Positions 1 to 38,733 of a stretch of 38,733 nt of DNA are shown one piece after another (positions within the stretch are counted from its first letter, which is position 1; each line of letters begins with the position of its first letter). The notes beneath the pieces were generated by a model, which worked only from the letters and a program-made list of their open reading frames with translations, was not told the DNA's origin and did not search any database. The position numbers and the translations under genes are program-made. The DNA is from Oceanivirga salmonicida (lineage in GTDB: Bacteria; Fusobacteriota; Fusobacteriia; Fusobacteriales; Leptotrichiaceae). The DNA is taken from the NCBI RefSeq assembly GCF_001517915.1, contig NZ_LOQI01000009.1, forward strand, positions 1-38,733. The letters are read 5' to 3'.

Positions 1-10
1 TTTTAGACAT
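1..10 (-). CDS. Start of a leftward gene cut by the window edge
   Basis: Reading the minus strand, an AAAGGAG ribosome-binding site at 27-21 is followed ten bases later by ATG (10-8) and TCT AAA, so a protein beginning Met-Ser-Lys starts here and runs off the left edge. A plausible promoter lies upstream on the same strand: TTGACC at 69-64, 17 bases, then ATATAT at 46-41. Only three codons are visible, so no function can be given. It is divergent from the CsoR-family gene at 382 and might share its control region, but the G/C-tract dyad at 199-217 is well outside this gene's own promoter. Confidence 0.6.
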
Positions 11-40
11 AAACGATCATCTCCTTTAATTTAATTTGTA

Positions 41-69
41 ATATATTTATATCACAAAAAATGGGTCAA
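41..69 (-). promoter_or_regulatory. Promoter for the leftward gene at the window edge
   Basis: On the minus strand TTGACC (69-64) and ATATAT (46-41) are separated by 17 bases. Predicted transcription would start about 24 bases before the ATG at 10, with the AAAGGAG site in between. The -35 matches consensus 5 of 6; the -10 is weak in an AT-rich background, so this is a moderate call. Confidence 0.4.
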
Positions 70-107
70 ATTAATGAACTTTTACGAAAAATTAAATGAG
101 CTATTAA

Positions 108-126
108 GGGCTCACTTTTGGTGAGC
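108..126. other. Stem-loop in the divergent intergenic region
   Basis: GCTCAC (110-115) and GTGAGC (121-126) form a perfect 6-bp stem around a 5-base loop. It is not followed by a T-run in either direction, so it is not a clear terminator. It lies between the two divergent promoters and could be a protein-binding dyad or a remnant terminator. Nothing else recognisable was seen in 70-160. Confidence 0.35.
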
Positions 127-161
127 TTTCACACATTTCTATAATTAAATTAATTTATTAC

Positions 162-217
162 TTGACATTATATAATTCTAAAGATATAATTTAACAATAT
201 ACCCCTAGTTTGGGGGT
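162..217 (+). promoter_or_regulatory. Consensus sigma-70 promoter with C/G-tract operator-like dyad
   Basis: TTGACA (162-167) and TATAAT (185-190) are both perfect consensus hexamers with the optimal 17-base spacer, rare even in AT-rich DNA. Immediately downstream, over the predicted transcription start, lies ATACCCC (199-205), a 6-base gap and GGGGGT (212-217), followed by a further GGGGG tract to 222. C-tract/G-tract dyads flanked by A and T are the established operator style of the CsoR/RcnR/FrmR repressor family, and such a protein is encoded at 382. The inference is autoregulation of the downstream gene. Confidence 0.65.
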
Positions 218-297
218 GGGGGAAAAGAATGTTGCGTGTATATACTATAAAAATTTAGGAAAAAAGAATTAAAAATAGCAATTTAGTAAAAAAAAAT

Positions 298-338
298 AAG
301 GAGGGTAATTAATTAAAAAAGTAAATTTAGAAAAATAA
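298..338 (+). other. Strong Shine-Dalgarno without an ATG; possible ATT-started mini-ORF
   Basis: AAGGAGGG (298-305) is one of the strongest ribosome-binding sites in the window, yet no ATG, GTG or TTG follows at working distance. Seven bases after AGGAGG an ATT (312-314) opens eight codons, reading Ile-Lys-Lys-Val-Asn-Leu-Glu-Lys, before TAA (336-338). It is not in frame with the repressor gene at 382. It may be a gene remnant whose start decayed, a leader peptide using a rare ATT start, or a ribosome loading site for the next gene. Existence of a product is unproven. Confidence 0.3.
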
Positions 339-381
339 GTATTTATCTAAATTAGACTGATTTAATATAAATTTAAATATT

Positions 382-636
382 ATGGATAAAAGAAATTTAA
401 TAAATCGTATTTCTATTGCTACTGGACATTTAAATGGCATAAAAAAAATGGTTGAAGAAGATAGAGAATGTGTTGATATTATTACACAAATCAAGGCAGT
501 AAAGGCAAGTTTATCTGGTGTTGAGAATATATTGTTAGAAAATCATGCATTAGAGCTTTTAAATGAAAAGGATGCTAATATGGAAGAAAAAATTAAAAAA
601 ATATTGAATTTGGTATTGAAAAATATTAAAAATTAA
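382..636 (+). CDS. CsoR/RcnR/FrmR-family metal- or thiol-sensing repressor
   Basis: This 84-residue all-alpha protein fits the DUF156 family: an N-terminal helix with the RI-x4-GHLNGI-x2-M pattern, then a Cys-Val-Asp-x2-Thr-Gln-Ile motif and an LLENH helix. The ligand positions seen are C30 and H55; the place of the second CsoR cysteine (H-x3-C) is L59. That rules out the standard Cu(I) Cys-His-Cys set and also lacks the RcnR His or FrmR Glu, so the inducer is unclear. The ATG has no good ribosome-binding site directly upstream, and a stop codon at 358-360 in the same frame leaves no better start. Promoter and dyad at 162-217 suggest autoregulation. No efflux ATPase or chaperone follows; a terminator does. 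Confidence 0.85.
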   Translation: MDKRNLINRISIATGHLNGIKKMVEEDRECVDIITQIKAVKASLSGVENILLENHALELLNEKDANMEEKIKKILNLVLKNIKN

Positions 637-658
637 TATATAAAATTAATATGAATAT

Positions 659-689
659 AAATAGTTGGAAGCAAAATCTAACTATTTTT
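659..689 (+). terminator. Rho-independent terminator after the CsoR-family gene
   Basis: The arms at 659-669 and 677-687 form an 11-bp stem (one G-U pair) around a 7-base loop and run into TTTTTC. It isolates the repressor as a single-gene transcript from the prfA operon. Confidence 0.75.
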
Positions 690-740
690 CTTTATTTTAA
701 TATCATTTAATAACAATAAAATCAATTAATTAATTTTAGA

Positions 741-794
741 TTGATAGCTATAGTAGTATATGATATAATGAACATATATAGTATACGATATAAT
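741..794 (+). promoter_or_regulatory. prfA operon promoter with duplicated -10 element
   Basis: TTGATA (741-746), 17 bases, then TATAAT (764-769) preceded by TGA gives an extended -10 promoter of high quality. A 15-base segment ending in TATAAT at 755-769 is repeated with one mismatch at 780-794, exactly 25 bases later. The second copy has no matching -35, so the first is the likely promoter. Confidence 0.65.
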
Positions 795-822
795 AAAAGA
801 AAAAGAGAGGAGAAACAAGTAG

Positions 823-1902
823 ATGTTTCAAAAATTAGATGAGGTAGTAAAAAAACATGAGGAATTGACTAATCTATTAATGGATCCTGAGGTGATAGCA
901 GATCCTAAAAAATTAATGGAATATAATAAGGCATTAACAAGCATAAATGATATAGTTAATAAATATAAGGAATATATAGAGCACAAGAATGAGTATGACA
1001 ATTTAAAAGAGCAAGTTAAAACAGAAAAAGATAACGAATTAAAAGAAATGATGTATGATGAAATATCAGAAATTGAAGCAAACATATTAATATTAGAAGA
1101 AGATTTAAAAGTTTTATTATTACCAAAAGATCCAAATGATGAAAAAAATGTTATAGTAGAAATAAGAGCAGCAGCAGGTGGAGATGAAGCCGCTTTATTT
1201 GCAGCAGATATATTTAGAATGTTCACAAGATATGCTGAAAGATCAAAATGGAAAGTGGAAATGCTTGATAAAAATGAAACTGGTGTTGGTGGATTAAAAG
1301 AAGTAACATTTTTAATTAAGGGTAATGGTGCATATTCAAGATTAAAATATGAAAGTGGAGTGCATAGAGTACAAAGAGTACCAGATACTGAATCATCAGG
1401 GAGAATACATACTTCAACTATTACAGTAGCAGTATTACCAGAATTAGATGACGTAGCAAAAGTTGAAATAAATCCATCAGATTTACAAGTCGATACATAT
1501 AGATCAAGTGGAGCGGGGGGACAACATGTAAATACTACTGATTCAGCAGTTCGTATAACACATAAACCAACGGGTATAGTTGTTACTTCACAAGATGGTA
1601 GATCTCAAATAAAAAATAAAGAAGCGGCAATGAAAGTTTTAGCATCTAAACTTTATGAAATGGAAGTAGAAGCACAAAGAAAAGAAGTTTCAAGTGAGAG
1701 AAAATCACAAGTAGGTATGGGAGATAGATCAGAAAAAATTAGAACATATAATTTCCCACAAGGTAGAGTTAGTGATCATAGAATAAAATTAACATTACAT
1801 AGATTGGATTCTTTCTTAGATGGAGATTTAGATGAAATGATAGATGCTCTAATAGCGTATAATCAAGCAGAGTTATTAAAATCAGTTGGAGATGAAATTT
1901 AA
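823..1902 (+). CDS. prfA: Peptide chain release factor 1
   Basis: RF1 recognises UAA and UAG in the ribosomal A site and triggers hydrolysis of the peptidyl-tRNA. At 359 residues it has the normal family length. An N-terminal helical domain (about 1-100) is followed by the codon-recognition domain, whose tripeptide reads P187-D-T189 (the family pattern is P-x-T, often PAT; RF2 has SPF). The catalytic GGQ is at 232-234 within [16 protein letters not shown], the substrate of the methyltransferase encoded next. A GAGGAG ribosome-binding site sits about 10 bases before the ATG. It heads a tightly packed operon of translation and housekeeping genes running to about 6535. Confidence 0.97.
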
Positions 1903-1904
1903 AA

Positions 1905-2954
1905 ATGTCAAAACTTATAGAATTACTAAATAAAACAGTAGTATTTTTTGAAAATAAAAAAGCCCAAAATCCAAGATTAGAAGCAGAGAAACTATTTTCT
2001 AAAGCATTAAATATAGATAGAATAATGCTATATGCTAATTTTGATAGAATTTTAACAGATGAAGAAATATCTAAAATAAGACATGTTATGAAAGAAAAAG
2101 ACACCACAAAAGAAAATACCTTAAAAGAATTTTTAGATTCTTCTATAGTTTATTTAAAAAAATATAATGTTTATGAAGCAAGTTTAATAGCAGAATTAGT
2201 ATTTTCCAAAGTTTTAAAAATAGATAGAATGATGCTATTTATTAGTTATGAAAAAAAAATAAATGAAGAAGAAAAAAATAGGATTAGAGAATATTTGAAA
2301 AAAATTGCTCTTGAAAATATGCCATATCAATATGTGTTTAACGAACAAAATTTTTATGGTAGAGATTTTTTTATAGATAAAGGAGTCTTAATTCCTAGAC
2401 ATGATACAGAAGTTTTAGTTGAAAAAGTTTTAGAAATTTCTAAACAAGATAGTTTAGTTTTAGATATAGGAACCGGAAGTGGAGTAATAGCAATAACTAT
2501 TGCAAAAGAATTACCTAAATCAAAAGTTTTAGCAATAGATATATCAGACAAAGCTCTAGAAATATCTAAAAAGAATACAGAATTTTTAAACGCAAAAAAT
2601 GTTAAAATAGTAAAATCAAATCTATTTGAAAATATAGAATTTAAAGAATTTGATATTATAGTTTCTAATCCTCCATATATTTCAAATAAAGAAGTAGAAG
2701 AGGTAGGACTTAATACATATATACATGAACCACACGAGGCTTTATTTGCAAACAGTGATGGTTTATACTTTTATTATGAAATATCTAAAAATGCCAAAGA
2801 ATATTTAAAAAATGGCGGTTATTTGGCTTTTGAGATAGGTTATAAGCAAAAAAAAGCAGTTAATGATATTTTAACTGAATTTGGTTATGTAGATATAAAA
2901 AATTATACAGATTTAAATGGTCTAGATAGAGTAGTAATAGCTAGAAAGGGTTGA
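1905..2954 (+). CDS. prmC: Release factor glutamine methyltransferase with duplicated N-terminal domain
   Basis: PrmC uses S-adenosylmethionine to methylate the glutamine of the GGQ motif of release factors, raising termination efficiency. The SAM-binding loop LDIGTGSG is at 186-193 and the active-site NPPY at 255-258. At 349 residues it is about 70 longer than the usual 280 or so. The excess is explained by two copies of the helical N-terminal substrate-binding domain: residues about 5-65 and about 75-135 align with each other (matching LEAEKLFSKALNIDRIMLY with IAELVFSKVLKIDRMMLF). It starts two bases after the prfA stop, so translation is probably coupled. Identity is firm; the role of the extra domain is unknown. 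Confidence 0.95.
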   Translation: MSKLIELLNKTVVFFENKKAQNPRLEAEKLFSKALNIDRIMLYANFDRILTDEEISKIRHVMKEKDTTKENTLKEFLDSSIVYLKKYNVYEASLIAELVFSKVLKIDRMMLFISYEKKINEEEKNRIREYLKKIALENMPYQYVFNEQNFYGRDFFIDKGVLIPRHDTEVLVEKVLEISKQDSLVLDIGTGSGVIAITIAKELPKSKVLAIDISDKALEISKKNTEFLNAKNVKIVKSNLFENIEFKEFDIIVSNPPYISNKEVEEVGLNTYIHEPHEALFANSDGLYFYYEISKNAKEYLKNGGYLAFEIGYKQKKAVNDILTEFGYVDIKNYTDLNGLDRVVIARKG

Positions 2955-2955
2955 A

Positions 2956-3990
2956 ATGAATATAAAAGAATTTGATTTTGAATTGCCAGAAAAACTTATA
3001 GCACAAAATGCAGTAGAACCAAGAGATCATTCTAAACTTTTAGCTGTTAATAAAAATAGTGGAAAGATAGAGCATAAAAGATTCTATAATATATTAGATT
3101 ATTTGAAAAAAGATGATGTTTTAGTAATAAATAGAACTAAGGTAATACCTGCAAGACTTATAGGACACAAGAAAAATGGAGTAGTTATAGAGTGCTTGCT
3201 TTTAAAAAGGCTTAGTCTTAATACTTGGGAAGTTTTACTAAAACCTGCGAAAAGATTAAAAATAGGTGACGAATTAATTTTTTTAGAAAATAAATTAAGT
3301 TTAAAATTATTAGAAATTAAAGATGATGGAAATAGAATAGTGGAATTTATCTATAAAGGGGCTTTTGAAGCAATATTAGATGAATTAGGAGAATTACCAT
3401 TACCACCATATATACATGAAAAATTAAAAGATAAAAATAGATACCAAACAGTTTATGCAAAAAATGGAGAATCTGTTGCAGCACCAACTGCAGGTTTACA
3501 TTTTACTAACGAATTGCTAGATAGAATTAGAGATAAAGGTATAACTATAGCAGAAGTGTATTTAACGGTTGGACTAGGAACATTTAGACCTGTTAAGGTA
3601 GAAAATGTAGAAGAACATATAATGCATAGTGAAGAGTACTATATTCCAAATGAAACTGCTGATATAATTAATAAGGCTAAAAGTGAAGGTAGAAGAATAG
3701 TTGCAGTAGGAACAACTTCTGTTAGAACCTTAGAATCAAGTCTAGATAAAGACAATAAGTTAATTGCAAAAAAAGATAGTACAGACATATTTATATACGG
3801 AGAATATGACTTTAAAATAGTAGATGCCGTTATAACTAACTTTCATTTACCAAAATCAACACTAGTAATGTTAATTTCATCATTTATGGGTAGTAAAGAA
3901 AGATTAATGAATGCATACAAAGTAGCAATAGAAAATGAGTATAGATTTTTTAGTTTAGGAGATTCAATGTATATTGGAGAGAATGTTTAA
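2956..3990 (+). CDS. queA: S-adenosylmethionine:tRNA ribosyltransferase-isomerase
   Basis: QueA transfers and rearranges the ribosyl group of SAM onto 7-aminomethyl-7-deazaguanine at tRNA position 34, the penultimate step of queuosine synthesis. The 344-residue protein has the normal length and carries the family block TVYAK-x4-SVAAPTAGLHFT in the middle, followed by LGTFRPV and later GTTSVRTLES and TNFHLPKSTLVML. AAAGGG lies just before the start, overlapping the end of prmC. No other queuosine genes are in the window, so the precursor is made elsewhere or salvaged. Confidence 0.96.
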   Translation: MNIKEFDFELPEKLIAQNAVEPRDHSKLLAVNKNSGKIEHKRFYNILDYLKKDDVLVINRTKVIPARLIGHKKNGVVIECLLLKRLSLNTWEVLLKPAKRLKIGDELIFLENKLSLKLLEIKDDGNRIVEFIYKGAFEAILDELGELPLPPYIHEKLKDKNRYQTVYAKNGESVAAPTAGLHFTNELLDRIRDKGITIAEVYLTVGLGTFRPVKVENVEEHIMHSEEYYIPNETADIINKAKSEGRRIVAVGTTSVRTLESSLDKDNKLIAKKDSTDIFIYGEYDFKIVDAVITNFHLPKSTLVMLISSFMGSKERLMNAYKVAIENEYRFFSLGDSMYIGENV

Positions 3991-4003
3991 GAAAGGTAAT
4001 ATT

Positions 4004-4558
4004 ATGAGAATAACATCAGGAAAATTAAAAAATAGAGTAGTGCTTTCTCGTGAGGGTTTTGATACAAGACCAACATTAGAGAGAATTAAAGAGTCAATAT
4101 TTAGTATAATATATGATAAGGTAATAGATGCTAAATTTTTAGACCTTTATTCAGGTACTGGAAATATGAGTTTTGAAGCACTTAGTCGTGGTGCTAAAAG
4201 AGCCATAATGATAGAAAAAGACTATGAAGCTTTGAATGTAATAATAGATAATGTTACTAGATTTAAGTTAGAAAAAGATTGTAGAGCATATAAAAATGAT
4301 AGTTTAAGAGCCATAGAAATACTTAAAAGAAAAAACGAAAAATTTGATATAATATTTATGGATCCGCCATATAAAGAAAATTTAACAACTAAAACATTGG
4401 AAAAATTATCTGAATTTGATATTTTAGAACAAGATGGAATAATAATATGTGAGCATGCAAATTATGAAAAATTAGATGATAAAATAATGAATTTAGTTAA
4501 ATATGATGAAAGAGAATATAACAAGAAAATAATTAGTTTTTTTAGAAAGGAAGATTAA
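4004..4558 (+). CDS. rsmD: 16S rRNA (guanine-N2)-methyltransferase RsmD
   Basis: RsmD methylates G966 (E. coli numbering) of 16S rRNA in the assembled small subunit. The Rossmann SAM loop reads FLDLYSGTGNMSFEALSRG and the catalytic motif is DPPY, in FMDPPYKE. The ATG at 4004 is chosen because it has GAAAGG seven bases upstream and gives the family-typical N-terminus MRITSGKLKNR. An in-frame ATG at 3974 would lie inside queA with no ribosome-binding site. The resulting 184 residues match the family. Confidence 0.94.
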   Translation: MRITSGKLKNRVVLSREGFDTRPTLERIKESIFSIIYDKVIDAKFLDLYSGTGNMSFEALSRGAKRAIMIEKDYEALNVIIDNVTRFKLEKDCRAYKNDSLRAIEILKRKNEKFDIIFMDPPYKENLTTKTLEKLSEFDILEQDGIIICEHANYEKLDDKIMNLVKYDEREYNKKIISFFRKED

Positions 4559-4559
4559 A

Positions 4560-4784
4560 ATGGCAACTAAAATAGGTTTTGAAGAAAAATTAGAAAAAAT
4601 CAAAAAGAATATTGAAATTTTAGAAAAAGAAGAAACAAGTTTAGATGAAGCAATTAAAATATATGAAACTTGTCAAAAATTAATAGTAGAAGCTGAAAAA
4701 ACATTGAATGAAGCAGATGGTAAGGTAAGAAAAATAATAGAGAAGTTAGGGAATATAGAAATATCTGAACTTAATGAGGATTAA
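4560..4784 (+). CDS. xseB: Exodeoxyribonuclease VII small subunit
   Basis: XseB is the small subunit of the single-strand-specific exonuclease VII; several copies coat the coiled-coil arm of XseA. The 74-residue protein is a helical hairpin with the family hallmarks FEEKLEKIKKNIEILEKEETSLDEAIKIYE and, after the turn, A-x2-L-NEADGKV. It starts one base after rsmD ends. The catalytic XseA partner is not in this window. A following ispA is a widespread arrangement in bacteria, which supports the call. Confidence 0.9.
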   Translation: MATKIGFEEKLEKIKKNIEILEKEETSLDEAIKIYETCQKLIVEAEKTLNEADGKVRKIIEKLGNIEISELNED

Positions 4785-4785
4785 T

Positions 4786-5571
4786 ATGAATGAATATTTT
4801 GAAAAAGAATTAAATAATTTATTAAAAAAATATGAAGCAAATAATGTACTTTATGAAGCATTTAAGTATTCATTAACTGTTGGTGGTAAAAGAGTAAGAC
4901 CTATGCTAATACTTTTAATGGCTAAAAGTTTAGGAAAAGACTATACTAAGGTTATAGATATAGCGTTAGCCATTGAATTAGTACATAATTATTCGTTAGT
5001 TCATGATGATTTGCCTTGTATGGACAATGATATGTATAGACGGGGTAAACTTACAACTCATGCTAAATATGGAGAATATATAGGGGTATTGGTAGGAGAT
5101 GGTTTACTTACAGAAGCATTTAATGTAATATCTAGTTCTAAAACATTAGAAAATAAGTCTAAAATTATAGAAATACTAAGTAGAAATATAGGTATAAATG
5201 GTATGATATTAGGACAAGTCTTAGATATGAAAAATGCTAATAAAGATATAGATATTAAGACTTTGGAATTAATACACCAAACTAAGACCGCTAATTTAAT
5301 ATCTGCTTGTTTTGAAACAGTTTTAGCAGAATTTAATGTAGAAAATGATAAATATATAACTGTTGCAAATGAATTAGGTATGGTGTATCAAATACAAGAT
5401 GATTTAATGGATTTTTCTAATAAAGATGATAAATCAAACTATGTTAATATTATAGGTATAGAAAAGACAAAAGAAGTTTTAAATGAGAAAATATTAAAAA
5501 TTAGAAATCTTTTAAAAGATGATAAGGAATTGCTATCATATATAGAAAAAATATTTATAAGAAAGGTGTAA
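4786..5571 (+). CDS. ispA: Farnesyl/geranylgeranyl diphosphate synthase, compact form
   Basis: This trans-polyprenyl synthase condenses isopentenyl diphosphate with allylic diphosphates to supply quinone and undecaprenyl precursors. The first aspartate-rich motif is in VHDDLPCMDND followed by RRGKLTTH; the second is QIQDDLMDF. The YSLVHDDLPCMD spacing, with two residues inserted in the motif, is the bacterial FPPS/GGPPS type. The start at 4786 is preferred over an in-frame ATG at 4774 because GAGGA lies five bases before it; the result is 261 residues, against 290-300 in most relatives. Much of the shortening is after the second motif, where the usual loop with GK and GSD residues is missing and the protein passes straight to NYVNIIGIEK. 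Exact chain length cannot be told. Confidence 0.88.
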   Translation: MNEYFEKELNNLLKKYEANNVLYEAFKYSLTVGGKRVRPMLILLMAKSLGKDYTKVIDIALAIELVHNYSLVHDDLPCMDNDMYRRGKLTTHAKYGEYIGVLVGDGLLTEAFNVISSSKTLENKSKIIEILSRNIGINGMILGQVLDMKNANKDIDIKTLELIHQTKTANLISACFETVLAEFNVENDKYITVANELGMVYQIQDDLMDFSNKDDKSNYVNIIGIEKTKEVLNEKILKIRNLLKDDKELLSYIEKIFIRKV

Positions 5572-5573
5572 AA

Positions 5574-6269
5574 GTGTATATAGAATTTGAAAATTTAAAA
5601 AAATATGGCTTTTTAGGAATACAAACTACTAGAAAAGCTGGAAATATGAAAGAAAAAGAAAATTTATACCCTTTATTAGATAAATTAAATATAGATAAAA
5701 ATAATTTAGTAAAAGGAGTTCAAACTCATAGTATAAATATATTGTGTTTAGAAGAAAATACAGATATATCAAATATAGAAAATATTGATGGCTATATAAC
5801 TGATAATCCAAAGTATACTTTAATGGCTTATTTTGCTGACTGCATGCCCATCTTTATAATTGATAAAAAGAAAAAAGTTTATGGTTTATTACATGGTGGT
5901 TGGCGTGGAAGTTCTAATGGTATTTTAAAAGAAGCAATTAATATTATGAAAAGTAAATACGGTAGTAATGTTAACGATATTATAGTAACTTTTGGTATAT
6001 GTATATCTAGTAAAAATTATGAAATTAAAGAAGATGTAATTAAAGAATTGAAATTAAGGCTAAATTTTGGTACAATGATAGAGAGTGCAGCTAATAAATT
6101 TTATTTATCACTTAGTAAAATGAATGAACAAATAGCGATAAATCAAGGTGTGCCTAGAAAAAATATAATAGTAAATGATTATTGTACTTATGCTGGGGAT
6201 TTTTTTTCATATAGAAAAGAAAAAACAGATAAAAGAATGATAGCATTACTTAAAGTAGGGATAGAATGA
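5574..6269 (+). CDS. pgeF: YfiH/YlmD (DUF152) laccase-domain protein, PgeF type
   Basis: Members of this family bind zinc through a His-Cys-His set; they have been described as purine nucleoside phosphorylases/adenosine deaminases and, in E. coli, as the peptidoglycan-editing factor PgeF. Here the ligands are H52 (VQTHSI), C90 (ADCMP) and H107 (LLHGGWRG), followed by the ISSKNYEI segment equivalent to the family YEV motif. The 231-residue length is a little short of the usual 240-250. The start is GTG, with GAAAGG eight bases upstream, two bases after the ispA stop. Its 3' end overlaps the next ORF by ATGA. The family call is firm; the physiological substrate is not. Confidence 0.9.
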   Translation: MYIEFENLKKYGFLGIQTTRKAGNMKEKENLYPLLDKLNIDKNNLVKGVQTHSINILCLEENTDISNIENIDGYITDNPKYTLMAYFADCMPIFIIDKKKKVYGLLHGGWRGSSNGILKEAINIMKSKYGSNVNDIIVTFGICISSKNYEIKEDVIKELKLRLNFGTMIESAANKFYLSLSKMNEQIAINQGVPRKNIIVNDYCTYAGDFFSYRKEKTDKRMIALLKVGIE

Positions 6270-6535
6270 AAAAAACTATAAATATATTTTACATGTTACT
6301 AATAATAACATGTATATCTAATACAAGCGTAGTTATAATAGATAGATATAATATATTTGAAATAGTATATAATATAGAAGAAAGAACTATTAAAAAGATT
6401 GCGGAAATAAGAAAAATAAAGACAAAGTTTTTTGCCTCGTTTTTGTGTATTCAAAAGTATTTATATAATCTAGTTAAAGAATATATAAATTTTTATGATT
6501 ACAATAAAATCAATATCATGATTAGTTTGGAATAG
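6266..6535 (+). CDS. Small membrane-anchored hypothetical protein
   Basis: An 89-residue ORF overlapping the pgeF stop by four bases (ATGA), which implies translational coupling. Residues about 5-25 are a hydrophobic segment with a basic N-terminus, compatible with a signal anchor or uncleaved signal peptide. The rest is basic and hydrophilic (ERTIKKIAEIRKIKTK). No family is recognised and composition matches its neighbours. It could be the last gene of the prfA operon or a spurious extension of it; the overlap and membrane segment favour a real but fast-evolving gene. Confidence 0.55.
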   Translation: MKKTINIFYMLLIITCISNTSVVIIDRYNIFEIVYNIEERTIKKIAEIRKIKTKFFASFLCIQKYLYNLVKEYINFYDYNKINIMISLE

Positions 6536-6551
6536 AAATAAACATTAAATT

Positions 6552-6580
6552 TAATCATTAATAATATTAATGATTACTTT
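6552..6580. terminator. AT-only hairpin between the prfA operon and secA
   Basis: TAATCATTAAT (6552-6562) and ATTAATGATTA (6566-6576) form a perfect 11-bp stem with a 3-base loop, followed by CTTT. It has only two G-C pairs and a short T-run, so it may be a weak terminator or a regulatory dyad. Confidence 0.45.
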
Positions 6581-6591
6581 AATAAAATATA

Positions 6592-6622
6592 TTGTACAAA
6601 AAATATAAGAAAATGCTATACT
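6592..6622 (+). promoter_or_regulatory. secA: Candidate secA promoter
   Basis: TTGTAC (6592-6597) and TATACT (6617-6622) are separated by 19 bases, slightly long. The predicted start is about 35 bases before the AAAAGGA site (6654-6660) of secA. Moderate because of the spacing. Confidence 0.4.
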
Positions 6623-6666
6623 GATTTAGAATAAGACAAAAGTATGGCTAGATAAAAGGAGACAAA

Positions 6667-9159
6667 ATGTTAGAAAATATATTTAATAAAATGTTTGGAA
6701 ATACAGACGAAAAAATTATTAAAAAAATGAGAAAAAAAGTTGAAATAATTAATGGTTTAGAGCCTAAATATATAGCAATGAGCGATGATGAGTTAAAAGC
6801 AAAAACTACTGAATTTAAAGATAGATTAAGTAATGGGGAAACATTAGATGATATATTAGTGGAAGCATTTGCAACAGTAAGAGAAGTAGCAAAAAGATTA
6901 ACTAGAATGCGTGCTTTTGATGTACAATTAATAGGTGGAATGATACTACATGAAGGTAAAATAGCAGAAATGAAAACAGGAGAAGGTAAAACATTAATGT
7001 CAGTTTTTCCAGTTTATTTAAATGCTTTATTAGGTAAAGGTGTGCATGTAGTTACAGTAAATGATTATTTAGCAAAAAGAGATAGAGACACTATGGGTGT
7101 TATATATTCTTTCTTAGGACTAAGTTCAGGTGTAATTATAGCTAATATGTCAAATGAAGAAAGAAAGAAATCATATGATGCAGATATAACTTATGGTACA
7201 AATAATGAATTTGGATTTGATTATCTAAGAGATAATATGGTTCATGATATAAAAGATAAGGTACAAAGATCACATAATTATGCTATTGTCGATGAAGTAG
7301 ATTCAATTTTAATTGATGAAGCAAGAACTCCTTTAATAATATCAGGTGCAGCAGAAGAAATTACAGAATGGTATGATAGATTTGCAACAGTTGCTAAAAA
7401 GTTAAAAAGAAGTTATAAGACAGAAGAAATTAAAGATAAGAAAAATACAGTAATACCTGATGAAGATTGGGAAGATTATGAAGTTGATGAAAAAGCACAT
7501 ACTGTAACAGTTACTGATAAAGGTATAAAAAATGTAGAAAAGATTTTAGGAATAGAGAATTTATACTCACCTGATTATGTTGAATTAACACATTTTTTAT
7601 CACAAGCATTAAAAGCAAAAGAATTATTTAAAAGAGATAAAGATTATATAGTAAATAAAGATGGCGAAGTAATAATAGTTGATGAGTTTACTGGTAGACT
7701 TATGGAAGGTAGAAGATATTCTGATGGACTTCATCAGGCTATTGAAGCAAAAGAACACTTAAAAGTTGCAGGAGAAAATCAAACATTAGCAACTATAACA
7801 TTACAAAACTATTTTAGAATGTATACTAAATTATCAGGAATGACAGGAACAGCAAAAACAGAAGAAGAAGAATTTAGACAAATATATGGTTTAAAAGTAG
7901 TAGTAGTACCTACAAATAGACCTTTAATAAGAAAAGATTTAGCAGATGTAATTTATCAAACAAGTAGAGCAAAACATAAGGCAATAGTTGCTAAAATAGC
8001 AGAATTATTTGAAAAAGGTCAACCTGTATTAGTGGGAACAGCATCAATAGAGCATTCAGAAAAAGTTTCAGCATTACTTAAAAAAGCCAAAATACCACAT
8101 GAAGTATTGAATGCTAAATATCATGAAAGAGAAGCGGAAATAGTAGCACAGGCTGGAAGATACAAAACAGTAACAATAGCAACTAATATGGCAGGTCGTG
8201 GAACAGATATAAAACTTGGGGGAGACCCAGATTCGCTTGCATGTAAAATTGCAGAACGTGGTACACCAGAATACTATTCTGCATTAGATCTATATGAAAA
8301 AGAATGTGAAGAAAATAGAGAAAAAGTATTAGCAGCAGGTGGATTATTTATACTAGGTACTGAAAGACATGAAAGTAGAAGAATAGATAACCAATTAAGA
8401 GGTAGAGCAGGTCGTCAAGGAGATCCAGGAACTTCTGAATTTTACTTATCATTAGAAGATGATTTAATGAGACTATTTGGTGGAGACAGACTTAAGAGTA
8501 TAATGACTATGCTAAAAATTGGTGAAGATGAAGAAATAAGAAATAAGTCTGTAACTAAAAATGTAGAAAATGCTCAAAAGAGAATTGAAAGTAGAAACTT
8601 TGCAGCAAGAAAAAGTTTGATAGAATTTGATGATGTTAATAATAAACAAAGAGAAATAATATATTCTCAAAGAGATCAAATATTAAATAATGACAATCTA
8701 AGAGAATTAATTCTAGATATGTTATATGATAATGTTGAAGATATTGTATTTGAAAGTGAAGATGATAAAGTAGTATTAATTGACAAATTAATGGAAACAT
8801 ATGATTATAATCCTGATTTTGAAACAAATACTTTATCAAAAGAAGAATTATTAAATAAATTGGTTGAAGAATTAGAAAAAAGATATAATTTAAAAGTTGG
8901 TTTATTTGGGGAAGAGTATTTTGAAAAAATTGAAAGATATATAATGTTAGAAGTGCTTGATACTAAATGGAGAGATAATCTTAAAAATTTAACTGAATTA
9001 AGAGAAGGTATAAATTTACAATCTTATGGTCAAAAAAATCCAGTTAATGAGTATAAAATAGTGAGTGCAGACGTGTATAATGAAATGATACAAGCAATTA
9101 AAAGAGATACAACAGCCTTTTTACTAAAAATAAAACCAAGAATTAATGAAGAAGCATAA
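6667..9159 (+). CDS. secA: Preprotein translocase ATPase SecA
   Basis: SecA is the motor that pushes unfolded preproteins through SecYEG. Walker A is at about 103-109 (KTGEGKT), the DEAD-like [14 protein letters not shown] in NBD1 follows, then the preprotein cross-linking domain, NBD2 with [13 protein letters not shown] and the arginine-finger block [21 protein letters not shown], and the helical scaffold and wing with [14 protein letters not shown]. At 830 residues it is at the short end for the family: the protein stops at [10 protein letters not shown] and lacks the C-terminal zinc-binding SEC-C tail (CxC-x8-CH) that binds SecB in many bacteria. AAAAGGA lies six bases before the ATG. Confidence 0.98.
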
Positions 9160-9191
9160 ATAACATTTAAGAAAGTGAGATAAATAATATA

Positions 9192-10190
9192 ATGATAGAG
9201 GAAGTATTATTAGAAGTTAGAGATTTAGAAACTGGATTTAGAATAAAAGATGATTACTATAATGCAGTAGATGGAGTTTCTTTTACACTTAATAAAAATG
9301 AAATCTTAGCAATAGTTGGAGAATCTGGTTGTGGTAAAAGTACACTAGCGACATCTATAATGGGATTACATAATCCATTATTTACAAAAGTAGATGGAGA
9401 AATTTTATTTGAAGATAGAAATTTATTAGATTTAACAGAGGATGAATATAATGATGTTAGGGGGAATAAGATTGGAATGATATTCCAAGATCCCCTGTCA
9501 GCCCTAAATCCTCTTATGAGAATAGGTGCTCAAATTGAAGAAGGACTTATATATCACACAAATTATAATAAGGAAGAAAGACAAAAGATAGTTTTAGAAT
9601 TATTAGAAAATGTAGGTATACCAAATCCTGAAAGAGCTGTTAGAAGATTTCCACATGAATTATCAGGTGGTATGCGTCAAAGAGTAATAATAGCAATAGC
9701 CCTAGCATGTAAACCAGATATTTTAATATGTGATGAGCCAACAACAGCATTAGATGTTACTATACAAGCACAAATATTAGATTTAATAAAAGAATTACAA
9801 AAAGAAACAGGTTCAGGTGTAATCATAATTACACATGATTTAGGTGTAGTGGCAGAAATAGCGGATAGGGTAGCAGTAATGTATGCAGGAGAAATAGTTG
9901 AATTAGCAGATGTAAATGAGTTATTTGAAAACCCTAAGCATCCATATACTAGATCATTACTTAATTCTATACCACACTTGGATAAAGAAGCAAAACATTT
10001 ACATGTTATACAAGGAACTGTTCCATCAATTAAGAATTTAGAAAGAGAAGGGTGTAGATTTGCACCAAGAATACCTTGGATTTCATCATTAGAGCATGAA
10101 ATAAGTCCAAAAATGCATGAAGTTAGTGATAATCATTTTGTAAGATGTACTTGTTATAAAACATTTCATTTTGAAGGGAGTTGGGATTAA
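9192..10190 (+). CDS. oppD: Oligopeptide/dipeptide ABC importer ATPase, D subunit
   Basis: The first of two ATPases powering peptide import through the permeases encoded downstream. Walker A GESGCGKST is at about 44-52, the Q-loop is in MIFQDPLSALNP, the signature is LSGGMRQRV, Walker B LICDEPTTALD, and the H-loop ITHDLGVV. The C-terminal OppC/DppD-type extension begins at HPYTRSLL and carries GCRFAPR but lacks the following cysteines of relatives that use this region for a metal cluster; two cysteines occur near the end (RCTC). The 32-base gap after secA shows no promoter, so read-through is possible. The start has only a weak AGTGAG site 12 bases away. Substrate class is inferred from family; the dpp name is equally possible. 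Confidence 0.92.
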   Translation: MIEEVLLEVRDLETGFRIKDDYYNAVDGVSFTLNKNEILAIVGESGCGKSTLATSIMGLHNPLFTKVDGEILFEDRNLLDLTEDEYNDVRGNKIGMIFQDPLSALNPLMRIGAQIEEGLIYHTNYNKEERQKIVLELLENVGIPNPERAVRRFPHELSGGMRQRVIIAIALACKPDILICDEPTTALDVTIQAQILDLIKELQKETGSGVIIITHDLGVVAEIADRVAVMYAGEIVELADVNELFENPKHPYTRSLLNSIPHLDKEAKHLHVIQGTVPSIKNLEREGCRFAPRIPWISSLEHEISPKMHEVSDNHFVRCTCYKTFHFEGSWD

Positions 10191-11140
10191 TGGAAATTTT
10201 AAAATTAGAAGACTTAAAAGTTCATTACCCAATAAGAGGAGGCTTTTTCAATACTATAAAAAATCATGTTTATGCAGTTGATGGTGTGAGTATGTCTATA
10301 GAACAAGGGAAAACTTATGGTTTAGTTGGAGAATCTGGAAGTGGAAAATCAACTATAGGAAAATCTATAATAGGTTTAGAAAATATAACAGCAGGTAAAG
10401 TTACATACAATGGTAAAGAAATAAACTTAAAAAGAATAAAGAGAAAGTCAGAATATAGAAAAGATGTACAAATGATATTTCAAGACTCTACATCTTCATT
10501 AAATCCTAGAAAAAGAGTCCTAGATATTATAGCAGAACCACTTAGAAATTTTGAAAATTTAACAGAAATAGATGAAAGAAAAAGAGTGATAGAATTATTA
10601 GAAATTGTAGGAATGTCAGAAGATGACATTTATAAATATTCTCATGAATTTTCAGGTGGTCAAAGACAAAGAATAGGTGTTGCTCGTGCAATAGCAACTA
10701 AACCAAAATTAATAATAGCAGATGAACCAGTATCAGCACTAGATTTATCAGTACAAGCACAGGTTTTAAACTATATGAAAGATATACAAAATAAATTTGG
10801 ATTAAGTTATATCTTTATATCACACGATTTAGGTGTTGTAAAACATATGTGTGATGAAATGTATATTATGTATAAAGGTCGTTTTGTAGAAAAAGGAACT
10901 AGAAATGATATATACACTAATCCACAACATATATATACTAAAAGATTAATAGCGGCTATACCGGATGTTAATCCAACCAAAAAAAATGAAAATTATATAA
11001 AAAGAATGGAAGTTGAAAAATATTATAATGAACATGAAAATGATTATTATGATAAAAAAGGAAGAGTTTTTGATTTAAAACCATTAACAAATAATTCAAA
11101 TGAAACACATTATGTAGCATATAAGGAAGAGGTGAAATAA
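10190..11140 (+). CDS. oppF: Oligopeptide/dipeptide ABC importer ATPase, F subunit
   Basis: The second ATPase of the peptide importer, forming the heterodimer with the D subunit. It has Walker A GESGSGKST, Q-loop MIFQDSTSSLNPRKRV, signature FSGGQRQRIGVARAIA, Walker B IIADEPVSALD and H-loop ISHDLGVV, with a C-terminal OppF-type tail from HIYTKRL. The ATG at 10190 overlaps the D-subunit stop and has AGGGAG nine bases upstream; an in-frame TTG at 10181 would be a worse start. The final 50 residues are unusually rich in Asn, Tyr and charged residues and extend past the normal end of the family. Confidence 0.92.
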   Translation: MEILKLEDLKVHYPIRGGFFNTIKNHVYAVDGVSMSIEQGKTYGLVGESGSGKSTIGKSIIGLENITAGKVTYNGKEINLKRIKRKSEYRKDVQMIFQDSTSSLNPRKRVLDIIAEPLRNFENLTEIDERKRVIELLEIVGMSEDDIYKYSHEFSGGQRQRIGVARAIATKPKLIIADEPVSALDLSVQAQVLNYMKDIQNKFGLSYIFISHDLGVVKHMCDEMYIMYKGRFVEKGTRNDIYTNPQHIYTKRLIAAIPDVNPTKKNENYIKRMEVEKYYNEHENDYYDKKGRVFDLKPLTNNSNETHYVAYKEEVK

Positions 11141-11141
11141 T

Positions 11142-12104
11142 ATGTGGAAAACGATAATGAGAAGAATACTTATTATGATACCTCAAGTGGTAATTTTAAG
11201 TATGCTAATATTTGTTTTAGCTAAATTAATGCCAGGAGATCCTTTTTCAGGTTTAATAGACCCTAGTACATCTCCTGAAACTATCGAAGAATTAAGAATT
11301 AAATTAGGTTTATATGACCCTTGGCACATTCAATATATTAGATGGATTAAAAATTTATTCCATGGAGATTTAGGTATAAGTTATACTTATAAACTAAGAG
11401 TAACAACATTGATAGGACAAAGAGCATATAATACATTTATATTATCACTGTTTAGTTTAATATTATCATATTCTATATCTTTACCTTTAGGTATACTTGC
11501 AGGTAGATATAATGATAGTCCACTTGATAAAGCTATAGTAATGTATAACTATATAAGTTATGCTATACCATCATTTGTTTTATCATTACTAATGTTATGG
11601 TTCTTTGGTTATAATTTACAATTATTCCCAACTTCAGGATCAGTTGATTTAGGAGTACAACCAGGAACTATTGCATATTACATAAACAGGTTATATCATA
11701 TAATATTACCAGCAGTAACATATGCATTATTAAGTACAGTTGGAACTATACAATATTTAAGAAATGAAATAATAGATGCTAAAAATATGGATTATGTAAA
11801 AACAGCAAGAAGTAAAGGGGTTCCTGAAACTAAAGTATATACAAGACATATATTTAGAAATTCATTAATACCTATAGCAGCCTTTCTAGGTTATTCAATA
11901 ACAGGATTATTAGGTGGATCAATATTCATAGAAACTATATATGGTTACCCTGGAATGGGTAGATTATTTATAGAATCTATTGGATCAAGAGATTATTCAG
12001 TTATAACGGTTTTAGTATTATTATTTGGGTTCTTGTCATTAATGGGAACTTTATTATCAGATATAATATTAAGTGTAGTAGATCCTAGAATAAGAATAGA
12101 TTAG
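11142..12104 (+). CDS. oppB: Peptide ABC importer permease, B subunit
   Basis: An inner-membrane permease of the OppB/DppB family with six predicted membrane segments: residues about 9-30, 97-120, 132-155, 180-200, 240-260 and 285-308. The N-terminal RRILIMIPQVVILSMLIFVLAKLMPGDPF is typical, as is the coupling loop containing DYVKTARSKGVPETKVYTRHIFRNSLIP (the EAA motif) that contacts the ATPases. At 320 residues it has normal length. It starts two bases after oppF with a GAAGAGG site. Confidence 0.93.
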   Translation: MWKTIMRRILIMIPQVVILSMLIFVLAKLMPGDPFSGLIDPSTSPETIEELRIKLGLYDPWHIQYIRWIKNLFHGDLGISYTYKLRVTTLIGQRAYNTFILSLFSLILSYSISLPLGILAGRYNDSPLDKAIVMYNYISYAIPSFVLSLLMLWFFGYNLQLFPTSGSVDLGVQPGTIAYYINRLYHIILPAVTYALLSTVGTIQYLRNEIIDAKNMDYVKTARSKGVPETKVYTRHIFRNSLIPIAAFLGYSITGLLGGSIFIETIYGYPGMGRLFIESIGSRDYSVITVLVLLFGFLSLMGTLLSDIILSVVDPRIRID

Positions 12105-12118
12105 GAAGGAGATTATAT

Positions 12119-13000
12119 ATGAAAGATAAAAATAAAAACGAATCTCCTGTAGGATTTTCGGTTATAAAAAGAGAATTTATGAAAGATAAAGTAGCATTAT
12201 TTTCATTATTTTTATTAATTACACTAATGTTGATAATATTTATCTCTGCTGCTTTATTAAATAGAGAAGAAGTAATGACAGTTAATTTATTAGATAAATT
12301 TGCAAGACCAGGTGAAGGATTTTGGCTTGGAGCAGATGCAGGTGGTCGTTCTATATTAGGTCAATTAATAATAGGGGCTAGAAACTCAATAGTTATAGGG
12401 TTTACAGTTACTGTTATTGCACAATTTGTAGGTATAACAATAGGATTAATAGCTGGTTATTATTCAGGTTTAATAGACAACATAATAATGCGTATAATAG
12501 ATTTTATAATTATTTTACCAAGACTTATGGTAATAATAGTTTTTGTAACTGTAATATCTAAATATACTATACCAAAATTCATATTTATATTAGCAGCATT
12601 TACTTGGTTAGGAACTGCAAGACTTATAAGATCAAAAGCATTATCAGAATCAAGAAAAGAATATATCATGGCTTCAAAAACATTAGGAACTAGAGATATT
12701 AAAATTATTTTATATGAATTATTACCTAATATTAGTTCTATAATTTTAGTAGATTTAACACTTACATTTGCAGGAAACATAGGTATAGAAACAGGATTAA
12801 CTTTCTTAGGTTATGGATTGCCGCCTTCAGTACCATCTCTTGGAACTTTAATAAGTTATGCAAGAAAACCTGAAATAATGAGTAGTAAATTGTGGGTGTG
12901 GTTACCAGCTTCATTATTAATATTAGTATTGATGTTATGCATAAACTACATAGGGCAAGCTCTAAAAAGAGCAAGTGATGCTAAACAAAGATTAGGTTAA
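12119..13000 (+). CDS. oppC: Peptide ABC importer permease, C subunit
   Basis: The second permease of the peptide importer. The N-terminal REFMKDKVALFSLFLLITLMLI segment is the OppC_N domain; it is followed by FWLGADAGGRSILGQLIIGARNSIVIG, a strongly conserved OppC/DppC block, and an EAA loop in YIMASKTLGTRDIKIILYELLPN. The 293-residue length is normal. AAGGAG lies just ahead of the ATG. It ends 52 bases before the first binding-protein gene with only a small hairpin in between, so that gene is probably co-transcribed. Confidence 0.93.
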   Translation: MKDKNKNESPVGFSVIKREFMKDKVALFSLFLLITLMLIIFISAALLNREEVMTVNLLDKFARPGEGFWLGADAGGRSILGQLIIGARNSIVIGFTVTVIAQFVGITIGLIAGYYSGLIDNIIMRIIDFIIILPRLMVIIVFVTVISKYTIPKFIFILAAFTWLGTARLIRSKALSESRKEYIMASKTLGTRDIKIILYELLPNISSIILVDLTLTFAGNIGIETGLTFLGYGLPPSVPSLGTLISYARKPEIMSSKLWVWLPASLLILVLMLCINYIGQALKRASDAKQRLG

Positions 13001-13010
13001 AAATGAATAG

Positions 13011-13031
13011 GTGTTAATTTTTATTTAGCAC
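13011..13031 (+). other. Small hairpin ahead of the first binding-protein gene
   Basis: GTGTTAA (13011-13017) and TTAGCAC (13025-13031) form a 7-bp stem with one G-U pair and a 7-base loop ending ten bases before AAAGGAG. There is no T-run. It may be an mRNA-processing or 5'-protecting structure that gives the binding protein more mRNA than the permeases, a common pattern in ABC importer operons; that role is inference. Confidence 0.4.
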
Positions 13032-13052
13032 ACAAAAAAAGGAGAAAAATAT

Positions 13053-14831
13053 ATGAAAAATTTTTTATTGAAAAGTGTAACAGGATTAATGTTATTTTCA
13101 CTTATTGCCTGTGGACCAGGGGAGAGAAGAAAAGCGGAAGAAATTAATACAACTTTATTTCCATCAGAATGGAAATCTGATAAGGAAGCTATAGAAGGTG
13201 GGACATTAAAAATAGCTGTAGTATCAGATAATCCTTTTAAAGGTATATTTTCACCAGTATTATATCAAGATAGTACTGATAGTACTTTATTCATAACTAA
13301 AATATCACCAGAAATATTTTGGAATAATGCTGATTTTAATCTTATAGATGGTGGAATGGCTAATGTAAAATTAGATGTTGATAATAAGGTTATAACTGTT
13401 AAAATAAGAGAAGGATTGAAGTGGGAAGATGGAAATCCAATAACGGTTGATGACTATATTTTTGGTGCTGAAATCATAGGACATAAGGACTATACTGGGG
13501 TTAGATATAGTGATGGTATTAGAAATATAGTTGGAATGGAAGAATACCACAAAGGAATGGCAAAAACTATAAAAGGATTTGAAAAAATAAGTGATACTGA
13601 ATTAAAAATACATGTTAAAGTAGCAAAGCCTGAAATACTAACTGGAGGAGGAGGTCTAACTGGTTATTTTGTACCTAAACATTATCTAAAAGATATAGCA
13701 ATTAAAGATTTAGAACAATCTGATAGAGTAAGATTAAAACCATTATCTTATGGACCATATAAAGTGAGTCAAATTATACCAGGTGAAAGTATAGAATATG
13801 TAGTAAATGAAAACTATTATGATAAAGAACATATGCCAAAAGTGGACAAATTAATAATGAAAATATTACCATCAAGTTCTGTTATTAAATCAATGGAAAT
13901 TGGAGAATATGATTTTTATTATTATGTTGCATCTGCATCATATAAATTATATAAAGATTTTGATAATTTAAAAGTTGTAGGGACTCCATCAGCAAGTTAT
14001 GTATATGTTGGATTTAATTTAGGATATTGGGATGAAAAGAAAAAAGAAAATGTAGTAGATCCAAATAAAAAAATGGCAGATATAAGATTGAGAAAAGCAA
14101 TGGGATATGCTTTAGATATGAATAAAATTCTAACACAATTTTTTGAAGGATTAAAACAAAAAGCTAATTCACCTATACCACCAATATTTTCACAATACTA
14201 TAATCCTAAACCTAGATATGATTATGATTTAGAAAAAGCTAATGCTTTATTAGATGAAGCAGGTTATAAAGATATTGATGGAGATGGAATAAGAGAAGGA
14301 AAAGATGGAAAACCATTTGTAATTGAAATGGCATTTGGAGATTCTGAAATAGCTGAAGAATTATCAACACAATTTATACAAGACTGGGCAAAAGTAGGAC
14401 TAAAAGTAGAACTTGCAACAGGTAGACTTATGGGGAATAACTTTTTCCCAACAGTAGAGTCTAATAAAGGTTATGATATATGGTTAGCTAGTTGGGGAGT
14501 AGGAACAGCATTAGATTTCTCAAGTGTATATGGTAAAACTGCTAAATTTAATTTTGCTCGTATAACAGATGAAAAAAATGAAGAATTAATTAGAAAAACT
14601 TCTTCACTAGAAGCTGTAAAAGATCTAGAATATAGAAAGAAAGCAATATTAGAGTGGGAAGATAACTATATGGAAAATGTATTAGGATTTTTACCTATAT
14701 GGTATAGTTACACTTTATACCCAGTAAATAAGAGATATAAAGAATTTACTACAACAAACGATAATAGAGAAGAAGTAAAATTCGTAGATGCCTTAACACA
14801 AAAAGAACCGATAGCAGCTACGGTCAAATAA
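13053..14831 (+). CDS. oppA: Peptide-binding lipoprotein, paralog 1 (SBP family 5)
   Basis: An extracytoplasmic receptor that delivers peptides to OppBCDF. The N-terminus has a basic start, a hydrophobic core and the lipobox LIAC with C20, so it is lipid-anchored. The mature part (592 residues in total) contains SBP_bac_5 signatures: VKIREGLKWEDGNPITVDD, LKPLSYGPYKV, a VGFNLG segment, DIRLRKAMGYALD and LATGRL. An EF-hand-like DIDGDGIRE occurs in AGYKDIDGDGIREGKDG, commonly seen in this family. It shares the identical CGPGERRKA start with the two following genes, and the three align over their whole length. AAAGGAG lies before the ATG. Confidence 0.93.
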   Translation: MKNFLLKSVTGLMLFSLIACGPGERRKAEEINTTLFPSEWKSDKEAIEGGTLKIAVVSDNPFKGIFSPVLYQDSTDSTLFITKISPEIFWNNADFNLIDGGMANVKLDVDNKVITVKIREGLKWEDGNPITVDDYIFGAEIIGHKDYTGVRYSDGIRNIVGMEEYHKGMAKTIKGFEKISDTELKIHVKVAKPEILTGGGGLTGYFVPKHYLKDIAIKDLEQSDRVRLKPLSYGPYKVSQIIPGESIEYVVNENYYDKEHMPKVDKLIMKILPSSSVIKSMEIGEYDFYYYVASASYKLYKDFDNLKVVGTPSASYVYVGFNLGYWDEKKKENVVDPNKKMADIRLRKAMGYALDMNKILTQFFEGLKQKANSPIPPIFSQYYNPKPRYDYDLEKANALLDEAGYKDIDGDGIREGKDGKPFVIEMAFGDSEIAEELSTQFIQDWAKVGLKVELATGRLMGNNFFPTVESNKGYDIWLASWGVGTALDFSSVYGKTAKFNFARITDEKNEELIRKTSSLEAVKDLEYRKKAILEWEDNYMENVLGFLPIWYSYTLYPVNKRYKEFTTTNDNREEVKFVDALTQKEPIAATVK

Positions 14832-15034
14832 GGTAATGATAATTCAATAAAATTTTGTATATGTTATAAATATTTTTTGTAAATGCAAAAGAATATGTTT
14901 TAGGACTCATCTACTAAAAAAAATTCATAAAAAACTACATAATATATTCTTTTAAAAGAGTAAATAATAAAAAATTAGTGTAGATATTATGCAGTAATAT
15001 ACATAATATCTACTACTAAAAAAGGAGAAATATT
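14832..15034. other. Intergenic region with long-range inverted repeat and a 12-bp hairpin
   Basis: AAAAGAATAT (14887-14896) pairs perfectly with ATATTCTTTT (14944-14953) across 47 bases, followed by TTTAAAAG rather than a clean T-run. Closer to the second binding-protein gene, GTAGATATTATG (14980-14991) and CATAATATCTAC (15002-15013) form a perfect 12-bp stem with a 10-base loop, ending about eight bases before AAAGGAG. No consensus promoter and no coding sequence were seen. The second hairpin is well placed to protect or process the mRNA 5' end. Confidence 0.5.
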
Positions 15035-16810
15035 ATGAAAAAGAATTTATTAAAAAGTTTAATCACTTTACTTTTATTTTCAGTTATTGCATGTGGACCA
15101 GGGGAAAGAAGAAAAGCAGAAGAAATCAATAAAACTTCATTTCTAACTGAATGGAAATCAGATAAGGAAGCCATAAAAGGCGGAACTTTAAAAGTTGCTA
15201 TAGTTTCAGATACTCCTTTTAAAGCTATATTTTCACCGGTATTATGGACAGAGAGTACTGATTTTGAACTTTCTAGAAGAATACATCCAGAAATATTTTG
15301 GAAAAATGCAGATTTTGACCTTATAGATGGTGGATATGCTAATATGAAATTAGATGTTGATAATAAGGTTATAATTGTAACATTAAGAGAAGGTCTAAAA
15401 TGGTCAGATGGTCATCCATTGACTGTTGATGACTTAATTTATGCATATGAACTTATAGGTCATAAAGATTATACAGGTGTTAGATACAATGATGGAATGA
15501 GAAATGTTGTAGGGATGGAAGAATACCGTAAAGGTCTTGCCAAAACTATAGAAGGTCTTGAAAAAGTAAGTGATACTGAATTAAGAGTGCATGTTAAAGA
15601 AGCTCAACCTGAAATCTTAAGAGGTGGTGGCGGTTTATACGCACAATTTGTTCCTAAACATTATTTAAAAGATATAGCAATACAAGATTTAGAATCTTCT
15701 GATGAAGTTAGATTGAAACCATTATCTTATGGACCATATAAGATTACTCAAATAATACCTGGAGAAAGTGTTGAATATGTTCCAAATGAATATTATTATG
15801 ATAAAGAACATATGCCTATGGTAGAAAGTTTAGTTATAAAAATATTACCTTCAAGTTCAGTTGTTAAATCAATGGAAGTAGGAGAATTTGATACATATAT
15901 AGGTGTTGCAGCAGCATCATATAAATTATATAAAGATTTTGATAATTTGGTAGTTTTAGGAAGTCCATCAGTTAGTTATACATATGTTGGATTTAATCTA
16001 GGACATTGGGATGATAAGAAAAAAGAAAATGTTGTAGACCCAGATAAGAAAATGGCAGATATAAGATTAAGAAAAGCTATGGCTTATTCACTTAATGTTA
16101 GAGAGATAACTCAACAATTTTATGAAGGATTAAGAGAAAAGGCTAATTCACCTGTACCACCAATATTTTCTAGTTATCATGATTCAAAGCCTAGATATGA
16201 ATATGACCTAGAAAAAGCCAATGCTTTATTAGATGAAGCAGGTTATAAAGATATTGATGGAGATGGAATAAGAGAAGATAAAAACGGTAAACCATTTGTA
16301 ATTGAAATGGCATTTGGTATTTCTGAAATATCTGAAGAATTATCAAAAAAATTTATGCAAGATTGGGCAAAAGTTGGATTAAAAGTAGAGCTTGCAACAG
16401 GTAGACTTATGGGGAATAATTTTTTCCCAACAATACAATCTAATAAGGGCTATGATATATATATAGCTGCTTGGACTGTAGGAACAATATTAGACTTTTC
16501 AGAATTTTATGGTAGAAAGGCTAGATTTAATTTTGCTCGTATAGCAAGTGAAAAAAATGATGAATTGATAGCCAAAACATCTTCATTAGAAGCAGCAAAA
16601 GATTTAGAGTATAGAAAACAAGCAATATTAGAATGGCAAGATAATTATATGGAAAATGAATTAGGATTTTTACCTATAATGTTCGGTTATGTTTTATCTC
16701 CTATAAATAAGAGATATAAAGAAGTAAGTACAACAAATGATGATAGAGAAGCAGCTAATTTTATAGATGCATTAACACAAACTGAACCATTACCAGCAAC
16801 TAATAAATAG
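15035..16810 (+). CDS. Peptide-binding lipoprotein, paralog 2 (SBP family 5)
   Basis: A second full-length receptor of 591 residues with lipobox VIAC (C20) and the same CGPGERRKAEEIN start as paralog 1, to which it is the closer relative of the pair formed with paralog 3. Conserved blocks are LREGLKWSDGHPLTVDD, LKPLSYGPYKITQIIPGESVEYV, SPVPPIFSSYHDSKPRYEYDLEKAN, DIDGDGIRE and LATGRLMGNNFFPT. Differences concentrate in segments expected to line the ligand pocket, such as EFDTYIGVAAASYKLY and AAWTVGTILDFSEFYGRKARF, so it may prefer other peptides. AAAAGGAG lies just ahead of the ATG; a terminator follows. Confidence 0.92.
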   Translation: MKKNLLKSLITLLLFSVIACGPGERRKAEEINKTSFLTEWKSDKEAIKGGTLKVAIVSDTPFKAIFSPVLWTESTDFELSRRIHPEIFWKNADFDLIDGGYANMKLDVDNKVIIVTLREGLKWSDGHPLTVDDLIYAYELIGHKDYTGVRYNDGMRNVVGMEEYRKGLAKTIEGLEKVSDTELRVHVKEAQPEILRGGGGLYAQFVPKHYLKDIAIQDLESSDEVRLKPLSYGPYKITQIIPGESVEYVPNEYYYDKEHMPMVESLVIKILPSSSVVKSMEVGEFDTYIGVAAASYKLYKDFDNLVVLGSPSVSYTYVGFNLGHWDDKKKENVVDPDKKMADIRLRKAMAYSLNVREITQQFYEGLREKANSPVPPIFSSYHDSKPRYEYDLEKANALLDEAGYKDIDGDGIREDKNGKPFVIEMAFGISEISEELSKKFMQDWAKVGLKVELATGRLMGNNFFPTIQSNKGYDIYIAAWTVGTILDFSEFYGRKARFNFARIASEKNDELIAKTSSLEAAKDLEYRKQAILEWQDNYMENELGFLPIMFGYVLSPINKRYKEVSTTNDDREAANFIDALTQTEPLPATNK

Positions 16811-16822
16811 ATTATTATAATT

Positions 16823-16861
16823 AAAGCCTGCATGATATATATCAAAAAAATGTAGGCTTTT
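16823..16861 (+). terminator. Rho-independent terminator after paralog 2
   Basis: AAAGCCTGCAT (16823-16833) and ATGTAGGCTTT (16850-16860) form an 11-bp stem with one G-U pair around a 16-base A-rich loop, ending in TTTTG. It should separate the first two binding-protein genes from the third. Confidence 0.7.
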
Positions 16862-16877
16862 GTGGCATATAAAAAAA

Positions 16878-16955
16878 ATTAAATTAATAATGTAAATTAA
16901 TAATGCAAGTTAATAATATAAACTAATAGTGTAAATTAATAATGTAAGTTAATAT
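16878..16955 (+). repeat. Six imperfect tandem copies of a 13-bp unit upstream of paralog 3
   Basis: The unit TGTAAATTAATAA occurs exactly at 16891-16903 and 16930-16942. Variants fill 16904-16916, 16917-16929 and 16943-16955 (one to four changes each), and a first copy at 16878-16890 differs at the start. The array ends about four bases before the AAAAGGAG of the third binding-protein gene. It is too short and lacks spacers to be CRISPR. Copy-number change would alter promoter spacing or leader length. Confidence 0.85.
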
Positions 16956-16971
16956 AAAAGGAGAAATAAAT

Positions 16972-18762
16972 ATGAAAAAAAATTTATTAAAAGGACTAAC
17001 AGGTTTACTGTTATGCTCACTTATTGCCTGTGGACCAGGTGAAAGAAGAAAAGCAACGACAACAGATAAATCGTTATTTCCAATAGAATATGTTTCAGAT
17101 AAAGAAACGATAAACGGTGGGACTGCTAAAATAGCTGTAGTTAGTGAACAACCATTTAAAGGAGTACTATTAACTCCTTTATATCAAGATGCAAATGATT
17201 TTATATTCTTAGAACCAATTGCACCAAATCTATTTTGGTCTGACGGAGATTTTAATGTTATAGATGGTGGAATACTTAATCTTAAATTTGATGCCGACAA
17301 TAAAGTTATAACTGTTAAAATAGCAGACGGAGCTAAATGGGAAGATGGACAACCTGTAACTGCAGATGACTATATTTATAGTTATGAAATTGTAGGGAAC
17401 AAAGATTATACAGGTATTAGATATGATGATGGATTTAGAAATGTAGTGGGTATGGAAGAATACCATAAAGGAAAAGCAAAAACTATAACAGGGCTTGAAA
17501 AAGTAAGTGATAATGAAATAAAAATTCATGTTAAAGAAGCTAAGCCTACAATACTATTAGGAGAAGGTGGAGTATCATCATTTTTAGTACCTAAGCATTA
17601 TTTAAAAGATATACCTATAAAAGATTTAGAACAATCTAATAAAGTTAGATTAAAACCATTATCATATGGACCATATAAGATAAGTCAAATTATACCGGGA
17701 GAAAGTATAGAATATACAGTAAACGAAAATTACTATAATAAAGCAAATATGCCAAAGGTAGAAAAATTAGTAATAAAGATTTTACCAACAAGCTCTCTTA
17801 TCTCATCTATGAGAAATGGAGAATATGATATATATAGACAAGTTTTAGCAGATACATATAAAGGGTACAAAGATCTTGATAATATAGCAGTTGTGGGAAG
17901 ACAAGCATTATATTATCAATATTTAGGATTTAATTTAGGACATTGGGATAATGAAAAGAAAATTGGAGTAGTAGATCCAGATAAGAAAATGTCAGATATA
18001 AGATTAAGAAAAGCAATGGCTTATGCTATGAATATGGATGAAGTTGCAACTCAATTTTATGATGGATTAAGAGAAAAAGCAAATTCGCCTATACCGCCAG
18101 TATTTTCTAAATATCATGATGCAAAACCTAGATATGAATATAATGTAGAAAAAGCAAATGCTTTATTAGATGAAGCAGGTTATAAAGATATAGATGGAGA
18201 TGGAATAAGAGAAGATAAAGATGGAAAACCTTTTGTAATTTATATGGCTTTCCCAGCATATGATATAGCACAAGAATTATCACAACAATATATACAATAT
18301 TGGGCAAAGGTTGGATTAAAAGTAGAACTTGCAACAGGTAGATTAATGGGTTCTAATTTCTTCCCAACTATAGAATCTAATAAGGGTTATGACATTTTCG
18401 TTGCAGCTTGGAATGTAGGAACTGCACTTGAATTAAGTGGATTATATGGTAAAACAGCTAAATTTAATCATACTCGTATGTCAAGTGATAAAAATGAAGA
18501 ATTACTTCTAAAGACTAATTCATTAGAAGCGATTAAAGACCCAGAATATAAAGTGAAGGCTATAAGAGAATGGGAAGAAAATTATATGGAAAATGTACTA
18601 GGATTTTTACCAATATTATTTAAATATGAATTATTCCCAGTAAATAAGAGATTAAATGGTTATAATGTAAATCATGATAGTAGAGAATCATCAAAATATG
18701 CAGATGGATTAACATTTACAGGTGGATTAACACAAAAAGAACCATTAGCAGCAACTAAATAA
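16972..18762 (+). CDS. Peptide-binding lipoprotein, paralog 3 (SBP family 5)
   Basis: The third receptor, 596 residues, lipobox LIAC with C20 and the shared CGPGERRKA start. It is the most divergent of the three: EIVGNKDYTG replaces ELIGHKDYTG, the pocket region has SMRNGEYDIYRQVLADTYKGYKDL, and the C-terminus carries an insertion (FTGGLTQKEPLAATK). SBP_bac_5 blocks WEDGQPVTADDYIY, LKPLSYGPYKISQ, DIRLRKAMAYAMN and DIDGDGIRE are intact. It lies behind a terminator and a 13-bp tandem array, so it may be expressed separately from paralogs 1 and 2. A strong terminator follows. Confidence 0.92.
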   Translation: MKKNLLKGLTGLLLCSLIACGPGERRKATTTDKSLFPIEYVSDKETINGGTAKIAVVSEQPFKGVLLTPLYQDANDFIFLEPIAPNLFWSDGDFNVIDGGILNLKFDADNKVITVKIADGAKWEDGQPVTADDYIYSYEIVGNKDYTGIRYDDGFRNVVGMEEYHKGKAKTITGLEKVSDNEIKIHVKEAKPTILLGEGGVSSFLVPKHYLKDIPIKDLEQSNKVRLKPLSYGPYKISQIIPGESIEYTVNENYYNKANMPKVEKLVIKILPTSSLISSMRNGEYDIYRQVLADTYKGYKDLDNIAVVGRQALYYQYLGFNLGHWDNEKKIGVVDPDKKMSDIRLRKAMAYAMNMDEVATQFYDGLREKANSPIPPVFSKYHDAKPRYEYNVEKANALLDEAGYKDIDGDGIREDKDGKPFVIYMAFPAYDIAQELSQQYIQYWAKVGLKVELATGRLMGSNFFPTIESNKGYDIFVAAWNVGTALELSGLYGKTAKFNHTRMSSDKNEELLLKTNSLEAIKDPEYKVKAIREWEENYMENVLGFLPILFKYELFPVNKRLNGYNVNHDSRESSKYADGLTFTGGLTQKEPLAATK

Positions 18763-18775
18763 AATAATTAAATAT

Positions 18776-18803
18776 AAGTGTAGGCGAGAGTCTACACTTT
18801 TTA
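18776..18803 (+). terminator. Rho-independent terminator after paralog 3
   Basis: AAGTGTAG (18776-18783) and CTACACTT (18792-18799) form a perfect 8-bp stem around an 8-base loop, followed by TTTTTAC. It closes the peptide-transport block before the peptidase gene. Confidence 0.8.
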
Positions 18804-18882
18804 CTTATTTTTATGTATTGCAGAATATAATTATAAAGTTATAATAAAATTAAGAATAAAAGTCAAGGTGAAAGGAGATTAT

Positions 18883-21315
18883 ATGAAAAAGATAAAACTA
18901 TTTTTATTATCTTTCTTATTAATTTTAGTTTCTTGCGTTTATAGTAATGATGGAATTATAAATTCAACTAATAATAGTATGAATAAGCATATGGTTGTTA
19001 CAGGTGAAATATTATCAAAACATTTAAATGCAGAAATAGATAATGTTTTATTAAAAAAAGAGTTAACAAATCAAGAACTTGTTAGAGAATTACTATTATG
19101 GGCAGGGGTTAAAAAAGATCATATATCAAATTATCCTGATGATTCTAATAGTTATGCTAAAAGTTTAGGAATGACAAATGATATTGAAAACTATAATCCT
19201 ACAGCATTAAGTACAAAAGAAAATTTAATTAAAATGTTAAAAGTAGCTAAAATTTTACATGAATCATATCATGTTAAAAAGAAAACCCCCTTATTTTTAA
19301 ATGGTATGGCTCAACCAATATTTCCTTATACAACAGGGGCTGTAGAAAAAGGTTATTCAAATGAAAATAGTGATATTATACGTTATATTGTATACGTAGA
19401 AACTGATTATGATACTGATGGAGATGGGAAATTAGATTTGATTAAAACTTTAGTACAAATTCCAAGAGCAGTTATGAATGGAGATTATAAGGCAGCAACT
19501 ATTTTTGATGCTAGACCATATATTACAGGTACTACTGAACAATATAATATAGATAAAGTATTTCCAAAAGGCGGAAGTTATGATATGTCAAAACTATATT
19601 CTAAACCTAAAAAACGTAAAATTAAAGGTAAAATATCAACACAAGAATTAGCTAAAAAAGCAATATCATCAGAATGGTATTATAAGAGTCCATATGAATC
19701 GACTAAAGATAATCCTTTTTATTCTTATGAAAATCTAACTTGGTATGATTATTATCTAGTTCGTGGGTTTGCAGTAGTTACAAGTGCTGGTCTTGGTACT
19801 CGTGGTTCAGAAGGATTTGAAACAGTAGGGTCAGATTTAGAAATTTCTGCTTTCAAAAATATTATTGAATGGTTAACTGGTAATCGTGTTGCATATACTG
19901 ATAAAACAAGTAATATAGAAATTAAAGCAGATTGGTCAAATGGAAAAGTTGGAATGACAGGGCGTTCATATTCAGGAACTACTCCATTTGGAGTTGCTAG
20001 AACAGGTGTAAAAGGTTTAGAAACAATAGTTCCAGTTGCAGGAATTGCAAGTTATTATGAATACATGAATAGTCAAGGAACTCCACTTGCAGATAGTCCA
20101 TATGATGAATTAAATTATTTAGCACTTTATTGTGCAGGTAGATATATAGATAAAGAAGATTGGAATAAAATTTCTAAAAATTATGGTAACTATTTACATC
20201 AATTGAGAAAAGATCAAAAAAAATATGGAAGTAATTATAGTGAAGTATGGGAAAATAGAGACTATACACTTAATGCTGATAAAATTAAAGTAAGTGCATT
20301 AATAGTTCATGGTTTAAATGATTATAATGTACGTACTAAACAATTTGAGTTAATGTTTAAAACTTTTAAAAAACAAAATCAAAATGTTAAATTAATATTG
20401 CATCAAGGGGCTCATATTACACCAGCATATATTTCACATAAATATGCTGTTCCAATTAATGGAGAATTTTATGAAGATATTTTAAATCGTTGGTTTTCAC
20501 ATTATTTATATGGCGTTAAAAATAATGTAAATAATATGCCTGAAGTTATAGCACAAAGTAATGAAAATCCAGATGAGTGGTATGAATATGTTAGTTGGGA
20601 TACATTAAATTCATTAATTATAAAAGCAAAATCAGATAAAAATAAAATAGTAATAAATAGTAATTATAAAAAAGCTAGAATTAATGATAAAAAACGAGAA
20701 GAAACTTTAATAAAGAAATCTACAACTGCTAGTGCAACTTATGTAACTAATATTGATAAAGATATTATGATAAAAGGATCAGTATTAGTGTCATTTAAAG
20801 CAGCACTTAATAAAGCTAAAAAAACTGATAACCTACCAATAAGTGTATTATTAGTAGATGTTGCAGAAAAAGATTTTCCAGTATTTAATTTGGAAAAGGA
20901 TTCAGCATATGTAAATAAGAAAACTATTAAAGAAAAAGGAGTATGGATAGGTTCAGGAGTAGAAAATTTAGATTTAAAGCAATTTAAAACTACAAACGCA
21001 AAATATAAAGTTATAGCAAAAGGATGGATAAATTTGGCAAATCCAGAATCAGGTTTTGAATCAATAACTGCAAAAAATTCTATAGTACCTAAAGTTGGAG
21101 AATACCATAATTATAATCTATATCTTCAACCTAATGTATATAAGATTAAAGCAGGGCATAAATTAGTATTGGTAATTACAGCTTATGATTCAGATTTAGT
21201 TGAAAATAAAAATGAATATGGAATAAGTTTTAACACAAATTCTATTACAATGAAAGTTCCTATTGTAGGGGAGTCAATGGAAGCAACTGCAAAATATATT
21301 CCAATCAAAAAATAA
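18883..21315 (+). CDS. Xaa-Pro dipeptidyl-peptidase-like lipoprotein (S15/PepX family)
   Basis: PepX-family serine peptidases release Xaa-Pro dipeptides from the N-terminus of proline-containing peptides. The ATG at 18883 is chosen over an in-frame GTG at 18868 because AAAGGAG lies between them. The first 20 residues form a lipoprotein signal with lipobox LVSC, so the 810-residue protein should be exported and lipid-anchored; characterised lactic-acid-bacterial PepX is cytosolic and lacks this. A helical N-terminal region precedes the core block VETDYDTDGDGKLDLIKTLVQ. The nucleophile motif is GRSYSG with S362; D480 (HGLNDYN) and H511 (QGAHIT) complete a triad with spacing close to Lactococcus PepX. 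The C-terminal 230 residues match the PepX galactose-binding-like domain. It sits beside a peptide importer, consistent with peptide scavenging. Confidence 0.88.
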   Translation: MKKIKLFLLSFLLILVSCVYSNDGIINSTNNSMNKHMVVTGEILSKHLNAEIDNVLLKKELTNQELVRELLLWAGVKKDHISNYPDDSNSYAKSLGMTNDIENYNPTALSTKENLIKMLKVAKILHESYHVKKKTPLFLNGMAQPIFPYTTGAVEKGYSNENSDIIRYIVYVETDYDTDGDGKLDLIKTLVQIPRAVMNGDYKAATIFDARPYITGTTEQYNIDKVFPKGGSYDMSKLYSKPKKRKIKGKISTQELAKKAISSEWYYKSPYESTKDNPFYSYENLTWYDYYLVRGFAVVTSAGLGTRGSEGFETVGSDLEISAFKNIIEWLTGNRVAYTDKTSNIEIKADWSNGKVGMTGRSYSGTTPFGVARTGVKGLETIVPVAGIASYYEYMNSQGTPLADSPYDELNYLALYCAGRYIDKEDWNKISKNYGNYLHQLRKDQKKYGSNYSEVWENRDYTLNADKIKVSALIVHGLNDYNVRTKQFELMFKTFKKQNQNVKLILHQGAHITPAYISHKYAVPINGEFYEDILNRWFSHYLYGVKNNVNNMPEVIAQSNENPDEWYEYVSWDTLNSLIIKAKSDKNKIVINSNYKKARINDKKREETLIKKSTTASATYVTNIDKDIMIKGSVLVSFKAALNKAKKTDNLPISVLLVDVAEKDFPVFNLEKDSAYVNKKTIKEKGVWIGSGVENLDLKQFKTTNAKYKVIAKGWINLANPESGFESITAKNSIVPKVGEYHNYNLYLQPNVYKIKAGHKLVLVITAYDSDLVENKNEYGISFNTNSITMKVPIVGESMEATAKYIPIKK

Positions 21316-21325
21316 TATAAACGAG

Positions 21326-21362
21326 AAAACATATACTTAAAATACATAGGTATATGTTTTTT
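21326..21362 (+). terminator. Rho-independent terminator after the PepX-like gene
   Basis: AAAACATATAC (21326-21336) and GTATATGTTTT (21350-21360) form a perfect 11-bp stem with a 13-base loop and end in TTTTTT. Confidence 0.75.
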
Positions 21363-21375
21363 AATGAAGCAAAAA

Positions 21376-21404
21376 TTGACAAAAATTTTAAAAATTGTTA
21401 AAAT
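21376..21404 (+). promoter_or_regulatory. Promoter of the lysine riboswitch transcript
   Basis: TTGACA (21376-21381), 17 bases, then TAAAAT (21399-21404). The predicted start at about 21411 coincides with the 5' edge of the riboswitch aptamer, so aptamer and promoter are placed as expected for a dedicated leader. Confidence 0.65.
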
Positions 21405-21410
21405 AATTAA

Positions 21411-21628
21411 TATAAGGTAGAGGCGCAGTATTAAATAGTAAATTGTGGAGATGACAATCAGTGAAACAATTAAAAGGTAATATTGCCGAAATGATAAATA
21501 TGTTAAGTTTATTGTTGGGTATATAGATAATATCTATATAACTGTCATTATGAAAATAATGGTGAGCTATCCGTGAAATTGAATATAGTATATTTTTTTA
21601 CACTGGTAGCTAATCTATCAGTTTTTTA
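21411..21628 (+). promoter_or_regulatory. Lysine riboswitch (L-box) with antiterminator and terminator
   Basis: Conserved L-box segments appear in order: GGTAGAGGCGC (21416-21426), AGTA, GGAGATGAC, GTGAAAC, GGTAATATTGCCGAA, GTTGGGTAT, CTGTCAT and GGTGAGCTATCC (21561-21572). P1 pairs GGTAG (21416-21420) with CTATC (21567-21571). The terminator is ACTGGTAG (21602-21609)/CTATCAGT (21615-21622) followed by TTTTTT. An antiterminator can form between AGCTATCCGTG (21565-21575) and CACTGGTAGCT (21601-21611) with one mismatch and one G-U, excluding both P1 and the terminator. The predicted logic is lysine bound, P1 formed, transcription stopped; lysine scarce, transporter expressed. Confidence 0.85.
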
Positions 21629-21655
21629 TTATTAAAATTATGGAGAGGATTAGCG

Positions 21656-23233
21656 ATGAAATTAAAAAAATTAATGTTTACAGTTTTAACATTTTTGGTA
21701 AGTATGGTATTTTCAAATATAGTATTTGCAGATGAAAATGTATCAAATAAAAATGTATTAAGAGTAGGAATGGAAGTAGGTTATGCACCATTTAATTGGT
21801 ATCAAACAACTGATGAAAATGGAGCAGTTAAAATATCTACGGGCTTTGCTAATGGTTATGATGTACAAATTGCAAAATTAATAGCAAAAGAATTAAATAG
21901 AGAATTAGTAATAGTTCCTAGTGATTGGGATTCACTATTAGGACCAGCACTTAATTCAAATAAAATAGATTTAGTAATAGCTGGTATGTCGCCAACTAAT
22001 GAGAGAAAAAAGAGTTTAGATTTTTCTAATTCATATTACGAATCTGATGTATTACTAGTTGTAAAAAAAGATAGTCCATATGTTAATGGAAAAACAAAAA
22101 AAGATTTTAAAAATGCTAGAATAACAGGACAATTAAATACATTGCACTATGATTTAATAGACCAACTAGAGGGTGTAGATAAAAAGATTGCTATTGAAAA
22201 TTTTCCAGCTATGCAAGTAGCACTTAATTCAAATAAGATAGATGCTTATGTTGCAGAAAAGCCAACAGCCATATCAGTAAGTTTTTCAAATCCTAATATG
22301 ACATATATAGAATTTAGTGATGGCGGATTTGACTTTGATAGAAGTGAATTTGATGTATCAATAGCAGCAAAAAAAGGTGAAACTAAATTAATAGATGAAG
22401 TTAATTTAGCATTATCAAAAATTAATAAAAACACTAGAGAAAAATTAATGAGAGAAGCAATTGCTAATCAACCAGTTTCAAATAAAAATTCTGATGGAAA
22501 TTTTAATGAAACTACATTTTTAGGTAGAACAAAACAAATTTTAAATGAGTATGGTGTGAAATATTTATACGGAACTTGGACAACTATATATTTAGCAGTA
22601 ATTGGAACTTTTGTAGGTTCATTGATAGGTATAGTTATAGCCATAGTTAATACTACTGATATATCTGATAAGAGAAAAAAAATGCATAATATATTTTATT
22701 ATATATTAAAGAAAATAAATTATGTTTATATATTAGTATTTAGGGGAACTCCTATGATAGTTCAAGCCATGATATTTTATTATGGTATAGGACAAGTATT
22801 TAATATAAATTTAAGTCCAATAGTAGCAGCACTTATAATTATCTCAATCAACACAGGGGCGTATATTTCGGAAATTTTCAGAGGTGGTATAGAAAGTATA
22901 GATAAAGGTCAATATGACGCAACAGAGGCGTTAGGATTTACTCATAAGCAGGCTATGCGGTATGTAATAATACCCCAAGCCATAAAAAATGTATTACCAA
23001 GTATAGGAAATGAATTTATAATCAATATAAAAGATTCAGCAGTTTTATTTGCAATAGGTGTAACAGAACTATATACAGTTTCAAAACAAATTGCAGGAAC
23101 TAATTTTAGATATTATGAAGTCTTTATAATCACTTGTTCAATTTACTTTGTATTAACAACAGTATGTAGTAGACTTTTAAAAATATTAGAAAAAAAATTA
23201 GCAGGCGATAGTTCTTATGAGATAGTGGAGTAG
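21656..23233 (+). CDS. Amino-acid ABC importer, binding protein fused to permease (probable lysine)
   Basis: A single 525-residue chain combines receptor and channel. Residues 1-25 are a signal segment (FSNIVFADE). Residues about 34-270 form an SBP_bac_3 domain with LRVGMEVGYAPFNW, GYDVQIAKLIAKEL, DLVIAGMSPTNERKKSLDFS and the expected acidic-arginine contacts. From about 300 a polar-amino-acid permease follows: YLYGTWTTIYLAVIGT, VFRGTPMIVQAMIFYYG, INTGAYISEIFRGGIESIDKGQYDATEALGFTHKQAMRYVIIPQA (EAA loop), IIN-IKDSAVLF. Such fusions are known in Gram-positive and related bacteria. The lysine riboswitch upstream makes lysine the best candidate substrate; the name is therefore from context. The ATG follows GGAGAGG by about ten bases. 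Confidence 0.9.
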   Translation: MKLKKLMFTVLTFLVSMVFSNIVFADENVSNKNVLRVGMEVGYAPFNWYQTTDENGAVKISTGFANGYDVQIAKLIAKELNRELVIVPSDWDSLLGPALNSNKIDLVIAGMSPTNERKKSLDFSNSYYESDVLLVVKKDSPYVNGKTKKDFKNARITGQLNTLHYDLIDQLEGVDKKIAIENFPAMQVALNSNKIDAYVAEKPTAISVSFSNPNMTYIEFSDGGFDFDRSEFDVSIAAKKGETKLIDEVNLALSKINKNTREKLMREAIANQPVSNKNSDGNFNETTFLGRTKQILNEYGVKYLYGTWTTIYLAVIGTFVGSLIGIVIAIVNTTDISDKRKKMHNIFYYILKKINYVYILVFRGTPMIVQAMIFYYGIGQVFNINLSPIVAALIIISINTGAYISEIFRGGIESIDKGQYDATEALGFTHKQAMRYVIIPQAIKNVLPSIGNEFIINIKDSAVLFAIGVTELYTVSKQIAGTNFRYYEVFIITCSIYFVLTTVCSRLLKILEKKLAGDSSYEIVE

Positions 23234-23241
23234 TGATAAAA

Positions 23242-23967
23242 ATGAAAGAAATATTAAAAATAGAAAATTTAACAAAAGTATATGGAAATAATACTATACT
23301 AGATGGTATAAATTTAAGTATAAGTGAAAATGAAGTGGTAAGTATAATAGGGTCATCTGGGTCAGGTAAATCAACTTTATTAAGGTGTGTAAATTTATTG
23401 GAAGAACCAACAAGTGCAAAAATATATTTTCATGGGAAAGATATATTAACTGGGAATATAAAAAAAGAAGTCTATAGACAAAAAGTAGGCATGGTGTTTC
23501 AAAATTTTAACTTATTTGATAATTTAACAGTAATAGAAAATTGTACTATAGCACCTATAAAAATACTAGGAGAAGATAAGCATACAGCTCATGATAAGGC
23601 AATAAAATATTTAGAAAAAGTAGGTATGGAAAAATATATAAATGCTAGACCTAGTCAATTATCTGGTGGACAAAAACAAAGAGTAGCAATAGCAAGAGCA
23701 ATGTGTATGGAACCAGAAATATTATTATTTGATGAACCAACTTCAGCACTAGACCCAGAAATGGTAGGAGAAGTGTTAAAAACTATGACAGATTTGGCAA
23801 AAGAAGGTATGACTATGTTAGTTGTAACACATGAAATGAGTTTTGCAAAAGATGTATCAACTAGAGTAATATTTTTAGATAAAGGGAAAGTTTTAGCAGA
23901 TGATAATCCTAAAAATTTCTTTGAAAATCAAGAAAATGAGAGAATAAGTAGTTTTATAAACTCTTAA
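23242..23967 (+). CDS. Amino-acid ABC importer ATPase (probable lysine)
   Basis: The ATPase partner of the preceding fusion, of the GlnQ/HisP type. Walker A GSSGSGKST, Q-loop MVFQNFNLFDNLTV, signature LSGGQKQRVAIARAM, Walker B ILLFDEPTSALDPE and H-loop VTHEMSF are all intact. The ATG at 23242 is preferred: it has GGAG 11 bases upstream, whereas an in-frame GTG at 23233 overlaps the previous stop and lies only two bases from that site. The resulting 241 residues match the family (about 240). A compact terminator begins directly after the stop, ending the lysine-controlled operon. Confidence 0.92.
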   Translation: MKEILKIENLTKVYGNNTILDGINLSISENEVVSIIGSSGSGKSTLLRCVNLLEEPTSAKIYFHGKDILTGNIKKEVYRQKVGMVFQNFNLFDNLTVIENCTIAPIKILGEDKHTAHDKAIKYLEKVGMEKYINARPSQLSGGQKQRVAIARAMCMEPEILLFDEPTSALDPEMVGEVLKTMTDLAKEGMTMLVVTHEMSFAKDVSTRVIFLDKGKVLADDNPKNFFENQENERISSFINS

Positions 23968-23987
23968 AAAAATAGATACTATTTTTG
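23968..23987 (+). terminator. Terminator after the lysine importer ATPase gene
   Basis: AAAAATAG (23968-23975) and CTATTTTT (23979-23986) form an 8-bp stem with a 3-base loop immediately after the TAA. The right arm itself supplies the T-run. Confidence 0.6.
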
Positions 23988-24012
23988 AAAATCGTTTACA
24001 TTTTAAATTTTA

Positions 24013-24041
24013 TTGATAAATAATTTTAAATTATGTATAAT
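24013..24041 (+). promoter_or_regulatory. Promoter of the M24 aminopeptidase gene
   Basis: TTGATA (24013-24018), 17 bases, TATAAT (24036-24041). An upstream in-frame ATG at 24033 would lie inside this -10 box, which supports translation starting at 24066 instead. Confidence 0.65.
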
Positions 24042-24065
24042 GTAAGGCATAAGGGAGTGATTTTA

Positions 24066-25142
24066 ATGGACAAAGAAAGAAAAATTTTAGAAAAATTAGG
24101 TATAGATGCCTTATTTTTAACAGATTATTTTAACAAAAGATATTTTACAGGATTTACAGGTACTACAGGACAAGCATTAGCAACAAAGGAAATTAAATAT
24201 TTTTACTCAGATTTTAGATATATAGAACAAGCGACTGAGCAAACAAAACCTTATGGCTATGAATTTTATAAAATAGATAGAAGAGCAATAGATATATTAA
24301 TAGACCATATTAAAAAACATAATATAAAAAGATTGGGATTTGATGATATGGCTATGACAGTTTCAGAATACAATATGTATAAAGAAGCATTTAAAGGTGT
24401 TGAATTAGTGCCAGCAAGTGCTGAAATGTTAGAAGCAAGAAAAATAAAATCACAAGAAGAAATAGAAAATTTAAGAATGGCAGCAAAAATAACTGATATT
24501 GCTTTTAAAGAAACTTTAAAAATAATAAAAGAAGGAATTACTGAAAGAGAAATAGCAGCCCATCTTGAATATATACAAAGATTAAATGGTGCTGATGATA
24601 AATCTTTTGAAACTATTGTTGCATCAGGTCATAGATCATCTATGCCACATGGTGTTGCAAGTGATAAAAAAATTAAGAAAAATGAATTAATAACTATGGA
24701 CTTTGGTTGTTACTATAATGGTTATGCATCAGATATGACAAGAACAGTATTCTTTGGAGATAAAATAAGTGATGATGAAAAAAGAATATATGATTTAGTA
24801 TATGAAGGACAGAGCTTAGGTATAGAAATGATAAAACCAGGTGTTATTGGAAAAAATGTAGACCAAGCAGTAAGAGATTATTTTGATGAAAATGGAAATA
24901 TGTCTAAATATTTTGGACATAGTTTAGGTCATAGTTTTGGGTTAGAAGTACATGAAGCACCATATTGTTCTAAAATAGGAGATGAAGCATTAAAGGTAAA
25001 TCAAGTTATGACAGTAGAACCAGGATTATATATTGAAGGTAAATATGGAGTAAGAATAGAAGATGATTTATTAGTAACTGAAAATGGTTATGAGTTATTA
25101 ACTAAATCTCCAAGAGAACTTATAATAATAAAACCAGAATAA
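24066..25142 (+). CDS. M24 metallopeptidase, Xaa-Pro aminopeptidase type
   Basis: A cytosolic pita-bread metallopeptidase of the PepP/PepQ group, expected to remove residues N-terminal to proline. The N-terminal creatinase-like domain (about 1-125) is followed by the catalytic domain. The two-metal ligand set is complete: D212 (MDFGC), D223 (ASDMTRT), H289 (in GHSLGHSFGLEVHE), E318 (VEPG) and E332 (RIEDD). The start at 24066 has AAGGGAG eight bases upstream and gives 358 residues, normal for short bacterial Xaa-Pro aminopeptidases. No signal peptide is visible, so it would act on imported peptides. It has its own promoter and terminator. Confidence 0.92.
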   Translation: MDKERKILEKLGIDALFLTDYFNKRYFTGFTGTTGQALATKEIKYFYSDFRYIEQATEQTKPYGYEFYKIDRRAIDILIDHIKKHNIKRLGFDDMAMTVSEYNMYKEAFKGVELVPASAEMLEARKIKSQEEIENLRMAAKITDIAFKETLKIIKEGITEREIAAHLEYIQRLNGADDKSFETIVASGHRSSMPHGVASDKKIKKNELITMDFGCYYNGYASDMTRTVFFGDKISDDEKRIYDLVYEGQSLGIEMIKPGVIGKNVDQAVRDYFDENGNMSKYFGHSLGHSFGLEVHEAPYCSKIGDEALKVNQVMTVEPGLYIEGKYGVRIEDDLLVTENGYELLTKSPRELIIIKPE

Positions 25143-25154
25143 AAGAATAAGAGT

Positions 25155-25197
25155 AAAAAAAATCAATAAATTAAAAAAAGATTGATTTTTTTTTATT
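25155..25197. terminator. Bidirectional terminator between convergent genes
   Basis: An A-run plus ATCAAT (to 25166) and ATTGAT (25181-25186) plus nine T residues form a long AT-rich stem. It lies between the rightward M24 gene and the leftward acetyltransferase gene, and with A and T runs on both sides it can serve both strands. Confidence 0.65.
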
Positions 25198-25208
25198 TAA
25201 ATAAATAG

Positions 25209-25628
25209 TTAAATTAAAACTTTTTTTAAAAAGAATTCTTTATGATTTTCAGGGCTATTTTCTAAAACTCCGAAAATTTCAAATCCATTTTTTAAATAAA
25301 ATTCATATCCTTGAAAATCAAAACTATCTAAATGAGCAATACGACAACCATATTTTTTAGCATCAGATAATAATTTATTAAGTAATTTTGTCCCATATTT
25401 TTTATTCCTGTAATTTTTATCTACCCAAAGTGTTTCTATATAAAGTATTTTCCAAAGAACTGAGCATCCAACAATTCCACCTATAATTTTATTGCTATCA
25501 GATTTGATAACATATGAAAAAACTTTATATGGTGTTCTTTGTGTTAATTTTAAACTTTCTTTATTATGTATTAATAACATATTTTCAATATAATCTATAT
25601 CATCACTACTACTTTTTACTATTTTCAT
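25209..25628 (-). CDS. GNAT-family N-acetyltransferase
   Basis: A 139-residue acetyl-CoA-dependent acetyltransferase domain. The core shows ETLWVDKNYRNKKYGTKLLNKLL, which covers beta-4 and the pyrophosphate-binding loop (R/Q-x2-G-x-G/A, here RNKKYGT), followed by the C-terminal CRIAHLDSFDFQGYEFYLKNGFEIFG typical of small GNAT enzymes. AAAGGA is read on the minus strand at 25641-25636, seven bases before the ATG. It is the only complete leftward gene in the window. The substrate cannot be told from sequence. Confidence 0.8.
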   Translation of the reverse strand: MKIVKSSSDDIDYIENMLLIHNKESLKLTQRTPYKVFSYVIKSDSNKIIGGIVGCSVLWKILYIETLWVDKNYRNKKYGTKLLNKLLSDAKKYGCRIAHLDSFDFQGYEFYLKNGFEIFGVLENSPENHKEFFLKKVLI

Positions 25629-25741
25629 TGTTTAGTCCTTTCATTATATTTTCTAATTTTTATAATTGTATCATAAAAAAAAATTAAAGTTAATAGAATA
25701 AAGTTTGATATTAATATTTTTAAATACTAACTTTAAATTAT

Positions 25742-25770
25742 TTGACAATTTAACTTAAAAATAATACTAT
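25742..25770 (+). promoter_or_regulatory. Promoter of the S4-domain gene
   Basis: TTGACA (25742-25747), 17 bases, then TACTAT (25765-25770). The predicted leader is about 25 bases and contains AAGGGG seven bases before the ATG at 25801. Confidence 0.6.
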
Positions 25771-25800
25771 ATTGTAAAAGTTTAAATATAAGGGGAAAAA

Positions 25801-26514
25801 ATGATAAATGAAAGAATACAAGAATTAATAAATTTAGCACAAAATATGGGGTATATAACTTATACTAATTATTTAACACCTAATGATTATCTATTTTTTG
25901 AAGATAAATATGAAGATTTAATAATTAAAAAAAGTGGTAAATTAAGAAAAATGTTAGCATTTGTACCAAATTATTTCTCAGAAAATGACGTTATTTTTCC
26001 AGAGACACTTATTAAAATATCAGTTAATAATAAATTTAGAAAGTATACAAACAAAGATTTTTTAGGGTCTATAATGGGTCTTAACATAGATAGAAAATAT
26101 ATAGGAGATATATTTCAAATAGATGATAATATAGCCTACGTTTATGTAGAAAATAAGGTATTAGATATTATTTGTAATAATCTTACGAAAATAGCTAAAA
26201 ATACTTGTGAAATCAGTATAATAAATGAAAAAATAGATTTAGATTTTAAATATGAAATAAAAAAATATACTATTTCATCAGTAAGACTAGATAATATAGT
26301 TTCTGCTATTACTGGTATGAGTAGAACAAAAGCAAAAGAATATATACAATTTGGTTTATGTAAGATTAATTACGATGACTGTATTGATGCTTCAAAAACC
26401 ATTAAAGAAGGAAGCATAATCTCTATGAAAGGTTATGGGAGATATATTTATTCAGGCATAGTAAAATACAGTAAGAAAGAAAAGCCAGTTATTGAGATTA
26501 AGACATTTATATAA
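25801..26514 (+). CDS. YlmH-like S4-domain RNA-binding protein
   Basis: The 237-residue protein has the layout of YlmH: an N-terminal region with NDYLFFEDKYEDLII, a central part matching the YlmH ferredoxin-like fold (FLGSIMGLNIDRKYIGDIF, then IAYVYVENKV), and a C-terminal S4 RNA-binding domain at about 160-220 (SSVRLDNIVSAITGMSRTKAKEYIQFGLCKINY). YlmH was first noted in division gene clusters and was later shown in Bacillus to bind stalled large subunits as an RqcP-like ribosome-quality-control factor. Here it is not near division genes. The family call rests on motif order; function is by analogy. Confidence 0.8.
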   Translation: MINERIQELINLAQNMGYITYTNYLTPNDYLFFEDKYEDLIIKKSGKLRKMLAFVPNYFSENDVIFPETLIKISVNNKFRKYTNKDFLGSIMGLNIDRKYIGDIFQIDDNIAYVYVENKVLDIICNNLTKIAKNTCEISIINEKIDLDFKYEIKKYTISSVRLDNIVSAITGMSRTKAKEYIQFGLCKINYDDCIDASKTIKEGSIISMKGYGRYIYSGIVKYSKKEKPVIEIKTFI

Positions 26515-26535
26515 AAAAAGAATGGAGTGGAGAGA

Positions 26536-27612
26536 ATGGGAAAAATTAATGAATTTTTTTGGGTAATAATGAAAGGACTCGCTTCTGTTTTTATGATTAT
26601 ATATATATTTCATAGATTGTTTATGTTTTTTAAAGAAAAATTAAAAAAGTGGTGGTCAAATTTAAAGATTGATTATGTACAATCATTATTATTTTCTATT
26701 TTTATTGGTTTTATAATAATATCATTAATTATTAAATGTTTGCATATTTATTATTTGAAAAAAGTTTGTAATGTTAATATAGAAAATGATATTTATGTAG
26801 TAATTTTAATGACATATATATTAATAATTTCTATAGTAATATTTTTTATATATAGTTGGGTTCAAAGAAAGTTAGAAATTTTTAATTCATTTTGTGTAAG
26901 AGTATATGGAATAGATAATAGTAAAAATGATAATTATGTTGAAAAAACAAAAAAAGAAGAAAAAAAATATTTGATAATAGCAATGGCAATGTGTGCAAAA
27001 GATGGAGAATTATTATTAAATATTAAAAATAATAAATGGTTTGACACAAAACAATCAAGAAATTTTAGTATTTCAAGAGAAATTTTATCAGTGAAAAATA
27101 ATTTAATAAGATTAAAAAATATAGAGGGTTTTTTATATATAAGAAATAATACTATAAGATTAATTGAATTAACAATTATTTCATTAGTATCATTTTTCTT
27201 ACTTGAATCTCGTAAAATAATATTTGAAATTATAAAGAATATGCCTAATATTGTTGAAATTATAAGAAGTAGAGAACATACTAAATTTAATATTAGTGAG
27301 CAAACAGGATTGATGTTGTCTTTAATAGCATTATATTTTGCTTTCATATCATTAGTTTCAGGGATGAAAAATGAAAAAAATAGAATGGTTGAAATATTAA
27401 AAGAGTTATCAGATGAAAGTGATGAAAATTTATTTTATAAAATAAAACAAATATTAAATGATAAAAAAAATGTAAATACACAAATAAAAGAAATAAATGC
27501 TAAAATTGGCGAAATTAAATTTAAAGATGGATTATTTTTTAGTTTTGTTTTTCTTTTGTCATGTTCCGGTTTAATGATATGGTTAATACATAAAATTTTA
27601 AATTTACAATAA
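26536..27612 (+). CDS. Unidentified multi-pass membrane protein
   Basis: A 358-residue protein of no recognised family. Hydrophobic segments are visible at about 8-30, 49-70 and 85-108, then a charged cytosol-like middle (about 110-205) with YVEKTKKEEKKYLIIAMAMCAKDGEL, then further segments at about 208-230, 252-275 and 330-350, separated by a lysine-rich stretch (EILKELSDESDENLFYKIKQIL). The ATG at 26536 has GGAG eight bases upstream; a GTG at 26527 is an alternative. It follows the S4 gene by 21 bases and could be co-transcribed. Poor conservation signals and extreme A+T suggest a lineage-specific gene. Confidence 0.65.
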   Translation: MGKINEFFWVIMKGLASVFMIIYIFHRLFMFFKEKLKKWWSNLKIDYVQSLLFSIFIGFIIISLIIKCLHIYYLKKVCNVNIENDIYVVILMTYILIISIVIFFIYSWVQRKLEIFNSFCVRVYGIDNSKNDNYVEKTKKEEKKYLIIAMAMCAKDGELLLNIKNNKWFDTKQSRNFSISREILSVKNNLIRLKNIEGFLYIRNNTIRLIELTIISLVSFFLLESRKIIFEIIKNMPNIVEIIRSREHTKFNISEQTGLMLSLIALYFAFISLVSGMKNEKNRMVEILKELSDESDENLFYKIKQILNDKKNVNTQIKEINAKIGEIKFKDGLFFSFVFLLSCSGLMIWLIHKILNLQ

Positions 27613-27669
27613 TTATATAATAAGTAGCTAAAAATATCTATTTATGTTAAAATCTATTGAGGTGATTAT

Positions 27670-28407
27670 ATGAAAAAAGTTGCGGCATTTTTTGATGTAG
27701 ATGGGACAATTTTTAGAAATTCATTACTTATAGAGCATTTTAAATTATTAATATCATATAAGTTTTTAAGTTATGATGCTTGGTATATATCTGTTGAAGA
27801 TAAGTTTGAAAAATGGAGTAAGCGTGAAGGTGATTATGAAGAGTATTTATATGCTCTCACAGATCAATATGTTGAAGGCTTAAAGAAAATGAATATAGAA
27901 GACGTAGATTATATAGCTAAAAGAGTAATTGAACTTAAAGGAGATAACGTATATAAATATACAAAAGATAGAATAAAATATCATAAAGAGCAAGGTCATG
28001 AGATAGTAATAATATCAGGAAGTCCTAGCTTTTTAGTGAGTAAAATGGCAAAAAAATTGGGAATAGATAATTATTATGCAACTAAATATATAGTAAAAGA
28101 TAATAAATACACAGGGGAAGTTATACCTATGTGGGATAGTGTTAGTAAAAACAAAGCAGTATCCGAATTTATAGCAAAAAAAGATATAGATTTATCTAAA
28201 TCATACGCTTATGGAGATACAACAGGGGATTTTTCTATGTTTAAATTAGTAGGTTATCCTATTGCATTAAATCCAGCAAAAAGATTATTAAATAAAATAA
28301 TTGCAGATAATGAAGTATCTAAAAAAGCAAAAATAATAATAGAAAGAAAAGATGTTATATACAATCTTAAAGCAAATCAAATAGAATATAACAGGGAGGA
28401 AATATGA
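27670..28407 (+). CDS. HAD-superfamily subfamily IB phosphatase
   Basis: A 245-residue phosphatase of the SerB-like HAD-IB group. Motif I is FFDVDGTIF with nucleophile D9 and acid D11, motif II is IISGSPSFLV, a conserved lysine lies in DSVSKNKAV, and motif III is YAYGDTTGDFSMFKLVG. This set is complete, so the protein should be active; substrates of this group include phosphoserine and lipid-linked phosphates and cannot be chosen here. AGGTGA is seven bases before the ATG. Its stop overlaps the ABC-F start by ATGA, implying coupled translation. Confidence 0.88.
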   Translation: MKKVAAFFDVDGTIFRNSLLIEHFKLLISYKFLSYDAWYISVEDKFEKWSKREGDYEEYLYALTDQYVEGLKKMNIEDVDYIAKRVIELKGDNVYKYTKDRIKYHKEQGHEIVIISGSPSFLVSKMAKKLGIDNYYATKYIVKDNKYTGEVIPMWDSVSKNKAVSEFIAKKDIDLSKSYAYGDTTGDFSMFKLVGYPIALNPAKRLLNKIIADNEVSKKAKIIIERKDVIYNLKANQIEYNREEI

Positions 28408-29996
28408 TACAAACGAGTAATTTATCTGTACAGTACGGAGGTAGAAAATTATTTGATGATGTAAATGTAAAATTTTTACAAGGTAATTGTTATGGAATAA
28501 TAGGAGCAAATGGTGCAGGGAAATCAACATTTTTAAAAATACTTATAGGAGAAATTGACTCAACAACTGGTGAAGTTATAATTGATAAAGGTAAAAGAGT
28601 ATCATTTTTAAAACAAGATCACTTTGCTTATGAAGAAGAAACTGTATTAGATGTAGTAATAATGGGGCATAAAAAATTATGTGAAGTAATGAAAAAAAGA
28701 GATGAACTATATCAAAAAACAGAATTTAGTGAAGAAGATGGTATGTTGGCAGCCGAATTAGAAGGAGAATTTGCAGAATTAGATGGTTGGGATGCTGAAA
28801 CAAATGCTGAAAAAATATTAGTAGGATTGGGTATACCTATTTCTGAACATTCTAAAAAAATGAGTAATTTAATGGAATCTGATAAAGTTAAAGTATTATT
28901 AGCACAAGCTATATTTGGAAACCCTGATATACTTTTATTAGATGAGCCTACAAATGGACTGGATTTAAAAGCAACAACTTGGCTTGAAAACTTTTTGATG
29001 GATTTAGAAAATACTACTGTATTAGTTGTATCGCATGACAGACATTTTTTAAATAAAGTATGTACTCATATAGCAGATATAGATTATGGTAAGATAAAAA
29101 TATTTGTTGGAAACTATAATTTCTGGTATGAATCAAGTCAAATAGTACAAGAATTATTGAGAAATCAAAATAAAAAAGTAGAACAAAAGCGTAAAGAATT
29201 ACAAGAATTTATAGCAAGATTTTCTGCTAATGCTTCTAAATCAAAACAAGCAACTAGTAGAAAAAAACAACTTGAAAAATTACAACTTGAAGATATGCAA
29301 GTATCTAATAGAAAATATCCATGGATTGATTTTAAAGCAGATAGAGAAGCAGGAAATAATATGCTTACAGTATCCAATATATGTAAAACAATAAATGGAG
29401 AAAAGGTGTTAAATAATGTTAGTTTTACTATAAATACAGGAGAAAAAGCAGTATTTATAAGTGAAAATGATTTAGCAATAACAACTTTATTTAAAATTTT
29501 AGTTGGAGAAGAAGAAGCCGATAGCGGAACTTTTGAATGGGGAGTAACAACTTCTAGATCATATTTCCCGAAAGATAATAATGAATTTTTTGAAAATATT
29601 GATTTAAGTCTTATAGATTGGTTAAGGCAATATTCAATGGATCAACATGAAGAATATATTAGGGGTTATCTGGGAAGAATGTTATTTTCAGGAGAAGAAG
29701 CTAGAAAAAAAGCCAAAGTTTTATCAGGTGGAGAAAAAGTTAGATGCATGTTATCAAGAATGATGTTGTCAGGTGCTAATGTGTTGGTATTAGATAATCC
29801 AACAGATCACCTAGATTTAGAATCTATAACATCACTTAATAAAGCACTAATGAGATTCCCTGAAACTATTTTATTCACTACTAAAGATCATGAATTTAAT
29901 GAAACAGTTTCAAATAAGATAATAGATATTAAAGAAGATGGAGTTGTAGAGAAATTATGTACTTATGACGAGTATATGTTTAATGATGATAAATAG
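28404..29996 (+). CDS. ABC-F protein (YbiT/YkpA-like) with one degenerate ATP site
   Basis: ABC-F proteins bind the ribosomal E site and act on translation. The 530-residue length and FGNPDILLLDEPTNGLD region match the YbiT/YkpA group. NBD1 has intact Walker A (GANGAGKST, K40), Walker B with E181, and H211; NBD2 has an intact signature LSGGE (440-444). The other composite site is altered: NBD1 signature reads LMESDK (156-161) in place of the expected L-x-GGEK, NBD2 Walker A has I359 where lysine is expected (SENDLAITT), Walker B reads LDNPT with N465 in place of the catalytic Glu, and K494 replaces the H-loop His. The linker (about 240-310) is lysine-rich and helical as expected for the ribosome-reaching arm. 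The start overlaps the phosphatase stop. Confidence 0.9.
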   Translation: MIQTSNLSVQYGGRKLFDDVNVKFLQGNCYGIIGANGAGKSTFLKILIGEIDSTTGEVIIDKGKRVSFLKQDHFAYEEETVLDVVIMGHKKLCEVMKKRDELYQKTEFSEEDGMLAAELEGEFAELDGWDAETNAEKILVGLGIPISEHSKKMSNLMESDKVKVLLAQAIFGNPDILLLDEPTNGLDLKATTWLENFLMDLENTTVLVVSHDRHFLNKVCTHIADIDYGKIKIFVGNYNFWYESSQIVQELLRNQNKKVEQKRKELQEFIARFSANASKSKQATSRKKQLEKLQLEDMQVSNRKYPWIDFKADREAGNNMLTVSNICKTINGEKVLNNVSFTINTGEKAVFISENDLAITTLFKILVGEEEADSGTFEWGVTTSRSYFPKDNNEFFENIDLSLIDWLRQYSMDQHEEYIRGYLGRMLFSGEEARKKAKVLSGGEKVRCMLSRMMLSGANVLVLDNPTDHLDLESITSLNKALMRFPETILFTTKDHEFNETVSNKIIDIKEDGVVEKLCTYDEYMFNDDK

Positions 29997-30023
29997 GCCT
30001 TTTAAAATGAGGGCTTATTTTTT
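29992..30023 (+). terminator. Terminator after the ABC-F gene
   Basis: AATAGGCC (29992-29999), overlapping the TAG stop, pairs with GGCTTATT (30012-30019) with one G-U, and is followed by TTTT. Confidence 0.65.
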
Positions 30024-30262
30024 ATATGATTCTAGAAAAGTTCTAAAACTATTATTTTATATTATTTAGTAATCCAATTATTATATTTTTCCATGTATCA
30101 TAATGTATCGTAGAAATAACTGTAAGTATTTATTGTCATATTATCTATTATTACAAAAAATTAAAATAATATAAGATATGATGAAACATTTTATTTTTAA
30201 AAGATATATTTATACATTTAGAATTTTTAGTTGAATTTATATCATTTCATATTTTCTTTATA
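30024..30262. other. Long AT-rich intergenic region
   Basis: About 240 bases with no ORF above a few codons, no tRNA-like cloverleaf and no recognised RNA motif. Apart from the promoter and dyad at its right end (described separately), nothing identifiable was seen. Confidence 0.6.
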
Positions 30263-30299
30263 TTGATTTTTTTAGTAAATATTAGTATAATATTACTAA
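30263..30299 (+). promoter_or_regulatory. Promoter with a near-perfect dyad over the -10 box
   Basis: TTGATT (30263-30268), 17 bases, TATAAT (30286-30291). TTAGTAAATATT (30272-30283) and AATATTACTAA (30289-30299) form an inverted repeat, perfect except for one extra A, centred on the spacer/-10 region. This is the position of a classical repressor operator. GGAGGA follows at 30302-30307. Confidence 0.6.
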
Positions 30300-30314
30300 G
30301 TAGGAGGAAATATT

Positions 30315-30512
30315 ATGAAAAAAAATATAAAATTATTATTATGTAGTATGTCTAGTATTTTTATAAGTACATCAGTAACTGCAAATGATATTATTAATAA
30401 ATATCCATCTACATTTGAAAAAGATGATAAAATTGCATTAGAAAAAGATTGGAAAAAGGTTGGAAATGATATAAGAAAGGCAATGAACTTGTATGGTAGA
30501 GGAAGTAATTGA
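30315..30512 (+). CDS. Small exported hypothetical protein
   Basis: A 65-residue ORF with the strong site TAGGAGGA eight bases upstream. Residues 1-23 form a signal peptide (basic MKKN, hydrophobic core, cleavage site about SVTA|ND). The mature part, about 42 residues, is charged and amphipathic (ALEKDWKKVGNDIRKAMNLY). No family was recognised. Its last 20 bases overlap the next ORF in another frame. The well-formed promoter, ribosome-binding site and signal peptide argue that it is real. Confidence 0.65.
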   Translation: MKKNIKLLLCSMSSIFISTSVTANDIINKYPSTFEKDDKIALEKDWKKVGNDIRKAMNLYGRGSN

Positions 30513-30897
30513 AAAAGAATCTATAGAAGAAGTTGATGATAATGATACTATTATGACATCAGTTGAAATAACTTATGGACCATTACCATCACCTGATATT
30601 TTATATCAATATAAAAATGTACAGCCTGATGCACCAGATAGAATAATAAAAATGGCAGAATTGCAAACTGAAAATAGAGTAAATATGGAAACAAAAGAGC
30701 AAGAAAATGTTCATAAATTAAGAAATGAACAATCGAGTAGAGAAAATCAAGCACAAGTATTTGCGTTTATATTGTTATTATGTATGGTTTTAGGGAGTCT
30801 TTATTTAATATATGTAGACAAAGAAATTTCTGGATTTATAACCTTGGGAACAACAATAATAACAACAGGTTTAGGTTATTTAATGAGTAGAAAATAA
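30493..30897 (+). CDS. DUF2335 family membrane protein
   Basis: The 134-residue protein shows the DUF2335 pattern: YGPLPSPDILYQYKNVQPDAPDRIIKMAE (in relatives, GPLPPPE-x4-Y and PGAAERIL-MAE), then a polar helix with ENRVNMETKEQENV and RENQAQ, and two membrane segments at about 90-106 and 112-130. The N-terminal 25 residues are acidic. The ATG at 30493 is essentially forced: TGA at 30484-30486 closes the frame upstream. Only AAAGG 12 bases away is available, so it may rely on coupling to the small exported ORF it overlaps. Function of the family is unknown; members are often found in accessory or phage regions. Confidence 0.8.
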   Translation: MVEEVIEKESIEEVDDNDTIMTSVEITYGPLPSPDILYQYKNVQPDAPDRIIKMAELQTENRVNMETKEQENVHKLRNEQSSRENQAQVFAFILLLCMVLGSLYLIYVDKEISGFITLGTTIITTGLGYLMSRK

Positions 30898-30902
30898 TAA
30901 TT

Positions 30903-30931
30903 AAAGACATTGAAAAAAAATGTCTTTTTTG
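30903..30931 (+). terminator. Terminator after the DUF2335 gene
   Basis: AAAGACATT (30903-30911) and AATGTCTTT (30919-30927) form a perfect 9-bp stem around a 7-base loop, followed by TTTG. Confidence 0.8.
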
Positions 30932-30993
30932 TTATAAAGTTTTACATAAATTTAGAAAAAACATATTATTTATTTGTGTATAAATTGTCAAAA

Positions 30994-31023
30994 TTGATTT
31001 TAATATATTCCATATGGTATAAT
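30994..31023 (+). promoter_or_regulatory. uvrA: uvrA operon promoter
   Basis: TTGATT (30994-30999), 18 bases, TATAAT (31018-31023). No LexA-type operator was recognised around it, so SOS control is not supported by what is visible. Confidence 0.55.
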
Positions 31024-31064
31024 ATTCAAATAAAATAAAAATAAATATATAGGTTTGGTGAATA

Positions 31065-33896
31065 ATGGATTATATAAGAATAAAGGGTGCTAGAGAAAAT
31101 AATTTAAAAAATATTTCACTAGATATACCTAAAAATAATATGGTTGTAATAACAGGGGTTTCAGGAAGCGGTAAATCTTCTTTGGCTTTTGATACTATTT
31201 ATTCTGAAGGACAAAGAAGATATGTTGAGAGTTTATCAGCATATGCTAGACAATTTATTGGTCAAATGAAAAAACCTGAATTAGATAGTATAGAAGGATT
31301 ATCTCCTGCAATATCTATTGAGCAAAAAAGTGTATCTAAAAATCCTAGATCTACTGTTGGAACTATGACAGAAGTTTATGATTATATGAGATTATTATGG
31401 GCTCACATAGGTATACCACATTGTCCAGTTTGTAATGAAAATGTTTCAAAAAAATCTATTGATGAAATAGTAAATGACATTATTTTAAAAGCAAATACAA
31501 ATGATAAATTGATAATATTATCACCTGTTGTAAAAGATAGAAAAGGTAGTTTTAAAAATCTATTTTCTAATCTTAAAAAACAAGGATTACAAAGATTACA
31601 AGTAAATGATCTTTTACTAGATTTAGATGATGAAATAGTATTAGATAAAAATAAAAGACATAATATATATGCAATAATAGATAGAATAATAGTAAAAAGA
31701 GAAGATGAAGAACAAGTTTCAAGAATAACAGAAGCTATAGAATTAGCAGCAATAATGTCTAATGGGAATGTAAGTATAGAAATAAATTCTAAAAAATTTG
31801 ATTATTCAGAAAATTTCATATGTCCTAAGCATGAAGATATAACATTTCCTGAAATAGTACCAAGACTGTTTTCTTTTAATGCACCTTTTGGGGCTTGTAA
31901 AACTTGTAATGGTTTAGGTTCTAGTCTTTTAGTTGATGTAAATAAGTTGATATTAGATGAAAATATGCCAATAAATGATGGTGGAGTATATGTTTGTGGT
32001 GGAGCAAGTAAAAGTAGTTGGACTTATAAACTATATTCTGATTTTTTAGCATCTAATAAAATTGATGGAAATAAATCATTTAAAGAATTAACAAAAAATG
32101 AAAAAAATATATTATTATATGGTTCTAATAAAGAATTTGATTTTAATATAAATACAAAAGAATATAATTTTAATGGAAAGAAAAAATTTGATGGTATATA
32201 TGGTCTTACGGTTAGAAGATATAAATATAAAGATGCATTTTCTGAAAAATTTGCTGAAGAATTAGAAAATAAATATATGACAGAAAAAATATGTGAAACT
32301 TGTAATGGAGATAGATTAGAAAATGTTGTTTTAAATATTACCATAAATGATAAAAATATTATAGATATTACTAAACTTAGTATAAATGAAGCATATGATT
32401 TTTTTGAAAGTTTGGTATTAACTGAAAAAGAAGAACATATAGCAAAGGAAATACTAAAAGAAATTAGACAAAGATTAAGTTTTATGGTTAATGTAGGATT
32501 AGATTATTTAAGTATGTCAAGGGGAACTAAGACTTTATCTGGTGGAGAATCACAAAGAATAAGACTTGCAACTCAAATAGGTAGTAAATTAACAGGTGTT
32601 ATATATGTACTAGATGAACCTAGTATAGGCTTACACCAAAGAGATAATGAAAGATTACTTAGTACATTAAAAGAATTAAAAGAGATTGGAAATACTTTAA
32701 TTATAGTAGAACATGATGAAGAAACTATGAGAGAGTGTGATTATTTAATAGATATAGGGCCTGGTGCTGGTAAATTTGGTGGAGAAATCGTTGCTAAGGG
32801 AAGTCCAAAAGAAGTAATGAAAAATTCTAAATCAGTAACGGGGAAATTTTTAAGTGGTAAACTTGAAATACCTATTCCTAAAAAAATAAGAAAATCAAAA
32901 AAATATATAGAATTAAAAAATTGTAAGGGAAATAATCTAAAAAATATATCTATTAAAATACCTAAGGGAACTTTAACAGTAGTTACAGGGGTTTCAGGTA
33001 GTGGTAAAAGTAGTCTTATTAATCAAACTTTATATCCAGCCTTATCAAATAAGATATACAATAGTAGATTATACCCATTAGAATACAAAGAAATAAAAGG
33101 GTTTGAAGATTTAAAAAAGGTTATAAATATAGATCAAAGTCCTATAGGTAGAACACCTCGTTCTAATACAGCTACATATACTAAAATCTTTGATGATATA
33201 AGAGATATATTCGCAAATACAAAAGATGCAAAATTAAGAGGATATAAAAAGGGTAGATTTTCATTTAATGTTAAAGGTGGAAGATGCGAAGCATGTTCTG
33301 GAGCAGGTATAGTAAAAATAGAAATGAATTTTTTACCAGATGTATATGTAGAATGTGAAATATGTAAAGGTAAAAGATATAATAAAGAAACATTAGAAGT
33401 AAAATATAAAAATAAAAATATAGCTGAAGTTTTAAAAATGTCAGTTATAGAAGCATATGAATTTTTTGAAAAAATACCTAATCTTAAAAGAAAATTAAAT
33501 ACTTTAATAGAAGTAGGTATGGACTATATTTCATTAGGGCAAAGTGCAACTACTTTATCAGGTGGAGAAGCACAAAGAATAAAATTATCTAGTGAATTAT
33601 CTAAAATCAGTAATGCTGATACTATATATATATTAGATGAACCTACAACTGGTTTACACTTTGAAGATATACAAAAATTATTAAGTGTTCTTAATAGTTT
33701 GGCAGATAAAGGAAATACTGTAGTTGTGATAGAACATAATCTAGATGTTATAAAATCAGCAGACTATATTATAGATATAGGACCAGAAGGTGGAGACAAA
33801 GGTGGTAATATAGTTGCTACTGGAACTGTAAAAGATATAGCAAAAAATAAAAAATCTCATACAGGTAAATTTTTAAAGAAAATATTAGGAGAATAA
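31065..33896 (+). CDS. uvrA: Excinuclease ABC subunit A
   Basis: UvrA is the damage-recognition ATPase of nucleotide excision repair, working as a dimer with UvrB. The 943 residues have normal length and contain two ABC domains: Walker A GVSGSGKSS near 32-40 and again in the second half, signatures LSGGESQRIRLA and LSGGEAQRIKLS, and Walker B segments VLDEPSIGLH and ILDEPTTGLH. Zinc-finger cysteines are present: CPVC and C-x-KH with CKTCNGLG in the first half, and CEACSGAG with CEICKGKRY in the second. The start ATG follows TTTGGTGA. UvrB and UvrC are not in the window. Confidence 0.98.
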   Translation: MDYIRIKGARENNLKNISLDIPKNNMVVITGVSGSGKSSLAFDTIYSEGQRRYVESLSAYARQFIGQMKKPELDSIEGLSPAISIEQKSVSKNPRSTVGTMTEVYDYMRLLWAHIGIPHCPVCNENVSKKSIDEIVNDIILKANTNDKLIILSPVVKDRKGSFKNLFSNLKKQGLQRLQVNDLLLDLDDEIVLDKNKRHNIYAIIDRIIVKREDEEQVSRITEAIELAAIMSNGNVSIEINSKKFDYSENFICPKHEDITFPEIVPRLFSFNAPFGACKTCNGLGSSLLVDVNKLILDENMPINDGGVYVCGGASKSSWTYKLYSDFLASNKIDGNKSFKELTKNEKNILLYGSNKEFDFNINTKEYNFNGKKKFDGIYGLTVRRYKYKDAFSEKFAEELENKYMTEKICETCNGDRLENVVLNITINDKNIIDITKLSINEAYDFFESLVLTEKEEHIAKEILKEIRQRLSFMVNVGLDYLSMSRGTKTLSGGESQRIRLATQIGSKLTGVIYVLDEPSIGLHQRDNERLLSTLKELKEIGNTLIIVEHDEETMRECDYLIDIGPGAGKFGGEIVAKGSPKEVMKNSKSVTGKFLSGKLEIPIPKKIRKSKKYIELKNCKGNNLKNISIKIPKGTLTVVTGVSGSGKSSLINQTLYPALSNKIYNSRLYPLEYKEIKGFEDLKKVINIDQSPIGRTPRSNTATYTKIFDDIRDIFANTKDAKLRGYKKGRFSFNVKGGRCEACSGAGIVKIEMNFLPDVYVECEICKGKRYNKETLEVKYKNKNIAEVLKMSVIEAYEFFEKIPNLKRKLNTLIEVGMDYISLGQSATTLSGGEAQRIKLSSELSKISNADTIYILDEPTTGLHFEDIQKLLSVLNSLADKGNTVVVIEHNLDVIKSADYIIDIGPEGGDKGGNIVATGTVKDIAKNKKSHTGKFLKKILGE

Positions 33897-33897
33897 A

Positions 33898-34992
33898 ATG
33901 GGTAAATTTGATATTAAAAGATTAAGTGGAATATTATATGTCATTGCAATTTTGCTGTTATTATTCATAACATTCAAGTTAATGATATTTTTATTACCAT
34001 TTGTTATAGCAGCTATGATAGTAAGTATAGTAAAACCTATTATCAATTATTTAGAAAGAAAAACACATATAAGTAGTAAAATAATTAATCCAATAGTATT
34101 AATATTGTTTTATTTAATAATAGGTGGATTAATAGTTTTATTATTTTCAAAAATAATCTATGAAGGGTATAAATTTGGGACATTTTTAATAGAATCACAA
34201 AATATGATAGAAAATCAAATAGAAAATATAGTTGATATAATAGTCGAAAAATTAGATTTTTTACCAAATTATATGATAGATTTTATAAATAATTTTATTG
34301 ATACAATTATAGATATTACTAGTAAATATTTTATTCCTGTAATTAAATCAGGATTAGGAATTTTAAGTTCATTACCTAAACTTATAATATTTTTTGTAAT
34401 TACAGTACTTTCATCATTTTTTATGTTAAAAGATGAAAAAATTATAGAAGGTTTTTTGAAAAAACAAATTCCTAAAACATGGTTAAGTAAATTTTATGAA
34501 ATAAAAGAGGGTGTTTTTAAAATGTTAATGATTTATTTGAGAACACAATTAATATTAACACTTTTATGTTTCGTAGAATTAATAATAGGGCTTAATTTAA
34601 TAAATATATTTATACATCACATAAATTATGTATTACTATTTGCATTTATAATTGGAGTAGTTGATGCATTACCTATGATAGGAGCAGCAGCAGTAATAAT
34701 GCCATGGGCATTTATGGAAGTATTTTTAAATGGAAATTATGTATTTGCATTATCTTTATTGGCATTAAATTTAACAATAACACTTATAAGACAAACATTA
34801 GAACCAAAACTTATGAGTAAAGGTGCTAAAATTAATCCATTATTAACATTAATAGCAATGTATAGTGGATTTAGAGTATTTGGGATAATAGGATTTTTAA
34901 TAGGACCAGTAATTATGTCTATATTAAAAATAGTATTTTATGAAGAGATACAATATGGATTTTTCAAGTTTTTAATAAATGAAAAAAAATAA
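33898..34992 (+). CDS. AI-2E family (PerM/YtvI-like) membrane transporter
   Basis: A 364-residue multi-pass membrane protein with the AI-2E transporter family layout: paired N-terminal membrane segments (LSGILYVIAILLLLFITFKL, then the LPFVIAAMIVSIVKPIINYLE block), a long amphipathic middle, and the C-terminal core with IGVVDALPMIGAAAVIMPWA and RQTLEPKLMSKGAKINPLLTLIAMYSG. Family members include transporters for AI-2 and cations, but the substrate is not conserved enough to infer. It starts one base after the uvrA stop, with AGGAG inside the uvrA end. Confidence 0.9.
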   Translation: MGKFDIKRLSGILYVIAILLLLFITFKLMIFLLPFVIAAMIVSIVKPIINYLERKTHISSKIINPIVLILFYLIIGGLIVLLFSKIIYEGYKFGTFLIESQNMIENQIENIVDIIVEKLDFLPNYMIDFINNFIDTIIDITSKYFIPVIKSGLGILSSLPKLIIFFVITVLSSFFMLKDEKIIEGFLKKQIPKTWLSKFYEIKEGVFKMLMIYLRTQLILTLLCFVELIIGLNLINIFIHHINYVLLFAFIIGVVDALPMIGAAAVIMPWAFMEVFLNGNYVFALSLLALNLTITLIRQTLEPKLMSKGAKINPLLTLIAMYSGFRVFGIIGFLIGPVIMSILKIVFYEEIQYGFFKFLINEKK

Positions 34993-35002
34993 AAGGAGAA
35001 TA

Positions 35003-35947
35003 ATGAAAAAAATTCTAAGAATAATAAAAATAATATTTTTATTATTTGTAATGTTTGTGTCGTATGCTATTTATGTAGTAGGAATACAAACTCACAACAC
35101 TAAAAATAAAGAATTAAAAGTTAAAAAAGGAGATTTAATTTCGAATATCTATGGAAATTTAAATATAAAGTATGGTATAATAGACAGAATCTTTTTCAAA
35201 ATAAATAAGGAATATGAAATTGTAAAAGTGGGAAGATATATGTTTGATAGAAATTTAACTAAATATGAACTAATAAAAGTTTTACACATGTCTAAACCGA
35301 ATAATATAAATGTAACTATACCAGAAGGTTTTACTTCTGAACAAGTATTAGAAAGAATAGCATCATCAGGATTAGCAACAAAAAAAGAATTACTAGAAAC
35401 ACTTAAAAATTATAATTTTTATTATAAACATAATGAAGTATTTGAAGGCTATTTTTTCCCTGACACATATTATTTTAATGAAGAAGATACTCCAAAAGAA
35501 ATATTTGATAAAATATTTGGGCATTTTTTAGAAAAATACCCTATTCGTGTTTACGATAAAGATAAGTTTTATGATATATTAATATTGGCTTCAATAATTG
35601 AAAAAGAAGCTGGAGGCAGTGATGATAGAACTAAAATATCTGCTGTATTTCATAATAGACTTAAAATTAATATGCTTTTACAGTCGGATGCAACTTTAAA
35701 ATATGGTTTGAAAAGAAATATTTATAAAAGTGATTTAATGAGTTCTAATTCTAAGTATAATACATATAAACATAAAGGTTTAACACCAACTCCTATATCA
35801 AATCCAGGAGAAGAAAGTATTTATGCAGCAATGAATCCTGCAAAAATTGAAAGTTTATATTTCTTTATGCATGAAGGGAAAACGTATTATTCGAAAACAC
35901 ACGAAGAACATTTAAGAAAAAGAAAAGAAAGCGGGCATATAAAATGA
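35003..35947 (+). CDS. mltG: Endolytic murein transglycosylase MltG
   Basis: MltG cleaves nascent peptidoglycan strands at the inner membrane and so sets glycan chain length. One N-terminal membrane anchor (about 5-27) precedes the LysM-like subdomain and the YceG catalytic domain: GYFFPDTYYF, ILASIIEKEAGG (around 195-205, with the catalytic glutamate), VFHNRLKINMLLQSDATLKYGL and GLTPTPISNPGEESIYAAMNPA. The ATG at 35003 with AAAGGAG is chosen over an in-frame ATG at 34979 inside the upstream gene. The 314 residues are slightly short of the usual 330-350. The end overlaps the next gene by ATGA. Confidence 0.94.
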   Translation: MKKILRIIKIIFLLFVMFVSYAIYVVGIQTHNTKNKELKVKKGDLISNIYGNLNIKYGIIDRIFFKINKEYEIVKVGRYMFDRNLTKYELIKVLHMSKPNNINVTIPEGFTSEQVLERIASSGLATKKELLETLKNYNFYYKHNEVFEGYFFPDTYYFNEEDTPKEIFDKIFGHFLEKYPIRVYDKDKFYDILILASIIEKEAGGSDDRTKISAVFHNRLKINMLLQSDATLKYGLKRNIYKSDLMSSNSKYNTYKHKGLTPTPISNPGEESIYAAMNPAKIESLYFFMHEGKTYYSKTHEEHLRKRKESGHIK

Positions 35948-37272
35948 AAAAAACAATAATTATATCATTATTAGCTTTGGTATCATGTGCCAAAATAGCA
36001 ACAAATGATGATTTTAAATTTGAACAGAAACGAGTAATAATTGATGAAAAAAATAAATATGAAAAAATTAGAGAATATTTTTCTAATCTTTTAGCTAGTG
36101 CTTTAAAATCAATCGATGAAGAAGCGAATACTGAAGCAAATGCTGAAGTTGATTTTGAAACAGTATTAAAAAATGGAAAAATTGAAGAAGGTTTTTCAGT
36201 TGTTTTAGCTAATGGAGAAACATTAACTGTCGGTGAAATTGATCCTGAAGTTGAGCCCGAAACTGACATAGATGAAAAATTTAAAGATGGTTTTTCAATG
36301 GTTTTAGCTAATGGACAAGTATTAACTGTTGGTGAAGTTAAACCTGGTGAAGTTACATCTGGTGAAGTTACATCTGGTGAAGTTACACCTGAAACTCAAC
36401 CAAAGGTAGAACCAAAAGTTAAACCTTATATTGAACCAGAAATTGAAAAAAAGATACACGGAATTAGAGTTAGGGTAAAATTATCATATGGTAATCCTGA
36501 AATAATAAAAGGTAAAGATTTTTATTATGTAAATGGTAAACCATATAGAGGTATAGTATATAAAAAAGATGGATTAGTAATTAATGAAGTAAATTTAGAA
36601 GAATATTTATATTCAGTAGTTTCAGCAGAAATGCCAACATATTTTGGTACGGAAGCATTAAAAGCACAAGCAGTTGCAGCAAGAACTTATGCATTAAATA
36701 AAATAATTACAAATAAAAATAAAAGTAATTTATATGATGTAGATGATACTGTAAAATTTCAAGTATATAGTGGGGCATCTAATGAAGAAAAGAAAGTTAC
36801 AGCCGCAGTAAATAGCACTAGAAGTCAAATTGCAACATATAATGGAAAACCAATATTAGCACTTTTCCATGCAAGTTCAGGAGATAGAACAATGTCAGCT
36901 AAGGCAGTTTTTAATGTGGAAAAACCATATTTAAAAAGTGTAGAAGATTTTAGTAGTTCACAAAAATGGACATATAGAATTTCTAAATATAGTTTAGAAA
37001 AAAAATTCGGAAGAAGCTATAATGTAATTACTAATCTTGGAAAAAATAAAATAAGAAGAGGACTAGGTGCTAGTAAAATTAAAAGTAATAACTTTAGCAT
37101 GCATTTAAGTAATGATGGAATTGTGTACTTTTATGGTAAAGGTTCAGGACATTGTGTTGGATTATCACAATGGGGAGCTAAATATTTAGGACAAGTAAGA
37201 AAATATAATTATGAAGAAATATTGAAACACTATTATAGAGGGATAAGTATTACCAAAATAGGAGAAAAATGA
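35944..37272 (+). CDS. SpoIID/LytB-domain lipoprotein, probable lytic transglycosylase
   Basis: The SpoIID domain degrades glycan strands stripped of stem peptides. Here it occupies about 190-440: VNLEEYLYSVVSAEMP with candidate catalytic E229, LKAQAVAARTYAL, FQVYSG and GSGHCVGLSQWGAKYLGQ at the end. The N-terminus is a lipoprotein signal with lipobox LVSC. Between lies a low-complexity region with two copies of GFS-x-VLANG-x2-LTVGE (G83 and G116, 33 residues apart), four GEV(K/T)(P/S) repeats and Pro/Glu/Lys repeats, probably a flexible wall-spanning linker. It is coupled by ATGA overlaps to mltG before it and tilS after it. Despite the name, the domain also occurs in non-sporulating bacteria. 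Confidence 0.88.
   Translation: MKKTIIISLLALVSCAKIATNDDFKFEQKRVIIDEKNKYEKIREYFSNLLASALKSIDEEANTEANAEVDFETVLKNGKIEEGFSVVLANGETLTVGEIDPEVEPETDIDEKFKDGFSMVLANGQVLTVGEVKPGEVTSGEVTSGEVTPETQPKVEPKVKPYIEPEIEKKIHGIRVRVKLSYGNPEIIKGKDFYYVNGKPYRGIVYKKDGLVINEVNLEEYLYSVVSAEMPTYFGTEALKAQAVAARTYALNKIITNKNKSNLYDVDDTVKFQVYSGASNEEKKVTAAVNSTRSQIATYNGKPILALFHASSGDRTMSAKAVFNVEKPYLKSVEDFSSSQKWTYRISKYSLEKKFGRSYNVITNLGKNKIRRGLGASKIKSNNFSMHLSNDGIVYFYGKGSGHCVGLSQWGAKYLGQVRKYNYEEILKHYYRGISITKIGEK
36331..36390 (+). repeat. Four tandem 15-bp repeats inside the SpoIID-domain gene
   Basis: GGTGAAGTTACATCT and variants stand at 36331-36345, 36346-36360, 36361-36375 and 36376-36390; the two middle copies are identical. Each encodes Gly-Glu-Val plus Lys-Pro, Thr-Ser or Thr-Pro. 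The unit is a multiple of three, so copy-number changes keep the frame and vary linker length. Confidence 0.85.
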
Positions 37273-38429
37273 GTAAAATTTTAATTGCTTTTTCTGGCGG
37301 ACCAGATTCAGTATATTTGTATCACTATTTAAAAAAACAAAATCATGAAATAGGTATATGTTATGTTAATCATAATGTAAGAAAAGATATTCAAAATGAT
37401 ATTGATTTTGTAAAAGATTTTGCTATAAAAGAAAATATATTTTATTGTATAGAAAGCATAAATTTAGAAAAGTTTAATGAAGATATAGCAAGAAACAAGA
37501 GATACGAAATATTAGAAAAAGTAAGAGAAAAAAATTCTTTTGAATATATTGCAACGGGTCATAATCAAAATGATAATGTGGAGACTATAATTTTTAGAAT
37601 TATAAGGGGAACGGCATTAGAAGGATTAAAAGGAATACCAGCAAAAAGAGGTAATATTATTAGACCAATATTAAATATTTCAAAAGAATATATACTTTCA
37701 TATTTAAATGAGAATAATATAAAATATTTAATTGATTATACTAATTTTGAAAATGATTATAGTAGAAATAAAATAAGAAATCAAATTTTACCTATAATGA
37801 AAGAAATAAATACTAATTATTTATCAAATATTTCTAATTTGATAGATTTAGTAAATGACGTAGAAAATAAAGAAAATAGAGAATATATATATAAAGAATT
37901 AAAAAAATATAATATAGCTGTGAGTAGTAATAAAATATACGAAATATTGAGTATAAAAAATAAAAATGGGACTAGTATAGATTTAAATGAAAAGTATATT
38001 TGGTATAGCAGTTATGAATTTTATGGCGTATTAGATAGAAGTAAAATGAAATCTAATGAGTTTTTGTACAAAATAAATTTAAATGAAAGTCAAAATGTAA
38101 ACGGTTATGAAATATCTTTATTTGAATATAGTTATATTAAAAAATACCTTGAAAAAAAAGAGTATAAAATATATAATATAGGAAGTATCAATAAGATTTT
38201 TGTTACAAATAGAAAAAATGGGGATAAATTAGATAATAAGAAAATCAAGTCTATATTTATTAATTTAAAAATTGATAGACTTGTTCGTGATATAATCCCA
38301 ATATTAAAAACAAGTAAAGAAATACTTTCAATAGCAGATATTAAATTTTCTAAGAAACTAAATCAAAAATTAGAAGAAAATTCTAATTATATTGTGATAA
38401 AAAAGGATGGTAAAAATGGAAGAAAATAA
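37269..38429 (+). CDS. tilS: tRNA(Ile)-lysidine synthase
   Basis: TilS uses ATP to attach lysine to C34 of the tRNA(Ile) with a CAU anticodon, so that it reads AUA; AUA is very common in this genome, so the enzyme should be heavily used. The PP-loop FSGGPDS is at 8-14, followed by CYVNHNVR, IATGHNQNDNVETIIFR and RPILNISKEYI, all family hallmarks, and a C-terminal domain with KNGDKL. The 386-residue length is at the short end of full-length forms. The start overlaps the preceding stop by ATGA; the end overlaps the next gene by 14 bases. Confidence 0.94.
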   Translation: MSKILIAFSGGPDSVYLYHYLKKQNHEIGICYVNHNVRKDIQNDIDFVKDFAIKENIFYCIESINLEKFNEDIARNKRYEILEKVREKNSFEYIATGHNQNDNVETIIFRIIRGTALEGLKGIPAKRGNIIRPILNISKEYILSYLNENNIKYLIDYTNFENDYSRNKIRNQILPIMKEINTNYLSNISNLIDLVNDVENKENREYIYKELKKYNIAVSSNKIYEILSIKNKNGTSIDLNEKYIWYSSYEFYGVLDRSKMKSNEFLYKINLNESQNVNGYEISLFEYSYIKKYLEKKEYKIYNIGSINKIFVTNRKNGDKLDNKKIKSIFINLKIDRLVRDIIPILKTSKEILSIADIKFSKKLNQKLEENSNYIVIKKDGKNGRK

Positions 38430-38733
38430 AGATAAATTAAATGAAACTGAATTTGAAAAAGAAATAAATAAAGAAGAATTTAAAAACGAAGATGAAGTTA
38501 AAGTAGACTCTGAAATCAAGAATACAGAAAAAAAAGAAACTTTTAACAATGAAGATGAAAATGACAAAAATAAAGACAGTGAAAATAATAAAAATCCTAA
38601 AAATGATAATGAACTAGATGAAGAAGAATTATTTAGAAAAAAAGTTGAAGAATTAAGAAAAAGAAGTGGAAATAAAAAGCCACCATTTTCTAGTATGACA
38701 TTTTTCATTTTAATATTTGCAACTATTTTAGGT
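38416..38733 (+). CDS. Start of a gene after tilS, probably ftsH (partial)
   Basis: An ORF open from ATG at 38416 to the window edge (106 codons), with AAGGAT eight bases upstream and a 14-base overlap with tilS. Residues 1-90 are extremely rich in Glu, Asp, Lys and Asn; a basic stretch (RKRSGNKKPP) is followed by a hydrophobic segment starting SSMTFFILIFATILG. An N-terminal membrane segment directly after tilS is where ftsH, the membrane AAA protease, is found in many bacteria, often with a charged N-terminal extension in fusobacteria. The catalytic domains are beyond the edge, so the name is inference from position. Confidence 0.7.
   Translation, partial: MEENKDKLNETEFEKEINKEEFKNEDEVKVDSEIKNTEKKETFNNEDENDKNKDSENNKNPKNDNELDEEELFRKKVEELRKRSGNKKPPFSSMTFFILIFATILG

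Follow-up and report, generated by a model that had tools for sequence, protein, structure and literature searches.

An ABC-F-type ATPase gene (28404-29996) and uvrA (31065-33896) of Oceanivirga salmonicida are separated by two short, overlapping ORFs on the same strand, raising the question of whether these are neighbors by chance or a functional unit and, if the latter, what such a unit might do. The window (the whole stretch of DNA analyzed, 38,733 nucleotides) corresponds to contig C9; the genome measures 1.77 Mb. The upstream ORF (30315-30512, + strand), preceded by a ribosome-binding-like AGGAGG read from the sequence (30303-30308, +), encodes 65 amino acids; the downstream ORF (30493-30897, +) encodes a DUF2335 membrane protein of 134 amino acids. 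The ORF coordinates agree with the first-pass annotation, which had described a 20-base overlap in different frames (30493-30512, +) within a self-contained unit, and both flanking genes are indeed unrelated to DUF2335. No phage genes were recognized, by reading, among the large ORFs of the window, and this copy lies outside a prophage. A search of 29900-31100 for an RNA antitoxin or riboswitch gave no Rfam match at E ≤1. Ancestral synteny at uvrA was sought, and the genes on the 5′ side differ among the relatives compared. Elsewhere in the window (13053-18762), three consecutive genes for oligopeptide-binding-like lipoproteins with near-identical N-termini (MKK/MKN...CGPGERRKA) adjoin a dipeptide/oligopeptide ABC transporter operon.

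The downstream protein matches both Pfam DUF2335 (PF10097; E 1.2e-8, 35.1 bits against a cut-off of 25) and phrog_3996, annotated ‘moron, membrane protein’ (E 7e-24). A structural model built from 56 sequences (pLDDT 90, pTM 0.56) has a disordered N-terminus followed by helices at residues 34-43, 47-107 and 111-133, consistent with the two membrane segments originally assigned to this protein: the 61-residue helix is predicted to begin in the cytoplasm and run into the membrane, where it would form a C-terminal hairpin with the second membrane helix. Near-invariant residues cluster in the segment GPxPPPxxLxxY...RIxxMAE, which the model likewise places in the cytoplasm, on the helix entering the membrane. 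Foldseek comparison of the model with the PDB returned 0 matches, and in a viral structure library only S5WJH0 (E 1.6e-4) and C8CLJ5 (E 3.3e-3) stood above noise. No functional study of DUF2335 was found in the literature searched, most subscription journals and preprints lying outside that search. One published label, ‘DUF2335 (phospholipase)’, is presumably a slip for another DUF number. It occurs in PMC6267618. PMC8809351 lists a gene for DUF2335 in a set of 13 from Dickeya zeae that reportedly influence potato maceration, and gives no mechanism. PdpSau was ruled out as a match, being a different protein of 278 amino acids with one N-terminal helix (PMC10127798).

The upstream protein belongs to no Pfam, NCBIfam or PADLOC family and matches phrog_27385 only weakly (E 3.3e-4). 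We define its family here as a short ORF directly 5′ of DUF2335 on the same strand, with the motifs F..G.a...D and DW..VG.D...A; the window copy qualifies (motif ALEKDWKKVGNDIRKAM), with serine in place of a near-invariant glycine at position 11. Among 48 relatives, Pfam domains were confined to one Panacea domain and one weak WXG100 match, neither of them in the window copy. The fold of the small domain was examined within a natural in-frame ORF (L100), using an alignment of small ORFs only, because MAFFT misplaced these when DUF2335 rows were included; in the resulting AF2 model of the joined ORF (pTM 0.30), a short helix precedes a long, confident helix bearing the DW..VG motif. The in-frame joining of the two ORFs results from a 32-bp insertion in two isolates (L094 and L100) and is not counted as evidence for a fused protein, because the inner ATG is kept.

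This protein had initially been described as exported, with a signal peptide. Its N-terminal 12-residue hydropathy (2.03) falls below that of four exported-looking proteins of the window (2.27-2.97), and across 78 rows of small ORFs, near-duplicates included, values range from -0.15 to 2.23, with 68 of the 78 below 2.0; many relatives also carry charged residues at the N-terminus. On these grounds export is rejected as a feature of the family, a rejection that covers the family and not this single copy. Judged from the sequences, the supposed signal peptide is a conserved glycine-containing segment that appears to lack signal-peptide character in most relatives.

Whether the two ORFs belong together was addressed with a profile built from nine small ORFs of one bacterial family and run, at E ≤0.01, on the 12,850 ORFs of 100 loci. 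It matched 52 ORFs, 51 of which lie directly 5′ of DUF2335 on the same strand. The remaining match is an orphan in genome G028 (L002:1459-1638, +), in which no DUF2335 passed the threshold either nearby or anywhere else; this locus had been retrieved through its small ORF. A pattern scan gathered 59 genome loci from many phyla and 29 viral contigs; the one-family profile alone found a small ORF at 47 of 83 DUF2335 clusters (39/75 outside the eight training loci), rising to 72/83 after iteration on upstream candidates, a partly circular procedure. The other 11 clusters include several with a visibly similar short overlapping ORF (Javan433, for example) and two DUF2335 fragments; phage Purky has no small ORF beside DUF2335. 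Counted from whichever start lies closest to the stop, which biases the measure toward overlap, the 72 pairs overlap by a median of 18.5 nt, and 53 of them share the same relative frame. The distance matrices of the small protein and DUF2335 are correlated (r 0.565; 0/300 permutations), as expected for a co-inherited unit, a correlation that is by itself no proof of binding.

Of the family's 33 genomes, nine carry the small ORF and nine carry DUF2335 (eight above the cut-off), with both adjacent in eight; G028 carries just the small ORF, the DUF2335 of G031 is a broken remnant, and G019, the sole other genome of the genus examined, lacks the pair. Later samples, in which DUF2335 was sought by its Pfam model, yielded it in 11 of 394 genomes of the order of Gilliamella, 10 of 399 of the order of a Nitrosomonas metagenome-assembled genome (MAG), and 2 of 386 of the class containing the L026 genome. 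Once three loci used for training are set aside, an adjacent small-ORF match at E ≤0.01 is present in 15 of 20 new loci (8/10, 6/9 and 1/1), one of them only a partial in-frame chimera, L165. The five misses are L172 (a TIR fusion), L174, and L196, L199 and L200, in which short overlapping ORFs are present below threshold. In the reverse direction, the small-ORF profile was found in nine of the 394 Gilliamella-order genomes, seven of which are listed with DUF2335; of the other two, L179 has a DUF2335 gene split by a frameshift and in L181 the contig breaks off. Seven matches, two of them the same sequence, came from nine additional annotated stretches of phage and E. coli DNA, the misses being proPhi6 and TCUAN1 (E 0.08).

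The small ORF at DUF2335 loci spans about a dozen phyla, the pair occurring in Gram-negative, Gram-positive and candidate-phylum bacteria. Among the observations that would overturn it, the first-pass annotation had named a consistent absence of the small ORF from homologous DUF2335 loci; what was found is the reverse, on each count (51/52, 72/83 and 15/20). That the small ORF is no gene and the two are chance neighbors might be suspected from its shortness, AT-richness and want of a Pfam family; the profile matches at DUF2335, the new loci and the co-inheritance refute this, leaving it a negligible probability. In many phyla and in temperate phages alike, the two genes overlap, are conserved side by side and are inherited together, and we regard it as almost certain that they function as a unit.

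Damaged copies were also collected. DUF2335 is broken and the small ORF intact in G028, in L198 and L202, and in a Gilliamella lineage (L072, L103 and L179), where a frameshift splits DUF2335 and the small ORF stays open. Loss of DUF2335 first, as for a harmful protein, is no more than hinted at by this pattern, because two loci go the other way: the small ORF is damaged and DUF2335 apparently whole in L165, and L174 is without the small ORF. L165 (- strand) is a chimera in which DUF2335 continues in frame from the N-terminal half of the small protein, the half bearing DW..VG being absent.

The control elements initially assigned to the pair fared less well. A candidate sigma-70-type promoter, TTGATT-17-TATAAT (30263-30291, +; 10/12 consensus matches), lies where a shared promoter would be expected and is plausible, yet such sites are not beyond chance, with 25 at 10/12 in the 2.2-kb AT-rich region against 19.8 (sd 3.9) in shuffles. 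The near-perfect dyad said to cover its -10 exists as an imperfect inverted repeat with one bulge, TTAGTAAATATT-AGTAT-AATATTACTAA (30272-30299); it scores 10, a value reached in 21 of 200 dinucleotide shuffles of this segment (mean 7.9), and nothing resembling it was seen 5′ of the small ORF in any of the eight relatives compared. An operator dyad was accordingly rejected, and with it the support for a dyad-covered, regulated promoter. Downstream, a hairpin (AAAGACATT / AATGTCTTT) followed by T6 forms a probable intrinsic terminator (30905-30935, +), acceptable, though not the strong one claimed at first: it is AT-rich, has only two G-C pairs (-9.6 kcal/mol including flanking bases) and was missed by a pattern scan that requires three.

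These promoter-like and terminator-like sites, together with the solitary position between housekeeping genes and a GC content (0.259) matching that of the window (0.260), are what would be expected of a host envelope or stress unit built from a small exported protein and its membrane partner, one of the roles suggested at the outset. We nevertheless consider such a role improbable. A mobile conflict function is more likely, given the patchy distribution of the pair (8/33 family genomes, absent from G019 of the same genus, with DUF2335 similarly sparse in the three later samples) and its frequency in temperate phages; moreover, the N-terminus of the small protein does not resemble a signal peptide in most relatives.

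In phages, the pair follows the lysin in proPhi6 and in Javan433 (at the end of the prophage record), lies between amidase and integrase in E72, precedes the attP-R mark of IME1365_01 by about 0.2 kb, and follows the integrase, opposed to tail genes, in MD8. It opposes the neighboring late genes in EC.W1-9 and BUCT711 and sits among tail genes in RAH1 and TCUAN1; in Purky, DUF2335 only, below the cut-off, is found beside the integrase/repressor region. An Enterobacter plasmid with phage genes also carries the pair, and a copy related to that of EC.W1-9 occurs in 69 of 5,426 complete E. coli genomes. One E. coli locus (L126:1828-5938) has the pair in phage-like surroundings that also encode a YafO-family toxin, and directly 3′ of DUF2335 comes a third small ORF (4896-5057); BUCT711 has a similar small ORF 3′ of the pair, annotated as a transmembrane anchored protein. 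No family, any defense family included, recurs among the neighbors of genome loci (maximum 2/125), where single PADLOC matches include RmrA, RmrT, AbiEi and SoFic; the 114 neighboring proteins of 17 viral loci, ordinary phage genes included, yielded at most two per family.

The frequent location directly 3′ of holin or lysin genes (Javan433, E72, IME1365_01, proPhi6) could point to an antiholin-like factor that times lysis or maintains lysogeny in temperate phages. This we judge very improbable given the opposed orientation to neighboring late genes in Purky, MD8, EC.W1-9 and BUCT711, the location among tail genes in TCUAN1 and RAH1, and the existence of solitary chromosomal copies. Small prophage membrane proteins often act in superinfection exclusion, and the pair's position in temperate phages, close to integrase, lysis genes or att ends, would suit a small membrane complex that blocks the DNA entry of other phages without killing the cell. 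That the same pair is found across very different envelopes and in chromosomal copies outside phages, such as the window copy, argues against such a role, which seems to us rather unlikely; so do two domain fusions, which point to the logic of effector and antitoxin.

The first fusion, in a Chloroflexaceae MAG (L035, 3163-3900, +), comprises a SocA/Panacea antitoxin domain (PF13274, E 4.2e-22) followed by a C-terminal small-ORF domain, with the DUF2335 gene next in order. In the second (L172:1273-2010, -), a TIR domain (PF13676, E 1.6e-25) is joined to DUF2335 (E 5.8e-11); there is no small partner ORF at this locus. The neighboring 119-residue protein (921-1277) looks, by reading, like a two-helix membrane protein. 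Each fusion is a single case. Among the 30 Panacea loci of a 297-genome sample, the best DUF2335 match (E 0.1) was not convincing; plasmids and E. coli yielded no TIR-DUF2335 fusion, and the E. coli Panacea loci that were reached are other than the published PanT_Esc.col. and PanT_Bar.api. The two fusions offer direct hypotheses on how DUF2335 may be wired to known immune domains.

From context, fusions and architecture we infer toxicity and defense, and hence lean, with only slightly better than even confidence, toward a two-gene membrane-effector conflict module, probably of the phage-defense or toxin-antitoxin type. In such a conflict module, the small protein, cytoplasmic or membrane-attached, would be made first, in translation coupled to that of DUF2335, and would bind the cytoplasmic part of its partner, holding the hairpin inactive. 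Infection or another trigger might then disturb the small protein, or make an activator of it, in the way that RexA activates RexB, whereupon DUF2335 would assemble in the cell's own membrane, depolarize it and halt phage production. The original suggestion of a functional pair, possibly in phage defense, is accordingly borne out strongly for the pair (51/52; 15/20) and moderately for defense, its exported protein and dyad-regulated promoter having fallen away.

A broader proposal, which we advance tentatively and hold a little short of even, is that DUF2335 serves bacterial immunity at large as a membrane-killing module to which various sensors or restraints have been coupled (mostly a partner of 60-100 amino acids, sometimes linked to Panacea, sometimes a TIR fusion). 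The window pair would then be a solitary, chromosomal representative of a two-gene phage-defense system that spans phyla and is as yet undescribed. The pair itself is real, widespread and, within the literature searched, undescribed: a family known to Pfam as a ‘predicted membrane protein’ gains a nearly constant small partner that is nameless in Pfam, NCBIfam and PADLOC. Were the two genes an immune switch, they would represent a compact system carried by phages and by the chromosomes of many phyla.

How does this pair compare with systems already described? phrog_3996 and Pfam DUF2335 are the same family as the second gene, and their annotations make no mention of a small partner. Neither protein matched a PADLOC 2.0.0 model, apart from one weak SspB match (E 0.018). 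The layout is that of type II toxin-antitoxin systems (two small adjacent genes, often overlapping), with the 20-nt overlap of the window copy and the 72 pairs examined. Many relatives are separate units inside temperate phages, as expected of prophage morons, whereas the window copy has housekeeping neighbors. TIR-domain defense effectors (PADLOC ThsB, SAVED-TIR) are brought close by L172, which joins TIR to DUF2335; the window pair differs in having neither TIR nor an adjoining nucleotide-signal enzyme. RosmerTA of Gordonia phage Kita (PMC10440598) is also phage-encoded, with a membrane-depolarizing toxin and a shown antiphage effect, but its antitoxin is an ImmA-like protease, which the pair lacks.

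Closer parallels are provided by PanAT and the RexAB-type pairs. Toxins neutralized by Panacea have a charged N-terminus and C-terminal membrane helices and depolarize cells, some of them forming pores (Kurata 2022, PMC8832971; Ernits 2023, PMC10440598); for the Bartonella toxin, contact with Panacea is predicted at the N-terminal region and at a short helix before the membrane region (PMC10440598). PanAT shares with our pair the two adjacent genes, the occurrence in prophages and, in L035, a DUF2335 partner with Panacea, the domain that defines its antitoxin; the small protein of the window has no such domain. RexAB-like prophage pairs (lambda RexAB, Sbash gp30/31, CarolAnn gp43/44, Butters gp30/31) similarly combine, in a temperate phage, a cytoplasmic protein with a membrane effector, and in Sbash the genes are reported to be expressed during lysogeny and both to be needed (PMC7542560; PMC12894663). 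In these pairs the membrane partner has four membrane helices and a DUF4747 motif is common to the cytoplasmic proteins, in contrast to the two helices and the motif-less partner of ~60-100 amino acids (65 in the window) described here. Because the window lacks Panacea, the helices number two and not four, and no RexA/DUF4747-like partner is present, we file the pair with neither group; by analogy, it nonetheless appears to work most like PanAT and the RexAB-type pairs, while being, by their defining features, a member of neither.
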